Made by a program: the position numbers and the translations under genes. A DNA stretch of 64,000 nucleotides from NCBI RefSeq assembly GCF_000316685.1, contig NC_019680.1:3481407-3545406 (forward strand), read 5' to 3'. The notes below the pieces were generated by a model. The model saw only the letters and a program-made list of their open reading frames with translations. It was not told the origin of the DNA and did not search any database. This stretch comes from Synechococcus sp. PCC 6312. Lineage in GTDB: Bacteria > Cyanobacteriota > Cyanobacteriia > Thermosynechococcales > Thermosynechococcaceae. Below, piece by piece: positions 1 through 64,000 of this stretch. Each line of letters begins with the position of its first letter. Position 1 is the first letter of the stretch.

Positions 1-613
1 TATGACTGGGTTCCACTTCCCCTTCCAAATCCACTTGGCTGACATCGTAAAGGTAGCTATGAGTCTTGAGGGAGAACAGCAAGGTGAGGGCATAGACGAC
101 AATCAGAACCACAGCCGTGACGATGGATAGATGACCAATGGCAGCATCTGTCACCCCTTTAGATGTAAAAATAACCATCGCCGGGAGCAAAATTGCCGAA
201 ACCGCGACTGTCATTGAGGAGCCATTCACCCGCGCCACCACGGGGGCAAATTCCTGTTCCTTAAATCGCAAGCCGCCCAGAAACATGGATAGGCCCATCA
301 CTAAGAGCAAGTTGCTGACAATTGTGCCGGTAATACTGGCTTTGACAATATCCACCAGGCCCGAGCGCAAGGCCACCAAGGCAATAATTAACTCTGTCGC
401 ATTGCCAAACACCGCATTCAATAATCCACCAATGGTGGGCCCCGTTGCCAAAGCGACTTCTTCCGTAGCCGTACTCAGCCAAATCGCCAAGGGAATGATC
501 CCCAATGCGGAGGTAAAAAAGATTGTCAAGGTATCCCAGTGCAAATAGTCCGCCGCAATAGATATTGGAATAAAAATCAGAAAACCCACGGAAATCAACT
601 GTTTTAGCTTCAT
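1..613 (-). CDS. cax: Ca2+/H+ antiporter of the CAX family (C-terminal part outside window)
   Basis: Cation/proton exchanger of the inner membrane, expected to export calcium in exchange for protons. The frame is open from the ATG at 611-613 to the window edge, about 204 residues. It has a hydrophobic first segment, then ATEEVALATGPTIGGLLNAV followed by FGNATELIIALVALRSG. The GNATELI stretch is the CAX signature of the first alpha repeat. Further membrane segments (SITGTIVSNLLLVMGLSMFLGG, then two more) follow, and the fragment ends in an acidic loop (VDLEGEVEPSH), the usual place of the acidic linker between the two CAX halves. The second repeat lies outside the window. Family assignment is secure; the ion is inferred from the family. 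Confidence 0.88.
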   Translation of the reverse strand, partial: MKLKQLISVGFLIFIPISIAADYLHWDTLTIFFTSALGIIPLAIWLSTATEEVALATGPTIGGLLNAVFGNATELIIALVALRSGLVDIVKASITGTIVSNLLLVMGLSMFLGGLRFKEQEFAPVVARVNGSSMTVAVSAILLPAMVIFTSKGVTDAAIGHLSIVTAVVLIVVYALTLLFSLKTHSYLYDVSQVDLEGEVEPSH

Positions 614-764
614 AGGGGGCCGTGCCTTGGGGATTTATCCAAAATCGTTATGACTATGATATGGTGTAAATAAGAGATGTAACTGAATGTAACAATCCTA
701 CCTTTGTTCAGTGCCTCATCACAGTTCATGACGCTGTTTTCGTAATAATTTAGGAGCGTATTCC

Positions 765-1361
765 ATGGCAGAAGGTTGTTTACAAGTTGGGCAGTTAGCC
801 CCAGACTTTAATGCTACGGCTGTTTTTGATCAAGAGTTTAAGGATGTCAAACTCTCTGACTACCGGGGCAAATATGTGGTTCTGTTTTTCTACCCCTTAG
901 ATTTCACCTTTGTTTGCCCGACTGAAATTATTGCCTTTAGTGATCGTTACAGCGAGTTTTCGGGCATCAATACGGAAATTTTGGGTGTGTCCGTAGATAG
1001 CCAATTTTCTCACCTGGCCTGGACGCAAAGTGACCGGAAAGCGGGGGGTGTTGGTGAGTTGAACTATCCCTTAGTCTCTGACCTGAAAAAAGAAATCAGC
1101 ACGGCTTACAATGTCTTGACCGAAGAAGGAGTGGCCCTGCGTGGGTTATTTATCGTTGACAAAGAAGGGATTATCCAACACGCCACGATCAATAACTTGG
1201 GCTTTGGTCGGAGTGTAGATGAAACTTTGCGGGTGTTGCAGGCAATTCAATACGTTCAATCTCACCCGGATGAAGTGTGTCCCGCCGGTTGGCAGCCTGG
1301 GGAGAAAACCATGAACCCCGATCCCGTCAAGTCCAAAGTTTATTTTGAAGCAGTAGGTTAA
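765..1361 (+). CDS. 2-Cys peroxiredoxin (thioredoxin-dependent peroxidase)
   Basis: Cytosolic thiol peroxidase that reduces hydrogen peroxide and alkyl peroxides, recycled by thioredoxins. It is 198 residues, full length for a typical 2-Cys enzyme. The peroxidatic cysteine is Cys51 in FVCPTEI and the resolving cysteine is Cys172 in VCPAGW. The GGVG loop (about 94-97) and the C-terminal KVYF tail (YF motif) are the two features associated with over-oxidation-sensitive enzymes. A good ribosome site (TAGGAG) precedes the ATG, and a hairpin terminator follows the stop, so the gene looks monocistronic. It is close to the chloroplast and cyanobacterial 2-Cys Prx group rather than PrxQ or 1-Cys types. 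Confidence 0.96.
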
Positions 1362-1396
1362 TTCCCTTCTCTTTTAATCAACGAATGAGATTTAAG

Positions 1397-1427
1397 ACTG
1401 CTTGGTTGAGGCTAGGCAGTTTTTTTG
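1397..1427 (+). terminator. Rho-independent terminator of the peroxiredoxin gene
   Basis: A nine-pair stem (ACTGCTTGG pairing with CTAGGCAGT, two G-T pairs) with a six-base loop is followed directly by seven T residues, 35 bases after the peroxiredoxin stop codon. Confidence 0.82.
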
Positions 1428-1865
1428 TTTTCAATTTACAAGATTAGGACAGGCCAGACATAGCAATCCCATCTGGTTATAGAACCTCTTAATGCTGGAA
1501 ATTCTGTTATGTCAAGGTTCTACCGTTTGGAAGTCAAAAAGAATTGCTGTAGTAGTAACCGTTTAAACCGAATATGGAAAAATTTCTTTTAATCACAGTC
1601 TGTATAGCAAGATACATGGGTTCCTAGAAACTGATTTTTGACATATTGACAGCTATGGATGGATATGGCACGATCCATAAACAAATTCATATAAAGTCTG
1701 CAATTCTGAAACAACATCATCGAACTACTTAGATACACATAACTATAACTAGCTTGGATTAGAAATATCTTTAGCTTTCTTCGATATTTACCTAGTTAAT
1801 AGATTAACACTAACAGGATTCATCAAAGGGACTTGATTCATATTCTATGTTTAAGGATAATCCTG
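1428..1865. other. AT-rich intergenic stretch, no gene seen
   Basis: About 440 bases with stops in all frames, no CAGGCC half-sites and no recognisable RNA fold. Its 3' end must carry the promoter of the following small gene; a ribosome site AAGGA sits at 1853-1857. Confidence 0.5.
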
Positions 1866-2282
1866 ATGAGTATCTCTAAGGACTACAAGGAAGATCAGTC
1901 TGTGACTCCGCCGGAGGGTCAGAAGTTAGCAGTTCCTCGTCAGCTAATTCAGATTGTCGGGGCAAAAATCAATCGTTTTTTCCGGATAATTATTTTTTTT
2001 CTAAAACCAATTATTGGTTATCGAGATTTTCCTATAGAGTCTCACCTGCCTTCTGTAGGAGCTTCCGTTAATTCGGCAGTGCCGCGTTTTCGGGTGGAGA
2101 AGGTTGTGCAACGGCTGATAGAGGCTCATGGCCCGACAACCATCAAGGTTCGAGAAAGGCCAGTTTCTTGCAAGCATAGTCACTTTATCTGTTATGACGC
2201 AACTGGGAATTACATTGGCCGAGTTGGCGGCCGGCCGGGCAGACGGTATTGGGAGGATTCAAGTGGCTGGAAACACTACTAA
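1866..2282 (+). CDS. Hypothetical protein, 138 residues
   Basis: Not recognised. The frame is open from a TTG at 1833, but the ATG at 1866 is preferred because AAGGA lies about 8 bases upstream. The N-terminus is polar, followed by one hydrophobic basic stretch (RFFRIIIFFLKPIIGY, about 38-53) that could be a membrane anchor. The C-terminal third (FRVEKVVQRLIEAHGPTTIKV, then RPVSCKHSHFICYDATGNYIGRVGG) looks like a compact small domain with two cysteines and ends in a glycine/arginine-rich tail. It stands alone between AT-rich DNA and a convergent pair. Coding is likely because the frame holds a family-like, low-complexity-free sequence; function is unknown. Confidence 0.6.
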   Translation: MSISKDYKEDQSVTPPEGQKLAVPRQLIQIVGAKINRFFRIIIFFLKPIIGYRDFPIESHLPSVGASVNSAVPRFRVEKVVQRLIEAHGPTTIKVRERPVSCKHSHFICYDATGNYIGRVGGRPGRRYWEDSSGWKHY

Positions 2283-2286
2283 CTCT

Positions 2287-2706
2287 CTAATCTGTTTCGG
2301 GTATGAGGTGAGGTCTAGCCACTTTCCAGTAGCGAGAGAACCGTTTTAGATCCGTGTTGGCAGGAATTTCCACAAACTCTGGGGATGGAATAATTTTGAC
2401 GGGGACGGTTAAACTTTGACAAATTTGGGTAAATCGGGGGCTGGGGCTAGGGCTGGTGAGAACTTGGCTTGCTTGATGTTGGGCAATAAACTGAGTTAGT
2501 TCTTGAGTGACATGACCACGGCGAATTTCTACGGGAAGTTCCAAGAGGCATTCATAGATAAAAACGAGGCGTTTGAAACTAATCCCCCAGGCCTGGAGGA
2601 GGTCATCATCCCAAACCCAAACTGCGGGTCGATCCGGATACTGTGACCAGGTGGGCTGAGTTGGGCTGAGATTATCGCCATGTATCCAAATGACAGATTG
2701 ATCCAC
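2287..2706 (-). CDS. Stand-alone photolyase/cryptochrome N-terminal-like domain protein
   Basis: A 139-residue protein starting at a GTG. It begins with a beta strand (SVIWIHGDNLSP), then PAVWVWDDDLL, FKRLVFIYECLLELPVEIRRGHV, a TQELTQFIAQHQASQVLTS segment and a second Rossmann-like half ending in LKRFSRYWKVARP. This order resembles the alpha/beta antenna-binding domain of DNA photolyases and cryptochromes. The FAD-binding helical domain is absent, so photorepair activity is not expected. It lies 34 bases downstream of the Mo-nitro_C gene on the same strand and is probably co-transcribed. The domain assignment is from sequence feel only and could be wrong; a generic HUP-type fold protein is the alternative. 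Confidence 0.55.
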   Translation of the reverse strand: MDQSVIWIHGDNLSPTQPTWSQYPDRPAVWVWDDDLLQAWGISFKRLVFIYECLLELPVEIRRGHVTQELTQFIAQHQASQVLTSPSPSPRFTQICQSLTVPVKIIPSPEFVEIPANTDLKRFSRYWKVARPHLIPETD

Positions 2707-2740
2707 AAGGGCAGATTAAGTGAAGTGTCCAAATCAAACT

Positions 2741-3037
2741 TTAGCAGTATTGACTGATATCCTCGCCACATTCATCCGCCAAGAAACATAAGGCTCGGAA
2801 GCGCAAGACCATCAATTGCTCATAGAAGGGGTTGAGATGGCACAGGGCCGGAATGTGAAACTGCCAGGGGCCAATTTTGACATCCCGTTCAAAGGGGCAT
2901 TGGGCGGGAATCCACCGACATAACCAATGGGCCCGACGGGTATGACGCACTTCAATGGACTCTAACCAGGCCTGGAAACGCTGAAACAGCACTTTGAGAA
3001 ATTTTGGAGACTTTGGAGGCGATTGACGTGGAGACAT
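2741..3037 (-). CDS. Mo-dependent nitrogenase C-terminal-domain family protein (Mo-nitro_C)
   Basis: A 98-residue protein of the cyanobacterial family named after a nitrogenase-associated C-terminal domain (Pfam Mo-nitro_C). Visible family features are an arginine-rich helix, CRWIPAQCPFERDVKIGPW, FHIPALCHLNPFYEQLM and the terminal LRFRALCFLADECGEDISQYC, with six regularly placed cysteines. The frame extends to 3067, but the ATG at 3035-3037 has a textbook AAGGAG five bases upstream, so that start is used. No nif genes lie nearby, as is usual for this family in non-diazotrophs, so the name does not imply nitrogen fixation. The cysteines suggest metal or redox chemistry, but no function is established from the sequence. 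Confidence 0.85.
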   Translation of the reverse strand: MSPRQSPPKSPKFLKVLFQRFQAWLESIEVRHTRRAHWLCRWIPAQCPFERDVKIGPWQFHIPALCHLNPFYEQLMVLRFRALCFLADECGEDISQYC

Positions 3038-3067
3038 TGGCTCTCCTTGAAAGACATGACTAAACAT

Positions 3068-3494
3068 ACGAACGATTACTCCCGCGCAATACAGCTTGAA
3101 AGCAAAGAAAGGTGAAAATGGAAAAAAACTTTAAGTTAACCGTCAAATACACATTAAAAGAGAGGGCATGAATGACAAAATAGCAAGAAAATGTTAATTG
3201 AACATGAATAATTAAAGAGGTTCTGGCAATCGCTAGGCAGAGTTTATGACTTGAGTAAAACTAGGTAAATCAAGGAATTTTAACTCCAATGAGTCGCTCT
3301 ATCTCTGTCTTAACGCAACCGTTAGTCTAGCACATCAGTAGATATGCGGAAGTTAATATATTTTCGGAATAAAACAGATTTATGAGACTGTTGAAGCAGA
3401 TTCTCAGGTTAGTTAGGCATCTATAGGGAGAATGTCAAGCGTTTAGTATCATAGGCTACTAATAATGCCTAAATCCTTGATAAACCATGGGAAA
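3068..3494. other. AT-rich intergenic stretch, no gene seen
   Basis: About 430 bases, low GC, stops in all frames. It should hold the promoter for the minus-strand Mo-nitro_C gene and the 3' end of the anti-sigma-type gene. No hairpin followed by a T-run and no RNA gene was recognised. Confidence 0.5.
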
Positions 3495-3959
3495 TCAGTC
3501 TAGAAGCTTGCGTAAAATCAAACAGTTTTGAGAGCCGATGCGCTGATACTCTAATTCACTCGCAATGTTTTGTAATAATTTTAAGCCGCGCCCACCATCC
3601 TGGTCTGGGGAAATTTGCTCCGGCAGCGTGGCCAGTTTTTCTTCGAGATTAAATGTGGGCCCGTGATCCCAGACTTTCAGTTCTACGGCAGTGGCGGTTC
3701 CTTGGAGTTCAATCAAGACAGGCGGCGGCTCTGGGTTATGGTGATGGGCATGGCGCACCGCATTGGTAAAGGCTTCAGCGAGGGCTAATTCCAGTTGGAG
3801 CCAAATCGTTTTCTGTACCCATTCCGGGCGGGCCTGGGCAAACCAGCCTAAGACTTGATCCAGTTGTGCTAAGTCACTGGGTACTTCAAGGGATTGTTCG
3901 ATGGGCACGGGCATCCTACTCAGCCGAAGAAATACCTTTATTTTGCCATTCTCCTTCAA
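3495..3959 (-). CDS. Anti-sigma regulatory factor / serine kinase, RsbW-like HATPase
   Basis: A 154-residue single-domain GHKL ATPase of the RsbW/SpoIIAB type, which bind and phosphorylate anti-sigma antagonists or sequester sigma factors. The N-box is LQLELALAEAFTNAVRHAH (about residues 53-71), the G1 box is VWDHGPTF and the G2 region is DGGRGLKLLQNIASEL. The start is uncertain: the open frame begins at a TTG (3957-3959) with an AAGGAG inside its second and third codons, so an internal start such as the ATG at 3912-3914 is possible. No partner STAS or PP2C phosphatase gene is adjacent. It lies just downstream of clpR on the same strand. Confidence 0.82.
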   Translation of the reverse strand: MKENGKIKVFLRLSRMPVPIEQSLEVPSDLAQLDQVLGWFAQARPEWVQKTIWLQLELALAEAFTNAVRHAHHHNPEPPPVLIELQGTATAVELKVWDHGPTFNLEEKLATLPEQISPDQDGGRGLKLLQNIASELEYQRIGSQNCLILRKLLD

Positions 3960-4050
3960 TCCTCACTAGAGGCACAGCCCCAAGTTGCCATCAGTGCAGC
4001 TACAGATAGAATTTTCGGAATAAAAATGAAGCCTAGAAGTTACCTGATCC

Positions 4051-4719
4051 CTAGCGAACACCCGCCGGAATTGGGATGGGTAGGGCCGTTTCATTGGCTA
4101 ACACCTTATCAATTAGGCCATACTCTTTTGCTTCATCAGGGGTCATATAGAGCAGTCGATCCATGTCCTTCGTGATCCGCTCTGGGGTTTGGCCGGTGTT
4201 ACGGGAGAGAATTTCCACCATGGTTTGCTTGTTGGCGAGAACTTCCCTGGCCCGGATTTGAATGTCGGTGGCCTGGCCGCGGGCATAGCTTTTGGTTTGA
4301 TGCATGACAATGGTGGCGTGAGCTAAACTGGCTCGATAGCCTTTAGTGCCAGCAGAAAGTAGAAGGGCTGCCATTCCCATGGCCTGGCCAAGGCAAATTG
4401 TATGGACTGGGGGCTTAATGTAGTTAATGGTGTCACAAATCGCAAAGGCTTCGGTTTCAAAACCAACGGGTTCACCATCGTAGCGAGAGGTTCCGGTGGA
4501 GTTGATATAGATGCGGATTGGTTTTTCGGGATCGTCGTACTGGAGGAATAGGAGTTGGGCCACCAAAAGCTCAGTTACGGCCGGGACTAGAGGCATTCCC
4601 AAATAGACGATCCGTTCTTTAAGCAGTAAAGAGGGCAGATCAGGAGGGGGAGTGCGATAGTAAGCATCACCGTAGTAGGGAGATTGAGCAGATTCAATCG
4701 GCAACCGCATGGCAGACAC
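4051..4719 (-). CDS. clpR: ClpR, non-catalytic ClpP-like subunit of the Clp protease core
   Basis: Structural subunit of the mixed ClpP3/ClpR protease ring of cyanobacteria and plastids. The 222 residues follow the ClpP fold throughout: LLLKERIVYLG, a handle region, IRIYINSTGTS, and the Gly-rich loop. The catalytic serine position reads GQAMGMA, with Gly115 where ClpP has Ser, so this subunit cannot hydrolyse peptides. The histidine (HATIVMHQT, His140) and an aspartate in MDRLLYMTPDEAKEYGL remain. The start is a GTG; an ATG three codons in is an alternative. In cyanobacteria clpR is typically next to clpP3, but here no clpP is adjacent, so its partner must be elsewhere. Confidence 0.87.
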   Translation of the reverse strand: MSAMRLPIESAQSPYYGDAYYRTPPPDLPSLLLKERIVYLGMPLVPAVTELLVAQLLFLQYDDPEKPIRIYINSTGTSRYDGEPVGFETEAFAICDTINYIKPPVHTICLGQAMGMAALLLSAGTKGYRASLAHATIVMHQTKSYARGQATDIQIRAREVLANKQTMVEILSRNTGQTPERITKDMDRLLYMTPDEAKEYGLIDKVLANETALPIPIPAGVR

Positions 4720-4891
4720 AGCAACAAATGGTTATCTTTTCTTTAGTCTAGTCCCTTTGGTATTAAAAGGGGGATGGGGGATCAGGAATACCATGGCTCG
4801 GTTTTTTCCAAGAGACAAGAGCCAACAAAGACCTGGGAATTGCTAACGTGATCCTAGAGAATCAGCAGTATAAGAGCCAAAGGAATCCTCT

Positions 4892-5791
4892 ATGTTTCTG
4901 GTCACAGGTGCAAGTGGGCCGTTAGGGCGGCGGGTTGTCCAGCGATTATGCGCCCAAAATATTCCGGTGCGGGCTTTTGTCCGGCTGAGTTCCGATTATG
5001 ACCAACTCCGGCAATGGGGGGCGGATATTTACATTGGTGATGTGCAAAATCAACGGGATTTGGTCAAGGCGGCCCAAGGGGTGCGGTATATCATCGCCTG
5101 TCATGCCAGCAAGATTAGTAGCGGTCAACATTTAGCGGTAGATTATCGCAGTAGCATTGAGTTGATTGACATTGCCAAAGCCATTGGCCTGGAACATTTC
5201 ACCTATATTTCCGCCCTCGCCGTGACGGCCGACCGCCAAGATTCTCCCCTGCTGAAGGCTAAATGGGAAGTTGAAAATCATCTCCAGGCCAGCGGCTTGA
5301 ATTACACCATCTTGCGACCGGCCACCCTCATGTCTAGCTTGATTCCCTTGGCGGTGCGCTTTCAACAAACGGGTGTGTATTTACTCTTAGGCAACCCAGA
5401 GCATCGCATTGGTTTAGTCAGTACGGATGATTTAGCTAAAATTGCCCTCGCCGCCCCCCAAACCCCCGCAGCCTATAAACAAACCTTTGCCGTTGCCAGT
5501 TCCCAAGTACTTTATCGTCAAGATGTCCCTCAGATATTTGGGCGATTTTTTAATAAGCAGCCGATCACGATTAATGTGCCCCAAGGGGCTGTAGATGGGG
5601 CCTGGACCATGTTGGGACTGTTCAATGCCGATATTAAAAACGAGCTAGGTACACTCCGCACCCTCTTAGGCCATGAATGCTATGGTCAGCCCCAAGAGAT
5701 TGAACGGATGGAGCAAACTTTTGGCCTGGGGAGTGAAAACTTAGAAACCTTTTTAAGCCGCTACTTTAACCAAATTGAGGCCTATGATTAA
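4892..5791 (+). CDS. NAD(P)-binding atypical SDR, NmrA/Ycf39-like
   Basis: A 299-residue protein with an N-terminal Rossmann fold. The dinucleotide loop is TGASGPLGRRVV (about residues 5-16), followed by an arginine binding position (AFVRLSSD) and a GDVQNQRDLVKA strand-helix. The central part (VDYRSSIELIDIAKAIGLEHFTYIS, then KWEVENHLQASGLNYTILRPATLM) is typical of atypical SDRs that scaffold or modify large complexes. The classic YxxxK catalytic pair is not evident, as in NmrA/Ycf39 relatives. The stop codon abuts the stop of the convergent gene with no spacer. Substrate unknown; the fold call is firm. Confidence 0.82.
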   Translation: MFLVTGASGPLGRRVVQRLCAQNIPVRAFVRLSSDYDQLRQWGADIYIGDVQNQRDLVKAAQGVRYIIACHASKISSGQHLAVDYRSSIELIDIAKAIGLEHFTYISALAVTADRQDSPLLKAKWEVENHLQASGLNYTILRPATLMSSLIPLAVRFQQTGVYLLLGNPEHRIGLVSTDDLAKIALAAPQTPAAYKQTFAVASSQVLYRQDVPQIFGRFFNKQPITINVPQGAVDGAWTMLGLFNADIKNELGTLRTLLGHECYGQPQEIERMEQTFGLGSENLETFLSRYFNQIEAYD

Positions 5792-6466
5792 TCATGGTTT
5801 GAAGCTGTTTAATCCCGGAACAGTCAGGGCTACATTGGCGTTGGTGAGCATTTGAGGAAATTGGGGTAAAACCCGCTGACATTGATGGATAAAAGTATCC
5901 AACCAGGCCTGGAGTTGGGTCAATTGTTCCGGCGTTAGAAAATAATCATCAGCCCCTCGGTATTGAATTTCGGCATGGCTCGCTAGTTCATAATCCACAA
6001 ACCAACTGCTGTGGGGACGACTCGATTGCCAGTAGTTGCGGGTAATTAGATCTCCGAGGTACTTTTTAGCCACCCGACTGACTTGATTGAGACTGGCAAC
6101 GGCCTGGGACAGCGTCACATTTGCGGCTGTGTATTGATCAATCAGGGCAACGACCGTTGGAGGACTTGGCAGAGGATTTGTGACCGGATCAACCAGGCCC
6201 AACAGACTCCATAACTTACGTTCCAACTGCTCCACATGGCCCCGATAGCCTGGCCCCAATTGACTGAATGATTGATGTAGCCGCACCAATAGGTCTAATT
6301 CTGCCGCCTTATTTTCTGAGAGGGCTGCAAAATCCACCAACTCTTCCACAAACTGGGAGTTCTGGGAGTCTGTTCCGCTCAATGGTTCCGCAATTAACCC
6401 CAAGGCCACAGCTTGATCTTGGATCAGTCGGCGAACATAGTAGCGGGTCATCGGTGTTATGGGCAT
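5792..6466 (-). CDS. Hypothetical protein, 224 residues
   Basis: Not recognised. It is a predominantly helical soluble protein without signal peptide or membrane segment. The N-terminus reads TRYYVRRLIQDQAVALGLIAEP, the middle is leucine-rich (ELDLLVRLHQSFSQLGPGYRG), and the C-terminal half contains YRGADDYFLTPEQLTQLQAWLD. Its stop codon touches the stop of the convergent SDR gene, so the two mRNAs must overlap at their 3' ends. It is the last gene of the long minus-strand run that begins at prfB, 181 bases after the HAS-barrel-like gene. Confidence 0.72.
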   Translation of the reverse strand: MPITPMTRYYVRRLIQDQAVALGLIAEPLSGTDSQNSQFVEELVDFAALSENKAAELDLLVRLHQSFSQLGPGYRGHVEQLERKLWSLLGLVDPVTNPLPSPPTVVALIDQYTAANVTLSQAVASLNQVSRVAKKYLGDLITRNYWQSSRPHSSWFVDYELASHAEIQYRGADDYFLTPEQLTQLQAWLDTFIHQCQRVLPQFPQMLTNANVALTVPGLNSFKP

Positions 6467-6647
6467 AGTGACTCCAGGCCTGGGAGTGAGAACAGCAAAA
6501 AGAGAAGCTTCCGCAGAAACTTAATTTAGGTTGACAAATTGTCTAGGGTCATCATAACAAGCCTCAATGGGGATCATTGAATTCCTGAGAAAAACACAGC
6601 CATTTCCGTAAAATTACTTAATTTTTAAATCAGAGGGTTATTGTTCC

Positions 6648-7256
6648 TTAGCGCAGACTACTCAGGGTATGCCGCCAGGCCAGATCTTGCCCCAAAATCC
6701 CCAAGGCCCGGCGCTCAGTGTCATTAAATATTGGCATTAAGGTTTGGACAATTTGCCGGACAATTTCGGTTGCCAATGGCCCCCCGGCCCGGAGCAGATG
6801 GGCATAGTAGCTGAACTGAGCATTTCCCGCCGGATTTTGGTGAAAAGCAGCCAACTCGGTCGGGGTCAAACTAGACACTGGGGTATTGATGGGGACAACC
6901 GTTGGCGGGACACCCTGCTGCCCAAATTGAACCTCTACCCCTGAAGCATCACGGCTGACAAGACTCCCAATTAGTACGGCTGACAGTAAAACGCGGGTTT
7001 CCTGGAGTAAATCTGGAGTAAAAACTGGGTCTGGGTCTGGGTTGAGCCTGGGGCCAGCTTGATTAAACTGGGGGTTAAATAATTGGGTGTTGTAAATAAC
7101 CCCGACGGCCCAATGGCGCAATTCATCTTCAAATTTGACAAAACTACCCAGGCCATAGTCTTCCGGTTGGGGTGGTAATGCCACATCTAGGGCATCATCC
7201 AACTGCACTACATAATCCCAGTGGGAATTGGATTTAACGACTTTACCTAAGCGCAT
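6648..7256 (-). CDS. HAS-barrel-like domain protein, 202 residues
   Basis: The first 100 residues resemble the HAS-barrel domain found at the start of HerA-type ATPases: RLGKVVKSNSHWDYVVQLDD, then YGLGSFVKFEDELRHWAVGVIYNTQL. The C-terminal part is helical (QFSYYAHLLRAGGPLATEIVRQIVQTL) with no ATPase motif. It is a cytosolic conserved cyanobacterial-type protein of unknown role. It starts 14 bases after the DUF4079 stop codon, so the two are likely co-translated. The barrel call is tentative; the gene itself is well supported. Confidence 0.7.
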   Translation of the reverse strand: MRLGKVVKSNSHWDYVVQLDDALDVALPPQPEDYGLGSFVKFEDELRHWAVGVIYNTQLFNPQFNQAGPRLNPDPDPVFTPDLLQETRVLLSAVLIGSLVSRDASGVEVQFGQQGVPPTVVPINTPVSSLTPTELAAFHQNPAGNAQFSYYAHLLRAGGPLATEIVRQIVQTLMPIFNDTERRALGILGQDLAWRHTLSSLR

Positions 7257-7270
7257 GACCAGACAGTTGG

Positions 7271-7774
7271 CTAAAAGGATAACCCCAGTTTAAGCCCCAA
7301 AACCCCATGCACAAACAGTAAGCCCAAGGCCGCACTACCAATATAGGCATGAGATGTCCGTAACCAGGCCTGGCCACCGCCAAATTTAGTTAAGGAAATC
7401 ACGCCATTTAAGCCCAAAATCCCAATCGCCGCTGAACCTGTCCAAAAGTGGGGACTTTCAAGAATTGGATGCTGGGCCATAACCAAAGATAAGAGACCCC
7501 CGCTGTAGCCCATGACAATAAACAAAAACATGAACGGGGCCAGTTTTTTATGGTCAGCCCGACTTTTCTGGGCCTGGTTCGGATCTGGGGATAACCGCCC
7601 TTGCCAGCCACTTAGGCCAACGTAACTCCCCATAAAGACGACTACAATGCCCATCATTAAGGGGTGGCCCCAATGAGTGATAAATTCCGGTAAATTCAAA
7701 CTGCGAAAATAGGCGGCAAGGGGTTCTAGATAGGGGGTTAAGGCTTCTTGGAGAGTCGTCAATTCAAAGCGCAT
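7271..7774 (-). CDS. DUF4079 family membrane protein
   Basis: Four hydrophobic segments: HPLMMGIVVVFMGSYVGLSGW, FMFLFIVMGYSGGLLSLVMA, a GSAAIGILGLNGVISL segment and IGSAALGLLFVHGVLGL. Paired histidines (THWGHP, RADHKK, TSHAYIG, FVHGV) recall cytochrome b561-like quinol/heme membrane proteins, which is the usual fold expectation for DUF4079 in cyanobacteria and plants. The frame extends upstream to 7861, but the ATG at 7772-7774 has an AAGGAC ribosome site 8 bases before it and gives the normal family length (167 residues). The function is unknown; haem binding is inference from the histidines. Confidence 0.85.
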   Translation of the reverse strand: MRFELTTLQEALTPYLEPLAAYFRSLNLPEFITHWGHPLMMGIVVVFMGSYVGLSGWQGRLSPDPNQAQKSRADHKKLAPFMFLFIVMGYSGGLLSLVMAQHPILESPHFWTGSAAIGILGLNGVISLTKFGGGQAWLRTSHAYIGSAALGLLFVHGVLGLKLGLSF

Positions 7775-7833
7775 CGTGTTCGTCCTTGGGTGATGAATCG
7801 GTGGATGGGGTCTCAAAAAAACGGGGCCTGGGC

Positions 7834-8118
7834 CTAAGCCTCCACTTTGACCCCACGCCAAAACGCAACATAGCCTTTGATGTTGGCCGCAGCAGACTTG
7901 GGATCGGGATAATACCAGGCCGCGTCTTTATTCACTTGACCATTCACAACCAGGTTGTAATAACTGGCAACCCCCTTCCAAGGACAGGTGGTATGGGTTG
8001 GGCTATCGGTAAAAAAATCGGACTTGAGCGCATCAGGGGGAAAATATTGATTTCCTTCTACAACTTCACATTGATCGCTTTCGGCAATCACGGTTCCATT
8101 CCAAACAGCACGGGGCAT
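7834..8118 (-). CDS. DUF427 domain protein
   Basis: A 94-residue single-domain protein of the DUF427 family. Diagnostic parts are the opening RAVWNGTVIAESDQCEVVEGNQYFPP, the HTTCPWKGVASYYNLVVNG core and the ending AWYYPDPKSAAANIKGYVAFWRGVKVE. The length is normal for the family. The invariant TxCPWKG motif is intact. No activity is firmly established for the family. It lies in the minus-strand run, 59 bases before the DUF4079 start. Confidence 0.93.
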   Translation of the reverse strand: MPRAVWNGTVIAESDQCEVVEGNQYFPPDALKSDFFTDSPTHTTCPWKGVASYYNLVVNGQVNKDAAWYYPDPKSAAANIKGYVAFWRGVKVEA

Positions 8119-8237
8119 AGATTTAGGCGTTAACGCAACGTTACTGATCTTAAATCTTTTTTACATTTTCCGGGTATTGAACCTCCAGCGACTCATTTAG
8201 GTTGTTCACGGCCGGCACATCCCTAGGGAGAGACTTT

Positions 8238-8909
8238 CTAGCTCGTTTGATTCCGTTTTAGTTCTTGGTCAAGGAGTTGCCAATAGGTTTTCTCCAGGCC
8301 GGGGGTCATCACATTATCTTCAATGCCATAACCAAGGCTTGTCCAAGTGGTGGATAAGAGTGCGAGGACTTGTTGAATATGTCCCTCTCGGAGTAATTTT
8401 GGAATATCTGCCCCCCAGGCCTGGGTATCGGTTAACCAGCGATAGACCACTTGATCTTGATATTCAGGGGCAAAGTTGTAGTCAGACCAGAGCCAATTGG
8501 GAGGGACTGGGTGATAGTGGGCCGCTTTTTCATCCCAGGTGGAGGTTAAAAACTGATAGCGACCGGCCGCAGTGGTACATTGCCCTTGATTGGGGCCCCA
8601 CAGAATAGGTAAACACCGATCCGGGTGCTGGCTGAGGTCTTGGACATGATCGCCCCCATAGAGAAGGGTATAAGGACTAGGATCATTGGCTTCACTGACT
8701 GAAATGGTTCGCATCAAGGCCCGCACATAGGGATCTCCCCCCCGCATTGCCAAAGGGGCCACGTCCCCCGGTTGCCATTTTCGCCAAAAGGCCTGTACTC
8801 GCGTCCAATCCGGTTGGCCAGCAATCAGCACTCCCATAGCGATAATCACCAGGCCTGGCCAAAGTTTAAACAGCAACCATCCAGATCGCTTTTGTACAGA
8901 CAGTGACAT
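8238..8909 (-). CDS. Membrane-anchored lysozyme-like muramidase (GH24 / lambda-endolysin type)
   Basis: An N-terminal hydrophobic segment (LLFKLWPGLVIIAMGVLIAG, about residues 13-32) is followed by an exported domain. This domain matches phage lambda-endolysin-like folds: ALMRTISVSEANDPSPYTLLYGGDHVQDLSQHPD, then CTTAAGRYQFLTSTWDEKAAHY and a helical C-terminus. The glutamate in SEAND is the likely catalytic acid and the AAGRYQF turn is the hallmark. It probably cleaves peptidoglycan strands in the periplasm. The ATG at 8907-8909 is preferred; an in-frame GTG at 8948 would overlap the upstream SDR. Lack of holin or other phage genes argues for a housekeeping role. Confidence 0.78.
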   Translation of the reverse strand: MSLSVQKRSGWLLFKLWPGLVIIAMGVLIAGQPDWTRVQAFWRKWQPGDVAPLAMRGGDPYVRALMRTISVSEANDPSPYTLLYGGDHVQDLSQHPDRCLPILWGPNQGQCTTAAGRYQFLTSTWDEKAAHYHPVPPNWLWSDYNFAPEYQDQVVYRWLTDTQAWGADIPKLLREGHIQQVLALLSTTWTSLGYGIEDNVMTPGLEKTYWQLLDQELKRNQTS

Positions 8910-8925
8910 AGGTTGAATTATCCAG

Positions 8926-9582
8926 TTAAACCTGAGCAAACAGTTCACTCAAAGGGGCCACAACCGCATCAGGGCGAGTTACGACCTCTAAAACCTTATT
9001 GTGGGCTGACGGGGCAAACAGAGACTCAATGCAGATTTCAGCCACTTGGGCCCGGGGAATGCTGCCTTCAAAGAGGGTATCAGCTTTAGCAATCACAGGG
9101 GGCAGTTGAGTATTTTCTTCCTTCAGGCCACCCGGACGAACGATGGTGTAGGTCAAACCACTGGCCTGGAGATACTGTTCTGCCTGTTGTTTCCAATAGA
9201 GAATCAGCCAAAATAAATTCAGAGGATGAAAAAATTGGGAGACACAAAGGGACGAAACTAAGACAACGTGTTGAACCTGCTGTTGTTTGGCGACTTCGAC
9301 CAGGTTTTTGATGCCTTCATAGTCCACGAGGTAGGGTTCTAAGGGATTAAAGCTCGGAGTCGCCCCAGTCGCACAAATAATTCGGTCACAATCTCCAACC
9401 GCAGCAGCGAGGGTGGCCGGTTCTAAAACATTACCGACTCTAATTTCTGTCCCTGTGGGCAAAATTTTCTCAGCTTTGACCGCATCTCGCACTAGGGCCA
9501 CCACAGGAATCTGCCGTTGCTGGAGTTGTTCGACAATCCGACTACCTGTGCGACCTGTTGCTCCGACTACCAAAACCTTCAT
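8926..9582 (-). CDS. NAD(P)-binding SDR, NmrA/Tic62-like
   Basis: A 218-residue atypical SDR. The glycine loop VGATGRTGSRIVEQL (about 6-20) and the GNVLEPATLAAAV strand-helix mark the Rossmann fold. ICATGATPSFNPLEPYLVDYEGIKNLVEVAK and ASGLTYTIVRPGGLKEE fit the group of short NAD(P)H-binding epimerase-like proteins common in cyanobacteria and plastids (for example Tic62 N-terminal domain). It is 95 bases downstream of comF. Not the same subgroup as the SDR near 5 kb: this one is shorter and retains a VSSLCV serine site. Substrate unknown. Confidence 0.85.
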   Translation of the reverse strand: MKVLVVGATGRTGSRIVEQLQQRQIPVVALVRDAVKAEKILPTGTEIRVGNVLEPATLAAAVGDCDRIICATGATPSFNPLEPYLVDYEGIKNLVEVAKQQQVQHVVLVSSLCVSQFFHPLNLFWLILYWKQQAEQYLQASGLTYTIVRPGGLKEENTQLPPVIAKADTLFEGSIPRAQVAEICIESLFAPSAHNKVLEVVTRPDAVVAPLSELFAQV

Positions 9583-9677
9583 CGTTTTGCTTGCCCAGTG
9601 ATTGACTTCCCCATTCTGCCAAAGCTGACGGGTTTGAACAAGGAACTCCCAAGAACTGGCGACAAAATCCTGGCTAG

Positions 9678-10397
9678 CTAAAGATAATGTCTCGGCCGGG
9701 CTAGGCTCAGCACCGCCACACCATAGACGCGAATCCCAGCCCGATTGAGGGTTGCCTTAGCGGCTTGAATTGTTGAGCCACTTGTATAAATGTCATCTAA
9801 AAGTAAAACAAACTGGTTGCGTTGAATCCCACTCCCTAACGCGAAGGCATTTTTCATCATTTCTGCCCGTTGTTGATCGTTCAATTGGTGCATGGCTTCT
9901 GTGGCTTGACGGCGAATTAAACCATGGGGAGCTAAGGGTAAATTGGTATAGCGACAAAAGCTCTGGGCTACCAACTCGGCCTGGTTAAATCCACGCTCTT
10001 GTAACCGGTCTGGATGCAGGGGAATGGGGACAACAATTAAGGGGGGTAACTGCTTGAGTTTGAGATCTACCCAGGCCTGGCCGAGCCAAATTCCCAAGGG
10101 TTGCGCCATCCGCAGAGATTTATCGTATTTCAGCCTAAAAATAGCTTGTCTAAGGATTGGATTGTAATCTCCCCAGGCCAAGATGGGTAATGTGTTTTGA
10201 GTCTTATTCCAGATCGTTTGGGGAGTCGGAAGCTGAGCGGCCTGGATTTTTTGATAACAGGACTGGCATAAACCGTGAATTTGTCTTTGATTTTTCTTGC
10301 TTTTACCGCAAAAGGCACAGGGATACCGAGTAATTAGGCCAAGAAGTCCAGCCCCAAGATTTGTCAGCCAGGATTTTATCTGATTGAACCAGGTCAC
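9678..10397 (-). CDS. comF: ComF-family phosphoribosyltransferase-like protein
   Basis: A 239-residue protein of the ComF/GntX family, linked in other bacteria to natural DNA uptake. The N-terminal zinc-ribbon has two CxxC pairs (YPCAFCGKS and LCQSCYQ). The C-terminal type I phosphoribosyltransferase domain includes VVPIPLHPDRLQERGFNQAE and the PRPP-binding loop LLLDDIYTSGSTIQA. A double-psi linker (ILAWGDYNPILRQAIFRLKYD) lies between them. It lies 24 bases after trmD. Competence involvement is from family knowledge; the prepilin peptidase at 17.2 kb would be another part of such machinery. Confidence 0.92.
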   Translation of the reverse strand: MTWFNQIKSWLTNLGAGLLGLITRYPCAFCGKSKKNQRQIHGLCQSCYQKIQAAQLPTPQTIWNKTQNTLPILAWGDYNPILRQAIFRLKYDKSLRMAQPLGIWLGQAWVDLKLKQLPPLIVVPIPLHPDRLQERGFNQAELVAQSFCRYTNLPLAPHGLIRRQATEAMHQLNDQQRAEMMKNAFALGSGIQRNQFVLLLDDIYTSGSTIQAAKATLNRAGIRVYGVAVLSLARPRHYL

Positions 10398-10421
10398 TAG
10401 AGTTAAGGGCTTAAGTGAGTA

Positions 10422-11120
10422 TTACTGATTCTGCTGTTGTTGCCATTTTGCATATAAATCCGGTCGGCGGGCCTGGGTGCGTTGGAGTTGTTGTTGGGTG
10501 CGCCACTTTGTAATTTCTCCATGATGACCAGACAATAAAATATCGGGAACTGCTAAATCTCGAAATACAGCGGGGCGAGTGTAATGGGGATAGTCCAATA
10601 GGCCCGCACTAAAACTATCTTGCGCTAAGGATTCTGTTTTGCCCACCGTTCCTGGCAGTAAGCGAATCACCCCATTGAGGATTGTTAAGGCGGGAATTTC
10701 ACCACAGGTCAAGACAAAATCCCCCAGGGAAATCTCTTGGGTGACTAAATTTTCCACAACTCGCTCATCTACACCTTCATAATGTCCGCATAAAATCACT
10801 AATTGTTGATAGTTATTGGCCCAGGCCTGGAGATGGTCTTGCTTTAACGGCTCGCCTTGGGGGGTGACATAGATAATTGCGCGCGTCTGGCAGATGGGTA
10901 AGGATTCAACCGCAGCAAACAAGGGTTCCGGTTTTAAGACCATACCTACGCCGCCGCCGAAGGGTTCATCATCGACCTTATGGTGCTTATCAGTGGTAAA
11001 GTCGCGGGGATTGGTGAAATAAACTTCGGCAATCTGTTTTGCTAGGGCCTTGCCAATTAAACCGGATTGCAGCGGCGACTCGAAAAACTCAGGAAATAAG
11101 GTAATGACATCAAAGCGCAT
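10422..11120 (-). CDS. trmD: tRNA (guanine-N1-)-methyltransferase TrmD
   Basis: Methylates G37 of tRNAs reading CNN codons with S-adenosylmethionine, preventing frameshifts. The 232-residue sequence opens with MRFDVITLFPEFF. It contains DDEPFGGGVGMVLKPEPL, the trefoil-knot SAM site CGHYEGVDERV and ISLGDFVLTCGEIPALT, then LLDYPHYTRPAVF and the C-terminal helix WRTQQQLQRTQARRPDL. All these are TrmD hallmarks. It starts 33 bases after the prfB stop on the same strand, pairing two translation-fidelity genes. Confidence 0.97.
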   Translation of the reverse strand: MRFDVITLFPEFFESPLQSGLIGKALAKQIAEVYFTNPRDFTTDKHHKVDDEPFGGGVGMVLKPEPLFAAVESLPICQTRAIIYVTPQGEPLKQDHLQAWANNYQQLVILCGHYEGVDERVVENLVTQEISLGDFVLTCGEIPALTILNGVIRLLPGTVGKTESLAQDSFSAGLLDYPHYTRPAVFRDLAVPDILLSGHHGEITKWRTQQQLQRTQARRPDLYAKWQQQQNQ

Positions 11121-11153
11121 TGAAACCAGCCTGAATCGAATTAAAATAAGTCA

Positions 11154-12264
11154 TTAGCCGACCGGAATATCTTGACGTAAATAGGCTTGAATAAAGTTTT
11201 CTAACTCTCCATTCATGACATCAGTAATGGCCGTCGTTTCCAAATTTGTCCGTAAATCCTTAACCAGTTGATAGGGGTGAAACACATAGTTACGAATTTG
11301 ATTGCCCCAGGCCGCTTCAACCATATCTCCGCGAATATCGGCAATTTCCTTGGCTTTTTGCTCTTGGGCAATAATCAATAATTTGGCTTTGAGGATGGCC
11401 ATGGCCTTTTCTTTATTTTGCAGTTGCGATCGTTCTTGGGTACAGCGCACGGCCAGGCCTGTGGGAATGTGTAAAATCCGCACTGCTGTTTCTACCTTAT
11501 TAACGTTTTGGCCGCCTTTTCCTCCCGAACGTGTTGTCGTAATTTCTAAATCTTTATCGGGAATATCAAGGGTAACACTATGATCAATTTGGGGCATGAT
11601 CTCGACTCCGGCAAAACTGGTCTGACGCTTGCCATTGGCATTAAACGGCGAAATTCTAACTAAGCGATGGGTTCCTTTTTCCGAACGCAAATAACCATAG
11701 GCATAACGGCCGGAGATCTCCAACGTCGCTGATTTAATCCCTGCCTCATCCCCTTCTGACAGTTCTGCTAAATGGAGTTGATAGCCTTGCCGCTCGCCCC
11801 AACGGGTGTACATTCGCAACAGCATCTCCGCCCAGTCCTGCGCGTCTGTTCCCCCAGCCCCAGCATTGATGGTTAAAACCGCCCCATTTTTGTCATAGGG
11901 GCCACTTAACAGTTGCTCCAGTTCCCACCGATCCAGTTGCTGGCCAATATCCGTGAGTTGGGCCATGGCTTCCTGGTAGAGAGATTCATCAAACTCCAAC
12001 TCCAGAAGTTCCAAAGCTGTACACGCATCCCCCAGGCCGGCTTGCCATTTGTGCAGTTGCTCCAGTTGAAACTTGGCATCCGTTAAATCTTGAAGTGTTG
12101 CCTGGGCCTGGGTTTGATCATCCCAAAAGTCCGCTTGGGCCGCAATCTGTTCTAAGTCTTGAATTTTAGCAGTTAGGGCAGGGAGGTCAAAGATAGTCCT
12201 GGGCTTTTGCCAGGCACGAGGTGAGCCAATTTAGGTCTCGCTTGAGGATGGACAAATCTAACAT
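11154..12264 (-). CDS. prfB: Peptide chain release factor 2, made by programmed +1 frameshift
   Basis: RF2 recognises UGA and UAA stop codons and releases the finished peptide. The gene is split into two frames. A 25-codon zero frame starts at the ATG at 12262-12264 and ends in CTT TGA; the +1 frame continues from GAC at 12186-12188 to the stop at 11154. Joined, they give 369 residues, the normal RF2 length. The zero frame reads [13 protein letters not shown] and ends KAQDYL. The second frame carries the stop-recognition tripeptide SPF ([11 protein letters not shown]) and the catalytic GGQ ([11 protein letters not shown]). The ATG inside the long frame near 12014 is not the start. RF2 limits its own synthesis through this site. 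Confidence 0.95.
12186..12201 (-). promoter_or_regulatory. prfB programmed +1 frameshift site
   Basis: On the minus strand the sequence is CAGGACTATCTTTGAC. A Shine-Dalgarno-like AGGA lies a few bases before the slippery CTT, which is followed by the in-frame stop TGA and C. This matches the classical bacterial RF2 arrangement (AGG-rich element, TAT, CTT TGA C). When RF2 is scarce, the UGA is read slowly and the ribosome slips one base forward. Confidence 0.93.
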
Positions 12265-12919
12265 GAGCCGACTTAATCCCAATGGTTATACGTTATAGTA
12301 AGACTCTGATTTTAGCGTCTTGTGGATCCGAAAATGTCCAAATTGGACTGATCCAATCATTAAGTTGTCAGACATTCTTTCTCTCAATACCCCTAACAGA
12401 TAACCCTACCTGAGGCTTAATTCATCTCCTTCATGCTGATCATCTGTAAATTATGATGATTTTCTTGATAGGTTACTGCCAGTCGGTTCTTTGCAGAGTA
12501 GATATTTAAATATACCTCCAGGCCTTTTTGTATTCATGAGGAATCTCTACAAATCTGAACACCCGATCGGATATGCGATTATTTCAACTAGATAATATCC
12601 AAATCCAACTCATAACGGTTTATCAATCCTTTTGGGTCACTACAGTGAGTTGATCCTTCATTCATATCGTTTCATAACCACCACAAGCTCGCCAGATTTT
12701 AAGTTCTAACAGCCAAAATTGACTAGGTTCAGGGCGATGAGGTAGGCTCCCCAAGAGTATCTACGGATGGTTTGAGGATTTAACCTTTTTATACAGTTAC
12801 CATGAATCTAAAGCCGATAGTCCCAGGCCTGGCAAAAAATAACCGAGAAGGATGGTGAATCTGGCCTCAGGGATTAACGGTGATCGTTGCCGCTAGTTGA
12901 TCCCAATGATTAGAGCGTT
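12265..12919. other. Long intergenic region between prfB and a histidine kinase, no gene seen
   Basis: About 650 bases, divergent flanking genes, no convincing reading frame. Two short inverted repeats stand out: GTCCAAATTGGAC at 12336-12348 and TCACTACAGTGA at 12637-12648, both plausible regulator-binding sites. One CCAGGCCTGG copy lies at 12823. No tRNA-like or other known RNA fold was recognised. Confidence 0.45.
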
Positions 12920-15664
12920 ATGCAAGCCAAGGTTTTGCCCCACATTACCCAGTCCCTCACTTGTTTATGGTCATCCCAGGCCTGGCCTGAACCCCTCGAT
13001 ATTGCCTTAGATAACCTAGGAACTGCCTTGGATGTGGATCGAGTCCGCCTTTGGCAAGTCCAGCAAACCTCTGGATATTCCCATAATTGGCTCTCTTTAC
13101 TTGCAGCCTGGCCCAAATCTCCCCTAGAAGCATCTGCCTTAGCCTTGGTCAGCCCTTTAGCCAGTTTTAGTCATTGGTTAAGTCGTTTGCAGGCCGGTCA
13201 CAGTCTCCAGGCCAGGGTCGGGGAACTTTCAACCGCCGAGCAGCAGTGGTTTCAGGAATTGGGAATTGCTTCAGTTCTAGTCATGCCAGTCAACATAGGT
13301 GCGGGCCTGGGGGCCATTTTGACCTTAGAGTACACCCAGCAGGAATATTATTGGCCTGAAGAAACAGTTAACCTCCTCTATCACTTCACCCAACCCCTAG
13401 GAGTCGCCCTGCATTATCACCAGACCAAGCAACTGAGTTATGCCCCCCCCGCCCAACCCTATGATCAACGTCTCGTTCAACTGGCCCAGCGTAAGCCCCT
13501 CCACCACGGGAACTTAGAATTAGCCCTCCAGGATATTTCTCGCACCGCTGCCCAAACCCTTGAGGTGGAGCGTACCGGTATTTGGTTTTACAGCACCCAA
13601 CGGCAACAAGTCCGCTGCATCATTTTGTACCAATCCAGTCAAGACCAGTTTAGTCAGGGCTTGGAACTGGCAGCAGCAGATTATCCCGACTATTTCGCCG
13701 CACTCCAAGAACAGCGCACCATCGCCGCCCACCAGGCCGAGTTAGACCCACGCACCCACGAATTTGCCCCCCATTACTTACGCCCCCTCGGGATTACCTC
13801 TATGCTAGATGCCCCCATTTGGGTTGAGGGGGAGATGATTGGGGTCGTCTGTCATGAACATATTGGCCCCCCGCGGCAGTGGACGATTGGGGAACAGCAG
13901 TTTGCCGCAGCCATTGCCGATTTAGTCTCCTTAGCGATTGAATCCCGCGACCGTCACCAGGCCCTTGCGGATCTCCAAGCCAGCGAAGAACGGCTCCAAT
14001 GCTTTTTCCAGGCCACGACCGAAGCGGTAGTGTTTCACGAACATGGGCGAATTGTCGATCTTAACCAGGCCGCAGAGCGGATGTTTGGCTATTCGTCCCA
14101 GGAATTGATTGGCACCTCTGTTTTAGATTTGGCTGATGCAAGTTCCCGAGAGTTGATTCGTCAGCGTTTACAAGAACCCTCGGATCAACTGATTGAGGCA
14201 GTCGGGCGCAAGAAAACGGGTGAGACCTTTATTGGGGAACTCCAAGGACGGGCAATCCGGTATCAAGGGCGGGCAATGCGAGTAGTGAGTTTACGGGATA
14301 TTACCCAACGTAAGCAGGCAGAAATAGAGTTACGGCTGGCGGATCAACGGGAAAAACTATTAGGGGAAATTGCCCTCCGGATTCGCCAATCTCTTGAACT
14401 AGAGGATATTCTCAGCACCACCGTTTTAGAGGTTCGACAAAGCCTCCATGTGGATCGGGTCTTCATTGCCTATCTGGATGGAACTGCCCAACAGGCCCAA
14501 ACCGTAGCCGCAGCAATTTCCACCGAATGGCAGGCGGGAATTGAGGCGATTTTCCAAGACCCAGATTATTTACAGACCCTATTTTCCTTGGGTGATTGTC
14601 CCCAGGCCTGGACTTGTCAGACTGACCATGAACCAACCGCCCCTGTTTTGGCCCGCTATCACATCCAATCCACCCTGGCCGTCCCCATTCCTCAAACTGT
14701 TAATGTGCGCTATCCCACCCAGCATTTGCCCCCCAAAGTTGTCCTCGTGCTGCATCAATGCGCCGGGCCACGGGATTGGAAAATCTTTGAATGGCAACTC
14801 CTTGAACAATTGGCCACCCAAGTTGCGATTGCCTTACAGCAGGCCAGTCTTTATCAACAATTAGCTGCCCTCAACGCCAATTTGGAATATCAAGTCCAAG
14901 AACGCACCCAGCAACTGGAACAAAAAATGCTGGAACTCGCAGAACTCAATCGTCTCAAGGATGTCTTTCTCCATGCCGTCTCCCATGATTTACGCACCCC
15001 AGTCATGGGAACCCTGATGGTTTTGAATCACTTGCTCCCCGCCGATGAAACAACAGCCCCGGTCACTGTCCCCCGGCATATTTGGAGCCGCATGATTAGC
15101 AGTCACAATCGTCAACTCACCCTGATTGATTCCCTTTTGGATATTCATACCAGCGAAGATAACGGACTGTCTCTACAACAAATACCCCAGGCCCTGGATC
15201 AGTTAATTGAGAACACCTTGGCTGATTTAGTCTTACTTCTCGATAAAAATCAAACCCACTTGGATAATGCCGTTCCCACTGATTTACCCTTGATTTGGAT
15301 TGATCCGGGACAACTGCAACGAGTCTTTGAAAACTTAATCACCAATGCCCTCAAACATAATCCCCCCGGCCTAAAACTGTCTCTGCGGGCTCGGGTTGTT
15401 GAATCTGAAGCGACTTCCAGTCAGCCGATGGTTTTATGTACCGTCCAAGATAATGGCCTGGGAATTCACCCGGAACAACAAGAGCATCTTTTTGATTTGT
15501 ACTATCAAGGCAAGCAATCTCGACATTTACGGGGCATTGGCCTGGGACTCTATCTCTGTCGGCAAATTGTCCAGGCCCACGGGGGCGAGATTGGCGTGAT
15601 CAGTACACCGGATCAGGGGGCGACATTCTGGTTAACCTTACCCATTTATCAAGCTGCGAATTGA
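12920..15664 (+). CDS. Soluble multi-sensor histidine kinase (GAF-GAF-PAS-GAF-HisKA-HATPase)
   Basis: A 914-residue cytosolic sensor kinase with no membrane segment. Approximate domains are GAF at 20-170, GAF at 195-345, PAS at 355-470 (SEERLQCFFQATTEAVVF), GAF at 490-650, HisKA around His689 (VSHDLRTPV), and HATPase at about 790-910. The HATPase has an N-box (ENLITNALKHN), G1 (DNGLGIHP) and G2 (GIGLGLYLCRQ), all intact. A coiled stretch (ERTQQLEQKMLELAELNRLKD) links sensor and kinase. None of the GAF domains shows the conserved chromophore-binding Cys-His context of phytochromes. There is no receiver domain and no adjacent response regulator, so its partner is unknown. Confidence 0.9.
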   Translation: MQAKVLPHITQSLTCLWSSQAWPEPLDIALDNLGTALDVDRVRLWQVQQTSGYSHNWLSLLAAWPKSPLEASALALVSPLASFSHWLSRLQAGHSLQARVGELSTAEQQWFQELGIASVLVMPVNIGAGLGAILTLEYTQQEYYWPEETVNLLYHFTQPLGVALHYHQTKQLSYAPPAQPYDQRLVQLAQRKPLHHGNLELALQDISRTAAQTLEVERTGIWFYSTQRQQVRCIILYQSSQDQFSQGLELAAADYPDYFAALQEQRTIAAHQAELDPRTHEFAPHYLRPLGITSMLDAPIWVEGEMIGVVCHEHIGPPRQWTIGEQQFAAAIADLVSLAIESRDRHQALADLQASEERLQCFFQATTEAVVFHEHGRIVDLNQAAERMFGYSSQELIGTSVLDLADASSRELIRQRLQEPSDQLIEAVGRKKTGETFIGELQGRAIRYQGRAMRVVSLRDITQRKQAEIELRLADQREKLLGEIALRIRQSLELEDILSTTVLEVRQSLHVDRVFIAYLDGTAQQAQTVAAAISTEWQAGIEAIFQDPDYLQTLFSLGDCPQAWTCQTDHEPTAPVLARYHIQSTLAVPIPQTVNVRYPTQHLPPKVVLVLHQCAGPRDWKIFEWQLLEQLATQVAIALQQASLYQQLAALNANLEYQVQERTQQLEQKMLELAELNRLKDVFLHAVSHDLRTPVMGTLMVLNHLLPADETTAPVTVPRHIWSRMISSHNRQLTLIDSLLDIHTSEDNGLSLQQIPQALDQLIENTLADLVLLLDKNQTHLDNAVPTDLPLIWIDPGQLQRVFENLITNALKHNPPGLKLSLRARVVESEATSSQPMVLCTVQDNGLGIHPEQQEHLFDLYYQGKQSRHLRGIGLGLYLCRQIVQAHGGEIGVISTPDQGATFWLTLPIYQAAN

Positions 15665-15726
15665 CCAGGCCGGAAGTTGAATCATGTATTTTGGATATAA
15701 CCCCTTATGACTCTGGACGCTCGATT

Positions 15727-16056
15727 ATGCCTGAAGTCACCACCCAAACCGATTTAAGTCAAGTCCTCGCCATTCTCCAGACTATGCAGGGGACTCTCAA
15801 CGCCGTTCAAGCCGATATCAAGACGGTTCAAGCCGATTTGCAAGCTCTGACCCTAGAAGTGAAAGTCAATCAGGCCAAAACGGATGAGCGATTCAAAAGC
15901 ATTGAAGAAAAAGTAGATGCCCTCAAACAAGAAGTATCAGATTTGCGACTCCAACAACGAGCCACTGATAATCGGATTTTGACGTTTCTGTTTACGGCCT
16001 TTATTACCGCGGTGGGCTTATTAACCAAGGTGATATTTTTTGATCCTAAAGGGTAA
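15727..16056 (+). CDS. Small coiled-coil protein with C-terminal membrane anchor
   Basis: A 109-residue protein. Residues 10-90 are heptad-like with repeating short units (TLNAVQADIKTVQADLQALT, then RFKSIEEKVDALKQEVSDL). The last 25 residues form a membrane segment (ILTFLFTAFITAVGLLTKVIFF) with a short basic tail. The frame is open from a TTG at 15661 that overlaps the kinase stop, but the ATG at 15727 gives the sensible N-terminus. It may be co-transcribed with the upstream kinase. Similar tail-anchored coiled-coil proteins occur widely; function not known. Confidence 0.7.
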   Translation: MPEVTTQTDLSQVLAILQTMQGTLNAVQADIKTVQADLQALTLEVKVNQAKTDERFKSIEEKVDALKQEVSDLRLQQRATDNRILTFLFTAFITAVGLLTKVIFFDPKG

Positions 16057-16123
16057 CTAACAACTCCAGGCCGAGATATTTTAAGACTGGACTTAATTAT
16101 TCAATGACTCACGAGGTGTTTTG

Positions 16124-17179
16124 GTGCGGGCAGCAGTACTCTACGGACAACAGGATTTACGGCTAGAGACGATTGCAGATCCCACACCGGGGCCTGGGGA
16201 AGTGATTATTGCAGTCCAGGCGGCAACCACCTGTGGCACGGATCTAAAAGTTTGGCGGCGGGGTGGTCATGCCCGGATGTTAAAACCACCAATCTTATTT
16301 GGACATGAAGCAGCCGGAGAAATTGTCGCCTTAGGTGCTGGGGTATCGGATTGGCAAATTGGCCAGCGGATAGTTGCAAACAATTCTGCACCCTGTGGAG
16401 ACTGCTTCTATTGCCACCGCCATGAGTATTCTCTCTGTCAGAACTTGGAATTTAACAATGGTACCTATGCTGAATATTTGAAAATTCCCGCCCAGATTGT
16501 CGCCAAAAACCTCTTAGCCATTCCCGAACATTTACCCACTCCCATTGCGGCAATGACAGAACCCCTGGCCTGTGTTTTGCATGGTGTGGCCCGTTGTGGA
16601 TTTTCTGCAGATCAGGTCAAAGCTTGGCCCAACCCCCCCCAGGTCCTAGTGATTGGGGATGGCGCGATTGGCTTAATGTTTGTCGGTGTCTTAGCCCAGC
16701 AGGGAGCAACTGTGATTTTATCGGGGGGTTCACCGGCCCGCTTGGAGATTGGGCAGATTTTTGGAGCCACCACTATTCTTAACCATCGCCAAACCCCTGA
16801 CCTACCCGCCACAATTCAAGAACTTACCTCAGGCCTGGGCGCGGATATTGTCATTGAAGCCACGGGAGTCCCCTCGGTTTGGGAAACGGCGATTGCTTGC
16901 ACCAGGCCTGGGGGAACGGTTAATCTCTTTGGCGGTTGTCCTCGGGATACCCAAATTACGTTGAATACGGAGCAACTGCACTATGGCGAATTGACCCTGA
17001 AAGGCGTTTTTCACAACACTCCATCCTATGTGCGCCAGGCCTTGCAAGTTCTCTCTGAAAATGTCATTCCCTGGTCAAAACTGATTACCCGGATTGCCCC
17101 ATTAAGCGAACTAGAAGCCACGTTCCAGGCCATGCTCAATCGTCAAGTCATTAAGGCCGCCATTGACCCCAGAGCCTAA
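16124..17179 (+). CDS. Zinc-dependent medium-chain alcohol/polyol dehydrogenase
   Basis: A 351-residue MDR-superfamily dehydrogenase resembling sorbitol or threonine dehydrogenases. The catalytic zinc ligands are Cys in ATTCGTDLKVW and the GHEAAGEI histidine-glutamate. The structural zinc loop has four cysteines (APCGDCFYCHRHEYSLCQN). The nucleotide-binding domain shows VLVIGDGAIGLMFVGVLAQQG, and the following GGSPARLEIG lacks an obvious NADPH-type arginine cluster, so NAD is likely. A TTG at 16121 and GTG at 16124 are possible starts; GAGG lies 7 bases before the GTG, which is preferred. The substrate cannot be read from the sequence. Confidence 0.87.
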   Translation: MRAAVLYGQQDLRLETIADPTPGPGEVIIAVQAATTCGTDLKVWRRGGHARMLKPPILFGHEAAGEIVALGAGVSDWQIGQRIVANNSAPCGDCFYCHRHEYSLCQNLEFNNGTYAEYLKIPAQIVAKNLLAIPEHLPTPIAAMTEPLACVLHGVARCGFSADQVKAWPNPPQVLVIGDGAIGLMFVGVLAQQGATVILSGGSPARLEIGQIFGATTILNHRQTPDLPATIQELTSGLGADIVIEATGVPSVWETAIACTRPGGTVNLFGGCPRDTQITLNTEQLHYGELTLKGVFHNTPSYVRQALQVLSENVIPWSKLITRIAPLSELEATFQAMLNRQVIKAAIDPRA

Positions 17180-17208
17180 TTTAGCGCGGGTTAACTGCCC
17201 CCCTCACC

Positions 17209-18030
17209 TCAAGCTACCAATCCGATCCAACGAAAGTAAGCCGAAATCATTTCCTGTCCAAACAACGCCGCAATGGCTGCCCCCAAGGCTAAAAAAGGGC
17301 CAAAGGGCATCGGTTGTCGCCGGCCCAAAAACCCCAGGCCAATCCCTGCCAAACCCACCACGGCCCCCATCGCCGAGGCTAAGAAACAGGTCAATAACAG
17401 CAACTTCCACCCCAACCAGGCCCCAATCATCGCCGCTAATTTCCCATCTCCACCGCCCATCACTTCCTGTTGGAGAATGACTGCCCCACCCCAGCGAATC
17501 AGATCAAACAACCACAGGCCCAGAACCACAGAAATCACACTATTCGTCAAGGCCGACAAACAAGCCACCACTGTCCCCTGATCTGCCCAGGCCAAAAAAA
17601 TTTGAGCCATGATTCCGGTCATTACTCCCCACTTGGTTAAAATATGGGGCAAGGTGAGGGTGTCCAGATCGATCAGGGCTAAGGCCACCAGCCAACTCAG
17701 AAAAATCCAATCGGCCAAAGTCTGCCACTGCCAACCCAAGAGAAGAAAAACCGCCAGAAACTTCACAGCCACCCCAAGTTCAAGCAGGGGGTAGCGGGGA
17801 GAAATAGGAGCTTGGCAATAGCGGCATTGACCCCGCAAAAAGACCCAACCCAAGACTGGAATATTATCTTGGGGGCGTAGTCGAGTCAGGCAAGCAGGAC
17901 AACGGGAGGGGGGATAGATGAGGGATAAACCGGCCGGAATTCGATAAATCACCACATTCAGGAAGCTGCCAATTGCTGCACCCAACCCCAAAACCAAAAG
18001 GTTAACTAAACCATCAATAATCAGAGTCAA
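17209..18030 (-). CDS. pilD: Type IV prepilin peptidase / N-methyltransferase
   Basis: Inner-membrane aspartic protease that cleaves and N-methylates type IV prepilins. The 273 residues include an N-terminal GSFLNVVIYRIP motif, a zinc-binding CPAC...CRYC cytosolic loop (both CxxC pairs present) and about seven membrane segments. The two catalytic aspartates are in ALIDLDTLTLP and in MGGGDGKLAAMIGAWLGW (GxGD). The bifunctional form is indicated by the zinc loop. It would serve pili for motility and DNA uptake. No pilin genes are adjacent. Confidence 0.95.
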   Translation of the reverse strand: MTLIIDGLVNLLVLGLGAAIGSFLNVVIYRIPAGLSLIYPPSRCPACLTRLRPQDNIPVLGWVFLRGQCRYCQAPISPRYPLLELGVAVKFLAVFLLLGWQWQTLADWIFLSWLVALALIDLDTLTLPHILTKWGVMTGIMAQIFLAWADQGTVVACLSALTNSVISVVLGLWLFDLIRWGGAVILQQEVMGGGDGKLAAMIGAWLGWKLLLLTCFLASAMGAVVGLAGIGLGFLGRRQPMPFGPFLALGAAIAALFGQEMISAYFRWIGLVA

Positions 18031-18044
18031 TCTTCAATACAAAC

Positions 18045-18299
18045 TCATGCAGTGGGAGTAACATCTTGGGGCAGTTTTTGCGCTGGGACAAAGCATTCCC
18101 GTGGTAATAAAACGGGTTGGGTTTGAAAAATCACATGACCCCGCAAGGTTTCCCGGTCAATTGCCACTCCAGCAGGCAGTTGCTTATCCCCATGGGTTTG
18201 ATGATAGCAGGTATAAATGGCTTGTGCCGCGTGGAGAATTGTTGTTTCCGTAATCATGTCTAGCCTGTCACCCTCAGATGTCTGCATCATTTGAATCAT
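18045..18299 (-). CDS. Small hypothetical protein, up to 84 residues
   Basis: Not recognised. It lies 14 bases upstream of pilD on the same strand. The sequence ITETTILHAAQAIYTCYHQTHGDKQLPAGVAIDRETLRGHVIFQTQPVLLPRECFVP is compact and family-like without membrane segments. Several in-frame ATG codons exist (18299, 18257 and two between); none has a strong ribosome site, so the start is unsure. Coding is favoured by its tight spacing to pilD and absence of a better frame. Confidence 0.6.
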   Translation of the reverse strand: MIQMMQTSEGDRLDMITETTILHAAQAIYTCYHQTHGDKQLPAGVAIDRETLRGHVIFQTQPVLLPRECFVPAQKLPQDVTPTA

Positions 18300-18873
18300 G
18301 AATCTTATCTACTCCTTACACTACAGGGATCGTTTCTATGCTAACAATGGTTTTTCTTGCTTTATGCAGCGTTTGTGTCATATTTTCAGGTGTCTATGTT
18401 CACTAATACTTACTTGTTCTTGACTATTTTTATGCATCTCAGCTTGAAGGTTTAGGAATAAAGCAAGCCCATGGTAGCCGCCGCTCATGATCCCGTAAAA
18501 ACTTCTGGGAATCCTCCTTAAGTTAGGCCATAACGCAATTGCGACTCATTTTTATGCAAGTTTGCAGGGATATAGCATGACTCATTTACGGCTCTTATGG
18601 GGACAAGTCAAGAAATGCTTTATGGGCAGTCTTTTTAAGATGTCTCCTCTCTTAGAACAGTCTGCATAAGGCTAGATTGCTTGACGTTGAGGCGGATCAA
18701 GAAAACGAGCTTGGGTATCGGGTTGGGCCTTGAATCGGCGGACTCACCAACTGGGATCGGCGGCACTGCCTGTGAGTATTGGGACGATTCATACCCCTGA
18801 GATTTAAGTTCCCAGGCCCGGTGATTGCCCAGAGGGAATTAAGATCTAAGGGATCAAAACTTGGGCCTAAAGC
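18300..18873. other. Intergenic region before larC, no gene seen
   Basis: About 570 bases between divergent genes. The only open frame, on the minus strand at 18697-18972, overlaps larC and has low-complexity shadow character. No terminator, repeat or RNA fold was recognised. Confidence 0.45.
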
Positions 18874-20100
18874 ATGGTGAACGTTGCCTATTGTGACTGT
18901 CCAATGGGGATTGCCGGGGATATGGTCTTGGGGGCCGTAGTGGATGCGGGAGTGCCCTTGGCCTACCTCCAAGCAGAACTGGGGAAGCTGGGCCTGGGGG
19001 ATGAGTTTACCCTAGAGATCGAACGAGTCACCCGCCAAGGCCAGGCCGGAACTAAGGCCCATGTGCATCTTCAGGATCGGGGCCATCACCATCATGCCCA
19101 TCCCCACGGTCGCCACTGGCCGGAAATTGTCCAACTGATTCAAGCGGCGGCACTTCCCCCCCAAGTCACAGCCTGGAGTTTACGGATTTTTGAACAGTTA
19201 GCCAGGGCTGAGGGGGCGGTACATGGGATTCTTCCCGAAAAAGTCCATTTCCATGAGGTGGGGGCCGTAGATGCCATTGTGGATATTGTCGGGAGTTGCC
19301 TTGGCCTGGACTGGTTGGGAATTGAGGCGATCTATTGTTCGGCCTTGCCCAGTGGGGGTGGAACGGTGAGAGCGGCCCACGGAATTTTACCTGTCCCTGT
19401 CCCCGCCGTATTGCAGCTTTATCAAAGTCGGCAAGTTCCCATCTATGACAACGGGGTTCAGAAAGAACTGGTTACGCCAACAGGTGCGGCCATTGTTGTG
19501 GCCTTAGCTGAGGCCTTTGGCTCTCCCCCAGCCATGGAGATTAGGAAAATTGGTTTAGGAGCCGGAACACAAGACTTAGCCACTCCCAATCTTTTTCGGC
19601 TTTGGATCGGCCAGTTATCCCCTGCTCCAGGACCTACGGAGATTCCCTACCAAACCGATGAAATTATTGAACTCCAAACCCAAGTGGATGATCTCAGTCC
19701 CCAGGCCATCGGCTATACCTTAGATGCACTCTACCAGGCCGGGGCAGTGGAGGTATTTACTCAGGCCATTATGATGAAAAAAAATCGTCCGGGCCTGTTG
19801 ATCACCGTATTATCTCCCCTGGCAACGGCCTTGGCCTGTGAAGAAGTGCTTTTCCGAGAAACAACAACCTTGGGGATTCGGCGGCAGCTCCAATCACGAC
19901 ATATCCTCAAGCGAGAAATCGTCACCATCACCACACCCTATGGGCCGATGCCAGTCAAGTTGGGATACTGGGGCCAGGAGTTAGTCACAATCCAACCCGA
20001 ATATGAAGACTGTGCCCAATTAGCCGCAACTCAGCAAATTCCATGGCGTGAGGTTCACCGTCAAGCCATGGCCGCAGCCTATGCACGTTATCGCGACTAA
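18874..20100 (+). CDS. larC: LarC, nickel-pincer cofactor nickel insertase
   Basis: CTP-dependent cyclometallase that inserts nickel into the pyridinium-dithiocarboxylate cofactor used by LarA-type racemases and epimerases. The 408 residues begin with [22 protein letters not shown], the family hallmark. They include a histidine-rich metal loop ([11 protein letters not shown], about residues 71-81), [33 protein letters not shown], and the C-terminal [25 protein letters not shown] domain. Both halves lie in one frame, unlike the frameshifted larC1/larC2 of Lactobacillus. No larA, larB or larE is adjacent. Confidence 0.95.
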
Positions 20101-20254
20101 ACCTGACTAAGGTAAGGCTGTCTAGCCTGGTTGTTCCCAGATGAGGGTGGCCTTAAAAACTCTCCTAAAGACTCATGCATCAGGCCTTATCCGTAGCCGA
20201 CTCACAATTGATCTCTGATCTATGAGTCCGAGTGTACCCCTAAATTTATTGCTT

Positions 20255-20908
20255 TTAGGAAACTTGGTTGTGCTCAACCCAGATGCGAACTAATTCGGCC
20301 CGATTGTGGGCTTGGAATTTTTGTAAAAGACTGCCGACATATTTTTCAATCGTTCGGGCACTTAAATGGAGTTCTCCACCAATTTGGGCATTGGATAATC
20401 CTTGGGATAAATACCGTAACACCTCCTCTTCCCGGGGAGTTAGGGCCGGAGCAGGGGTGAGACTTTCATGGGTTGGAGCTCCCAGGGCCGGTGGTGTTTG
20501 TGAGATCGTCCGTTGTTGCCATTCCGCTTGAATAAGTTGATTGCGCTCCAAGAGATTACGGACAATTGCTCCCAGTTCCTCTAGCTCAAACGGCTTAGAT
20601 AAATAGCTATCCGCTCCGGTTTGATAGGCTTTAATCCGAGCCTGGGTTTGGCTGCGGCCAGTTAAGTAAATCACCGGTAACAGTCGGAGGGCAGGTTGTT
20701 GGCGGATGCGTTGGACAAGTTGGTATCCATCCATTTCCGGCATGGCAATGTCCGTAATTAATAAATGGGGTTGAAATTGATTGATCATCGCCAAGGCTTC
20801 CTGACCATGCCGGGCCTGGAGAACCAAATAGCCATGATCTTCTAAATAGTGATGCACAGCCATGCGAATCCCAGGATCATCGTCAGTTACCAACACGGTT
20901 AACGGCAT
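20255..20908 (-). CDS. NarL/LuxR-type response regulator, Rre1/Ycf29-like
   Basis: A 217-residue regulator. The receiver domain (about 1-125) has the acidic pair in VTDDDPG, the phospho-acceptor Asp in LLITDIAMPEMDGY, and the lysine in YLSKPFELEEL. The LuxR-type HTH (about 150-210) reads LTPREEEVLRYLSQGLSNAQIGGELHLSARTIEKYVGSLLQKF. The combination, the linker ELGAIVRNLLERNQLIQAEW and the length match Rre1 (Ycf29) of cyanobacteria and plastids, which responds to Hik2/Hik34-type stress signalling. It may be a paralogue, so no symbol is given. No kinase gene is adjacent. Confidence 0.87.
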   Translation of the reverse strand: MPLTVLVTDDDPGIRMAVHHYLEDHGYLVLQARHGQEALAMINQFQPHLLITDIAMPEMDGYQLVQRIRQQPALRLLPVIYLTGRSQTQARIKAYQTGADSYLSKPFELEELGAIVRNLLERNQLIQAEWQQRTISQTPPALGAPTHESLTPAPALTPREEEVLRYLSQGLSNAQIGGELHLSARTIEKYVGSLLQKFQAHNRAELVRIWVEHNQVS

Positions 20909-20951
20909 ACAGACAACCCCGCCATGATGAACAGTTAATCAATGGTTGTTA

Positions 20952-21488
20952 TTAAATAAATTGAGTTTTAGTTTGTAAATACTGCTGCACGGCCCCAGCT
21001 AATTGCCGGAAATTAGGCTCGATCTTTTGTCCGAGGTAGTCCTCCACGGCCTGGGCCATCACCCCGGCTAAAAAACCTGGAACTCCTTTAATTTTGTCAG
21101 GATTAATGGTTAGATGTCCTTGGCTTTTAATCAGGGTTTGATGATCATTATCTATAAAAATGTTTTTTCCGAGGCATTGCACCGCTTCCGTAAACGCATG
21201 GGTTTGAATCTGCCAATCGGTGACAAATTCAGCATCATGCCAATCGGTAATATCTGTCCAAGACAACATGGCATCACTGAGTAGGGCGCGGGCGGCTAAG
21301 GGAATTTCGCCCCCTCCATGCCAGACCAAGACAAGATGCAGGCCAGGATTTTTTTCCTCACGGCTTTTGACTTCAATTTCCCTCACGTTGGTGAGATAGG
21401 GGGTAAGCTCCAATAGGTGATCGCGATAGGCTTGATAAACTAAGGGGCGAGGAAAGGGTAAGGTTACCTGAGTGTTAATTTGCATCAT
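20952..21488 (-). CDS. DUF1997-like SRPBCC-fold protein
   Basis: A 178-residue soluble protein. It opens with a START/SRPBCC-like strand-helix (VTLPFPRPLVYQAYRDHLLELTPYLTNVREIEV), followed by HLVLVWHGGGEIPLAARALLSDAMLSWTDITDW and ends with LAGVMAQAVEDYLGQKIEPNFRQLAGAVQ. This layout fits polyketide-cyclase-like lipid or pigment-binding folds found in many cyanobacteria. Located 43 bases upstream of the Rre1-like regulator on the same strand, possibly one transcript. Ligand unknown. Confidence 0.72.
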   Translation of the reverse strand: MMQINTQVTLPFPRPLVYQAYRDHLLELTPYLTNVREIEVKSREEKNPGLHLVLVWHGGGEIPLAARALLSDAMLSWTDITDWHDAEFVTDWQIQTHAFTEAVQCLGKNIFIDNDHQTLIKSQGHLTINPDKIKGVPGFLAGVMAQAVEDYLGQKIEPNFRQLAGAVQQYLQTKTQFI

Positions 21489-21748
21489 GGCCCAATTCGC
21501 ACCTAGTGGCGATAATGATTAGCATGGCAGACTTTTGGAATGTTTGGTTAGGTGTTCAATAACGGGGCCTGGTACGAGCCATCATTACCCCATAGCCCAG
21601 TCCTGTTAACTTATCTTATTCAAGGATTTGTCTAAAGTCATACCTCTTGGCCGCAGGTAACTGACAAACTCAGGTTAAGATAGAACGACTTCCCCCCCTC
21701 TCCTCAAGTTCATGCACTTGGGCTAAGGAAAAGATTGCGCGCGTTTTT

Positions 21749-23029
21749 ATGGAAGAAGCTCCCCCCAGCATCCCCACGGCTCTATCTCAATTGGAGTTGC
21801 CTTGGTTACAGGAGATGAGGGTGTCCCCAGTCCCGACCCCAGAGGAACCAGAAGCAGAGGTTTTTCCCGACCCCCCATCTCTGCCTCAAACCCCTGTGGC
21901 GATCACTAATCCTCACAAATTGAGTAATCTCGACGGCCATTCCGCTGAACCTAACTGGCCCCAGCGGGTTTTGCATCTAGAGCAGGCCCTCGATCAATGT
22001 CAAGTCTATATTGAAGAATTGAAACAACAACTGGTTGAGCAACAGTTTTTAGAAGATATTCTTGCTCGGACAGAAGAAACAGCCCAAATTCAACAACAGG
22101 CCATTCTCAGTCTTAAGCAACAATTAGCAGACTACTATCACACACAAGGACAGTTGAATCAACTACAGGCTAGTCATACGGCACTCCAAGACCAACTCCA
22201 GCATCTCCAACAAGCCTATGACCACCAGGCCGACCTTTTTAAGGAATCTCAAGCCCTGACTCAGCAACGGCAGGCCGAAATAAACCAGCTTCAGCATCAG
22301 TTGCGGCCGCACCAAGAGCAAATTCAGCTCCTTCAATATCGCATTGGCCAGTTAGAATCCCAAGTCCAAGACCGACAACAAAGGATCACAGACCTAGAGT
22401 CCCGCCTCCAACGATCAGCCCAAATTGTCGCTACCCAACAGGAAATAATTACTGCGCTGCAAAAGGCCCAAGGCCCAGAGTCTAGCAAAAATCAAGTTAT
22501 CCAAGGTCTGAGTCAAAACCTTCTCACGGCCCAAACCAAAATCTACACCTTAGAAACAGAATATAGTAGCCAACGACTGCACCAGGCCCAACTCCAACAC
22601 CATGCCCAAGAAGTTGAAGAACACGCCATTCAGCAACAGGTCAGGATTAACAAATTAGAGCAGCAGGTGGCGGAAATGCAGGAGCAAATTTTGCACCAGG
22701 CCCAACAGGAGCGGGAACAGGAAACCGCCATCCAGCACTGGAAAGATCGCCACCACCAGGCCGATGCCACAATTTGCCAACTCAAGGCCGTTCTCACCAA
22801 TATCCTTACGGATCGGAAGCTCTTGGAGTTGATTCACCTGGATGCAGATTCGATACGGATTTCTTGGGGGACAGGAGAGGAAGTGAGCAATCTCTTACAT
22901 TTCTTAGAGATGAATGACCCAGCCCCCTTAAGCAAACCCGCCAAATATTTAAGTGCGGCGGATACTACGGCCAATAGTGAAGACGATCGGGAATTGAACC
23001 CGCTGCCAACCCGGATCCGCGGGCATTAA
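21749..23029 (+). CDS. Glutamine-rich coiled-coil protein, 426 residues
   Basis: A proline-rich acidic N-terminus (residues 1-70) is followed by about 280 residues of unbroken coiled coil with very high glutamine content (LKQQLVEQQFLEDILARTEE, QRQAEINQLQHQLRPHQEQ, RIGQLESQVQDRQQRITDLE). A short folded tail (LTDRKLLELIHLDADSIRISWG) and a polar end follow. There is no membrane segment or signal peptide. Such proteins are often structural or scaffold components. It resembles other cyanobacterial Gln-rich coiled-coil proteins of unknown role. Independent neighbours give no hint. Confidence 0.8.
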   Translation: MEEAPPSIPTALSQLELPWLQEMRVSPVPTPEEPEAEVFPDPPSLPQTPVAITNPHKLSNLDGHSAEPNWPQRVLHLEQALDQCQVYIEELKQQLVEQQFLEDILARTEETAQIQQQAILSLKQQLADYYHTQGQLNQLQASHTALQDQLQHLQQAYDHQADLFKESQALTQQRQAEINQLQHQLRPHQEQIQLLQYRIGQLESQVQDRQQRITDLESRLQRSAQIVATQQEIITALQKAQGPESSKNQVIQGLSQNLLTAQTKIYTLETEYSSQRLHQAQLQHHAQEVEEHAIQQQVRINKLEQQVAEMQEQILHQAQQEREQETAIQHWKDRHHQADATICQLKAVLTNILTDRKLLELIHLDADSIRISWGTGEEVSNLLHFLEMNDPAPLSKPAKYLSAADTTANSEDDRELNPLPTRIRGH

Positions 23030-23124
23030 CGTTAGATGCATAACGAATTGCGCTAATTGCGACCAGACAACAAGCGGGGTAAGATCAATCGTAAATCCTC
23101 AAGATTCCGGGAAAACCTTGTCCT

Positions 23125-23832
23125 ATGAACCTCGCACGCAGCCCAAAATCCGTGGTGATTGCCCCCTCAATCCTCTCGGCTGATTTTAGTCGGCTTGGGG
23201 ATGAAATTCGGGCTGTGGATGCCGCTGGTGCTGACTGGATTCACGTGGATGTCATGGATGGCCGGTTTGTCCCCAATATCACCATCGGCCCCTTGATTGT
23301 CGAAGCAATTCGCCCCGTCACCCCTAAGCCCCTTGATGTCCATTTAATGATTGTTGAGCCAGAAAAATATGTGGCTGACTTTGCTAAGGCTGGGGCCGAT
23401 ATTATTTCAGTCCATGCCGAGCACAATGCCTCTCCCCACCTCCATCGGACATTGGGACAAATTCGGGAATTAGGGAAGCAAGCAGGTGTGGTGCTCAACC
23501 CCTCAACCCCCCTGGAACTGATTGAATATGTGTTGGAGCTCTGTGATTTGATCTTGATTATGAGTGTCAATCCTGGGTTTGGTGGTCAAAAGTTTATTCC
23601 TGAAGTTGTCCCCAAAATTCGCCGCTTACGCGCCATCTGTGAGGAGCGGGGCTTGGATCCCTGGATTGAAGTAGATGGGGGTCTAAAAGGGGATAATACC
23701 TGGCAAGTTTTAGAAGCCGGAGCCAATGCGATTGTGGCCGGTTCAGCCGTCTTCAAAGCCAAGGACTACGCCCAGGCCATTGAGGGAATTCGCAACAGCA
23801 AACGCCCCATTCCTGAGTTAATCACGGCCTAA
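23125..23832 (+). CDS. rpe: Ribulose-phosphate 3-epimerase
   Basis: Interconverts ribulose 5-phosphate and xylulose 5-phosphate in the Calvin cycle and oxidative pentose phosphate pathway. The 235-residue TIM barrel shows [17 protein letters not shown], the metal-site strand [48 protein letters not shown] and the phosphate-binding EVDGGLK...[12 protein letters not shown]. All catalytic aspartate and histidine positions are present. It is followed 28 bases later by licD. Confidence 0.98.
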
Positions 23833-23860
23833 ATTCAACTCAACACGGGATTGATTGAGT

Positions 23861-24682
23861 ATGGCTGAACCAACGGCAAAACCGGATCAGCATTTAGAGC
23901 CAATGAACTTGTCCGAAGTGCATCAAACGCTGCTGAGGATGTTGGCCGTGGTTACGGAATTATTGGATCACCATGGCCTAGACTATTGCTTATTTGGGGG
24001 AGGGTGTCTTGGTATTGCCCGTCATGATCATGGCTTTGTCCCTTGGGATGATGATTTAGATTTAGCCGTTTGGGCCCGGGATTGGCCGCGACTACCCAAG
24101 GTTTTCGCCCATCTACCGACTCCCTACGCCACCCTTCTAAAAGGTACATCCTATTTTCCAACCTTTAATGTATTTGATAGTTCAACCCAAGTATCTGGGG
24201 CTACGAATGCCGAATCAGCAGGGGTTTTTATTGATATTGTGCCGATGATGGTCTGGCCAGGCAAGTTGGCTAAGGTGATTGACCGAGTCCTAGAGGTTTT
24301 GGCAAGAACAGACGTTTCAACCTCACCCGTGGCCTGGAAACGCTTAGTCAGTCGAATCATTTGTTCCTTGCCTTTGGCCCGTGTAGCTCAATGTGTACAA
24401 AGACATATTTTTTTTCCCTACATCTTGACATCGGATCGACGCTTATTTACTCAAAAACAGGGATTAGTCACCGGAGCATTGGGCCGTCCTTGGCATGGGA
24501 AGTATCCGTTTGATGTCATTTTCCCAACCCAACTGAGCCACATCCATCAAGTCCCCGTCAAAATTCCCCGTCACCTGGATCAATTTCTTAAAAATCGCTA
24601 CGGCACAAAATATCTGGAGATTCCCGATGATGCTAAGCGGTGGCGGCATTTTCAGCAAGCCTATCGAATTGTGAATCCATGA
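23861..24682 (+). CDS. LicD-family phosphotransferase
   Basis: Nucleotidyltransferase-fold enzyme that moves a phospho-alcohol group (phosphocholine, or in some relatives glycerol- or ribitol-phosphate) from a CDP carrier to a glycan. The signature is LFGGGCLGIARHDHGFVPWDDDLDLAVWARDW (about residues 47-78), with the metal-binding DDDLD. The middle carries a membrane-leaning segment (VSRIICSLPLARVAQCVQRHIFF) and the end has PRHLDQFLKNRYGTKYLEIP, also typical. The ATG at 23861 is chosen over the in-frame TTG at 23855. Its stop overlaps the start of the cytidylyltransferase gene (ATGA), strong evidence for a functional pair. Confidence 0.9.
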   Translation: MAEPTAKPDQHLEPMNLSEVHQTLLRMLAVVTELLDHHGLDYCLFGGGCLGIARHDHGFVPWDDDLDLAVWARDWPRLPKVFAHLPTPYATLLKGTSYFPTFNVFDSSTQVSGATNAESAGVFIDIVPMMVWPGKLAKVIDRVLEVLARTDVSTSPVAWKRLVSRIICSLPLARVAQCVQRHIFFPYILTSDRRLFTQKQGLVTGALGRPWHGKYPFDVIFPTQLSHIHQVPVKIPRHLDQFLKNRYGTKYLEIPDDAKRWRHFQQAYRIVNP

Positions 24683-25113
24683 CAACGGCGATAACCTTTG
24701 GTGCGTTTGATTTACTTCACTACGGGCATTTGCGGCTTTTGGCTCGAATGGCTGAGATGGCATCGCACGTTATTGTTGGCCTGGCCACGGATGAAGTGAT
24801 CATGGCCTGTGGGAAAGCAGCCCCCTTCTATAGGTTTGAGATTCGCCAAGAAATGTTACTCCATACTTGCTATGTCAATCAGGTTTTACGCCATGGTAGT
24901 GCCATTGATGGCGGGGGACGGGTCAAAATTATTCAGGAAAAAATTGATTTCGTACAATCTCATCAGGTAAATTTAGTCGTTATGGGTAGTGATTGGCGCG
25001 GTGAGTATGATTTTCTCAAGCCCTATTGCGATGTTTGCTATCTGGAGCGGACACCTGATATTTCAACGACTAAAATCAAGCAACAACTATCAGGGGCAGT
25101 AATGGCAGATTAG
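24679..25113 (+). CDS. Glycerol-3-phosphate cytidylyltransferase-like enzyme
   Basis: A 144-residue nucleotidyltransferase of the TagD type, which makes CDP-alcohols from CTP. The first motif is ITFGAFDLLHYGHLRLLARM (GxFDxxHxGH). The HGSAIDGGGR stretch and NLVVMGSDWRGEYDFLKPYC follow, and the C-terminal signature is RTPDISTTKIKQ. The ATG at 24679 overlaps the licD stop; the longer frame from 24640 lies inside licD. The pair would make a CDP-alcohol and hand it to LicD. Whether the alcohol is glycerol, choline or another compound is not decidable here; the TagD-like motif favours glycerol. Confidence 0.88.
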   Translation: MTTAITFGAFDLLHYGHLRLLARMAEMASHVIVGLATDEVIMACGKAAPFYRFEIRQEMLLHTCYVNQVLRHGSAIDGGGRVKIIQEKIDFVQSHQVNLVVMGSDWRGEYDFLKPYCDVCYLERTPDISTTKIKQQLSGAVMAD

Positions 25114-25218
25114 AGTTATTTCGAGAGTTGGGCTGGAATTGGGAGATGGGTATTGAAACTGGCTTACGCAACAACTTTCTAACTTAATCCAGGCTGATTA
25201 TACTGAGTCAAATTTCCC

Positions 25219-25353
25219 ATGCAGTTGGCCGGGGAGACATTAACTATCAAATAGGGGCGTGAGCTAGAAGAACTTTTGCGCTTAAAAGAGCTAGTGGATA
25301 ACTATGATCAAATCCGAGAAATGGGCTTTTGGGGAAATCTGGAAAGCTCATGA
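25219..25353 (+). pseudogene. Small frame broken by one in-frame TAG
   Basis: From the ATG at 25219 the frame reads MQLAGETLTIK, then a TAG at 25252-25254, then GRELEELLRLKELVDNYDQI and on to a TGA at 25351. Composition after the TAG looks protein-like (charged amphipathic helix). It sits in 240 bases between the cytidylyltransferase and the hydrolase genes. It is probably the remnant of a small gene; read-through cannot be excluded. Low confidence. Confidence 0.3.
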
Positions 25354-25356
25354 CCG

Positions 25357-26457
25357 TCATCTCTTGGAAGATTGCCCATTAAACCAGGCCAAGACTCGAT
25401 TCCAGGCCCACCAGCCATCCGGATCACCCCAGCGTTTTTGTTCTCGGTTGTCACTTAAGTAGCCGACATGGCCGCCATATCGAGTTAAGTGTAAATGCAA
25501 GGCTGGATTGTGGTGGCAAATCTGTTTTAAGTCGGGAATAATGCTGGGGTCAAAGAGGGGATCATCGGCAGCATAGAGGATATAAACGGGCCGCTTGAGT
25601 TGGTCGAGAAATCGGAAGGGACTACTGGCCTGGTAGTATGCAGCAACAGATTCAAACCCCAAGCGCGGAATCACCAACTCCTGATCAAATTCCCAAATAC
25701 TATTCGCCCGTTGAATTGCTTCTAAATCCAAGGCCTGGGGATGGTAGGCGTAGAGATGCCGGGCCAGAATTTTGAGTTGCTTGGTGATGGATCGTTCTAT
25801 CGCTCGGCCCCAAGGAGTTTTGACTAAATACTTCAAGGAGCGCAAGGAATCTAAACTCGGACAAATGACCGCTACCCCAGCAATATCAGCATTATTCTCT
25901 GTTTCGGCGGCGTGCAGTCCCCAAAGTGCTAATTGTCCACCCAAGGAATAGCCAACCAACCAATAGGGAGGAGGACAACCCAGTCCGGCGGCTTGTTCAG
26001 CAATGGCCAGAAAATCGCCACCCTCATAAATGCCATCGGATGTCAACGTTGGGCAAAGCTCGCCTGTTTTACCATGTCCACGCCAGTCAAATAAAATTAC
26101 CCCATAGCCTCTGTCCCAGGCCTTGCGCCCAAAAATTTGCAGATACCACTGGTTTGTTAGCTCTCCCGTAATCCCGTAAGTTGCGATCACAGTGCCGGGG
26201 GAAACTTGGGATTTTGGGGAACCGACCCAGGCCCAAAGGGGAATATTCTGCCCGCCTTGAATAATTTGCTCTTGATAAGGGGGTTGGGCATAGGGAGTTA
26301 AAGCCTGCCAGTTGCGTCCGTGAATTAGGGCCGTATAGAGAGTATGGATCAGGCCGGAACGTAAAAGCAGCGGGGGATAATAGGGGGGCAAATCTGATGG
26401 GGAATGGGGCATGGGTTGGCTAATGGGAGGGGGATTCACAGGCCTGGGGGGATACAT
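25357..26457 (-). CDS. Alpha/beta hydrolase, YheT-like esterase family
   Basis: A 366-residue alpha/beta-hydrolase. The oxyanion region is TVIATYGITGELTN, the substrate strand GVILFDWRGHGKT, and the nucleophile elbow GYSLGGQLAL holds the catalytic serine. AADDPLFDPS supplies the aspartate and YGGHVGYL the histidine, so the triad is complete. The order and NGGH-like ending fit the YheT/ABHD1-3 type of lipid or ester hydrolases. An internal ATG at 26410-26412 is an alternative start. The N-terminal proline-rich stretch overlaps the start of the divergent amidase gene. Confidence 0.87.
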   Translation of the reverse strand: MYPPRPVNPPPISQPMPHSPSDLPPYYPPLLLRSGLIHTLYTALIHGRNWQALTPYAQPPYQEQIIQGGQNIPLWAWVGSPKSQVSPGTVIATYGITGELTNQWYLQIFGRKAWDRGYGVILFDWRGHGKTGELCPTLTSDGIYEGGDFLAIAEQAAGLGCPPPYWLVGYSLGGQLALWGLHAAETENNADIAGVAVICPSLDSLRSLKYLVKTPWGRAIERSITKQLKILARHLYAYHPQALDLEAIQRANSIWEFDQELVIPRLGFESVAAYYQASSPFRFLDQLKRPVYILYAADDPLFDPSIIPDLKQICHHNPALHLHLTRYGGHVGYLSDNREQKRWGDPDGWWAWNRVLAWFNGQSSKR

Positions 26458-28159
26458 GGTGATGCAGTTACTAGCCCAAGATCAAAGTGGCTTACGGATT
26501 GTCTATCCACCCGTTGAACATCAAACCACAGCCCCCCAAATTTTTATTATTGGCACAGCCCCACCCCAGCAAATTGTTACGGTTAATGACCAAGTAATTA
26601 GCCAACGGTCTCCAGCCGGCCATTTTGCCCCCACAGTTCCCTTAGCCTATGGAGAAAATCAAATCCGTATCCAGGCCGGTGGCCAAACCCAAATTCTAAC
26701 TGTCACCCGTCCCCAACATCCCCCCATCACCGGACTAAATATTCTTGAGCCAGCCAGCAATTGGAGTCGTTTACCGAATGAACCCCTTTGTTTTACGTCC
26801 CAGGCCCCAGCCACAAGCACCCTTCACGTCCAGGTCGGTCAGGAGAAAGTTCCTCTATTCCCAATCCCAACGCCGGCCCAGCTTCCCCCCAACAGTGCGG
26901 CCCTCACCCACACGAATCAACCCCAATCCAACCCCATTTCAACCTTTCGAGGCTGTACCCAATTGTCCCAATCCAGTGACTACGGCCGGCCCCAATTTCG
27001 ATTAACTGCCCCAAACAAAGAATCCCAACTTGCGCCCGGTCGCATCCAAATTCTCAACCCCAATCAACTCCGCCCCATTCAAGTGATCCGGCCCCTCGGA
27101 GGTATTGCCCGCACTGGCCCCAGCACCGATTATTCCCGACTCACCCCGCTACCCCCAGGTACACAAGCTACCGTCACAGGCCAAACCGGAGAATGGTTAC
27201 GACTCGACTACGGGGCCTGGATTAACAAAAACGAAACCCAACCCTTACCCCCAGACAGCCCAACACAATCCCTGATTCGGAGTATTACCAGTCGGCAAGT
27301 CCCCGGTTGGACAGAAATCCGCTTTCCCCTGGAAGTTCCCGTGCCAGTAGCTGTGGATGTGAGCGACAAAACCTTTACCCTGAAACTGTTCAACACTACT
27401 GCCCAAACTGATGTGATTCGCCTCGATGCAGATCCCGTCATTAGTCGCTTGGATTGGCAACAAACCCGGCCTGGGGAAGTCATTTATCGGTTTCAACTTC
27501 ATTACCAACAACAATGGGGCTATCGTCTCCGTTATGAAGGAACTACGTTGGTTTTGGGCTTAAGGCATCCTCCGAAATTGGGGCCTAAAACGCAACCTTT
27601 GGCCGGGCTAAAAATCCTCTTAGATGCAGGGCATGGGGGGCCAGAGGATTCGGGAGCGATTGGGCCAACGGGTGAGCCTGAAAAGAAATTTACGCTAATT
27701 CTGGCCAAACTCCTAGAAACTGAACTGCAAAAACGGGGGGCGATGGTCATCCAAACCCGGACTACGGACAAAGACCTAGACTTACCGGAGCGGATCCTCG
27801 CCATTGAAAATAGTGAACCGACCTTAGCCTTCAGCCTTCATTACAATGCCCTACCAGACCAGGGAGATGCCCTCAACACCCAGGGAATTGGCGCATTTTG
27901 GTACCAGGCCCAGAGTCACAGTCTTGCGCTATTTTTAGAGGATTATTTAGCTACCCAACTAAATCGGCCCCGGTATGGCGTGTTTTGGAATAATTTGGCA
28001 TTGACTCGCCCCACTGTTGCCCCAGCCGTTGTCCTGGAATTGGGGTTCATGATCAATCCCTGGGAATTTGAATGGATTACGGATGAAACATCCCAAAAAC
28101 AATTGGCGAAAACCCTCGGTGATGGCATCCAGGCCTGGTTGTTGCAGGCGCAAAGATAA
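26411..28159 (+). CDS. N-acetylmuramoyl-L-alanine amidase with SH3-like domain
   Basis: Zinc amidase that cuts the amide bond between muramic acid and the stem peptide, used in septum splitting and wall turnover. The mature protein has a beta-rich N-terminal half, an SH3b-type module around GGIARTGPSTDYSRLTPLPP (about residues 234-253), an AMIN-like beta stretch, and a C-terminal Amidase_3 domain. Zinc ligands appear in LLDAGHGG, the glutamate of GEPEKK and SLHYNA, with the catalytic glutamate in VLELGFM. The N-terminus from 26411 (LMGGGFTGLGGYMVMQLLA) could act as a weak signal peptide; an ATG at 26456 is the alternative. The start lies inside the divergent hydrolase gene. Confidence 0.9.
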   Translation: MGWLMGGGFTGLGGYMVMQLLAQDQSGLRIVYPPVEHQTTAPQIFIIGTAPPQQIVTVNDQVISQRSPAGHFAPTVPLAYGENQIRIQAGGQTQILTVTRPQHPPITGLNILEPASNWSRLPNEPLCFTSQAPATSTLHVQVGQEKVPLFPIPTPAQLPPNSAALTHTNQPQSNPISTFRGCTQLSQSSDYGRPQFRLTAPNKESQLAPGRIQILNPNQLRPIQVIRPLGGIARTGPSTDYSRLTPLPPGTQATVTGQTGEWLRLDYGAWINKNETQPLPPDSPTQSLIRSITSRQVPGWTEIRFPLEVPVPVAVDVSDKTFTLKLFNTTAQTDVIRLDADPVISRLDWQQTRPGEVIYRFQLHYQQQWGYRLRYEGTTLVLGLRHPPKLGPKTQPLAGLKILLDAGHGGPEDSGAIGPTGEPEKKFTLILAKLLETELQKRGAMVIQTRTTDKDLDLPERILAIENSEPTLAFSLHYNALPDQGDALNTQGIGAFWYQAQSHSLALFLEDYLATQLNRPRYGVFWNNLALTRPTVAPAVVLELGFMINPWEFEWITDETSQKQLAKTLGDGIQAWLLQAQR

Positions 28160-28259
28160 CAATGTCCAGGCCTGGGCTGATGAACTGTCAATCCCCCCAT
28201 CGGTTTCAGGATGGAATAAAATGAGTCCACTTAGCCAAAATATTTAGTGAAGTTCTGCC

Positions 28260-29324
28260 TTAAGACCCTTGGGCTTGAAAAAGGGTTTGTCGCCGCAAAA
28301 TTTCTGCAATCGTAATATTAGGTTCCGGCGCACCATTAAACGCAGTTCCCACTTCCCCCCGAATAAATTGCAACTCAGCCAAACGATAGCCTTCCTCTGG
28401 TAAGGGGATATAGCCAACCTTCGCTACTAAACTAGGTGCTTCTTTAAGATAAAACTCAACAAATTCTTTTAATACATTATTATCCTGGGCAGCCTTGGCA
28501 TCCACATAAATAAATAAGGGGCGAGAGAGGGGTTGATATTGAGCATTTTGCACCGTCTCAACCGAGGGAAGCACTGCACCTTTGCCACTATCAATGGGAA
28601 CTGGCTTTAACCGATCTTGATTCGCTTCAAAATAGGCAAACGGCAAGTACCCTAGGGCGTTAGGATTATCGGCAATACCCTTGACAATCACATCATCATC
28701 TTCACTGCCGGTATAGTCATTGCGGGAATTTTTGGCATCCCCCATAATCGCTTCATTAAAATAGTCAAACGTTCCTGAATCTCTCCCAGGCCCGTACAAG
28801 ACTAACGGCTGATCCGGAAAATTGGGACGAATCTGATTCCAACGGGTAATTTTCCCTTCCGCAGCTTTCTCCCAGATCATTTTTAGTTCAGCGAGAGACA
28901 ACTGATCCACCCAGGCATTGGCCGGATTCACCGCAATCGTCAAGGCATCAAACCCCACAGGTAATTCGATAAAAGGCACGGCATTACTAATACAGGCATT
29001 CATCTCCGCAATCAAAATGGGGCGCGAGGCATCACTAATGCTTGTCTCTCCCGCACAGAACCGCCGAAACCCCCCTGAAGTCCCGGAAAACTGAGCCTCA
29101 ATCATAGCATTTTGCCCCTGGAGAGTTTCCTTAAAGGCTTCGACCACCGCGGTTGTAATCGGAAACACAGTACTAGAACCATCAATCTTAATCGGCCCTT
29201 GACTGAGTTGGGACTCGGGTGAACCACAGGCCACGAGAATAGCCAGGATTAGGGCAAGGGGCCAAAATCGAAAGAATGAGCGCAGGGGACGGAAGAGAAG
29301 TTTACGCATAGGAACTGAAAACAC
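28260..29324 (-). CDS. sphX: SphX-like phosphate-binding lipoprotein
   Basis: Periplasmic phosphate-binding protein. The N-terminus has basic residues, a hydrophobic run and a lipobox (LAILVACGS), giving a lipid-anchored protein. Phosphate-contact motifs are IDGSSTVFPIT, FSGTSGGFRRFCAG, ISDASRPI and YGPGRDSGTFDYFNEA, as in the PstS superfamily. The extra cysteines (FCAGE, NACISN) and C-terminus match SphX of cyanobacteria rather than classical PstS. A GTG at 29324 and ATG at 29307-29309 are both possible starts. It diverges from the pst operon and is expected to be phosphate-starvation-induced. Confidence 0.92.
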   Translation of the reverse strand: MFSVPMRKLLFRPLRSFFRFWPLALILAILVACGSPESQLSQGPIKIDGSSTVFPITTAVVEAFKETLQGQNAMIEAQFSGTSGGFRRFCAGETSISDASRPILIAEMNACISNAVPFIELPVGFDALTIAVNPANAWVDQLSLAELKMIWEKAAEGKITRWNQIRPNFPDQPLVLYGPGRDSGTFDYFNEAIMGDAKNSRNDYTGSEDDDVIVKGIADNPNALGYLPFAYFEANQDRLKPVPIDSGKGAVLPSVETVQNAQYQPLSRPLFIYVDAKAAQDNNVLKEFVEFYLKEAPSLVAKVGYIPLPEEGYRLAELQFIRGEVGTAFNGAPEPNITIAEILRRQTLFQAQGS

Positions 29325-29566
29325 TCCGGCAAGAAAAGGAGAATTAGCACACTGGGGATAAGTAACGCATCAATCAGGAAAACTCGACCCATCAATTTCT
29401 ATTGATATATTTTGAGGGTACTCGATTGGTTTGCAGAGGGGAAAGCTGTTACAAAAATTTAGAGGAAATATTCTAAAAACTGAGGATTAGGAATTATTGG
29501 GAGAGCATTCAGGGGCTAGCAGCAATTAGTTTAAGGGGGCAACACAACAAGAATTTTCCCCAGACC

Positions 29567-29585
29567 ACGTTAAGGTCAAATTAAT
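29567..29585 (-). promoter_or_regulatory. Putative Pho box toward sphX
   Basis: On the minus strand two octamers, ATTAATTT and CTTAACGT, are separated by three bases (11-base period). Both are close to the published cyanobacterial Pho-box unit (PyTTAAPyPyT). It is about 245 bases upstream of sphX, so the promoter would have to be distal. Assignment by pattern only. Confidence 0.4.
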
Positions 29586-29765
29586 TTTGGACATCTTTAA
29601 GGATATTTTCAGAATTGCCCTTTGAGTCCTGATTTTGTTAAGAGTTGATCGGGCCAATTTAAGGGAGACAGAGTTTTTGGCATGAATCAGTTTGCGCCTC
29701 CAGGCCTGGGAGTTCTAGTCAAAAAGTCAGGTTTGTTGCTTTAAGGTTTCGTTAATTTGATTTAC

Positions 29766-29784
29766 CTTAACCTGGTCTTTACTG
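29766..29784 (+). promoter_or_regulatory. Putative Pho box of the pst operon
   Basis: CTTAACCT, a three-base spacer, then CTTTACTG, matching the direct-repeat layout of SphR-binding sites in cyanobacteria, about 130 bases upstream of the pstS start. A GTTAATTT unit just upstream is slightly out of phase. Confidence 0.5.
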
Positions 29785-29912
29785 AATCAGGGTATCGTCT
29801 AGCCTGTGAAGTAGATTGAGATTTTAGTGATTGTATCCGTTTTTACAGATTTTCTCTGTCTTGGTTGTTTTGTAACTGCTTCACGCTTGACGTTATTTGG
29901 TGATTGAGGATC

Positions 29913-30992
29913 ATGGTTGCAAAAATTAAGCGATCCCGTTTTTTAGCTGGCCTGGCAGGGGTATCGGTCGCATTCACGGTGGTGGCCTGTGGCGGCGGTC
30001 AAGAAACAACAGGTTCGGGCGACTCTACCTCTCCGGTCTCAGGTCAGGTTGCTCTCAGTGGGGCGGGGGCGACTTTCCCGGCTCCTCTCTATCAGAAATG
30101 GTTTGCTGATTTTAATCAAAAGTATCCGAACATCACCGTGGCTTATCAATCTGTGGGCAGCGGGGCTGGAGTCCAACAATTTACCCAAGGTACGGTGGAC
30201 TTTGGGGCCAGCGACGTGGCCATGAAAGACGATGAGATTGCTAAGGTCTCGCAGGGTGTGGTGATGCTACCCATGACGGCTGGGGCAATTGTGATGGCCT
30301 ATAACCTCCCTGAAGTCAAGGAACCAATTAAATTATCTCGGCAATTACTAGCTGATATTCTCCTGGGTAAAGTCAAGAAATGGAACGATCCGGCCGTGGT
30401 TAAGGACAATCCCGGTGTTACTTTTCCCGACAAAGCCATTCAAGTGGTCTATCGTTCCGATGGCAGTGGGACAACTGGGGTATTTACAAAGCACATGGCC
30501 GCGGCCAGCCCAGAGTGGAAAGACAAAGTTGGGGAAGGCAAAACCGTCCAATGGCCAGTGGGTGTTGGGGCCAAAGGGAATGAGGGTGTGACGGCCCAGA
30601 TTCAACAAACCCCTGGCTCGATTGGCTATATCGAATATGGCTACGCTAAGCAAAATGGTCTCCAGATGGCGATTCTCCAAAACAAGGCAGGTGAATTTAT
30701 TGAGCCAACCCCGGAAGCCTTTACCGAAACGCTGGCGACAGTAGAGTTACCAGAAAACTTGCGAGCCTTTATTCCCGATCCGGAAGGGGCGAAGTCCTAT
30801 CCGCTGGTCAGCTATACCTGGATTTTGGCTTATAAAGAGTACAGTGATCCCGAGAAAGTAAAAGCCTTCAAAGCGGCGATGGAGTATGGTTTAACCACTG
30901 GGCAACAGGATAGCGCGGCCTTGGGTTATATTGCCCTGCCAGAGCCTGTGGTGACTCGTGTGAAAGCTGCTCTAGAGACGATCAAACCCTAG
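29913..30992 (+). CDS. pstS: Phosphate ABC transporter substrate-binding lipoprotein PstS
   Basis: High-affinity periplasmic phosphate receptor for PstCAB. The signal peptide KIKRSRFLAGLAGVSVAFTVVACGGG ends in a lipobox cysteine. Binding motifs are LSGAGATFPAPLYQKWF, YQSVGSGAGVQQF, FGASDVAM, VYRSDGSGTTGVFTKHM and GSIGYIEYGYA, all PstS-typical. The ATG at 29913 with GAGG just upstream is chosen over the in-frame TTG at 29904. It is the first gene of pstSCAB, ten bases before pstC. Confidence 0.96.
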   Translation: MVAKIKRSRFLAGLAGVSVAFTVVACGGGQETTGSGDSTSPVSGQVALSGAGATFPAPLYQKWFADFNQKYPNITVAYQSVGSGAGVQQFTQGTVDFGASDVAMKDDEIAKVSQGVVMLPMTAGAIVMAYNLPEVKEPIKLSRQLLADILLGKVKKWNDPAVVKDNPGVTFPDKAIQVVYRSDGSGTTGVFTKHMAAASPEWKDKVGEGKTVQWPVGVGAKGNEGVTAQIQQTPGSIGYIEYGYAKQNGLQMAILQNKAGEFIEPTPEAFTETLATVELPENLRAFIPDPEGAKSYPLVSYTWILAYKEYSDPEKVKAFKAAMEYGLTTGQQDSAALGYIALPEPVVTRVKAALETIKP

Positions 30993-31001
30993 GAACCGTT
31001 T

Positions 31002-31952
31002 ATGACGACCTCTCTCCCCCAGGCCCCGGCCATTGCCCAACCCCGGACTCCCCAAGAAAAATTGGTGGATCGCGGCTTTATTTGGTTGACTCGCATTTGT
31101 GCCTATGGGATTGCTATCTTGCTTCTGTTTATTGGCCTTCGCGTGGCGATTGAAGCAGGGCCGGCGATCTCGAAGTTTGGCCTGGGGTTTCTGGTGACAG
31201 AAAGTTGGAACCCGGTGACAGGTATTTATGGCGCGTTGCCGGTGATTTATGGAACTTTCGTCACCTGTGCCATTGCCCTCTTATTGGGGGTGCCGATTGG
31301 GGTGGGAACTGCAATTTTCCTCAGTGAAAACTTCATCCCGGTGGCGGTACGAACCGTTCTAGTCTTTTTGATTGAACTGTTGGCGGCCATTCCCAGTGTG
31401 GTTTATGGGCTTTGGGGTATTTTTGTCTTGATCCCCATTTTGCGGGATTTTGGTGGTTGGCTCCACAATGCGGCCGGCTGGTTTCCTCTATTTTCAACCC
31501 AACCGACTGGGCCTGGCCTGCTTCCGGCTGGGGTCGTGTTAGCAATCATGATTTTGCCCATTATTACGGCGATTTCTCGGGATTCCTTGGCTTCTCTCCC
31601 CCCCGAACTTCGGCAAGCCTCGATTGGCCTGGGCGCAACTCGGTGGGAAACGGTTTTCCGGGTTTTGGTACCGGCGGCATTTTCAGGGATTATCGGGGCA
31701 ATCATTTTAGCCTTAGGGCGGGCGATGGGCGAAACGATGGCCGTGACAATGTTGATCGGTAACTCGAATCAGGTAAATATTTCTCTGTTTGCCCCTGGAA
31801 ATACGGTTGCATCGCTCTTGGCCAGTCAGTTTGCCGAAGCCAGTGGGATCCAGGTTGCCGCCCTAATGTATGCCGGATTAGTCTTGTTCTTTATGACCTT
31901 TGTGGTGAATGTGATTGCTGAGTTGATTGTCCTGCAAGTCAAAAAATTCTAG
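31002..31952 (+). CDS. pstC: Phosphate ABC transporter permease PstC
   Basis: Inner-membrane permease half of the Pst transporter, 316 residues with six membrane segments after a short cytosolic N-terminus. The BPD_transp_1 coupling loop reads LASLPPELRQASIGLGATRWETVFRVLVPAAFSGI, where the cytosolic EAA motif contacts PstB. The segment AIPSVVYGLWGIFVLIP and ILALGRAMGETMAVTML are PstC-specific. Immediately follows pstS. Confidence 0.96.
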   Translation: MTTSLPQAPAIAQPRTPQEKLVDRGFIWLTRICAYGIAILLLFIGLRVAIEAGPAISKFGLGFLVTESWNPVTGIYGALPVIYGTFVTCAIALLLGVPIGVGTAIFLSENFIPVAVRTVLVFLIELLAAIPSVVYGLWGIFVLIPILRDFGGWLHNAAGWFPLFSTQPTGPGLLPAGVVLAIMILPIITAISRDSLASLPPELRQASIGLGATRWETVFRVLVPAAFSGIIGAIILALGRAMGETMAVTMLIGNSNQVNISLFAPGNTVASLLASQFAEASGIQVAALMYAGLVLFFMTFVVNVIAELIVLQVKKF

Positions 31953-32035
31953 GTTGTTGCTGTTGCCATATATGGTCAAATAAATTTCCTGAGCCTGCCT
32001 GATTTGGTTTATCTGCCCTTTCCCCCCTTGCACCT

Positions 32036-32887
32036 ATGACTGCTGTTTCCGCCTTTGATAAGAAATTTACTAGCCGGACGTTGTTTAGTTGGGTGATGAC
32101 CTCCCTGACTGGCCTTTGCGTTGTGACTGCGGTTGTTCCTTTGGTTGCCGTATTAGCCTATGTAATTTGGCAAGGTGGTAGTCGCTTTAGTTTAGCGTTG
32201 TTCACGAAATTGCCCCCTCCGCCAATGGTTCCGGGTGGTGGTTTTGCCAATGCGATTGTTGGGACAATTACGATGGTGGGCCTGGCGGTGGTGATTAGCT
32301 TACCGATTGGGATTGGGGCGGCGGTTTTTTTATCGGAGTTTGCCCCAAATTGGGTCGCCCGTTGGATTCGCTTTGCCACAAATATTTTGAACGGTGTCCC
32401 TTCGATTATTGTGGGCGTGTTTGCCTATGCGGCCTTGGTTGTTCCCTTAAAGACTTATTCTGCTTTTGCCGGTGCGGCGGCCTTGGCGGTGTTGATGCTG
32501 CCAACCATTATTCGGACAACGGATGAGGCCTTGTTAATTGTTCCTCAAGATATTCGCTGGGCCTCGGTTGGCCTGGGAGCTTCTGGCTATTGGACGACCT
32601 TACGGGTCATTTTACCAGCGGCGGCTCCGGCAATTATTACAGGAACGACTTTAGCAGTGGCCCGGGCGGCGGGAGAAACGGCTCCTTTAATCTTTACGGC
32701 GTTGTTTACTCAGTTTTGGAGTAAGAGTTTGTTGGCCCCGACGGCCTCTTTGGCAGTGTTGATTTATAACTTTGCCATTGTTCCGTTTAAAAATCAGCAA
32801 GAATTGGCCTGGGCAGCTTCATTTTTATTAGTCATTCTAGTCTTAATTACTAGCATCATTTCTCGCTTGGCCACCCGCCGCCGTTAA
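32036..32887 (+). CDS. pstA: Phosphate ABC transporter permease PstA
   Basis: Second permease half, 283 residues, six membrane segments. [16 protein letters not shown] parallels the PstC AIPSVVYG element, and the coupling loop is [51 protein letters not shown] is the PstA hallmark. It lies 83 bases after pstC and 25 before pstB. Confidence 0.96.
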
Positions 32888-32912
32888 CTGTTCTGTTTGG
32901 GATTTATTGCTT

Positions 32913-33710
32913 ATGACTTCCGCTCATCCTGTTGCTGAAACTGCCGTAGAAACTCGTAATCTTAATGTGTACTATGGCTCCTTTTTAGCGGTCCAAGAGG
33001 TTTCGATTAAAATCCCGAAGCAGCAAGTGACCGCCTTTATTGGTCCTTCGGGTTGTGGCAAAAGTACGATATTACGCTGTTTTAATCGCTTAAATGACTT
33101 AATTGATAGTTTCCGGGCTGAGGGAGAAATCCTCATTGATGGCCAAAATATCAATTCGACCCAAGTGGATCCGGTGGAATTGCGGCGGCGAATTGGGATG
33201 GTTTTTCAAAAGCCTAACCCGTTTCCGAAATCGATTTATGACAATGTGGTTTATGGGGTGCGGGTGAATCGGCATAAGGGGGATTTAGATGAAATTGTCG
33301 AGCGAGCCTTAACCCAGGCCGCGCTGTGGGATGAAGTCAAAGATAAGCTCAAAACCAGTGGATTAGCTCTTTCTGGAGGACAACAACAACGCCTATGTAT
33401 TGCCCGGGCAATTGCAGTGCAGCCAGAAGTCGTCTTGATGGATGAACCTTGTGCCTCGTTGGATCCAATTTCGACCCTGAAGGTGGAAGAGCTTATTAAT
33501 GAGCTAAAACAGTCCTACACGATCATCATCGTGACCCACAATATGCAGCAGGCGACCCGGGTTTCCGATATGACGGCCTTCTTTAACGCCACCCTGTCGG
33601 ATAAAGGCAAGCGATATGGTTATTTAGTGGAATATGATCAAACCAAAAATATTTTCCACAGTCCGCAGCAGGAAGCAACCCAGCAATATGTCAGTGGACG
33701 TTTTGGCTAG
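32913..33710 (+). CDS. pstB: Phosphate ABC transporter ATP-binding protein PstB
   Basis: ATPase subunit of Pst, 265 residues. Walker A is GPSGCGKST, the Q-loop region [12 protein letters not shown], the signature [14 protein letters not shown], Walker [14 protein letters not shown] and the switch histidine IVTHNM. The [12 protein letters not shown] element is specific for PstB. The ATG at 32913 is used; a TTG two codons upstream is in frame. Last gene of the operon; no phoU follows, the next gene being convergent polA. Confidence 0.97.
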
Positions 33711-33744
33711 GCAGAACATTCCCTAATTTTTGAACGGCTCCTAG

Positions 33745-36606
33745 CTATTTGGTGCTCATCCAATTGGGGCCAGGATGGGCTTCGACAACTAAGGGCACAG
33801 ATAAGGGAATTGCTTGGGCCATCGTGGTTTCAATCAGGGGTTGAAGTGCCTGCCATTCCTCTTGGGGCATTTCCATCACTAATTCATCGTGGACTTGAAG
33901 CAAAATTTGGGCTTGGTAGGGTTGTAAGGCCTGTTGGAGTTTGACCATCGCCACTTTAATTAAGTCGGCACTGGACCCTTGAATCGGAGCATTGGCTGCC
34001 GCTCGCAGTTGCCCCCGCTCAAAATTGGTCATTTTTAGTTTGTTGATATCGATCTTTTCTAGTTCTTGGATCGGTTTGCCCTTTAGTTGGGTCAGATCGG
34101 AGCTATCAAAATTAAAGTAGCGCCGCCGGCCGAGAATGGTTTGTACGTAGCCTTGGGAAATAGCTTGATACTCCATTCGTTGCAGATAGGTAAAAACCTG
34201 AGGATAGCGATCATAGAATTTGGCAATAAATTCTTTCGCGTTGGCTAAATTTACCCCGGCTTCTCGGGAAAATCGTTGCGCACCCATGCCATAAATGACC
34301 CCAAAATTGATGATCTTGGCCAGGCGGCGTTCTTCGGAATTAATCTCTGTCTTGTCTAGGAGCAACTGGGCTGTGAGGGTGTGGACATCTTGGCGGTTCT
34401 GATAGGCGGTAATGAGACGGGGTTCTTGACTGAGATGGGCCAGGATGCGTAACTCAATTTGGGAATAATCCGCTGATATTAAAATCCAGTCTGGCTCAGG
34501 AATAAAGGCCGCCCGAATTTGCCGACTAAACTCTGTCCGGATGGGAATATTTTGCAGATTGGGGTTAGACGAAGACAGGCGGCCGGTGGCGGTAATGGCC
34601 TGGTTAAAATCGGTATGAACGCGTTGGGTATCGGGTCTCACCAGTTCCGGCAAGGCATCTACATAGGTGGATTTCAGTTTAGCCAGGGTGCGATGCTCGA
34701 GGATGAGATCAATAATGGGGTGATCCCCTTGGAGTTTTTCGAGGGTGGCGGCATCGGTGGAATAGCCCAGCTTGGTTTTGCGGGTTTTCTTGATATCCAG
34801 GCCCAGGGTATGAAAGAGTAATTGACTCAGTTGTTTGGGAGAGCCTAAATTAAAGTCAAAGCCTGCTAATTCATAGGCCTGGGTTTCCAGTTGATTCAGT
34901 TGATGATTGAGTTGCTCAGAGAGTTGTTTTAGGTAATCCACATCAATCCGAATCCCCACCGTTTCCATAGCCGCTAAGACGGGTTCTAAGGGCAGTTCAA
35001 CCTGTTCCAATAGCTCTAGTAACTTTGGGGTTTGGCTTAGTTCTTGGCGGAGGGGATCAACGAGTAAATAGGTGGTATAAACATCCAGGCCACAGTATTG
35101 AGCGACTTCTGAAATAGAGACATCAGCGAGAGATTGCCCCTTACTGACTAATTCACCGTAGGTTAAGGCGCGAATGGGTAAATACCGACTGGAAATATCC
35201 GTTAAGTTATGACTGCCTTCTGGGTTGATGACATAACTGGCTAACATGGGATCAAAGACCACACCCGTTAATTCTAGGCCTTGAAACTGCAACACCAGCC
35301 GATCATATTTGGCATTTTGCAGAACTTTGGGATAGTTGGGATCCCTTAAGATGGGTTGGAGTTTCTCTAACGTTACTGATAGTTCTAAGTTTTGCCCTGT
35401 GCGATGTCCTAAGGGAAGATAAGCCATCTGATCCAGGCCTGGCCCCCAACAACAGCCAATCCCGACTAATTGGGCATCCCGTGGTGAGAGAGAGGTGGTT
35501 TCCGTATCCCAGGCCACGGGTTTGTTTGGATCGGTCTGTTGTTTGAGGGTTTCAATGAGTTGATCGAGTTTTGCGGGACTATTAATAATTTGCACATCTA
35601 GGTGTGGGGGCTGGGCATTTTCGGTGTCATTGGCGGAGAAGAACCAATCCTCATCTTGGCTTAAGGTTTCTGCTGCTAGTTGCGCGCCGCCCAGTTGGGT
35701 ATGCAGTTGTAAGAGAGAGGTTTTAATGGCCTTGAATTCTAATTTGGCTAACAGAGGATCAAGGGTATGCCAATCAAAATCTCCTAACACCAGTTGCTCT
35801 AAACTCACTTCAATTGGGACATTCAGGGCAATTTGGGCCATAAATTGGGAGTGGCGGGCGGACTCTAAGCCCTCTTTGAGTTTTTTTTGGGTGGCCCCCT
35901 TAATCTGATCTAAATGGGCATAAATGTTATCTAGAGTTTCAAATTGCTCAATCAACTGGACGGCGGTTTTGGGGCCAATGCCTCGCACTCCGGGAATGTT
36001 ATCAGACGTATCACCACAGAGAGCTTTGTAATCCACCACTTGCCGAGGCCATACTCCAAGCTTACTTTTAACCTCTTCGGGGCCGAATTCTTTAGCAGCA
36101 GTTGTACTCTTGGCAAAGGCAGAACTCAAATGCAGAACTGAAATCCCTTTTTCCGGGTCAATCAGTTGAAATAAATCCTGATCGCCACTGACAATTTTGA
36201 CCTTTAATCCCGCCTGGCTGGCCTGTTGAGCAATGGTTCCAATCACATCATCGGCTTCATAACCAGGGGAAATTAAAATCGGGACGCTCAGGGCCTGGAG
36301 GAGCAGTTGTAAGTTTTCTAGGTCGGGGGCAAAGTCATCGGGAGTTTCCGGTCGGCCTTCTTTGTAAGTGCTATCGGCTTCATGGCGGAAGGTTGGCCCC
36401 CCTAAATCAAAGGCAACGGCGAGATGATCGGTTTGCTCGGCCTGGATGACCTCCAACAGGGTTTTCAAAAAGCCAAAGGTGATGCTAGTTGGGATTCCCG
36501 TAGAAGTTCGCAGGCCCCCATCCCGTCCCTTCGCAAAGGCATAGTAGGAACGAAACGCCAAGGAATGCCCGTCAACTAGGAGCAATGTGGAGTTAGGTCT
36601 AGTCAT
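33745..36606 (-). CDS. polA: DNA polymerase I
   Basis: Repair and Okazaki-fragment polymerase, 953 residues. Residues 1-300 are the 5'-3' exonuclease (LLLVDGHSLAFRSYYAF, SGDQDLFQLI, GDTSDNIPGVRGIGPKTA). Residues 330-530 are the 3'-5' proofreading domain with its acids kept (WDTETTSL, NAKYDRLVL, YCGLDVYTTY). The rest is the polymerase with motif A (DYSQIELRILAHLS), motif B (RRLAKIINFGVIYGMG) and motif C (QVHDELVME). The start codon overlaps the stop of the upstream pentapeptide gene (ATGA), so the two are translationally coupled. Confidence 0.97.
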   Translation of the reverse strand: MTRPNSTLLLVDGHSLAFRSYYAFAKGRDGGLRTSTGIPTSITFGFLKTLLEVIQAEQTDHLAVAFDLGGPTFRHEADSTYKEGRPETPDDFAPDLENLQLLLQALSVPILISPGYEADDVIGTIAQQASQAGLKVKIVSGDQDLFQLIDPEKGISVLHLSSAFAKSTTAAKEFGPEEVKSKLGVWPRQVVDYKALCGDTSDNIPGVRGIGPKTAVQLIEQFETLDNIYAHLDQIKGATQKKLKEGLESARHSQFMAQIALNVPIEVSLEQLVLGDFDWHTLDPLLAKLEFKAIKTSLLQLHTQLGGAQLAAETLSQDEDWFFSANDTENAQPPHLDVQIINSPAKLDQLIETLKQQTDPNKPVAWDTETTSLSPRDAQLVGIGCCWGPGLDQMAYLPLGHRTGQNLELSVTLEKLQPILRDPNYPKVLQNAKYDRLVLQFQGLELTGVVFDPMLASYVINPEGSHNLTDISSRYLPIRALTYGELVSKGQSLADVSISEVAQYCGLDVYTTYLLVDPLRQELSQTPKLLELLEQVELPLEPVLAAMETVGIRIDVDYLKQLSEQLNHQLNQLETQAYELAGFDFNLGSPKQLSQLLFHTLGLDIKKTRKTKLGYSTDAATLEKLQGDHPIIDLILEHRTLAKLKSTYVDALPELVRPDTQRVHTDFNQAITATGRLSSSNPNLQNIPIRTEFSRQIRAAFIPEPDWILISADYSQIELRILAHLSQEPRLITAYQNRQDVHTLTAQLLLDKTEINSEERRLAKIINFGVIYGMGAQRFSREAGVNLANAKEFIAKFYDRYPQVFTYLQRMEYQAISQGYVQTILGRRRYFNFDSSDLTQLKGKPIQELEKIDINKLKMTNFERGQLRAAANAPIQGSSADLIKVAMVKLQQALQPYQAQILLQVHDELVMEMPQEEWQALQPLIETTMAQAIPLSVPLVVEAHPGPNWMSTK

Positions 36607-37604
36607 TGATAAGTACTGCCATCGGGCATCGTGACATCAGTAAGGTTGGCATCTAAGAGTAAGGTACTGCTAATTTCGGCCCGGATTAAGTTGGCTCCCG
36701 TTAAATCGGCCCCGGTTAAATCGGTACGGGCTAGATAGGCCTCAATCAAGCGAGCTTCTTTTAAGGTACTGCCTCGTAAATTGGCCCGGCGTAGATCTGC
36801 TTTGGTAAAAATGGCCTGGGTGAAGTTAGCCTTTTCCCCAATAATTTGATCCAGGTGAGCGTGGGAAAAGTTAGCTTGGTAACAGTCAGCTTGGAAGAAA
36901 TCCGCTTCTTGGAGTTGGGCCCGATCAAATCTAGCTTCCCGTAAATTCGCCCAGGCCAGGCCGGCTTTCTTCAGATTTGTATCCGTTAAGCGCGTCATTT
37001 GGCAATAAGCCCGTTCGAGGTTGGCTCCCATTAAATCGGCTCCCCGTAAATTCGCTTCCTTGAGATTGGCCCCCGTCAAATTCACCCGGGCTAGATCCGC
37101 TTCAGCCAAGTTCGCACTCTGAAAATCAGCCTTTTCCAGATCTGTTCCCCGCAGGACAGTCCGTTCTTGATAGTTATCTTTGCGTAAGTTCGCCCCCCGG
37201 AAACAGGCCCCGACAAACCGTGTACTACTGAGATTCGCTTGGCGTAAGTCGGCCTCAATTAGGTTGCAATCGGTCAAGTCGGCCAAGGTAATATCAGCCC
37301 CCACTAGGATGGCTTTTTCTAAACTGGCTCCGTGTAAGTTAGCCTCTTGGAGTAGGGATTCCGTCAAGTCGGCCTGGGTTAGGTTCGCCCCCCGTAAATC
37401 GGCCCCCGCTAAATTGGCCCGTCTAAAATTAGCCCGTCCCAACAAGGCAAAGGAAAGATTGGCCCCACAGAGATTACTTTCACTGAGATCAACCCCAATT
37501 AAATCCACCCCTGCCAGTTGTATCCCTGCCAAGTTGGCCTGGGAAAAGTCAGTTTGGCCCGCGACATAATAGTCCAAAAGTTGCGCGGCATCTAAATTAC
37601 TCAT
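36603..37604 (-). CDS. Pentapeptide-repeat protein
   Basis: A 333-residue protein made almost entirely of tandem A(D/N)Lxx pentapeptides, from ANLAGIQLAGVDLIGVDL near residue 23 to ANLTDVTMPDGSTYQ at the end. This should fold as a long right-handed quadrilateral beta-helix. A short helical cap (MSNLDAAQLLDYYVAGQTDFSQ) starts it. No membrane segment or signal is visible. Some proteins of this fold mimic DNA and bind gyrase, others have no known role. The ATG at 37604 is chosen over a TTG four codons upstream. Its stop overlaps the polA start. Confidence 0.92.
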   Translation of the reverse strand: MSNLDAAQLLDYYVAGQTDFSQANLAGIQLAGVDLIGVDLSESNLCGANLSFALLGRANFRRANLAGADLRGANLTQADLTESLLQEANLHGASLEKAILVGADITLADLTDCNLIEADLRQANLSSTRFVGACFRGANLRKDNYQERTVLRGTDLEKADFQSANLAEADLARVNLTGANLKEANLRGADLMGANLERAYCQMTRLTDTNLKKAGLAWANLREARFDRAQLQEADFFQADCYQANFSHAHLDQIIGEKANFTQAIFTKADLRRANLRGSTLKEARLIEAYLARTDLTGADLTGANLIRAEISSTLLLDANLTDVTMPDGSTYQ

Positions 37605-37634
37605 TGCCGTTCTCAAGCATCATCTCAACCATTA

Positions 37635-38447
37635 TTAGGGCGGGGGAAAAAAGACACAGGTGGCCTCCTCATCGCTATCCTCACTAATCACAACAGTTTC
37701 CAAGTGGGGCATGGGTGGGGCCTGGACAACGGCAATCGTTGGGGGAGTGGCTGAGGTGACAGAGAGTATGCCGTAGCGTTGGTAAATAGGCTGAATCGTG
37801 CGTAACAGGCGGTCGGCGGCGGCCAAATACTCTTGAGTTGGTTCCAGGCCCTGGGCTACCCCAATAACCCGTTTTTTGAGGAGATCATAACTGGGATACT
37901 GGACAAACAAATCGGCTAAGAGGTCGGTTAAGACAACGCTGTAGATCTCCTGCCAATCAGCGGCATAATTCAGGTCGGGCTGATGATATAGGGTCGCAAA
38001 CACTAAAATCTTAACCCGCAGTGGCGTAATGTAACGGGTGACATCGTGGCGTAAATCAAACCAAAGCGTAGCAGGCATCGCTGGGGTTGCGGGGGGCGGA
38101 TTGGTAGCCGGGGCTGGCATGGTAAGCAGAGGCGAGGTATTGGCGACTTCGGTTTGCCCATAGAGGGGGAGGAGGACGGTTAATATTTGTCGGGCAATGG
38201 GTTTATAGGCCTCCACTTTATTCAAACTGGCCAGCAGCCGCTTAATTACCTGATCAAGGAGAGGGGCCTGGGGATATTGTTTCAGGTTAGCTAGAACCAA
38301 TTGACTCATCGGGATTTCAGCCAGTTTTGTTGGGGCCTGACGCGGCCATTTGCGGGTAGCGGTAGCAAACAAAAATTTTCGGATCCGCAGAGTTTGTGGG
38401 TCTTGCTCTAGGGCCTGGATCGCCTGTTGGAGATGTTTGGCGTTCAT
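37635..38447 (-). CDS. Hypothetical protein, 270 residues
   Basis: Not recognised. The N-terminal 90 residues are helical (KHLQQAIQALEQDPQTLRIRKFLFATATRKWP, then LLDQVIKRLLASLNKVEAYKPIARQIL). A proline/alanine-rich linker (PAPATNPPPATPAMPAT) follows, then a second helical domain (VLTDLLADLFVQYPSYDLLKKRVIGVAQ) and an acidic C-terminal tail (ISEDSDEEATCVFFPPP). No catalytic motif is seen. It lies 30 bases upstream of the pentapeptide gene on the same strand, so a three-gene unit with polA is likely. Confidence 0.75.
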   Translation of the reverse strand: MNAKHLQQAIQALEQDPQTLRIRKFLFATATRKWPRQAPTKLAEIPMSQLVLANLKQYPQAPLLDQVIKRLLASLNKVEAYKPIARQILTVLLPLYGQTEVANTSPLLTMPAPATNPPPATPAMPATLWFDLRHDVTRYITPLRVKILVFATLYHQPDLNYAADWQEIYSVVLTDLLADLFVQYPSYDLLKKRVIGVAQGLEPTQEYLAAADRLLRTIQPIYQRYGILSVTSATPPTIAVVQAPPMPHLETVVISEDSDEEATCVFFPPP

Positions 38448-38596
38448 GGATTGGGAGTTGGCCTAGTTCAGAGCGGATAATTTTTTGATCATAAACCGAA
38501 ATGTTTTGGGTTGCTGGATTTGGGGATATCGCGTTACACAAACTGTTCTGGAGTTAGAAAGGCTGACGAAACTCATGCCAATATTCCCAGGGCCAC

Positions 38597-39889
38597 CTAC
38601 GCCAGGACTCGTAACACACTAGCAACCTGATTCACAGAGATCAGACTTTTAATTTCATCCAAGGCCTGGCGAAACTCTCCTTCGCAGACGTGATGAGTAA
38701 CGACCACAACTTCAGCTAAATCATCCTTAATGCCAATCTGCACTAGGGATTCCAGACTAACTCCATAGTTCCCAAAACAAGTGCCTAATTTTCCGAGAAC
38801 CCCTGGATGATCTTCCGCTAAGAGGCGAGCATAGAAACGGCTAGAAACCTGGGCTAAGGGCACAATGGGACAGTAATGCTCATGGGTACAGGTCAGGAGG
38901 GGGTGACTTTGATTTCCCATCGGTAAAAGCGCAGCAATGTTAATTAAATCAGCCACCACTGCACTCGCGGTTGCCCCGGCCCCGGCTCCCGGCCCATAAA
39001 ACATCACTTCTCCGAGGGGTTCTCCAGAAATTAACACGGCATTATGAACCCCATTCACACTGGCTAAGGGATGATCTAAGGGGACTAAAGTTGGATGAAC
39101 GCGCAGTTCTAAAGCATTGTCAGCCTGGCTAAAATCCCGATGGGCAATGGCAAGGAGCTTAATCACAAACCCCAACTTATCAGCATAGGCAATATCTACG
39201 GCGGTGACGGAACGAATCCCTTGGCAATAGACTTCATCACGGGCAATCCGGCCGCCAAAAGCTAAGGAAGCCAAAATGGCAATTTTATCGGCGGCATCCA
39301 GGCCATCAATGTCGGTACTGGGGTCTGCTTCGGCATAGCCTAGTCGTTGGGCATCGGCCAAAATCTCGGCAAAGTCACCCTTTTCCTGCTGCATCCGGGT
39401 CAGGATATAGTTGGTTGTCCCGTTGAGAATCCCCGTGACCGTGTGAATCCGATTTGCGCCGAGGGATTGCTTCAGGGGTTGAATCACAGGAATTCCACCC
39501 GCCACAGCTGCTTCGAGCATCACATAGACCCCGGCCTGATTTGCGGCGGTAAAAATTTCGTCCCCAAACCGAGAAATGACCGCTTTGTTGGCCGTGACAA
39601 TATGTTTCCCTTGGGCAATGGCTTCTAGAATCAAGGTTCGGGCTGGCTCCAGGCCCCCTAAGAGTTCCACCACGATGTCAATTTCTGCATCTTGGACAAT
39701 ACTCTGCAAATCTGTCGTTAAGGTTTCTGGGGGGAAGTTCACTGGCCTGGGCTTGTCAAGGTCGCGCACGCCGACTTTTTTAATTTGCAGCTTTTGCAGG
39801 AGCGGATGACGCTGTTCCGGGGTTAATAAGACCTGTGCGACACCTCCCCCCACAGTTCCCAGGCCCAAAATCCCCAATTGATACACCAC
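38597..39889 (-). CDS. hom: Homoserine dehydrogenase
   Basis: Reduces aspartate semialdehyde to homoserine for threonine and methionine synthesis. The 430 residues start with the NAD(P) loop GILGLGTVGGGVAQVLL. ANKAVISRFGDEIF, AAVAGGIPVIQPLKQSLGAN and GILNGTTNYILTRM are the catalytic-domain hallmarks, with EADPSTDIDGLDAADKIAILA. The C-terminal ACT domain (FYARLLAEDHPGVLGKLGTCFG) provides feedback control, usually by threonine. Length is normal for the ACT-bearing monofunctional enzyme. Confidence 0.97.
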   Translation of the reverse strand: MVYQLGILGLGTVGGGVAQVLLTPEQRHPLLQKLQIKKVGVRDLDKPRPVNFPPETLTTDLQSIVQDAEIDIVVELLGGLEPARTLILEAIAQGKHIVTANKAVISRFGDEIFTAANQAGVYVMLEAAVAGGIPVIQPLKQSLGANRIHTVTGILNGTTNYILTRMQQEKGDFAEILADAQRLGYAEADPSTDIDGLDAADKIAILASLAFGGRIARDEVYCQGIRSVTAVDIAYADKLGFVIKLLAIAHRDFSQADNALELRVHPTLVPLDHPLASVNGVHNAVLISGEPLGEVMFYGPGAGAGATASAVVADLINIAALLPMGNQSHPLLTCTHEHYCPIVPLAQVSSRFYARLLAEDHPGVLGKLGTCFGNYGVSLESLVQIGIKDDLAEVVVVTHHVCEGEFRQALDEIKSLISVNQVASVLRVLA

Positions 39890-39943
39890 GATGTCTTTAC
39901 CCAGATAGCGACTCTTCTCTTTAATTGTAAAGTTAGAGCCTGA

Positions 39944-41419
39944 TCAATTGCTCGAGAGGCTTAGAAGTTCTTTTACCCGAGTCCGCACCCAGGCCAAGAC
40001 ATCTTTTTGCTCCATTGTTTTAAAGAGTCCTAATTCTTCAAGTTTCTGTTGAACTGGATCGTAGAGTTCTCTCTCACTAATCATTTCCTGAGTCACAATT
40101 TCAGCAAAATAGGGCGCAACTTTAAGAAGGGTTTCTAGCTGAACTTTAGGAATGACAAAAATATGACAATCTGTTAGGGCGCGGGCATCAACAATATAGG
40201 GAAAATTGAGGAGGACGGGGACTTCCCCAAACATTTCGCCAGCCTGGTAAACCTTAATGCGCCGATTTAGTTTATGGGAAAAAGATTCAATTTCACCAGA
40301 CAGTAGGACGTACATCGCATCGGCAGCCTCACCTTCCTGAAATAGGATCGAATGTCGGGGCAAAAACTTACGATACCCAGATTGAATGATTTGCAGCACA
40401 CTCAGTTCATTACAGGTTTGAAAATAAGGAATTCGATGTAAGCATTCTCGGAGGCTATAGGTGGGGAGTGTTTCGCTGCAAGTAGAACCATCCAGGCCTG
40501 GGGCATGATTGTTATGATTTAGATCGTCAAGCGGTGAGGCCAAGAATTCTGGAGAAGTTGGCGCGGGTGGGCGAAGAGTTTCTGGATTTCGGAACCAAAT
40601 ATCTTGTTGGGGAAAAGGAATTTCAATCCCGGCCTGGCGAAAATAGTAATTGATCGTAAAATTCAAGGAACTTTTAATCGTTAAAGCATTATCAATCCGA
40701 TCCACCCAGGCCCAGACTTCAAATTCTAAGGCACTGTCACCAAAGCCCTTAAAAATCACCCGTGGGAGAGGTTCACGCCGGACAGCCGGATGTTTATGGA
40801 CAGCATACAATAAGGTTTCGGTTACTAACACCGGATCAGAACGATAAGCGACAGTAATAGGTAAACGAATACGTCCAGAAAAGTCTCGATAACTCCAATT
40901 TAAGACTTCATTCGTGGTCAACGTGCTATTGGGTAAAATGACATCGCCCCCGTCCAACGTGGTAATAATAGTTGAACGCATGGATATTTCTTTGATGTAC
41001 CCCGTCAGTCCACTAAATTCCACATAGTCGCCCACTTGTAATTTATTTTCAACAAGAAGAGTAACACCACTGACAATATTTTTAGTTAGGTCTTGCAAGC
41101 CAAAGCCAATCCCCACCCCTAAGCCCCCTAAGACCACAGCTAAGGAGGTAATGTCCAGGCCATGAATCTGCAAGACAATAACAGAAATGATTGCGCCCAA
41201 ACCATAGGTTAGTAAGGTGGAAATCACCACACTATTGCCACGACTAATCCCTAACTTGACTAATAACCAATTGCGGAGAAACTTTTTACAGTAAATGATG
41301 CCTAGTCCCAAAAGTACCAGGGTTAAGGCTAAACTGATGATCCAAGCAATTGTAATTGTTTGATTGCCCAGCTTAAAAATTGCCCGATTCCAGACCTGTA
41401 AAAAATCACTAATGTTCAT
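39944..41419 (-). CDS. MscS-type channel fused to a cyclic-nucleotide-binding domain
   Basis: Inner-membrane channel, 491 residues. The first 95 residues hold three membrane segments, followed by the pore-lining LAVVLGGLGVGIGFGLQDLTKNIVSG and the MscS beta domain (LQVGDYVEFSGLTGYIKEISMRSTIITTLDGGDVILPN). Residues 330-450 form a cNMP-binding domain (RHSILFQEGEAADAMYVLLSGEIESF, then GEMFGEVPVLLNFPYIVDAR). The GEMFGE loop is the phosphate-binding cassette region. Such bCNG channels open to cyclic nucleotides rather than tension in characterised relatives. The ATG at 41419 has GGAG seven bases upstream. Confidence 0.9.
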   Translation of the reverse strand: MNISDFLQVWNRAIFKLGNQTITIAWIISLALTLVLLGLGIIYCKKFLRNWLLVKLGISRGNSVVISTLLTYGLGAIISVIVLQIHGLDITSLAVVLGGLGVGIGFGLQDLTKNIVSGVTLLVENKLQVGDYVEFSGLTGYIKEISMRSTIITTLDGGDVILPNSTLTTNEVLNWSYRDFSGRIRLPITVAYRSDPVLVTETLLYAVHKHPAVRREPLPRVIFKGFGDSALEFEVWAWVDRIDNALTIKSSLNFTINYYFRQAGIEIPFPQQDIWFRNPETLRPPAPTSPEFLASPLDDLNHNNHAPGLDGSTCSETLPTYSLRECLHRIPYFQTCNELSVLQIIQSGYRKFLPRHSILFQEGEAADAMYVLLSGEIESFSHKLNRRIKVYQAGEMFGEVPVLLNFPYIVDARALTDCHIFVIPKVQLETLLKVAPYFAEIVTQEMISERELYDPVQQKLEELGLFKTMEQKDVLAWVRTRVKELLSLSSN

Positions 41420-41571
41420 CCCCATGCTCCGCATCTTGCCTAAAACTTGAATGCCCGATCAATCTCTCTGTTGCCAACCCAGAAACATCACCTGACAAAG
41501 GCTGTTCTCGCCCGATCAGAACCCAAACCACATCTAACTCTCTTGAACTCTACCGCATCTAAAACAGAATT

Positions 41572-41931
41572 CTAATTTTGAGCTTCACCCCTAGATTTGA
41601 GCTTAATCTCCAGGCCCTTGATTACATCTTGACCGATTGGAATCTGATGGCACTCAATCAGGTACATAAAGAACTTTTTGACCGAGGTTTTGACTTGACT
41701 TTCTAAATCACCTGTATGGCCGCAATGCCAACGCCGGAATTTGCTACAGACCATGCCCCGCTTGATCTGACTAAAGCCTGCCACCTGGCAATCCCAACAC
41801 AGATAGTCAATCAGCATCCTAATGACGGCCATATGTTGGCGCACAGTACCCAGCCGGAGACGGGTCAGTAAGTAGTTCTCAAATTGTGCCAGATAAGTCT
41901 CAAATTCCTTCCGAAACGCGTCCGTAGCCAT
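41572..41931 (-). CDS. Hypothetical protein resembling an integrase core-binding domain
   Basis: A 119-residue helical protein. LTRLRLGTVRQHMAVIRMLIDYLCWDCQVAGFSQI and SSVKKFFMYLIECHQIP-like segments resemble the SAM-like N-terminal domain of tyrosine recombinases. Unusual features are four cysteines (CWDC, VCSKFRRWHCGH) that could bind a metal. The catalytic recombinase domain is absent and no remnant of it follows, so this is either an orphan domain or a truncated integrase. The start at 41931 has only a weak ribosome site. Recognition is tentative. Confidence 0.55.
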   Translation of the reverse strand: MATDAFRKEFETYLAQFENYLLTRLRLGTVRQHMAVIRMLIDYLCWDCQVAGFSQIKRGMVCSKFRRWHCGHTGDLESQVKTSVKKFFMYLIECHQIPIGQDVIKGLEIKLKSRGEAQN

Positions 41932-42021
41932 CCGATTTGCCAGACGCGCTTGTGGATCGTTTTCAGATCAATTTGCATAAGTCTTGAAGCTGATTTAGGG
42001 GGTATAGCTCGATTTTACGAG

Positions 42022-42729
42022 TTACTTAATTTCCCGAACTACAGGTTGATCGTTGACGAGTTCACCCACGAAAATCCGCGTTGCCAGGCCAACAAAGAGA
42101 CCATTTTCAAGTACACCAGGGATATTATTAATTGTTTTCTCTAACTCGTCGGGATCGTGAATGGCGGCAAACTTGACATCAATCACCATGTTGCCTTGAT
42201 CCGTAATCACCGGCCCGTCTTTTTTCACCCCCATCCGCAACACTGGCTCACCCCCAAGATTCGTTAAGGCACGGGTCACAGGACTCAAGGCTAATGGCAA
42301 CACCTCCACCGGCACAGGAAAGGTTGACCCCAATTCAGTCACAAGTTTGGAGCTATCCACCACGACTAGAAATTCTTCCGCCAGGCCATCCACAATTTTT
42401 TCCCGCGTATGGGCCGCGCCTCCCCCTTTGATCAAAACCTTGTCCGGATCCACCTCATCGGCCCCATCAATAGCGATATCAATCCGTTCCACATCATCAA
42501 GGGTGACGAGAGGGATGCCGTAGAGTTTGGCGAGAACACTGGCCTGGAACGAGGTGGGAATACCAACAATATTGCTGAGTTCCCCAGACTTGAGGCGATC
42601 ACCCAAAAACTGAATCACAAACGCGGTTGTCGAACCCGTCCCCAGGCCAACCACCATCCCCGATTTCACCTCTTGGGCCGCGGCCTGGGCGACTGCTTGC
42701 TTCATAGCTTTGACGGCATCGGCACTCAT
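42022..42729 (-). CDS. rpiA: Ribose-5-phosphate isomerase A
   Basis: Interconverts ribose 5-phosphate and ribulose 5-phosphate in the Calvin and pentose phosphate pathways. The 235 residues show the phosphate loop [18 protein letters not shown], the catalytic DGADEVDPD and [13 protein letters not shown], and [22 protein letters not shown], all typical of RpiA. It diverges from fni with 129 bases between the starts. Confidence 0.97.
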
Positions 42730-42858
42730 GGGGACTCCTTGGACTTCAGATTTGCAGGTGATGTTAACGCGTTTTTATTGTCTCAGGTCAAGGGACAGGC
42801 CAACTCCCCAGGCCCCAAAAATCGCAGTAGATTATAGCTGGCGGGGTAGAGGCAGAGT

Positions 42859-43914
42859 ATGCTGGCAAACCAAAATAGTCCTGGGGATGATATTCAGGGG
42901 CGAAAAGCGGATCATTTGCGGTTGTGTTTGGATGATGCAGTCGCCTTTGAGGGAGTCACCACTGGCCTGGAACAGTATCGCCTGCGCCATGTGTGTCTGC
43001 CGGAGATTGACTTCTCGGATGTGAATTTGGGAGTGACCTTTCTCGGCCATCAACTGGGTGCGCCGTTCCTGATTTCTTCCATGACCGGGGGAACCGATTT
43101 AGCAAAAACAATCAACCGCCGACTAGCCCAGGCCGCCCAAAAATTTCGGATCCCGATGGGAGTGGGGTCACAACGGGTCGCCTTGGAAAAGCCTGATTTA
43201 GCCAATACCTTTGCAATTCGCGATGTTGCCCCGGATGTGCCGCTGTTTGCCAATTTGGGGGCGGTACAGTTGAACTATGGTTGTGATACCCGGGCCTGTG
43301 AAAAAATTATTTCCTTGATTGCTGCTGATGCCTTGATTTTGCACTTGAATCCCCTCCAAGAAGCGGTTCAAACCCACGGTGATCGGAATTTTACCGGCCT
43401 GTTACCCAAAATTAGCCAACTCTGTTTAGAACTCGCAGTCCCCGTGATTGTCAAAGAGGTGGGGAATGGCATTTCGGTCGCGATGGCCGCAAAACTCCTC
43501 CAGGCCGGGGTGGCAGCCATTGATGTGGCCGGGGCTGGGGGAACCTCTTGGGCCAAAGTCGAGGGGGCGCGGGGACAGGATTTCCGCCAACAACGCTTAG
43601 GACAAACCTTTGCTGACTGGGGAATTCCGACCGCTGACTGCTTGGTGGCAATTCATCAACAATTTCCGGCCATGCCTGTGATTGCCTCGGGGGGAATTAC
43701 CAATGGCCTGGATGCCGCCAAAGCAATTGCCTTAGGTGCGTCATTGGTGGGGTTAGCCCGGCCCTTGCTACAAGCCGCCTATGAATCCGAAGCCTGTTTA
43801 TTTGATTTAATTGACATTCTCCAGGCTGAGATCGCCACTGCCCTGTTTTGTACAGGAAATAGCACAATTCCCCAGTTTCAGACCGCCGCTTGTTTAGAGA
43901 AAGTTTCAACTTAA
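42859..43914 (+). CDS. fni: Type 2 isopentenyl-diphosphate delta-isomerase
   Basis: FMN-dependent enzyme that interconverts IPP and DMAPP for isoprenoid (carotenoid, chlorophyll tail, quinone) synthesis. The 351-residue TIM barrel has the N-terminal [13 protein letters not shown], flavin-binding [39 protein letters not shown] (catalytic Gln/Glu region), VKEVGNGIS and the C-terminal phosphate site [19 protein letters not shown]. All are type 2 markers; this is the usual isomerase of cyanobacteria. Confidence 0.96.
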
Positions 43915-43936
43915 GCAAGGACAATATCTCGGCTTC

Positions 43937-45037
43937 CTATTCGGACAGGGGCGGGGCCTGGGCTTCCAACAAAGGTTCTAATTCCAGGTATTGAGGGGAC
44001 TCTGGCTCAGATTCCGATAATTGCCAGGGGTCTAAAATATCCTTAATAATAATCTCTGCAAATAAAATCTGTCCCACCAGCAACAAGGGCAAGGCCAAGA
44101 GCAAGCCCATGAACCCGAGGAAAAGGGCAAAGGTCAACTGGGCCAAAAGAGCCATGGCTGGTAAAACCTCCACCTGCTGGGCCATGACCACCGGAACTAA
44201 AAGGTACTGCTCCAACTGCTGAATCACAATATAGGCAACAAACACAGCCCCCGCTTTCCAAGGATCATCCAGAAAGGCAATTAACATGGGTGGAATTAAG
44301 CTCAAGACGGGGCCGATGGTCGGAATCGCCTCAAAAATTCCTGCTAAGACCGCATTAGCGAACACCAGGCGCACTCCTAATACCGCCAGAGTCAGACCAC
44401 AGACCACCCCAATGGCGACCATATTTATTCCCGTCCCTGTCAACCAGGCCAGGAGTTTCGCTTCACAGAGGGTGAGAATGTTGTCTATACGGCGGCGATA
44501 AAAGGCCGGAAAGAGACGAATGAACCCTTGGCGATAGGGCTGAGGATTGATGACCAACATCACCGTTAAGACCAACACCAGCAAGAGGTTTAAAAACACG
44601 GTCAAGGTATTGGAAAAGAGTGCAAAAAAGTTGCCAAAAATTTCTTCTAAGAACGGTTGAAGTTGGCTCACTAATCGTTCTGGTAGCGCTTGATCCTGTC
44701 GTCCCAGGCCGGGAATAACTGTACTGGCTTGATTTAACCAAGTTTCCAGTTGGGCCACCCCTTTCGGGGCAAGCGTAGCAATTTGGCGAAATTCCTGGAG
44801 AAACGGCGGCACAATCAGGACAAAAAATCCCAAGACTAGCCCCAGGGCCACCAGAATCGTCAGGGGGAGAGCTAACTTAGCTTTTAACCCCCAGGCCTGG
44901 AGTTGTCGCTGAATCCGATTGAGGGCAGTTGCCAAGACTGCGGCCAAAAAGACCAGTAAAATCACTTGGCGAATTTCCCAAAGGACATAAAGACAAACTA
45001 AGGTGACAATTAACCCCAGCCATTGTCCCAATTTCAT
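43937..45037 (-). CDS. AI-2E-family (PerM-like) membrane permease
   Basis: A 366-residue inner-membrane protein with about eight segments: the first pair at 8-40, one at 60-85, a long soluble loop with amphipathic helices (LETWLNQASTVIPGLGRQ), then pairs near 150-175 and 205-330. The conserved element FEAIPTIGPVLSLIPPMLIAFLDDPWKAG is diagnostic. The family includes exporters and sodium/proton exchangers; no substrate can be assigned. The C-terminus is acidic and proline-rich. It is convergent with fni. Confidence 0.9.
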   Translation of the reverse strand: MKLGQWLGLIVTLVCLYVLWEIRQVILLVFLAAVLATALNRIQRQLQAWGLKAKLALPLTILVALGLVLGFFVLIVPPFLQEFRQIATLAPKGVAQLETWLNQASTVIPGLGRQDQALPERLVSQLQPFLEEIFGNFFALFSNTLTVFLNLLLVLVLTVMLVINPQPYRQGFIRLFPAFYRRRIDNILTLCEAKLLAWLTGTGINMVAIGVVCGLTLAVLGVRLVFANAVLAGIFEAIPTIGPVLSLIPPMLIAFLDDPWKAGAVFVAYIVIQQLEQYLLVPVVMAQQVEVLPAMALLAQLTFALFLGFMGLLLALPLLLVGQILFAEIIIKDILDPWQLSESEPESPQYLELEPLLEAQAPPLSE

Positions 45038-46006
45038 AGTGATTGATCCTCAATCGTTAAAAATAATGCAATCCACAAGATACCTTCACAATATAATAAA
45101 AATTACATACTCTACTGCGCTGATAACTTTAAAATTAAAGAACCTCTGCCTAAAATATGAGCTGTACCCACAACTATATCTGTCAGTATCTAAAAGAGAC
45201 TAAAATCTTTGTCGGGATTACATTTAAGTAACTAGAACAACGGATTGAATGGGGAAAGACTTGGCATAAAAGCAAGTAATAAAAACTTGAAAAAGTGAAA
45301 AAGAGTCAATTGGACTGATGAGATAAAGCCATCTCAACTAAATCTGCAAAGCCAGATCCTTTTATCTTGATTTACTTAAAGCAGAACCTATCATTTCAAG
45401 TCTTGGGATGACTGTTTCAAGTTAGTAAATCAATAGCACGCCGTATCTTTAATGATTAGCAATTATTACTGCTTTGACTGAAAGGATATTCTTCAATGCT
45501 ATTGAACCTATATGAACTGGCTAGATGTCGATTAGGGAGAATACAGTTAGAGTTAGCTAGTTAGCTGAATCGAAAAAACTGGCGAGCCTATTGTGGTAAT
45601 TAAGGGATACACATCGGCAATGAACTGACAATAGCAGCCGAAAAATATTGAACGCGATCCTCATGTTTAATATCCATAGTTATCTCAACATCATGGGCGT
45701 TTAACTAAGACTTCATATCACCATCTAAGTTTATAGATATAAAAAGATTACTGTAGTCTGATGGCCTATTCCATCTGAAGTCTTAATCAATTCGAGTGAT
45801 GTAGGATAATTGATAATTTATTGGAGTTAGTGAACTAGAGTTTTCCTGACTCCACCAGTTTTAGAAGTGAAGCCAGTTGTTCTTAAATTTTTGATAGTTT
45901 TTATCAAAGCTGGGATACTAATTATTTCTATCGGTTGACCGCCAATTACCTAAGGCGGTACTTTAATAACTAGTGTAAAGAAAATATTTTTTTGTTAATT
46001 GACTCA
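45038..46006. other. 1-kb AT-rich gene desert
   Basis: Low-GC stretch free of CAGGCC half-sites. It contains a broken HTH-like small frame (listed separately) and a hairpin ACCGCC...GGCGGT at 45938-45959 not followed by a T-run. No other gene, RNA fold or tandem repeat was recognised. The lack of the genome's palindrome and the composition suggest eroded acquired DNA. Confidence 0.55.
45496..45603 (+). pseudogene. Degenerate HTH-like small frame broken by an in-frame TAG
   Basis: An AAGGA ribosome site precedes the ATG at 45496. The frame reads MLLNLYELARCRLGRIQLEL, AS, a TAG at 45562-45564, then LNRKNWRAYCGN and a stop at 45601. The spacing of RLGRIQLELA followed by a polar turn resembles the first helices of an XRE-type HTH. 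Likely a decayed regulator or small transposon gene; alternative chance frame. Confidence 0.3.
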
Positions 46007-46040
46007 CAAAAAATGCCCCCTGAAAAAATCTAGGAGGCAT
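46007..46040 (-). terminator. Rho-independent terminator of petBD
   Basis: On the minus strand ATGCCTCCT pairs with AGGGGGCAT (one mismatch), then six T residues follow. It begins 28 bases after the petD stop codon. Confidence 0.82.
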
Positions 46041-46067
46041 GATCAGCAATTAAAAATTAAGCAGGTC

Positions 46068-46553
46068 TTAGAACAAGCCAAAGGTCAAGGACTTATCAAT
46101 GGGTAAGCAAGCGCCAATACCTAACCAGATTGTTACCAAGGTTCCAAAGAGGAACACAGTAGTTGCAACAGGGCGGCGAAAGGGATTTTGAAACTTGTTG
46201 ACATTCTCAATAAAGGGAATCAAGATCAAGCCCAAGGGGATGAACCCATTCATCAAGACTCCTAAGAGCTTGTTGGGAACAACTCGGAAAATTTGGAAGG
46301 TGGGGTATAGATACCATTCCGGCAAAATTTCCAAGGGGGTCGCAAACGGGTTAGCGGGTTCACCAATCATGGCCGGGTCTAAAACCGCCAGGCCGATGCA
46401 TAGGGAAATGGAACCCATGATCACAACTGGGAACATATAGAGCAAATCATTGGGCCAGGCCGGTTCGCCATAATAGTTATGGCCCATCCCTTTTTTGAGC
46501 TTGGCTTTCAGGGCAGGATCGTTGAGATCTGGTTGTTTAACAATCTTAGCCAT
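46068..46553 (-). CDS. petD: Cytochrome b6-f complex subunit IV
   Basis: Thylakoid-membrane subunit that completes the quinol-oxidising site of cytochrome b6f. The 161-residue protein starts [44 protein letters not shown]-like, giving the standard family N-terminus, so the ATG at 46551-46553 is right although the frame is open to 46610. It contains the [11 protein letters not shown] motif of the Qo site and three membrane segments. It follows petB by 169 bases. Confidence 0.98.
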
Positions 46554-46581
46554 AGGTGATAATGTTCTCCTTTCGCGCACC

Positions 46582-46714
46582 AGCAGAGGGCAGTCAGTGT
46601 TTTTAATCAATATTGGTTTTGATAACTTTCTCGATCATAAAAGGAGATCAGGGAAAAAACTGTTACCCATGGAACTGTTACCAAAACTTTATGCCATCCA
46701 ATAGCAGAGGGCAG
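46582..46714. repeat. Direct repeats in the petB-petD spacer
   Basis: The 12-mer AGCAGAGGGCAG occurs at 46582-46593 and again at 46703-46714. Between them AACTGTTACC is repeated at 46658-46667 and 46673-46682. They lie in the only spacer of the petBD unit. Confidence 0.7.
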
Positions 46715-46722
46715 ATATGGGT

Positions 46723-47370
46723 CTAGAGGGGGCCAGAAATGCCTTGTTTGCGGATCATCAAGAAGTGCATCAGCATAAAGACGGCAATTGACCAGGGTAA
46801 GACAAAGGTGTGGAGGCTGTAGAACCGGGTTAAAGTGCCTTGACCAACACTGACACCACCACGCATCAATTCCACCAAGGAATCACCAACAAAGGGAATC
46901 GCAGCGGGAATCCCAGAGACGATTTTGACGGCCCAGTAGCCAACCTGATCCCAGGGGAGAGAGTAGCCAGTCACCCCAAAGCTGACGGTGATCACGGCTA
47001 AAACCACGCCCGTGACCCAGGTTAATTCCCGGGGTTTCTTAAAGCCACCGGTCAAGTAAACCCGGAAAACGTGCAAAATCATCATCAACACCATCATGCT
47101 GGCTGACCATTTATGGACAGAGCGGATCAACCAACCAAAGTTGACCTCATTCATGATGTATTGGACAGAGGTAAAGGCTTCGGCCACGGTCGGTTTATAA
47201 TAAAACGTCATGGCAAAGCCAGTCGCAAACTGGACTAAAAAGCAAGTAAGGGTGATTCCCCCCAGGCAGTAAAAAATGTTAACGTGGGGAGGCACATATT
47301 TGGTTGAAATGTCTTCGGCGATGGCCTGAATTTCGAGACGTTCATCAAACCAATTGTAAACTTTGTTCAT
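46723..47370 (-). CDS. petB: Cytochrome b6
   Basis: Haem-carrying core subunit of cytochrome b6f, 215 residues, the exact family length. [21 protein letters not shown] is the invariant N-terminus. The cysteine in [13 protein letters not shown] binds the extra haem c', and histidines in [25 protein letters not shown] and [11 protein letters not shown] carry the two b haems. Four membrane segments are present. It leads the petB-petD unit and diverges from ctpA. Confidence 0.99.
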
Positions 47371-47465
47371 ATCCGGGATGAGTCCTGAAAACCGTATGCT
47401 TCATGAGAAATGTAACACAATCTGAACAAATTTTCTGGGCATAGGTAGCAAGGAGGGTTCAAGAG

Positions 47466-48704
47466 ATGGGGCGAGGTTTTCGGCACCACAGTTTAGGCTT
47501 GATTTTGGGGTTTTTGGGCTTGGCCTGGGCCTGGTTTGGAGTTAGCTCAACCGCCTTGGCCCTGACCACAGAGCAAAAACTCTACAACGAGGCCTGGAAA
47601 ATAGTCAGTCAGTCCTATGTTGATGAGACCTTTAATGGCCAAAATTGGTGGAATGTGCGTCAAGAGGCACTCCGGCATCCCCTAGAAACCCGAGAGGCGA
47701 CCTATGAAGCCATCCAAAAGATGCTGGCTAGCTTAGGGGATCCCTTTACCCGCTTGTTACGCCCGGCCCAATATCACAGCCTGCAAACCAGCACCAGCGG
47801 GGAATTAACCGGGGTTGGTCTGCAAATTGCCTCGGAACCGGACACAGGCTATTTACAAGTGATTGCCCCAATTGCTGGCTCTCCAGCGGCGGCGGCGGGA
47901 TTGTTACCCCAAGATAAAATTCTTAAGATTGACGCGACTCCAACCCCAGAGTTAACCCTTGATGAAGCCGCAGAACGAATGCGGGGCGAAGTTGGCTCCA
48001 CGGTGGTTTTAACGGTTATCCATTCTCAGGGGGATCAACAGCCAATTGAAATTCCGGTTAAGCGGGATCACATCACCCTCAATCCGGTAATTAGCCAACT
48101 GGAAACCACCCCCACCGGAGAAAAGATTGGTTATCTCCGTCTGACCCAATTTAATGCCATGGCCACTGATGAGATGCACCAGGCCCTGAGTCGGCTGGAA
48201 AAGCAAGGGGTAGATGGTTACATTTTAGATTTACGGAATAATCCGGGGGGGTTGCTCCAGGCCGGGGTCGAAATTGCTGAACTCTTTATGGAACCGGGGG
48301 TGGTCGTTTATACGGTGGATCGGCAAGGCGTGTTAGGCAGTTTTACGACCACTCATGAACCCTTCACTAAAGATCCCTTAGTGGTGTTGGTCAATCAAGG
48401 AACTGCCAGCGCTAGTGAAATTTTAGCGGGGGCATTGCAGGATACGGGGCGGGCCCAGTTAGTGGGTGAACAAACCTTTGGCAAAGGCTCCATTCAATCG
48501 TTGTTTAACCTATCCGATGGATCTGGGTTAGCGGTCACCATTGCCCACTATGAAACACCTGGCCATCGTGACATTAATAAGATTGGTATTGCCCCAGATC
48601 GGCGCGTGTCCCTAGCTCCAATTGGTCAAGATCAAGTTGCTACGGATGCCGACAGTCAATACCAAGCAGCATTGAAAACTTTGAGCTTACACAACAATAT
48701 TTAA
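47466..48704 (+). CDS. ctpA: Carboxyl-terminal processing protease CtpA
   Basis: Lumenal serine protease of the S41 family that trims the C-terminus of the D1 precursor of photosystem II. A signal peptide (HHSLGLILGFLGLAWAWFG...ALA) is followed by a helical region, a PDZ domain (GVGLQIASEPDTGYLQVIAPIAGSPAAAAGLL, about 115-200) and the protease core. The catalytic serine is in NQGTASASEILAGAL and the lysine in TFGKGSIQSLF. The petB/ctpA divergent neighbourhood also supports this assignment over CtpB or CtpC. Confidence 0.93.
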   Translation: MGRGFRHHSLGLILGFLGLAWAWFGVSSTALALTTEQKLYNEAWKIVSQSYVDETFNGQNWWNVRQEALRHPLETREATYEAIQKMLASLGDPFTRLLRPAQYHSLQTSTSGELTGVGLQIASEPDTGYLQVIAPIAGSPAAAAGLLPQDKILKIDATPTPELTLDEAAERMRGEVGSTVVLTVIHSQGDQQPIEIPVKRDHITLNPVISQLETTPTGEKIGYLRLTQFNAMATDEMHQALSRLEKQGVDGYILDLRNNPGGLLQAGVEIAELFMEPGVVVYTVDRQGVLGSFTTTHEPFTKDPLVVLVNQGTASASEILAGALQDTGRAQLVGEQTFGKGSIQSLFNLSDGSGLAVTIAHYETPGHRDINKIGIAPDRRVSLAPIGQDQVATDADSQYQAALKTLSLHNNI

Positions 48705-48755
48705 TTATATGATACTCAATTAATCGTTAATACACAATTTTATAGGGGATTTTTT

Positions 48756-49697
48756 ATGAGATTTGTAGGAGTTGATATAGTAAAGCACATTTTTGCATTA
48801 GGAGTAATTTGGTTACACGTAAAATCCGAATCCCGCTACTCCAAAGATGTTAGTGACTTAATTAATATTGTTGGAAATTATGTAGATGGTGCTGTTATTG
48901 GCTTTTTTCTTATTTCTGGTTTCTTCTTTAAGGGTGCCTCTGATTGCAAAATTCAGAGTTTAGTGAGTTTCTTTAGGAAAACCTTTATGAGACTTATGAT
49001 ACCTTTCTTTATATTTTCTTTTATTTATGTATCCGCCTTATATTTGCTTGGAAAGTATAGCCTTGTCAACGGTTTAATATCAATTCTGAAGCTTCAGGGG
49101 CCAATGCAGATGTACTTTCTTTCCTATTTGTTTTTAATTTTGAATACATTATTTCTATGTACATTATTACTGAACTTATTCAACGTAGATTCAAAATATT
49201 TCTTCTTGATCTTGGCAGTAATTGCTCTAATTTTTTCTCAAATTTACCCAGTTGAATCACCTGCCGGCCCAAACCTATTAAATATCCCATTGTATATTTT
49301 TTGTTTTTCATCAGGACAAATGCTTAAATACTCATTTTCAAAAAATATTGAATCATTTTACGTCTATGCTTTTGTAGTTAGTTCTTTATTCTTAGCTATG
49401 TCTGGATTTGATCACCGCTTTCTAGATGTTTCAATTGTTTTTGTCCTGTTTACACTTGGAGTCTACGTATCTTACTCGAAAATACTTTCAAACTTCACTG
49501 CTCCGGGAAGTGGTGGTGTTTATCTTTTACATGCTCCTATTACGATTTATGTTGTTTCTCTTGCATTGACAAAAATTAGTGTTCTTGGTTTTTTAAATGC
49601 TGTTCTATCTGTTATCCTGACGTACGTAATCTGTCTATTCATCACGCTTAGTGTTCGTCTTCATCTGCCAAAGTTTTCGTTTCTTCTACTTGAGTGA
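48756..49697 (+). CDS. Acyltransferase 3 family membrane protein, atypical composition
   Basis: A 313-residue integral membrane protein with about ten segments. The N-terminal VGVDIVKHIFALGVIWLHV carries the family histidine, and FFLISGFFFKG resembles the SGFLI-type second motif. LIPLYIFCFSSGQMLKYS-like stretches and the final LLHAPITIYVV also fit acyltransferase 3 (O-acetylation of glycans or lipids). A strong AGGGGA ribosome site precedes the ATG. The gene is visibly AT-rich, uses A/T-ending codons and has no CAGGCC sites, unlike its neighbours: clear signs of transfer. Confidence 0.8.
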   Translation: MRFVGVDIVKHIFALGVIWLHVKSESRYSKDVSDLINIVGNYVDGAVIGFFLISGFFFKGASDCKIQSLVSFFRKTFMRLMIPFFIFSFIYVSALYLLGKYSLVNGLISILKLQGPMQMYFLSYLFLILNTLFLCTLLLNLFNVDSKYFFLILAVIALIFSQIYPVESPAGPNLLNIPLYIFCFSSGQMLKYSFSKNIESFYVYAFVVSSLFLAMSGFDHRFLDVSIVFVLFTLGVYVSYSKILSNFTAPGSGGVYLLHAPITIYVVSLALTKISVLGFLNAVLSVILTYVICLFITLSVRLHLPKFSFLLLE

Positions 49698-49727
49698 CTC
49701 AACTTTAATCGGGGTACTTTTCCTGAG

Positions 49728-50975
49728 ATGTTGCCTAGTCGGACGTATCATGATCCTCTCCACGGAGCCATTACCCTTGACGGTAGTGATCCACTTGAAA
49801 AGCTGCTGATTCGCTTAATTGATACCCCGGCCTGTCAACGGTTACGGCGAATCCGGCAGTTGGGAACAGCCAGCTTAACCTTTCATGGGGCTGAGGCTTC
49901 TCGCTTTACCCATTCTTTGGGGGTGATGCAGATTGCCCGGCGGGCTTTTGACCGATTGGCGAAACGATATCCAGAACTACGTCCCTATCGTCCTCAGGTG
50001 TTGGCAGCAGCCCTATTACATGATTTAGGCCATGGCCCCTTCAGTCATACAGCCGAAGAGATTTTTCAGGGACAGCATGAGGGTTGGACTAGGCGGATTT
50101 TTCTGGAATCCCCACCTGTGCGCCAGGCCTTGGATGAATTTCACCCCCAGTTAGCCACAGACCTAGAAAAAATTTATCTCAAGCAGTTTCCCATTCCGCT
50201 AGTTTGGCAGTTAGTCACCAGTCAGCTAGATTGTGACCGTTTGGATTATTTGATGCGAGACAGCTATTTTACCGGGGCTTCCTATGGGCATTTAGATCTA
50301 GACCGAATTTTAATGGCTATGGATTACGACCCGGTCTCCCAAGAATTGACGGTGAATCAAAAGGGGTTAGCAGCGATTGAACATTATTTGTTTGTCCGCT
50401 ATTTTATGTATGCCCAGATTTATAACCATCCGAAAAATTTGGCTGCGGCCTGGGGGCTAGAACAAGCAATTTCTCGGGCTAGGGAGCTATTTTGGGTGGG
50501 TCAAGTTTGGGCGGATGGGGTGATCGGGGCCTGGTTAACTCAAAACAATCAGGAGTTATCCCTGGAGCAGTATTTAGGGGCAGACGATATTACCTTGGAT
50601 TACCATCTCCAGGCCTGGCAGCACCATTCAGACCCGATTTTGGCCGATTTGTGTCGGCGGTATTTGGATCGAGATTTGCTCAAGGCCTGGGATATCAGCA
50701 GTGGATCAGAATTAGAGCAACAGGTCAAAGCGGCGAGAGCCAAAGAGTTAGCGAAGAAACTTAAGTTTGACCCCAACTACTATGTGACGATTCGGACGGC
50801 TGTGAGTCGGGGTTACACCCTCTATAACAAGGGGATCAAGGTCAAAAGTCCCACGGGCCTGGTGGATATTAATCAATGTTCCAGCCTGGTGATGACCTTA
50901 ACCCAGCCCTTAACAAAGCAGTATTTACTCTATCCACGGGAAATTGAAGCTGACCTCCAAAGAAGTAGTGGCTAA
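49728..50975 (+). CDS. HD-domain phosphohydrolase, dNTPase-like
   Basis: A 415-residue metal-dependent phosphohydrolase. The start RTYHDPLHGAITLD and RLRRIRQLGTASLTFHGAEASRFTHSLGVM contain the first histidine. LLHDLGHGPFSHTAEEIF supplies the HD pair, and LDCDRLDYLMRDSYFTGASYG the last aspartate with the substrate loop. This architecture is that of EF1143/SAMHD1-like dNTP triphosphohydrolases. It probably hydrolyses dNTPs or related nucleotides. The following gene pair is on the other strand. Confidence 0.92.
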   Translation: MLPSRTYHDPLHGAITLDGSDPLEKLLIRLIDTPACQRLRRIRQLGTASLTFHGAEASRFTHSLGVMQIARRAFDRLAKRYPELRPYRPQVLAAALLHDLGHGPFSHTAEEIFQGQHEGWTRRIFLESPPVRQALDEFHPQLATDLEKIYLKQFPIPLVWQLVTSQLDCDRLDYLMRDSYFTGASYGHLDLDRILMAMDYDPVSQELTVNQKGLAAIEHYLFVRYFMYAQIYNHPKNLAAAWGLEQAISRARELFWVGQVWADGVIGAWLTQNNQELSLEQYLGADDITLDYHLQAWQHHSDPILADLCRRYLDRDLLKAWDISSGSELEQQVKAARAKELAKKLKFDPNYYVTIRTAVSRGYTLYNKGIKVKSPTGLVDINQCSSLVMTLTQPLTKQYLLYPREIEADLQRSSG

Positions 50976-51018
50976 GAGTCTATGAAAAATTTGCACGGAA
51001 GGAGGAGAGGAACTGGGC

Positions 51019-51177
51019 CTATTTCCGTTTGCCTTTAACCCGTTGTTCTTTTTGTTCCTGGTCTAAACGCCGCCGATCTCGCCATTCCGCAAAGGTTAAA
51101 TAGCTAATTCCCCCGGTGATCGCTAGGAGCAGGCCCAGGGCAACTAAGATCAGGACATTAACAACCGAAGTTTCCAC
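51019..51177 (-). CDS. Small single-span membrane protein, 52 residues
   Basis: Unrecognised small gene. From a GTG at 51175-51177 it reads METSVVNVLILVALGLLLAI, followed by TGGISYLTFAEWRDRRRLDQ and a highly basic tail (EQKEQRVKGKRK). One membrane helix (about residues 5-28) leaves a positively charged cytosolic tail. It lies 23 bases downstream of petN on the same strand, suggesting co-transcription. No PsbN, PetL or Ndh small subunit matches it by eye. Confidence 0.65.
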   Translation of the reverse strand: METSVVNVLILVALGLLLAITGGISYLTFAEWRDRRRLDQEQKEQRVKGKRK

Positions 51178-51200
51178 AAGCAATTAAGGTTCAGCCCCCA

Positions 51201-51290
51201 TTACATCCCGTGGCGGCCCCAAACAACGAGGGCAATGGAAACTGTAAATAGACCCAAAACACCAACCCAACCCAAGGAAAGAATATCCAT
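51201..51290 (-). CDS. petN: Cytochrome b6-f complex subunit 8
   Basis: Tiny thylakoid subunit required for b6f assembly. The 29 residues read [20 protein letters not shown] followed by LVVWGRHGM, matching PetN along its full length (MDILxLGWV...VVWGRxG). It is a single membrane helix. The ATG is at 51288-51290 with an AAGG-like site upstream. Confidence 0.95.
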
Positions 51291-51379
51291 AGCTAACCTT
51301 TACTAAATTCCCAGGCGTTAACAACAGCCCCCATTTTAACTCAGGTTGGCTATGGGCAATCCGAGAAAATCCCGATACA

Positions 51380-52210
51380 TTAGGGTTGTTCTGTTGTCGA
51401 GACTACATCGGGTAAGGGGCGTTGCCAACGATATAACCAGAAGAGGCCCCCCAGGCCAACCAGAATAAACACTAGGCTCATCACCTGGGCAATCCGTAAG
51501 GGGCCGAGCATTAAGCTATCGGTACGCAGGCCCTCAATCCAGAGGCGGCCAGCACCATATCCCAAAGCATAGATAAAAATAAGGGTTCCTGGCCGGGCCT
51601 GGGGAAACCGAAAAAATACCCAGAGCAAAATACCCAGTAGCCCCAGGTTCCAAATGGATTCATAGAGAAAGGTGGGATGAAAGGAGTCAAATTGACGGAG
51701 GTTTGGGGGGCGGCGGTTGAGGGGAATGTAGAGCTTCCAGGGTAAGTTGGTCGGATCTCCAAAGGCCTCGGAGTTGAAAAAGTTGCCCCAACGGCCCATG
51801 GCCTGGCCCAAAATCAGGGAGGGGGCGATCACATCTAATAACTGCCAGAGGGAGATTTTACGGAGCTTACTAAAAATGATGGTCGCCCCAAGTCCCCCAA
51901 GAATAGCTCCATGAATGGCGATGCCACCCTGCCAAACTTGGATAATCTGCTCAGGATGGTGCTGGTAATAGTCCCACTCAAAGGCAACGTAATAGAGGCG
52001 GGCGGCGGGGACTGCGGCGAGGACTAACCAAATCGCTAAATCAGGAATTAAGTCCGGATCTAGGTGACGGCGGCGGGCCAGATGTTGGGAGAGCCAAATA
52101 CCGATAAATACAGCGGTGGCAATAATGACTCCATACCAGCGCAAGGTGAGGGGGCCGAGGTGAATCAGGGGGCCGGGGGACGTAAACAGAAAACTGACAA
52201 GGGGTGACAT
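51380..52210 (-). CDS. lgt: Prolipoprotein diacylglyceryl transferase
   Basis: Inner-membrane enzyme that transfers diacylglycerol from phosphatidylglycerol to the lipobox cysteine, the first step of lipoprotein maturation (needed for SphX and PstS here). The 276 residues have about seven membrane segments. Hallmarks are [28 protein letters not shown] with the essential histidine, [17 protein letters not shown] (Lgt signature) and [12 protein letters not shown]. Confidence 0.97.
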
Positions 52211-52301
52211 GGGTCTATTCTAGGAGGGTAGGCTGGAACTATTATGGGGCTGTAATGCGTCCCCAAGATTAGATTTTGGGCGTTGGTTGAGGTGAGTTGT
52301 C

Positions 52302-52895
52302 ATGCCAGGCCAGGAACAAAAATGGATGCGCTGGGGGTGGGGGCTGGGCCTGGTGGCATTGGTGACCATTGGTGGCACGGCCTGGTGGACATTTCAATCT
52401 CAGGCCCCGCAGAGTGTTGTCCCCACGCCAACCAGTTCTCCGGTCGTGGTCTCTGGACAGGTAGAGCTTTACTGGTTAAACCCCCAGGGGACAGGCCTGG
52501 TGAAAACCCCCCTAACCTTTGGGCCAATTTCTAAGAACGCCACTGCCGAGGAACTCCTCACTACTGGTTTAAGCCAACTGTTATCCGGGCCTGATGCACC
52601 GACCTTGACTACCACGATTCCGGCTGGAACAAAGCTAGAGACTCTCGATGTTAAGCCCGATGGCATTCATATTAATTTATCTAAGGAATTTAAAGAGGGG
52701 GGTGGAAGTACCTCCATGCAAGGGCGATTGGGACAGGTACTCTATACGGCAACCAGTTTAAATCCAACTCAGCCGGTCTGGTTATCCGTCAATGGTCAGC
52801 CTTTAACGGTTTTGGGTGGGGAGGGCCTGGAAGTTAAACAACCCCTGACACGGGCTGAATTTGAACAATCATTTGCCTTGGCTCCCTCAAAATAG
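52302..52895 (+). CDS. GerMN-domain exported protein
   Basis: A 197-residue protein with an N-terminal membrane anchor or uncleaved signal (MRWGWGLGLVALVTIGGTAWW) and a threonine/proline-rich linker. Its GerMN domain (about 50-170) reads VELYWLNPQGTGLVKTPLTFG, ATAEELLTTGLSQLL, TTTIPAGTKLETLDVKPDGIHINLSKEF and QVLYTATSLNPTQPVWLSVNG. In cyanobacteria such proteins occur without sporulation; related domains bind peptidoglycan or envelope parts. Role unknown; located in the periplasm. Confidence 0.88.
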   Translation: MPGQEQKWMRWGWGLGLVALVTIGGTAWWTFQSQAPQSVVPTPTSSPVVVSGQVELYWLNPQGTGLVKTPLTFGPISKNATAEELLTTGLSQLLSGPDAPTLTTTIPAGTKLETLDVKPDGIHINLSKEFKEGGGSTSMQGRLGQVLYTATSLNPTQPVWLSVNGQPLTVLGGEGLEVKQPLTRAEFEQSFALAPSK

Positions 52896-52947
52896 CCCCT
52901 GACGCTCCTACATCACTCTTGTGTGAATGAGTTGACAGTAACAATAT

Positions 52948-52959
52948 GTGTATATACAC
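52948..52959. promoter_or_regulatory. Putative MarR operator at the marR promoter
   Basis: Perfect 12-base palindrome GTGTATATACAC, 7 bases before the marR ATG. A TTGACA at 52932-52937 lies 17 bases before TACACT, so the palindrome sits in the promoter spacer and -10 region. Nearly the same 21-base block recurs before the next gene. Confidence 0.72.
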
Positions 52960-52966
52960 TTAAGCT

Positions 52967-53428
52967 ATGGATCAACAAATTACGCCCCTCGACTCAACGG
53001 TCCTACAGCAGGTGGTGTCTGGATGTGCTTGTTTTCAACTCCGGAAGGCAACACGGGTGATCACGAAACATTTTGACGATGCCCTCAGACCCACTGGCCT
53101 GTTGATTACGCAGTTCACAGTTTTAGCCGCTCTGGGCCTGGCAGGTGTGGTTTCAATCCATGAGCTAGCCGATATTCTGGTGATGGATCGGACGACCTTG
53201 ACCCGCAACCTGCAACCTCTGGAACGCCAAGGCTGGATCACGATTGCCCCAGGCCTGGATCAGCGCACTCGCCTCGTTTATCTCACTCCCAAAGGAGAAC
53301 AGATATTGAGTCAAGCCTTTCCCCTTTGGCAACAGGCCCAGGCCACCATTGAAGCATCCCTTGGCCAATCCCAATGGCAACTGCTCCAGGCCAGCTTAGG
53401 GGCAGCAACAACCACGATCCAGTCCTAA
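52967..53428 (+). CDS. MarR-family transcription regulator
   Basis: A 153-residue winged-helix dimeric repressor. The N-terminal helix holds a CxC pair (SGCACFQLRKATRVITKHFD, Cys20 and Cys22). The winged helix covers ITQFTVLAALGLAGVVSIHELADILVMDRTTLTRNLQPLERQGWI, and the wing LDQRTRLVYLTPKGEQIL is a family marker. The CxC pair could sense redox state, as in OhrR-like relatives, though the position differs. Probable autoregulation via the palindrome in its promoter; the neighbouring membrane gene has the same site. Confidence 0.92.
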   Translation: MDQQITPLDSTVLQQVVSGCACFQLRKATRVITKHFDDALRPTGLLITQFTVLAALGLAGVVSIHELADILVMDRTTLTRNLQPLERQGWITIAPGLDQRTRLVYLTPKGEQILSQAFPLWQQAQATIEASLGQSQWQLLQASLGAATTTIQS

Positions 53429-53445
53429 AATTTTTTCCGATATAT

Positions 53446-53457
53446 GTGTATATGCAC
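53446..53457. promoter_or_regulatory. Second putative MarR operator
   Basis: GTGTATATGCAC, one base different from the site before marR, embedded in a 21-base block that also shares the flanks ATAT and TTAAG. It lies between marR and the next membrane-protein gene, 52 bases before that gene's ATG. Confidence 0.7.
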
Positions 53458-53509
53458 TTAAGTTGAATCTCGAACTCTGTCCGCAAATTTATTTATTTTT
53501 GGAGGTTTT

Positions 53510-54109
53510 ATGATTTCCTTGACCCAACATCAACGGCAACACTGGACAAATCGCTTACTTTTGGTTGCGGCTCTTTGGGGCTTGCTGGTTGGAGTGAGTA
53601 GTTACTGGGGCTGGTTGCAGAGTTTAACGGGGCTGGGCTTTGCATTGCTGGTGTTTTTGGGCATCGCAACTCCAGTTTTTGCCTACTCTCAAATGCCATT
53701 ATTGCGGGCCTACTGCCAATCTATTCCCCTTTACTATTTGACCCTGCTTCATCTGTGGCGGATTCCGGCGGCGGTGGTATTTTTCTACTATGGTGCTCAG
53801 GATTTGCTGCCTCAAATATTTGTCGAGCGGGCGGCCTGGGGTGATTTAGTGGCGGGGGTGTTGGTGATTCCGGTGCTGATGCGTCCCCGGAGCCAGAAAA
53901 AATACTGGGCTTTTCATTTGTTTGGCATGGCGGACTTTATCCTGGCTGTGGGCACTGGTTTAACGCTGACATTGCTGCAAGTGCCGAGTATGTCCACGAT
54001 TGCTACGTTTCCGATTGCCTTGATTCCAGCCTTTGGGGTCGGGATTTCTGGGGCTTCGCATCTCTTGGCCTGGGATATTTTGTTCAATCGGCGGCAACAG
54101 ATCAAGTAA
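53510..54109 (+). CDS. Hypothetical six-span membrane protein, probable MarR target
   Basis: Unrecognised 199-residue integral membrane protein. Hydrophobic segments lie about at 17-35, 38-58, 72-95, 108-122, 135-158 and 162-185, with short basic loops (MRPRSQKKYW) and a basic C-terminus (NRRQQIK). A ribosome site (GGAGG) precedes the ATG. It lies 81 bases after marR with a copy of the putative MarR operator upstream, suggesting regulated expression. The last 8 bases overlap convergent cobN. No transporter motif is seen. Confidence 0.78.
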   Translation: MISLTQHQRQHWTNRLLLVAALWGLLVGVSSYWGWLQSLTGLGFALLVFLGIATPVFAYSQMPLLRAYCQSIPLYYLTLLHLWRIPAAVVFFYYGAQDLLPQIFVERAAWGDLVAGVLVIPVLMRPRSQKKYWAFHLFGMADFILAVGTGLTLTLLQVPSMSTIATFPIALIPAFGVGISGASHLLAWDILFNRRQQIK

Positions 54110-57100
54110 CCCCATAAGTCTCAATTTTGGCTTCGGCCTGGTGCAAAATGGCCCGTAATTGATCTTTGCAACTTGGCTCTACCTCTGTCCACAGGCCCCG
54201 TTTTTCCGCTTCTAATAATCGCTCGGCAATATCCCGTAAAACATGGGGATTCTTGGCCTGGAGAAAATCCTGGACGACCGGATCAAAGACATAGGCCTGG
54301 GCGACTCCGGCAAACATATGATTGGGGATGGTCTGGGTGGTGGCAGCAAAACCAAAGAGAAAATCCACGGTGGCGGCCAGTTCTGTGGCTCCTTTATACC
54401 CATGACGCATGACTCCAGCGATCCATTTTGGGTTAATCACACGGGAACGATAGACACGGGCGAGTTCTTCAGTCAGGGCGCGGATTTTTGGGTTTTCGGT
54501 CTGGCCATGATCGCCAAAATAAACCGTTGGAGCTTGTTCGTTAAGGAGATTTACCGCCGCTGTTAATCCCCCTTGAAATTGGTAGTAATCATCAGAATCA
54601 AGAAGATCATGTTCTCGATTGTCTTGGTTGTGGAGGACGATTTGCATTTGGGCCAGGCGATTTTGAAAGGCTTTTGGGGCAGGTTGGCTTTGGCCGGTTC
54701 CGGTATAGGCAGTGCTGCTCCAGTTGATATAGGCTTGGGCCAGATCGGTGGTGTCATTCCAGGCCTGGGGGTTGTCAATTAAGCCTTGTAATCCAGCTCC
54801 ATAGGCTCCGGGGGGGGATCCAAAAATCCGTAACCTGGCCTGGGTTTCGGCGGTGGTTAAATTAATACCCTGATCTACAGCCGTGGTGATTTCAGTTTGA
54901 ACATGGGCCGCTAAGGGGTTTTGCTCCGGCGGTTCATTCAGACTAGCGACTAAGTTCACGGCATCATCAAAGAGTTGAATCAGGTTGGGAAAGGCATCCC
55001 GAAAAAAGCCGGAAATTCGTAACGTCACATCTACTCGGGGACGGCCTAAAAGCGTGAAAGGTATAACGTCTAAATCCACGACCCGGCGACTCGGCCCATC
55101 CCAAACCGGCATCACTCCCAAGAGAGCTAAAGCTTCAGCAATGTCGTCTCCCCCGGTGCGCATGGTGGCTGTACCCCAGACCGAAAGACCGAGGGTTTTG
55201 GGAAATTCTCCCTGTTCTTGGGTGTAGCGCTCAATCACGGCTTCGGCAGCTTTGCGACCTAAATCCCAGGCCACTTCGGTGGGAATTGCTCTTAAATCGA
55301 CGGCATAAAAATTGCGTCCTGTGGGTAATACATCAGGTCTGCCACGGGTTGGCGCGCCGCTGGGGCCACTGGGAATATAGCAGCCATCTAAACCCCGTAA
55401 CAATTGAGTCAGTTCTTCATTGGTGCGGCGGAGATTGGGCAGTAAACTATCAGCAATCCAGGCCAAGACCTTGTTAGTTTCTCTGCCTAAATTAGTTGGT
55501 ACGTCTTGAGTGAGAAGGCGATCAATCAGTAAACTGGCCTGGTGATCTAGTGCGGCTGTCCAATCCCCCACGGTGCGAAATTTGGGATCAGGACTGGGTT
55601 CTGTGGCAGGGGTGGTTAAGGGATCACAATCAAACCCTAAATCTATTGCTAAAGAACGAGTTAAACCGAGATGAATCCGATTAGGGGAGCGAGCAATGGC
55701 AAAAATTAAATCCCGGAGTTGGCTGTTTTCAGGACATTGACCCAAAATATGCAACCCATCTCGAATTTGGGCATCCCGGAGTTCACATAAATAGCCATCG
55801 GTTTGATTCAACCAGGCCTGCCAATCTCCACTCTCAGCCGGTGCAAGGTGCGCTAAATCCTGATCCAAATGCAAAACCTTAATCAATTCATCAATCCGGT
55901 CTTTAAGGAGTGGTAAACGAGGCGGATCGAGTTGTTCAGCTTCGTAGTATTCATCGAGAACTTGGCTGAGTTCATCCAACGGCCCATAAAGCCCGGCCTG
56001 GGTCATCGGGGGGGTGAGATGGTCAATAATTACAGCTTGGGAACGCCGCTTGGCCTGGCAGCCTTCTCCGGGGTCATTGACAATAAACGGGTAAAAATTC
56101 GGCAGTGGCCCGAGGGCAAGTTCGGGAAAACATTGATTCGAGAGAGCCACACTTTTTCCGGGAAGCCATTCTAAATTGCCATGTTTACCGATATGAATCA
56201 CCGCATTGGCCTGGAAACTATGGCGAATCCAAAGATAGAAACTGAGATAGTTTGGGGTGGGTAGCAGTTCAGGATTGTGATAATTCGTATTCGGGTCTAA
56301 GTCGTTACCGCGTGGGGGTTGAATGCCGATAAAAATATTGCCAAATACCAGGCCTGGGATGGGAATATCCTGTTGGGGTTGGGGATAATAGGTTTCAAGT
56401 TTTTGTTGAATAGTTTCAGATTGTGACTTGAACCAATTTTTATATTCTTGAATTCTAAAAGATTGATTTACAGGACGATAACAACTCTCTGGATCGTGGG
56501 TGATACTTTTCATTAACTGTTGAATCAGTTCATCGCCAGTGTTCGGTAATTCTTGAGCGCCCAAATCATATCCGGAAGCTTTAAGTTCGTGAAGAATTTT
56601 GACACAACTGGCCGGGGTATCTAAACCAACACCGTTAGCAATTCGGCCATCTTTAGCGGGATAGTTTGCGAGAATTAGGGCAACTTTTTTGTCAGCATTA
56701 TTAAGCCTTCTCAACTTGCCCCAATGGGCAGCTAACTCGGCAACAAAATCAATGCGACTCGGTTCCGGCTGATAACCAATAATGGCTGTTTCTAACTCTT
56801 GATCGTAAAGTTCTCCCGACTTAAACGAAATTGCCCGACTAATAATCCGCCCATCCACTTCTGGCAAGACCACATTCATCGCCAAATCCCGCGGACTCAA
56901 CCCCAAAATATCCTCCTGCCACGTTGCCAGGCCACTGCCACTGAGAATGACTTGAATCACGGGGACATCCAAGGCTTGCCAAAACTCCAGGCCCCGTTCT
57001 GTATCGGTTTGGGCTAAATCAAGGCGGGCAATGGAAAAACTGGTGGTATTGAGAATCAGATCAATTTTGCTGGTGTCATTTGGAGCTAAAAGTTTAAGTA

Positions 57101-57836
57101 GTTCGGCCTGGATGGTTTCATCTTGAAGGGATTGGGCATAGACGGGAATCGGTTGTAATCCTTTTTCGCTCAGGGCCTGGCAGAGGGCGGTAATCGGTGC
57201 GGTATTTCCTGCTAAATAATGCGCGCGGTAAAACAAAATTCCAACTTTTGGGGCTGTTTCGGCTAACTCAACTTGACTGTTCCAGGCCATGATTCCGACT
57301 CTAGGCACAGGTTGCGGTAAGGCTGGAATTTGGGGTGTATCCAGACAGGTAAAGCCGAGAAACAACAGGGCCTGGGTCATATTTTCCACCCCGCCTTCAA
57401 GAAAATATCGCCACAGTTGATCCACCTGCTCTAGGGGCAAACTCGACAAACTCATTAATTCCAAATCCGGGCGATCATCTCCGGGCAAGACAATCAACTT
57501 CGCACCCGAATCGGCCACCGTGGTTTGTAAGACCTCTAAGCCATAAGACCAATAGGCCCGCCCCCCCAAAAGCCGCAAAACAATCACCTCGGCCTGGGCT
57601 AAGACCGCTTCGGCATAATCATCAATAACAATTTGCTGCTGGAGGTTCAAGTAATTCATCACCCGGACGGTGGGAAAATCCTGGGGTAAGCGGGTCCAGG
57701 CCTGGGAAAGGACGTGAATATCAGTATCGGCGGTGGTCAGGAAGAAAATCGGGGCCGGGGTTTGGCGAATAAAATTAACAGTTTCGCCGTTGCTATTGGT
57801 TACATTCTGATTGGTTAAATTAACAATTCGATGCAT
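54102..57836 (-). CDS. cobN: CobN-type cobaltochelatase large subunit
   Basis: ATP-dependent chelatase subunit that binds the corrin ring for cobalt insertion in the aerobic B12 pathway. The 1244 residues match CobN: LIVLPGDDRPDLELMSLSSLPLEQVDQLWRYFLEGG, VGILFYRAHYLAGNTAPI, HIGKHGNLEWLPGKSVALS, DPGEGCQAKRRSQAVIIDHLTPP, and the C-terminal GATELAATVDFLFGFAATTQTIPNHMF. ChlH, the magnesium paralogue, is longer and diverges in the N-terminus. No cobS or cobT gene is nearby; in cyanobacteria ChlI/ChlD may serve. No cobalamin riboswitch was seen upstream. Confidence 0.93.
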   Translation of the reverse strand: MHRIVNLTNQNVTNSNGETVNFIRQTPAPIFFLTTADTDIHVLSQAWTRLPQDFPTVRVMNYLNLQQQIVIDDYAEAVLAQAEVIVLRLLGGRAYWSYGLEVLQTTVADSGAKLIVLPGDDRPDLELMSLSSLPLEQVDQLWRYFLEGGVENMTQALLFLGFTCLDTPQIPALPQPVPRVGIMAWNSQVELAETAPKVGILFYRAHYLAGNTAPITALCQALSEKGLQPIPVYAQSLQDETIQAELLKLLAPNDTSKIDLILNTTSFSIARLDLAQTDTERGLEFWQALDVPVIQVILSGSGLATWQEDILGLSPRDLAMNVVLPEVDGRIISRAISFKSGELYDQELETAIIGYQPEPSRIDFVAELAAHWGKLRRLNNADKKVALILANYPAKDGRIANGVGLDTPASCVKILHELKASGYDLGAQELPNTGDELIQQLMKSITHDPESCYRPVNQSFRIQEYKNWFKSQSETIQQKLETYYPQPQQDIPIPGLVFGNIFIGIQPPRGNDLDPNTNYHNPELLPTPNYLSFYLWIRHSFQANAVIHIGKHGNLEWLPGKSVALSNQCFPELALGPLPNFYPFIVNDPGEGCQAKRRSQAVIIDHLTPPMTQAGLYGPLDELSQVLDEYYEAEQLDPPRLPLLKDRIDELIKVLHLDQDLAHLAPAESGDWQAWLNQTDGYLCELRDAQIRDGLHILGQCPENSQLRDLIFAIARSPNRIHLGLTRSLAIDLGFDCDPLTTPATEPSPDPKFRTVGDWTAALDHQASLLIDRLLTQDVPTNLGRETNKVLAWIADSLLPNLRRTNEELTQLLRGLDGCYIPSGPSGAPTRGRPDVLPTGRNFYAVDLRAIPTEVAWDLGRKAAEAVIERYTQEQGEFPKTLGLSVWGTATMRTGGDDIAEALALLGVMPVWDGPSRRVVDLDVIPFTLLGRPRVDVTLRISGFFRDAFPNLIQLFDDAVNLVASLNEPPEQNPLAAHVQTEITTAVDQGINLTTAETQARLRIFGSPPGAYGAGLQGLIDNPQAWNDTTDLAQAYINWSSTAYTGTGQSQPAPKAFQNRLAQMQIVLHNQDNREHDLLDSDDYYQFQGGLTAAVNLLNEQAPTVYFGDHGQTENPKIRALTEELARVYRSRVINPKWIAGVMRHGYKGATELAATVDFLFGFAATTQTIPNHMFAGVAQAYVFDPVVQDFLQAKNPHVLRDIAERLLEAEKRGLWTEVEPSCKDQLRAILHQAEAKIETYGVT

Positions 57837-58133
57837 TTATTTTTCCTAATTTACAGAGCTAAATGAATCGGGCTTAATCCTTAAGGAATCTGGTGTGAAT
57901 TGCCATCTGATGATCTCCGACCGTTACAACAGAAATTAGATCAGGCTTGATCACCACAAAAATAATATTCAGGAAAAATACCACCAAGGTGGGGTTCTGT
58001 TCATCTCGGTGATGGTGGATGGGGTGTGACTTCACTACTTTAACGGGTTGTTCCAATCTCACCTGAAAATCTGCTTGCATTGAGCATTGTTGGCTGACCA
58101 ACTTACATATCTTACTCATAGAGGAATAATCTG

Positions 58134-60392
58134 GTGTCACCGGATACGGCCATAATCTTTTCGCAAACCTTGCCTGCGGGGAAGTATGGGCAATTTGCCG
58201 CCGTGCTTCTGGCTCAGACTCAAGAGCTAGGGGAGCGGGTTGTGATTCAAGATACGGGTGATCCGTTACCGGAACAGAATCTCATGGGATTGGCCAATGA
58301 GGATAGCTTCGGTGCGGAGTTTCCTAATTTAACGAACCCAGGCCTGGGGGAAACAGAAAACTTTACGGCAATTGTGGCACCGGATTTTACGGCTCTACTG
58401 ACGGCACAAGCAACCCCACTACCGGGCTTCTTGAGATTACAACTTACCTTTGCGCCGCAGCTAGTGCGGGAATTTCTCCAGAGCTTACCCCGTCAACTCC
58501 AATGGCCAGAGTATCAATCTGGGGCATCTACCCCTGTATTGCAAGTCACTCAAACCATTTTGGCTGAACTTTTAAACCTCTGCGCGGCTGATCTATCGCC
58601 ACAAACGTCAATTTGTCAGCCCCAAGTTAATCTGGCGGTTCAACAACGGATGCAGCGGGAACGCCTGATTCATCAAATCACGACCCAAATTCGCCAAAGC
58701 TTAGATCTACCCGCCACCCTCAACACCGCTGTGAGCCAAATTCGGGAATTTCTCCAAGCTGACCGGGTCTTAATTCTCCAGGCCATGGCCGAAAACCAAG
58801 GGGAAGTGACCTATGAAGCCCAAAGGGACGAGGCTTGGAGTTCCCTGTTAGGAGTTGGGGATATTCCTTGGGGCCCGGATCCAGTCAATTGGCAGCAGTT
58901 CCGGGATGGGGAGATTTTGGCACTGCCGGATATTACTGTTAATCACCAGCAAAACGGGGTCTGGGTAGAGTTTTGGCAATCTTATCAGGTACAATCTCTT
59001 CTCCTGGTTCCGATTGTGGTTCAGGGAAAAGTCTGGGGGGGATTAATGGCCCATGCCTGTCAACAACCACGGGTTTGGTATCCCCAAGAGCAGGAATTTT
59101 TGAGTCATGTTTGCAATCACATCAGCATCGCCATTTATCAATCCCAACTCTACAGTCAACTCCAACAACAGAAAATCAGCCTAGAAGATCGCGTTGCCGA
59201 GCGCACCCAGGCCCTGCGTCAATCCCTTCTAGCTGCCGAGGCGGCCCACCGAGTTAAGAGTGATTTTCTGGCCACCATCAGTCATGAACTCCGCAGTCCC
59301 CTCACCTGTGTGATTGGGATGTCGGCGACTCTTTTGCGCTGGCCCCTCGGCCCCTTGACGGAAAAACAACGGCAATACCTAGAGACTATCCACGCTAGCG
59401 GTACTCACCTACTGGAGTTAATTAACCGGATTTTAGAACTTTCCCAGGTGGAGGTAGGGCAGGCCGCCTTGCGGATTCAATCGTTTTCTTTGGGGCAACT
59501 GGCTCGACAGGTGCGGCAACGGGTGCGGGCCTTGGCCATGGCAGCCCAACTGAATTTAAAACTAGAACTGGATATTCCCGCCCATCTAGATACCTTTACG
59601 GCTGACCCGCACCGACTCCAACAGGTCTTAATTCATCTGCTGACCAACGCGATTAAATTTACCCCAGCCCAAGGAAGCGTGACTCTGCGGGTGGAGTGTG
59701 ATGGCCAGGAGGCGCGCTTTGCGGTGTCTGATACCGGGATTGGGATTCCAAGTCATTTACAGCCCTTGCTGTTTCAGCTTTTTCAGCAGTTAGATACACC
59801 CTATCGGCGGCGACATGAGGGGATGGGCCTGGGGTTAGCCTTTGTTCAACAAATTGTCGATCTCCACCAAGGAACGATTACGGTGCAATCCCGAGAAGAT
59901 CATGGGTCAACGTTTTTTGTCTCAATCCCGCTCCAGGCCTGGGAATCTTCCCTCACCGCGTTACCGATTCCGGCTTCAGAAGGTCGAATTATCTTAATTG
60001 AGGAACAGGAAGATACGGCGACCCTGATTTGTGAACTTTTGACGGCAGCGGGATATCAAGTCATTTGGGTCACAGATCCGGTCATCGAACAGCTATCCCA
60101 CTTCCAACCCTGGCTGATTATTGTCTCCCAACGCTTAGATCGATTTAATTTAAATCGATTAGTCGAACATCTGCAGGCAGCCCCCAGCCCCCAACCCACA
60201 AAGGTCATTCTGCTGTGCCCCCCAGGTGCGTCCCTCACTCTACCGGAGACTGGATCTGAACCAGAACCGTCCTATCTGAGAGCCGATGCTTGCCTCCACT
60301 ATCCCCTTGACCCGGAAGAATTATTAACCCAAGTTACAGCTTTAATTCAACCGGAGAGAAAATCTTTGTTCACGGCTGCTTCAGTCCCTTAG
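58134..60392 (+). CDS. DICT-GAF histidine kinase with degenerate receiver domain
   Basis: A 752-residue soluble kinase. Residues 1-150 resemble the DICT sensory domain (FTAIVAPDFTALLTAQATPL, then FLRLQLTFAPQLVREFLQ). A GAF domain (about 185-345), a coiled linker and HisKA with His384 (ISHELRSPLTCV) follow. The HATPase has intact LIHLLTNAIKFTP, DTGIGIP and GMGLGLAFVQQIV. The C-terminal 120 residues are a receiver fold that has lost its acids: RIILIEEQEDTATLI and LIIVSQRLD, with serine where the phospho-acceptor aspartate should be. It begins with a GTG preceded by GAGGA and diverges from cobN. Confidence 0.9.
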   Translation: MSPDTAIIFSQTLPAGKYGQFAAVLLAQTQELGERVVIQDTGDPLPEQNLMGLANEDSFGAEFPNLTNPGLGETENFTAIVAPDFTALLTAQATPLPGFLRLQLTFAPQLVREFLQSLPRQLQWPEYQSGASTPVLQVTQTILAELLNLCAADLSPQTSICQPQVNLAVQQRMQRERLIHQITTQIRQSLDLPATLNTAVSQIREFLQADRVLILQAMAENQGEVTYEAQRDEAWSSLLGVGDIPWGPDPVNWQQFRDGEILALPDITVNHQQNGVWVEFWQSYQVQSLLLVPIVVQGKVWGGLMAHACQQPRVWYPQEQEFLSHVCNHISIAIYQSQLYSQLQQQKISLEDRVAERTQALRQSLLAAEAAHRVKSDFLATISHELRSPLTCVIGMSATLLRWPLGPLTEKQRQYLETIHASGTHLLELINRILELSQVEVGQAALRIQSFSLGQLARQVRQRVRALAMAAQLNLKLELDIPAHLDTFTADPHRLQQVLIHLLTNAIKFTPAQGSVTLRVECDGQEARFAVSDTGIGIPSHLQPLLFQLFQQLDTPYRRRHEGMGLGLAFVQQIVDLHQGTITVQSREDHGSTFFVSIPLQAWESSLTALPIPASEGRIILIEEQEDTATLICELLTAAGYQVIWVTDPVIEQLSHFQPWLIIVSQRLDRFNLNRLVEHLQAAPSPQPTKVILLCPPGASLTLPETGSEPEPSYLRADACLHYPLDPEELLTQVTALIQPERKSLFTAASVP

Positions 60393-60460
60393 AAATACCA
60401 GGCCTGGGCTAAAGGTGGTACACTACTAAGTCTGTGGTTATTTCGCCTTGTGAGTGACTT

Positions 60461-60697
60461 ATGAGCCGTGTCTGTCAACTAACCGGAAAAAAAGCTAACA
60501 ACGCCTACGCTGTCTCCCACTCCCATCGCCGGACGAAGAAGCTGCAAGAGGTCAATCTGCAATGGAAACGGATTTGGTGGCCGGAAGGAAATCGGTGGGT
60601 ACGGCTGCGGCTATCAACTAAAGCCATTAAAACCCTCCAATTTAAGGGTCTGAGTGCCTTTGCGAAGGAAGCTGGCCTGAATTTACATAAGCTTTAG
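60461..60697 (+). CDS. rpmB: Ribosomal protein bL28
   Basis: Large-subunit ribosomal protein, 78 residues, exact length for the cyanobacterial form. [33 protein letters not shown] and [26 protein letters not shown] are diagnostic. It lies 69 bases after the histidine kinase and 92 bases before tRNA-Ser. Confidence 0.98.
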
Positions 60698-60788
60698 GTT
60701 GATCGAGATTACTGATGGCGGCGCGTGGAGATTACGGCATTTATCCCAAGGCTTTTTCGGTATCGATCAGCGTTTATAGTCTTTTCTT

Positions 60789-60875
60789 GGAGAGATGGCA
60801 GAGTGGTCGATTGCGGCAGACTTGAAATCTGTTGAAGGGTCACACCTTCCGGGAGTTCGAATCTCCCTCTCTCCG
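60789..60875 (+). tRNA. tRNA-Ser (anticodon UGA)
   Basis: An 87-base class II tRNA. Acceptor GGAGAGA pairs with TCTCTCC before discriminator G. The anticodon arm GCAGA-CTTGAAA-TCTGT gives anticodon TGA, reading UCA. A long variable arm (GGGTCACACC) and T-loop GTTCGAATC follow. No CCA is encoded. Confidence 0.96.
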
Positions 60876-61102
60876 TTTTATGTTTGTCTGAGACTATCTC
60901 AAAATGTCCATTTATGAAGGGATTTAAGTCCTTTCTAGCACTTCTTCAGTCTCAGTTAGTCTCATTAAATACCCTGCAATCCAGGGATAAGTAGGGGTAA
61001 TCTCTCTTGAGTCTCACAACGTACCCCTATGGCACTCACAGGCCTGGCGGAACAATATTTTCGGAAACACTTTTGGGGTGTAGGATGTGGGGTGCTGCAT
61101 AA

Positions 61103-61348
61103 TCAAGAAATGATATGAGGAAGCAGTGAACGTTCCCAAAACTTGAGGCAATGAAGTAATAGTTTTATCGAGGCCGCTAAGACTGTGACATAGAGCTTCA
61201 ATCCGTGGCTCTTCGCGGGATCAAGATACCCTTTGGGGGAACAGGAGTCGATAAATTGGCGACCATAATCCAGACAAAGATAGTTTTGCTTTGCGCCACG
61301 GTGGCCGTTCCTACTGACATGGGTAGATTGACAATCAGGACAGTTCAT
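61103..61348 (-). pseudogene. IS1-type transposase remnant (InsA-like zinc-ribbon part)
   Basis: The start MNCPDCQSTHVSRNGHRGAK, then QNYLCLDYGRQFIDSCS, matches the N-terminal zinc ribbon of IS1-family transposases common in cyanobacteria. The third cysteine position reads CLDY instead of CxxC, so the ribbon is damaged. After KLYVTV the expected helix-turn-helix and the DDE domain are lost: the frame runs into unrelated sequence and stops. No terminal inverted repeats were found. It lies 230 bases from tRNA-Ser, a common target area. Confidence 0.68.
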
Positions 61349-61386
61349 CTTTCCATTATGCAACGCCATTTCCATAGAACCAGGAC

Positions 61387-62229
61387 TTACTGAGCGGCCG
61401 GGATAGTAGCATCGGTAACAGCGTACTGCGTGATTAATTCTTGCACACAACCACTGGTTTTTAGTTCCCTCACAAAGGCCTGCAGATAGGCAATTCCATT
61501 TGGACGATTTTTTCCAGTCGCCATGGCCTGTTGAATCGTCATAAACGGCTGTGGCAGAATGCGTAAACCGCCATACCGCTTCATATCTGCCTCCAGTTGA
61601 TTACGAATCCCAGCCCCAACTGGATGATTATTAGCCAACATATAGCTCGTCACCTCTGGAGAGGTTGGTGCTTGAATAATCCGGGCCTGTTTGATAGTGC
61701 GATTGAGGAAAAGATTATAGACGCTGTTTTTTCCCACCACAATTTCAATATCAGAACGATCCACATCACTCAGGTTTTGAATTGGCAAATCCACCCTGAC
61801 AATATAAGACCCTTCAATGTGAACATAGGAGTCTGTGTAGTCCACACTTTTAGCCCGCCAAGGATCAACCCCAAAGAAGCCAATATCTGACTGATTGGTA
61901 CTAACCCGTTCAAAAGAAATTGCCGCAGCTTGAACAACAACAAAATCTGCCGGGACGCCCAATTGCCAGGCCAGTAAATGGGCAATATCGACAGAAATAC
62001 CATAGGGTCTAAAGTTCTCATCTTCCGTAGCCAAGACATAATTTCCCGTATTAATCACCACCCTCAATGTTCCACTTGGAGCTAATTCGCGCCTTGCTTC
62101 TGGGGTGGGTGCGGGAAATTTCGCTGATTGGCACGTCATGGGTTTCAGGGGAGGAACAGGATCAGCGTAGGCAACAGTTTCCCAAACGCCAAGGAGGAAA
62201 GCCATACCCAGGCCTGGGATCAGCAACAA
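61387..62229 (-). CDS. Exported amino-acid-type solute-binding protein (SBP_bac_3)
   Basis: Periplasmic binding protein of the type 3 family. After the signal (LLLIPGLGMAFLLGVWETVAYA) the domain reads LAPSGTLRVVINTGNYVLATED, PYGISVDIAHLLAWQLGVPADFVVV, SDIGFFGVDPWRAKSVDYTDSYVHIEGSYIV, VVGKNSVYNLFLNRT and AYLQAFVRELKTSGCVQE, all typical. No ABC permease or ATPase lies nearby. Start uncertain: a TTG at 62227-62229 is the last canonical start, yet the frame stays open to 62298 with a better, basic signal-peptide N-terminus (HYRPQKLPITLFH), starting at no ATG, GTG or TTG. It follows the propeller gene on the same strand. Confidence 0.82.
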   Translation of the reverse strand: MLLIPGLGMAFLLGVWETVAYADPVPPLKPMTCQSAKFPAPTPEARRELAPSGTLRVVINTGNYVLATEDENFRPYGISVDIAHLLAWQLGVPADFVVVQAAAISFERVSTNQSDIGFFGVDPWRAKSVDYTDSYVHIEGSYIVRVDLPIQNLSDVDRSDIEIVVGKNSVYNLFLNRTIKQARIIQAPTSPEVTSYMLANNHPVGAGIRNQLEADMKRYGGLRILPQPFMTIQQAMATGKNRPNGIAYLQAFVRELKTSGCVQELITQYAVTDATIPAAQ

Positions 62230-62285
62230 CGTATGAAACAGGGTTATCGGTAATTTTTGGGGACGATAATGTGTGTGATCAAACG

Positions 62286-63347
62286 CTATTTTATACGCTC
62301 AAATAAAACAATCTGATCAACCCCTTGCTGTCCGGCCCAAATCCGATCTCCAACTCCATTCATCTGGAGCGTTTGGACATTCTGCTTGTTCCCCGGAAAA
62401 ATAGTAAATGAATTTGTGACCGGATCAAACTGGTGAATTGAATTCGTCCCAAAATCAGAACTCCAAACCTTATCTTGGTTATCAACATAGGTGGAATAGC
62501 CCCGCGGCCCCAGGCCTGGTAGTTTATAGGAGTCCCAAAGTTTCGAGACTGGGTTAAATCGCATCAAGGCCCCAGTCCCCCAGGTCGTAATCCAGATATT
62601 GCCTTGGGAATCTGACCAAATTCGCCGCGAACCATTGGCAATCCGCTCAGGAATGGTAAACACCTCTGGGAGAAAGGTTGTTGTGTTAATCCGGGCAATG
62701 TAATTCCCTGCCAAACTGGTGTACCAAACATCCCCTTTCGGTGTTGCTGTCATCCCGTAGGGACCATAGCCCAAGGGAGCCGGAAAGATTTTAATGTCAC
62801 CTGTGCGTGGATCTAAGCGACCATAATAGCCATTTTGGGCTGTAAACCAGAGAATTCCCTTACCATCAAACACGGGCGTATTCAGGTTGCCGTAACCCAT
62901 CGTGTGGGGAAATGGCGGCAGGTTATACCGCTTCACTTCATGGGTTTTCCGGTCAAAACGGACAATGGCATTGACTTCATCACAAATCCAGAGATAGCCA
63001 TCTGGGCCCATAATGACCCCGTGGGGATGGGAGCCACGACCAAGGGGATACAACTTCACCTCCCCAGTGGCCGGAATAAGATGCCCAATCACCCCTGACC
63101 ACTGCCCATTAAACCAAACAGAACCATCGGGATCGGGGGCAACATCACGAGTTCCCATACCGGGCACAGTTGGATAAATGGTCACTTTGTAACGGCTTGC
63201 ATCATTGCCAATGGCATCGGGGGCAGGAATAGCCGTTGTCTTGTATGTGGTGGCTGGAACCGGGGCCGCTAAGACACTACCACCGCTCACAGGCAAGGCA
63301 AGGATCAGGGAGAGGAGGAGGGATGAAACTGAAAAAGCTCGGATCAT
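62286..63347 (-). CDS. Exported beta-propeller protein, virginiamycin B lyase-like
   Basis: A 353-residue secreted protein: signal peptide (IRAFSVSSLLLSLILALPVSGGSVLAA) and then a seven-bladed propeller like Vgb streptogramin lyase. Repeats of the type PDGSVWFNGQWSGVIGHLIPATGEVKLYPL, PDGYLWICDEVNAIVRFDRKTHEVKRYNL and GDVWYTSLAGNYIARINTTT recur about every 43 residues. A histidine near SHPHGVIMG is in the region of the Vgb active site. Most homologues have unknown substrate. Middle gene of a three-gene exported cluster. Confidence 0.85.
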   Translation of the reverse strand: MIRAFSVSSLLLSLILALPVSGGSVLAAPVPATTYKTTAIPAPDAIGNDASRYKVTIYPTVPGMGTRDVAPDPDGSVWFNGQWSGVIGHLIPATGEVKLYPLGRGSHPHGVIMGPDGYLWICDEVNAIVRFDRKTHEVKRYNLPPFPHTMGYGNLNTPVFDGKGILWFTAQNGYYGRLDPRTGDIKIFPAPLGYGPYGMTATPKGDVWYTSLAGNYIARINTTTFLPEVFTIPERIANGSRRIWSDSQGNIWITTWGTGALMRFNPVSKLWDSYKLPGLGPRGYSTYVDNQDKVWSSDFGTNSIHQFDPVTNSFTIFPGNKQNVQTLQMNGVGDRIWAGQQGVDQIVLFERIK

Positions 63348-63397
63348 GGTGAATTATGACAGTAGGGGTGGGGATGGTTGGGAAAATGGTACGGAGG

Positions 63398-63862
63398 CTA
63401 ACGGCAGCCAAACGCTTCTAGGTCGTAGGTAAACCCCTTCGATTGGGGATAGAGGCGATAGTTTTCGAGAATTTTGACATTAAAGACATCAAAAACCTTC
63501 CCAGACTGATTTACTTGTAACGGGCCCCAAATGATTGGTTTGTTACTATCGGGGACAAAGATTGGTGCGCCGGATTCAAAAATTGTGTCATCAGAATATC
63601 GGGCAATCAGTTGGGTTGGATAGGCGGCATTATCAGTGGTGACAGGTGTGAGTTTAATTGTGACCGTGGAAACAGGCCGGGGAATTATAAAATAGGTGTT
63701 GCCATGGGAATTAAAGCCCAAATCTGGAGCAATTCTGATACGAACCTTGTTTCCATCGGTGGGCGAGACTTGAGGGGGGAGTGGCTCACAGGTTTCAGCC
63801 GTTGCTTCTGGCGGAAAAGTGAGGATCAAACCAATAAACACAAAAGCAAGGCTAGATTTCAT
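63398..63862 (-). CDS. Exported protein of unknown function, 154 residues
   Basis: Not recognised. A signal peptide (KSSLAFVFIGLILTFPPEATA) precedes a small beta-rich domain with an N-terminal cysteine (ETCEPLPP) and a C-terminal one (EAFGCR), likely forming a disulfide. Segments RIRIAPDLGFNSHGNTYFIIPRP, VSTVTIKLTPVTTDNAAYPTQLIARYS and GPLQVNQSGKVFDVFNVKI suggest a jelly-roll-like fold. It is the first gene of the minus-strand cluster with the propeller and binding-protein genes, 50 bases before the propeller. Confidence 0.72.
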   Translation of the reverse strand: MKSSLAFVFIGLILTFPPEATAETCEPLPPQVSPTDGNKVRIRIAPDLGFNSHGNTYFIIPRPVSTVTIKLTPVTTDNAAYPTQLIARYSDDTIFESGAPIFVPDSNKPIIWGPLQVNQSGKVFDVFNVKILENYRLYPQSKGFTYDLEAFGCR

Positions 63863-64000
63863 GAAAGTTGTTAGGTCACTAGTTGAGCATTTGCCTGATA
63901 TTACATTGCCAACTAAAAACTTTCAATTTGAAGATACAGTTCTTAAACTTATAATGTTACGCAGACAGTTATAAATAGATAGAAATCTTAAGATTATTGT

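Follow-up and report, generated by a model that had tools for sequence, protein, structure and literature searches.

A LicD–TagD-like gene pair in a cyanobacterial genome and its predicted part in phospho-alcohol decoration of the envelope

Results

Gene pair and surroundings

The locus holds two overlapping genes, which encode a LicD/fukutin-family phospho-alcohol transferase (P0001) and a TagD-like cytidylyltransferase (P0002); all coordinates are positions within the 64-kb stretch of DNA that was analysed (the window), and those of the features are collected in Table 1. The licD frame opens with an ATG at 23861 and closes with a TGA at 24680-24682, while the start codon of the tagD-like gene is the ATG at 24679-24681. 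An earlier note on this DNA had described such a pair, coupled through an ATGA shared by the stop and the start, with one enzyme making a CDP-alcohol and the other transferring the phospho-alcohol. Both frames were confirmed as open, the family matches lie far above chance and the ATGA is indeed shared at 24679-24682; the note's assignment of the two families, the coupling of the genes and the chemistry it proposed are likewise backed, the two predicted active sites fitting CDP-polyol enzymes. The genome that carries the window (G000, 3.72 Mb) yielded no other match to LicD.

Table 1. Coordinates of the gene pair, its motifs and the adjoining rpe gene within the window
Feature	Positions	Strand	Basis or remark
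rpe (ribulose-phosphate 3-epimerase)	23125..23832	+	28 bp upstream of licD
licD, LicD/fukutin-family phospho-alcohol transferase, 273 aa (P0001)	23861..24682	+	PF04991 and AlphaFold2 model
DDDLD motif, P0001 residues 63-67	24047..24061	+	FKRP alignment; invariant in 37 LicD proteins
Asp125 of P0001, putative counterpart of FKRP Asp416	24233..24235	+	invariant among 37 LicD proteins
ATGA stop-start overlap coupling licD and tagD-like	24679..24682	+	sequence reading
tagD-like cytidylyltransferase, 144 aa (P0002)	24679..25113	+	TIGR01518 and AlphaFold2 model
HYGH, the HxGH CTP-binding motif, P0002 residues 14-17	24718..24729	+	alignment
C-G-K at TagD positions 44-46 (Lys44 to Cys, Lys46 kept)	24808..24816	+	HMMER alignment
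Insert of about 10 residues, P0002 residues ~73-83	24895..24927	+	a W-E-Q-K-like stretch occupies this place in most of the TagD clade
RTPDISTT, RTxGISTT-type motif, P0002 residues 124-131	25048..25071	+	alignment

No promoter-like site was found ahead of licD in a promoter and terminator scan that performed at chance level, and rpe ends only a short distance upstream; read-through from rpe is therefore likely, and rpe and licD are possibly co-transcribed. The first gene downstream of the pair encodes an alpha/beta hydrolase and lies on the opposite strand (25357-26457), and the closest cell-wall gene encodes an Amidase_3 protein (26411-28159). The earlier statement that no glycan gene adjoins the pair holds for the open reading frames between 8 and 42 kb as judged by eye: no glycosyltransferase was seen there among frames of 140 aa or longer, or from 20 to 30 kb with the limit lowered to 80 aa. 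A Pfam run within the window covered the pair and four neighbouring genes. Genes for two PstS-like phosphate-binding proteins, at 28260-29324 (- strand) and 29904-30992 (+ strand), and for a PstC-PstA-PstB-like transporter, all named by eye, were also noticed a few kilobases downstream of the pair, together spanning 28260-33710.

The rpe gene is present in 25 of the 28 other genomes of the order, and the stretches around these 25 copies gave no match to LicD or TagD, which makes the adjacency of rpe to the pair look positional. A functional partnership, in which rpe would contribute to a pentose-derived polyol, was rejected on this ground, and rpe is regarded as chromosomal context outside the function of the pair. 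The genes flanking rpe vary among the relatives, so that an empty insertion site is not definable.

The LicD protein

P0001 belongs to the LicD family, matching Pfam PF04991 with 77.5 bits (E 2.1e-21; cutoff 22.6). The best solved matches to its AlphaFold2 model (pLDDT 82.5, built on 37 aligned proteins) are all structures of FKRP, a ribitol-5-phosphate transferase (Foldseek E 8.7e-6), with a VIA-align Z of 15.9 and an rmsd of 2.5 over 164 residues; the next fold has a Z of 9.7. Metal binding and activity of FKRP are reported to require Asp360, 362, 364 and 416 (PMC6965139). In the alignment, Asp63, Asp65 and Asp67 of P0001, which lie in the DDDLD motif, correspond to Asp360, Asp362 and Asp364, and an h[DE]h motif suggests Asp125 as the equivalent of Asp416; with the last of these matched through the motif, all four metal-binding aspartates have counterparts in P0001. 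The two proteins share the nucleotidyltransferase-fold catalytic domain with its catalytic aspartates, but P0001 has no stem domain, is only about 20% identical to FKRP over the aligned part, and uses a donor that is predicted only. It is not an Mf1 equivalog, scoring 44.9 bits against model NF045866, for which the cutoff is 225. P0001 is predicted to use a CDP-alcohol as the donor of the phospho-alcohol that it transfers.

The TagD-like protein

P0002 matches TIGR01518, the model for glycerol-3-phosphate cytidylyltransferase, with 92 bits (E 2.9e-26), which is under the equivalog cutoff of 165.4; it is therefore named TagD-like rather than an equivalog. Among PDB sequences it matches TarD (2b7l, E 4.4e-29) and TagD (1coz, E 8.7e-27), and its AlphaFold2 model (pLDDT 90.8, built on 16 proteins) superposes on Bacillus subtilis TagD (1coz) with a Z of 21.4 and an rmsd of 1.2 Å over 126 residues. 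TagD and TarD (2b7l, Z 20.6) are the closest in fold among the cytidylyl- and adenylyltransferases compared, ahead of the Fom1 CyTase (5x3d, 17.0), ECT/CCT (about 15), HldC (15.0) and PPAT (13.8). The earlier note had reasoned that an active site more like those of ADP-heptose or pantetheine adenylyltransferases would count against its reading; by both fold and sequence, TagD and TarD are nearer. P0002 scores 34.6 bits against TIGR02199 (D-glycero-beta-D-manno-heptose 1-phosphate adenylyltransferase; cutoff 181.5) and 22.7 bits against the PPAT model TIGR01510 (cutoff 103.3), and the HldE/RfaE, PPAT, NadM and FAD-synthetase identities were set aside on low family scores and lower Z. In a maximum-likelihood tree of 99 proteins P0002 falls within the TagD clade (support 94/91), in the company of TagD proteins from Pontibacillus, Paracoccus, Sinorhizobium, Octadecabacter and the viral contig L040; its branch is long (2.11) and its position inside the clade is unsure.

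The motifs HxGH, RTxGISTT and, for the dimer, RYVDEVI are described for TagD-type enzymes (PMC8262930). P0002 carries the first two, and has CYVNQVL in place of the third. It thus shares with TagD and TarD, the enzymes of wall teichoic acid synthesis, the fold, HxGH, RTxxISTT and the DWxGxxDFLK stretch, in which its D-W-x-G is TagD-like, and differs from them in its TIGR01518 score under the cutoff, the loss of one lysine and an insert.

The lysine belongs to a pair, Lys44 and Lys46, that is reported to contact the phosphates of CDP-glycerol in TagD (PMC8262930). The HMMER alignment places C-G-K at these positions, and a MAFFT alignment of the 99 proteins, shifted by one residue, puts G and A in the two columns; by either alignment P0002 is without one lysine of the pair, which weakens the case for glycerol-3-phosphate as its substrate. 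The pair is not universal in the TagD clade, where 13 of 20 rows have the K-x-K pattern. The confidence of the model falls to 73 across residues 71-80, in the region of the insert (Table 1). The altered substrate site would be the interesting part of P0002, for which glycerol-3-phosphate is the best guess as substrate.

LicD-TagD linkage in other genomes

Linkage of the two families recurs outside the window. In the phylum sample, 14 of the 28 TagD genes over the TIGR01518 cutoff are preceded on the same strand by a LicD gene no more than 600 bp away, and the reverse order does not occur, against a chance expectation of about 0.04 if genomes of 2.0 Mb are assumed. LicD lies within 600 bp in 7 of the 29 cases in the group scoring 105-155 bits, six of them reversed in order, and in 6 of 22 in the group scoring 70-101 bits, the window included. 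The count took in 129 LicD rows, omitting second pieces of frames already present, and the 79 TagD-like rows that scored at least 70 bits.

The pairs of the putative non-photosynthetic sister class (genomes G083, G153, G163, G316 and others) and that of Sinorhizobium meliloti T073 resemble the window in gene order, strand and adjacency. The sister-class pairs differ in that 14 of the TagD genes next to LicD pass the TIGR01518 cutoff, and identity to P0001 is no more than about 16-22% for those of their LicD proteins that were compared. The S. meliloti pair lies on plasmid accessoryA (L190, 3688-4917), LicD preceding a TagD that is 39% identical to P0002, and adjoins ABC-2 transporter genes with no glycan genes adjoining. 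In Parabacteroides distasonis, LicD and TagD are adjacent in the reversed order inside a glycan cluster. Among the matches listed for 80 loci that LicD had brought in, a biased sample, a frame of the TagD superfamily lies in the same orientation no more than 600 bp away at eight (L104, L108, L114, L117, L119, L146, L158 and L162); at lengths of 450-490 aa, several such frames are probably fusions. Two putatively viral IMG/VR contigs (L040, 4393-5378; L041, 1274-2259) carry an overlapping pair with LicD first, and phages could be carriers or users of modules like this.

Distribution and origin

Two of the 388 class genomes sampled carry LicD, as does one of the 29 genomes of the order, the other 28 being without it. 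TagD-like matches (E <= 0.001) occur in 155 of the 388 class genomes and are mostly weak or of other subgroups; three genomes with stronger matches (G235, G353 and G136), also of other subgroups, showed no LicD within the sequence retrieved. That cyanobacteria in general keep the pair, which the earlier note had offered as a check, was thus not borne out, and the pair is no conserved cyanobacterial trait. In a separate draw from the phylum, LicD was present in 79 of 386 genomes, three of the same class (G000, G188 and G383) and 76 outside it; nearly all of the latter belong to one family (f31) with genomes of 1.7-2.5 Mb, which from size and kinship is taken to be a gut-type, non-photosynthetic sister class.

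Horizontal acquisition of the two genes together is probable, the one basis for this being the phyletic distribution of the pair. Its GC content (0.44-0.50) is not clearly foreign against the surroundings, so that composition lends recent transfer no support. A search of genome contigs with P0001 returned no relative and one of viral contigs no pattern match, and with the pair as blastn query, plasmids yielded no match.

Several other cyanobacterial loci were seen in the course of these searches. The second LicD gene among the 388 class genomes lies within a phosphonate operon of a small-genome cyanobacterium (G188; L054, 6108-11939), in a row with a CDP-alcohol transferase, a PEP mutase-cytidylyltransferase fusion, a TPP enzyme and an iron alcohol dehydrogenase; this LicD may attach the phosphonate to a glycan. 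A 7.7-Mb cyanobacterial assembly (G383) has a LicD domain behind apparent TPR repeats (L053, 7175-8230) that is broken by a single in-frame stop codon. A glycan cluster in G353 (L171, 476-4519) combines a TagD-like protein of another subgroup with a PF04464 CDP-glycerol glycerophosphotransferase, and from its gene content would represent teichoic-acid-type chemistry in another cyanobacterium.

Discussion

The pair is a real, intact and probably acquired LicD-TagD module, of an ordinary kind that is rare in the class of its host. The reading to which we assign a probability of roughly 0.6 is that it forms a two-step module for phospho-alcohol decoration, in which CDP-glycerol is made and glycerol-phosphate is put on an envelope saccharide. 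The TagD-type protein would convert CTP and sn-glycerol-3-phosphate to CDP-glycerol and pyrophosphate. The LicD-type protein, holding metal ions through Asp63/65/67 and Asp125, would then take CDP-glycerol as donor and place its glycerol-phosphate on a hydroxyl of a saccharide in the cell envelope, releasing CMP; a lipid-linked glycan, an O-antigen or an exopolysaccharide are candidate acceptors. The translational overlap would keep the two enzymes in step, and the pair would have been imported as a unit and placed behind rpe, outside any glycan cluster. Glycerol-3-phosphate would be supplied by the ordinary GpsA pathway; GpsA is present in the genome, so the substrate should be available. Searches of the genome found neither a PF04464 glycerophosphotransferase nor, by the Pfam family PF01633, a choline kinase, which leaves LicD as the obvious consumer of the CDP-product; there are two PF00953 proteins.

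Against this reading speak the score under the TIGR01518 cutoff, the lost lysine, CYVNQVL, the insert, the long branch and the absence of foreign GC; moreover, LicD enzymes accept several CDP-alcohols and no nearby glycan cluster indicates an acceptor. Less probably, the module is the same and P0002 activates another phospho-alcohol, such as a larger polyol phosphate, phosphocholine, phosphoethanolamine or a phosphonate, for LicD to transfer. The changed residues and insert of the substrate site and the score under the equivalog cutoff would fit this, as would the pentose-phosphate enzyme encoded 28 bp upstream and the finding that LicD can be linked to cytidylyltransferases from other subgroups, as it is to the PEP-mutase fusion in G188; the LicD-family protein Mf1 is reported to use CDP-choline and CDP-ethanolamine (PMC11982090). 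On the other hand, the nearest solved structures are both glycerol-3-phosphate enzymes by a clear margin, R-T-x-x-I-S-T-T and D-W-x-G of P0002 are TagD-like, PF01633 is absent, and no phosphonate or kinase gene was seen by eye among the nearby open reading frames. CDP-ribitol enzymes (TarI/IspD) also belong to a family distinct from that of TagD.

It is rather doubtful that P0002 has gone as far as evolving a new substrate site and making a non-glycerol CDP-alcohol, with which LicD would install an undescribed envelope phosphodiester. We know of no teichoic-acid-like surface chemistry from oxygenic cyanobacteria. Two specific identities were also considered. Phosphocholine chemistry of the LicC-LicD kind is disfavoured, LicC being of another family and PF01633 being absent, and CpgD, which makes CDP-glycerate, was dropped, as it belongs to COG1213 and is described as being without homology to TagD (PMC12275187).

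Decay of an acquired pair, with the active site of P0002 partly lost and little or no function left in the module, is unlikely: the replaced Lys44, the long branch and the absence of LicD from the 28 other genomes of the order would agree with it, but both frames are full-length and open, the overlap is intact, the catalytic aspartates of LicD, HxGH and RTxxISTT are all retained and the models are confident. That the two genes act independently and overlap incidentally, CDP-glycerol going to another enzyme, for example, and LicD being fed a CDP-alcohol from elsewhere, is very improbable: half of the 28 over-cutoff TagD genes of the phylum sample have no LicD within 600 bp and a Legionella adelaidensis plasmid has LicD without TagD, but a PF04464 consumer is lacking from a genome whose only LicD match is P0001, and the linkage elsewhere is strong and order-specific.

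The reading of the pair as a glycerol-phosphate module has a precedent in Actinobacillus pleuropneumoniae, where Cps7B is reported to supply CDP-Gro and the LicD-family protein Cps7C to polymerise Gro3P from it (PMC11666461); Cps3B and Cps7B are described as TagD-type glycerol-3-phosphate cytidylyltransferases (PMC8262930). The combination of a TagD-type with a LicD-family enzyme, and its envelope use in a Gram-negative bacterium, are thus already known. Unlike the window pair, Cps7B and Cps7C are reported to be encoded in a capsule cluster alongside CpsA and CpsD, and Cps7C to polymerise Gro3P; Cps3B and Cps7B are about 70% identical to B. subtilis TagD, compared with about 40% for P0002. The TagD/TarD systems differ in having a TagB/TagF (PF04464) partner, which G000 is without. 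LicC-LicD of Haemophilus and pneumococcus and Mf1 of Mycoplasma fermentans resemble the present case in a LicD-family transferase that uses a CDP-alcohol, as is predicted for P0001; LicC-type phosphocholine cytidylyltransferases are assigned to a different family, COG1213 (PMC12275187), and no PF01633 kinase accompanies the window pair in its genome. LicD proteins have also been proposed as ribitol-phosphate transferases in Enterococcus (PMC7188991).

A two-step kit of this kind, for activating and attaching a phospho-alcohol, is found also in gut and capsule-forming bacteria, and is rare in photosynthetic cyanobacteria. In the titles and abstracts of a mostly open-access literature there was no description of a LicD-TagD pair in cyanobacteria, and those on LicD and Prochlorococcus phosphonates, or on phosphoglycerol and cyanobacterial LPS, do not describe it either. 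If the glycerol-phosphate reading is correct, an oxygenic cyanobacterium has an envelope glycan decorated with phosphodiesters by enzymes of the teichoic-acid type, and surface charge, cation binding and recognition by phages or grazers would be affected. It would also point to movement of the LicD-TagD module from one phylum to another as a compact pair of genes that needs no glycan cluster around it.

Two observations on phage records may be added. LicD and TagD matches occur together in two short, unannotated records filed as 'Listeria phage' (OR849084.1 and OR847250.1; 2.6 and 4.2 kb), which may be host fragments. TagD-like matches were also seen in cyanophage records, 11 of Synechococcus and 2 of Prochlorococcus.
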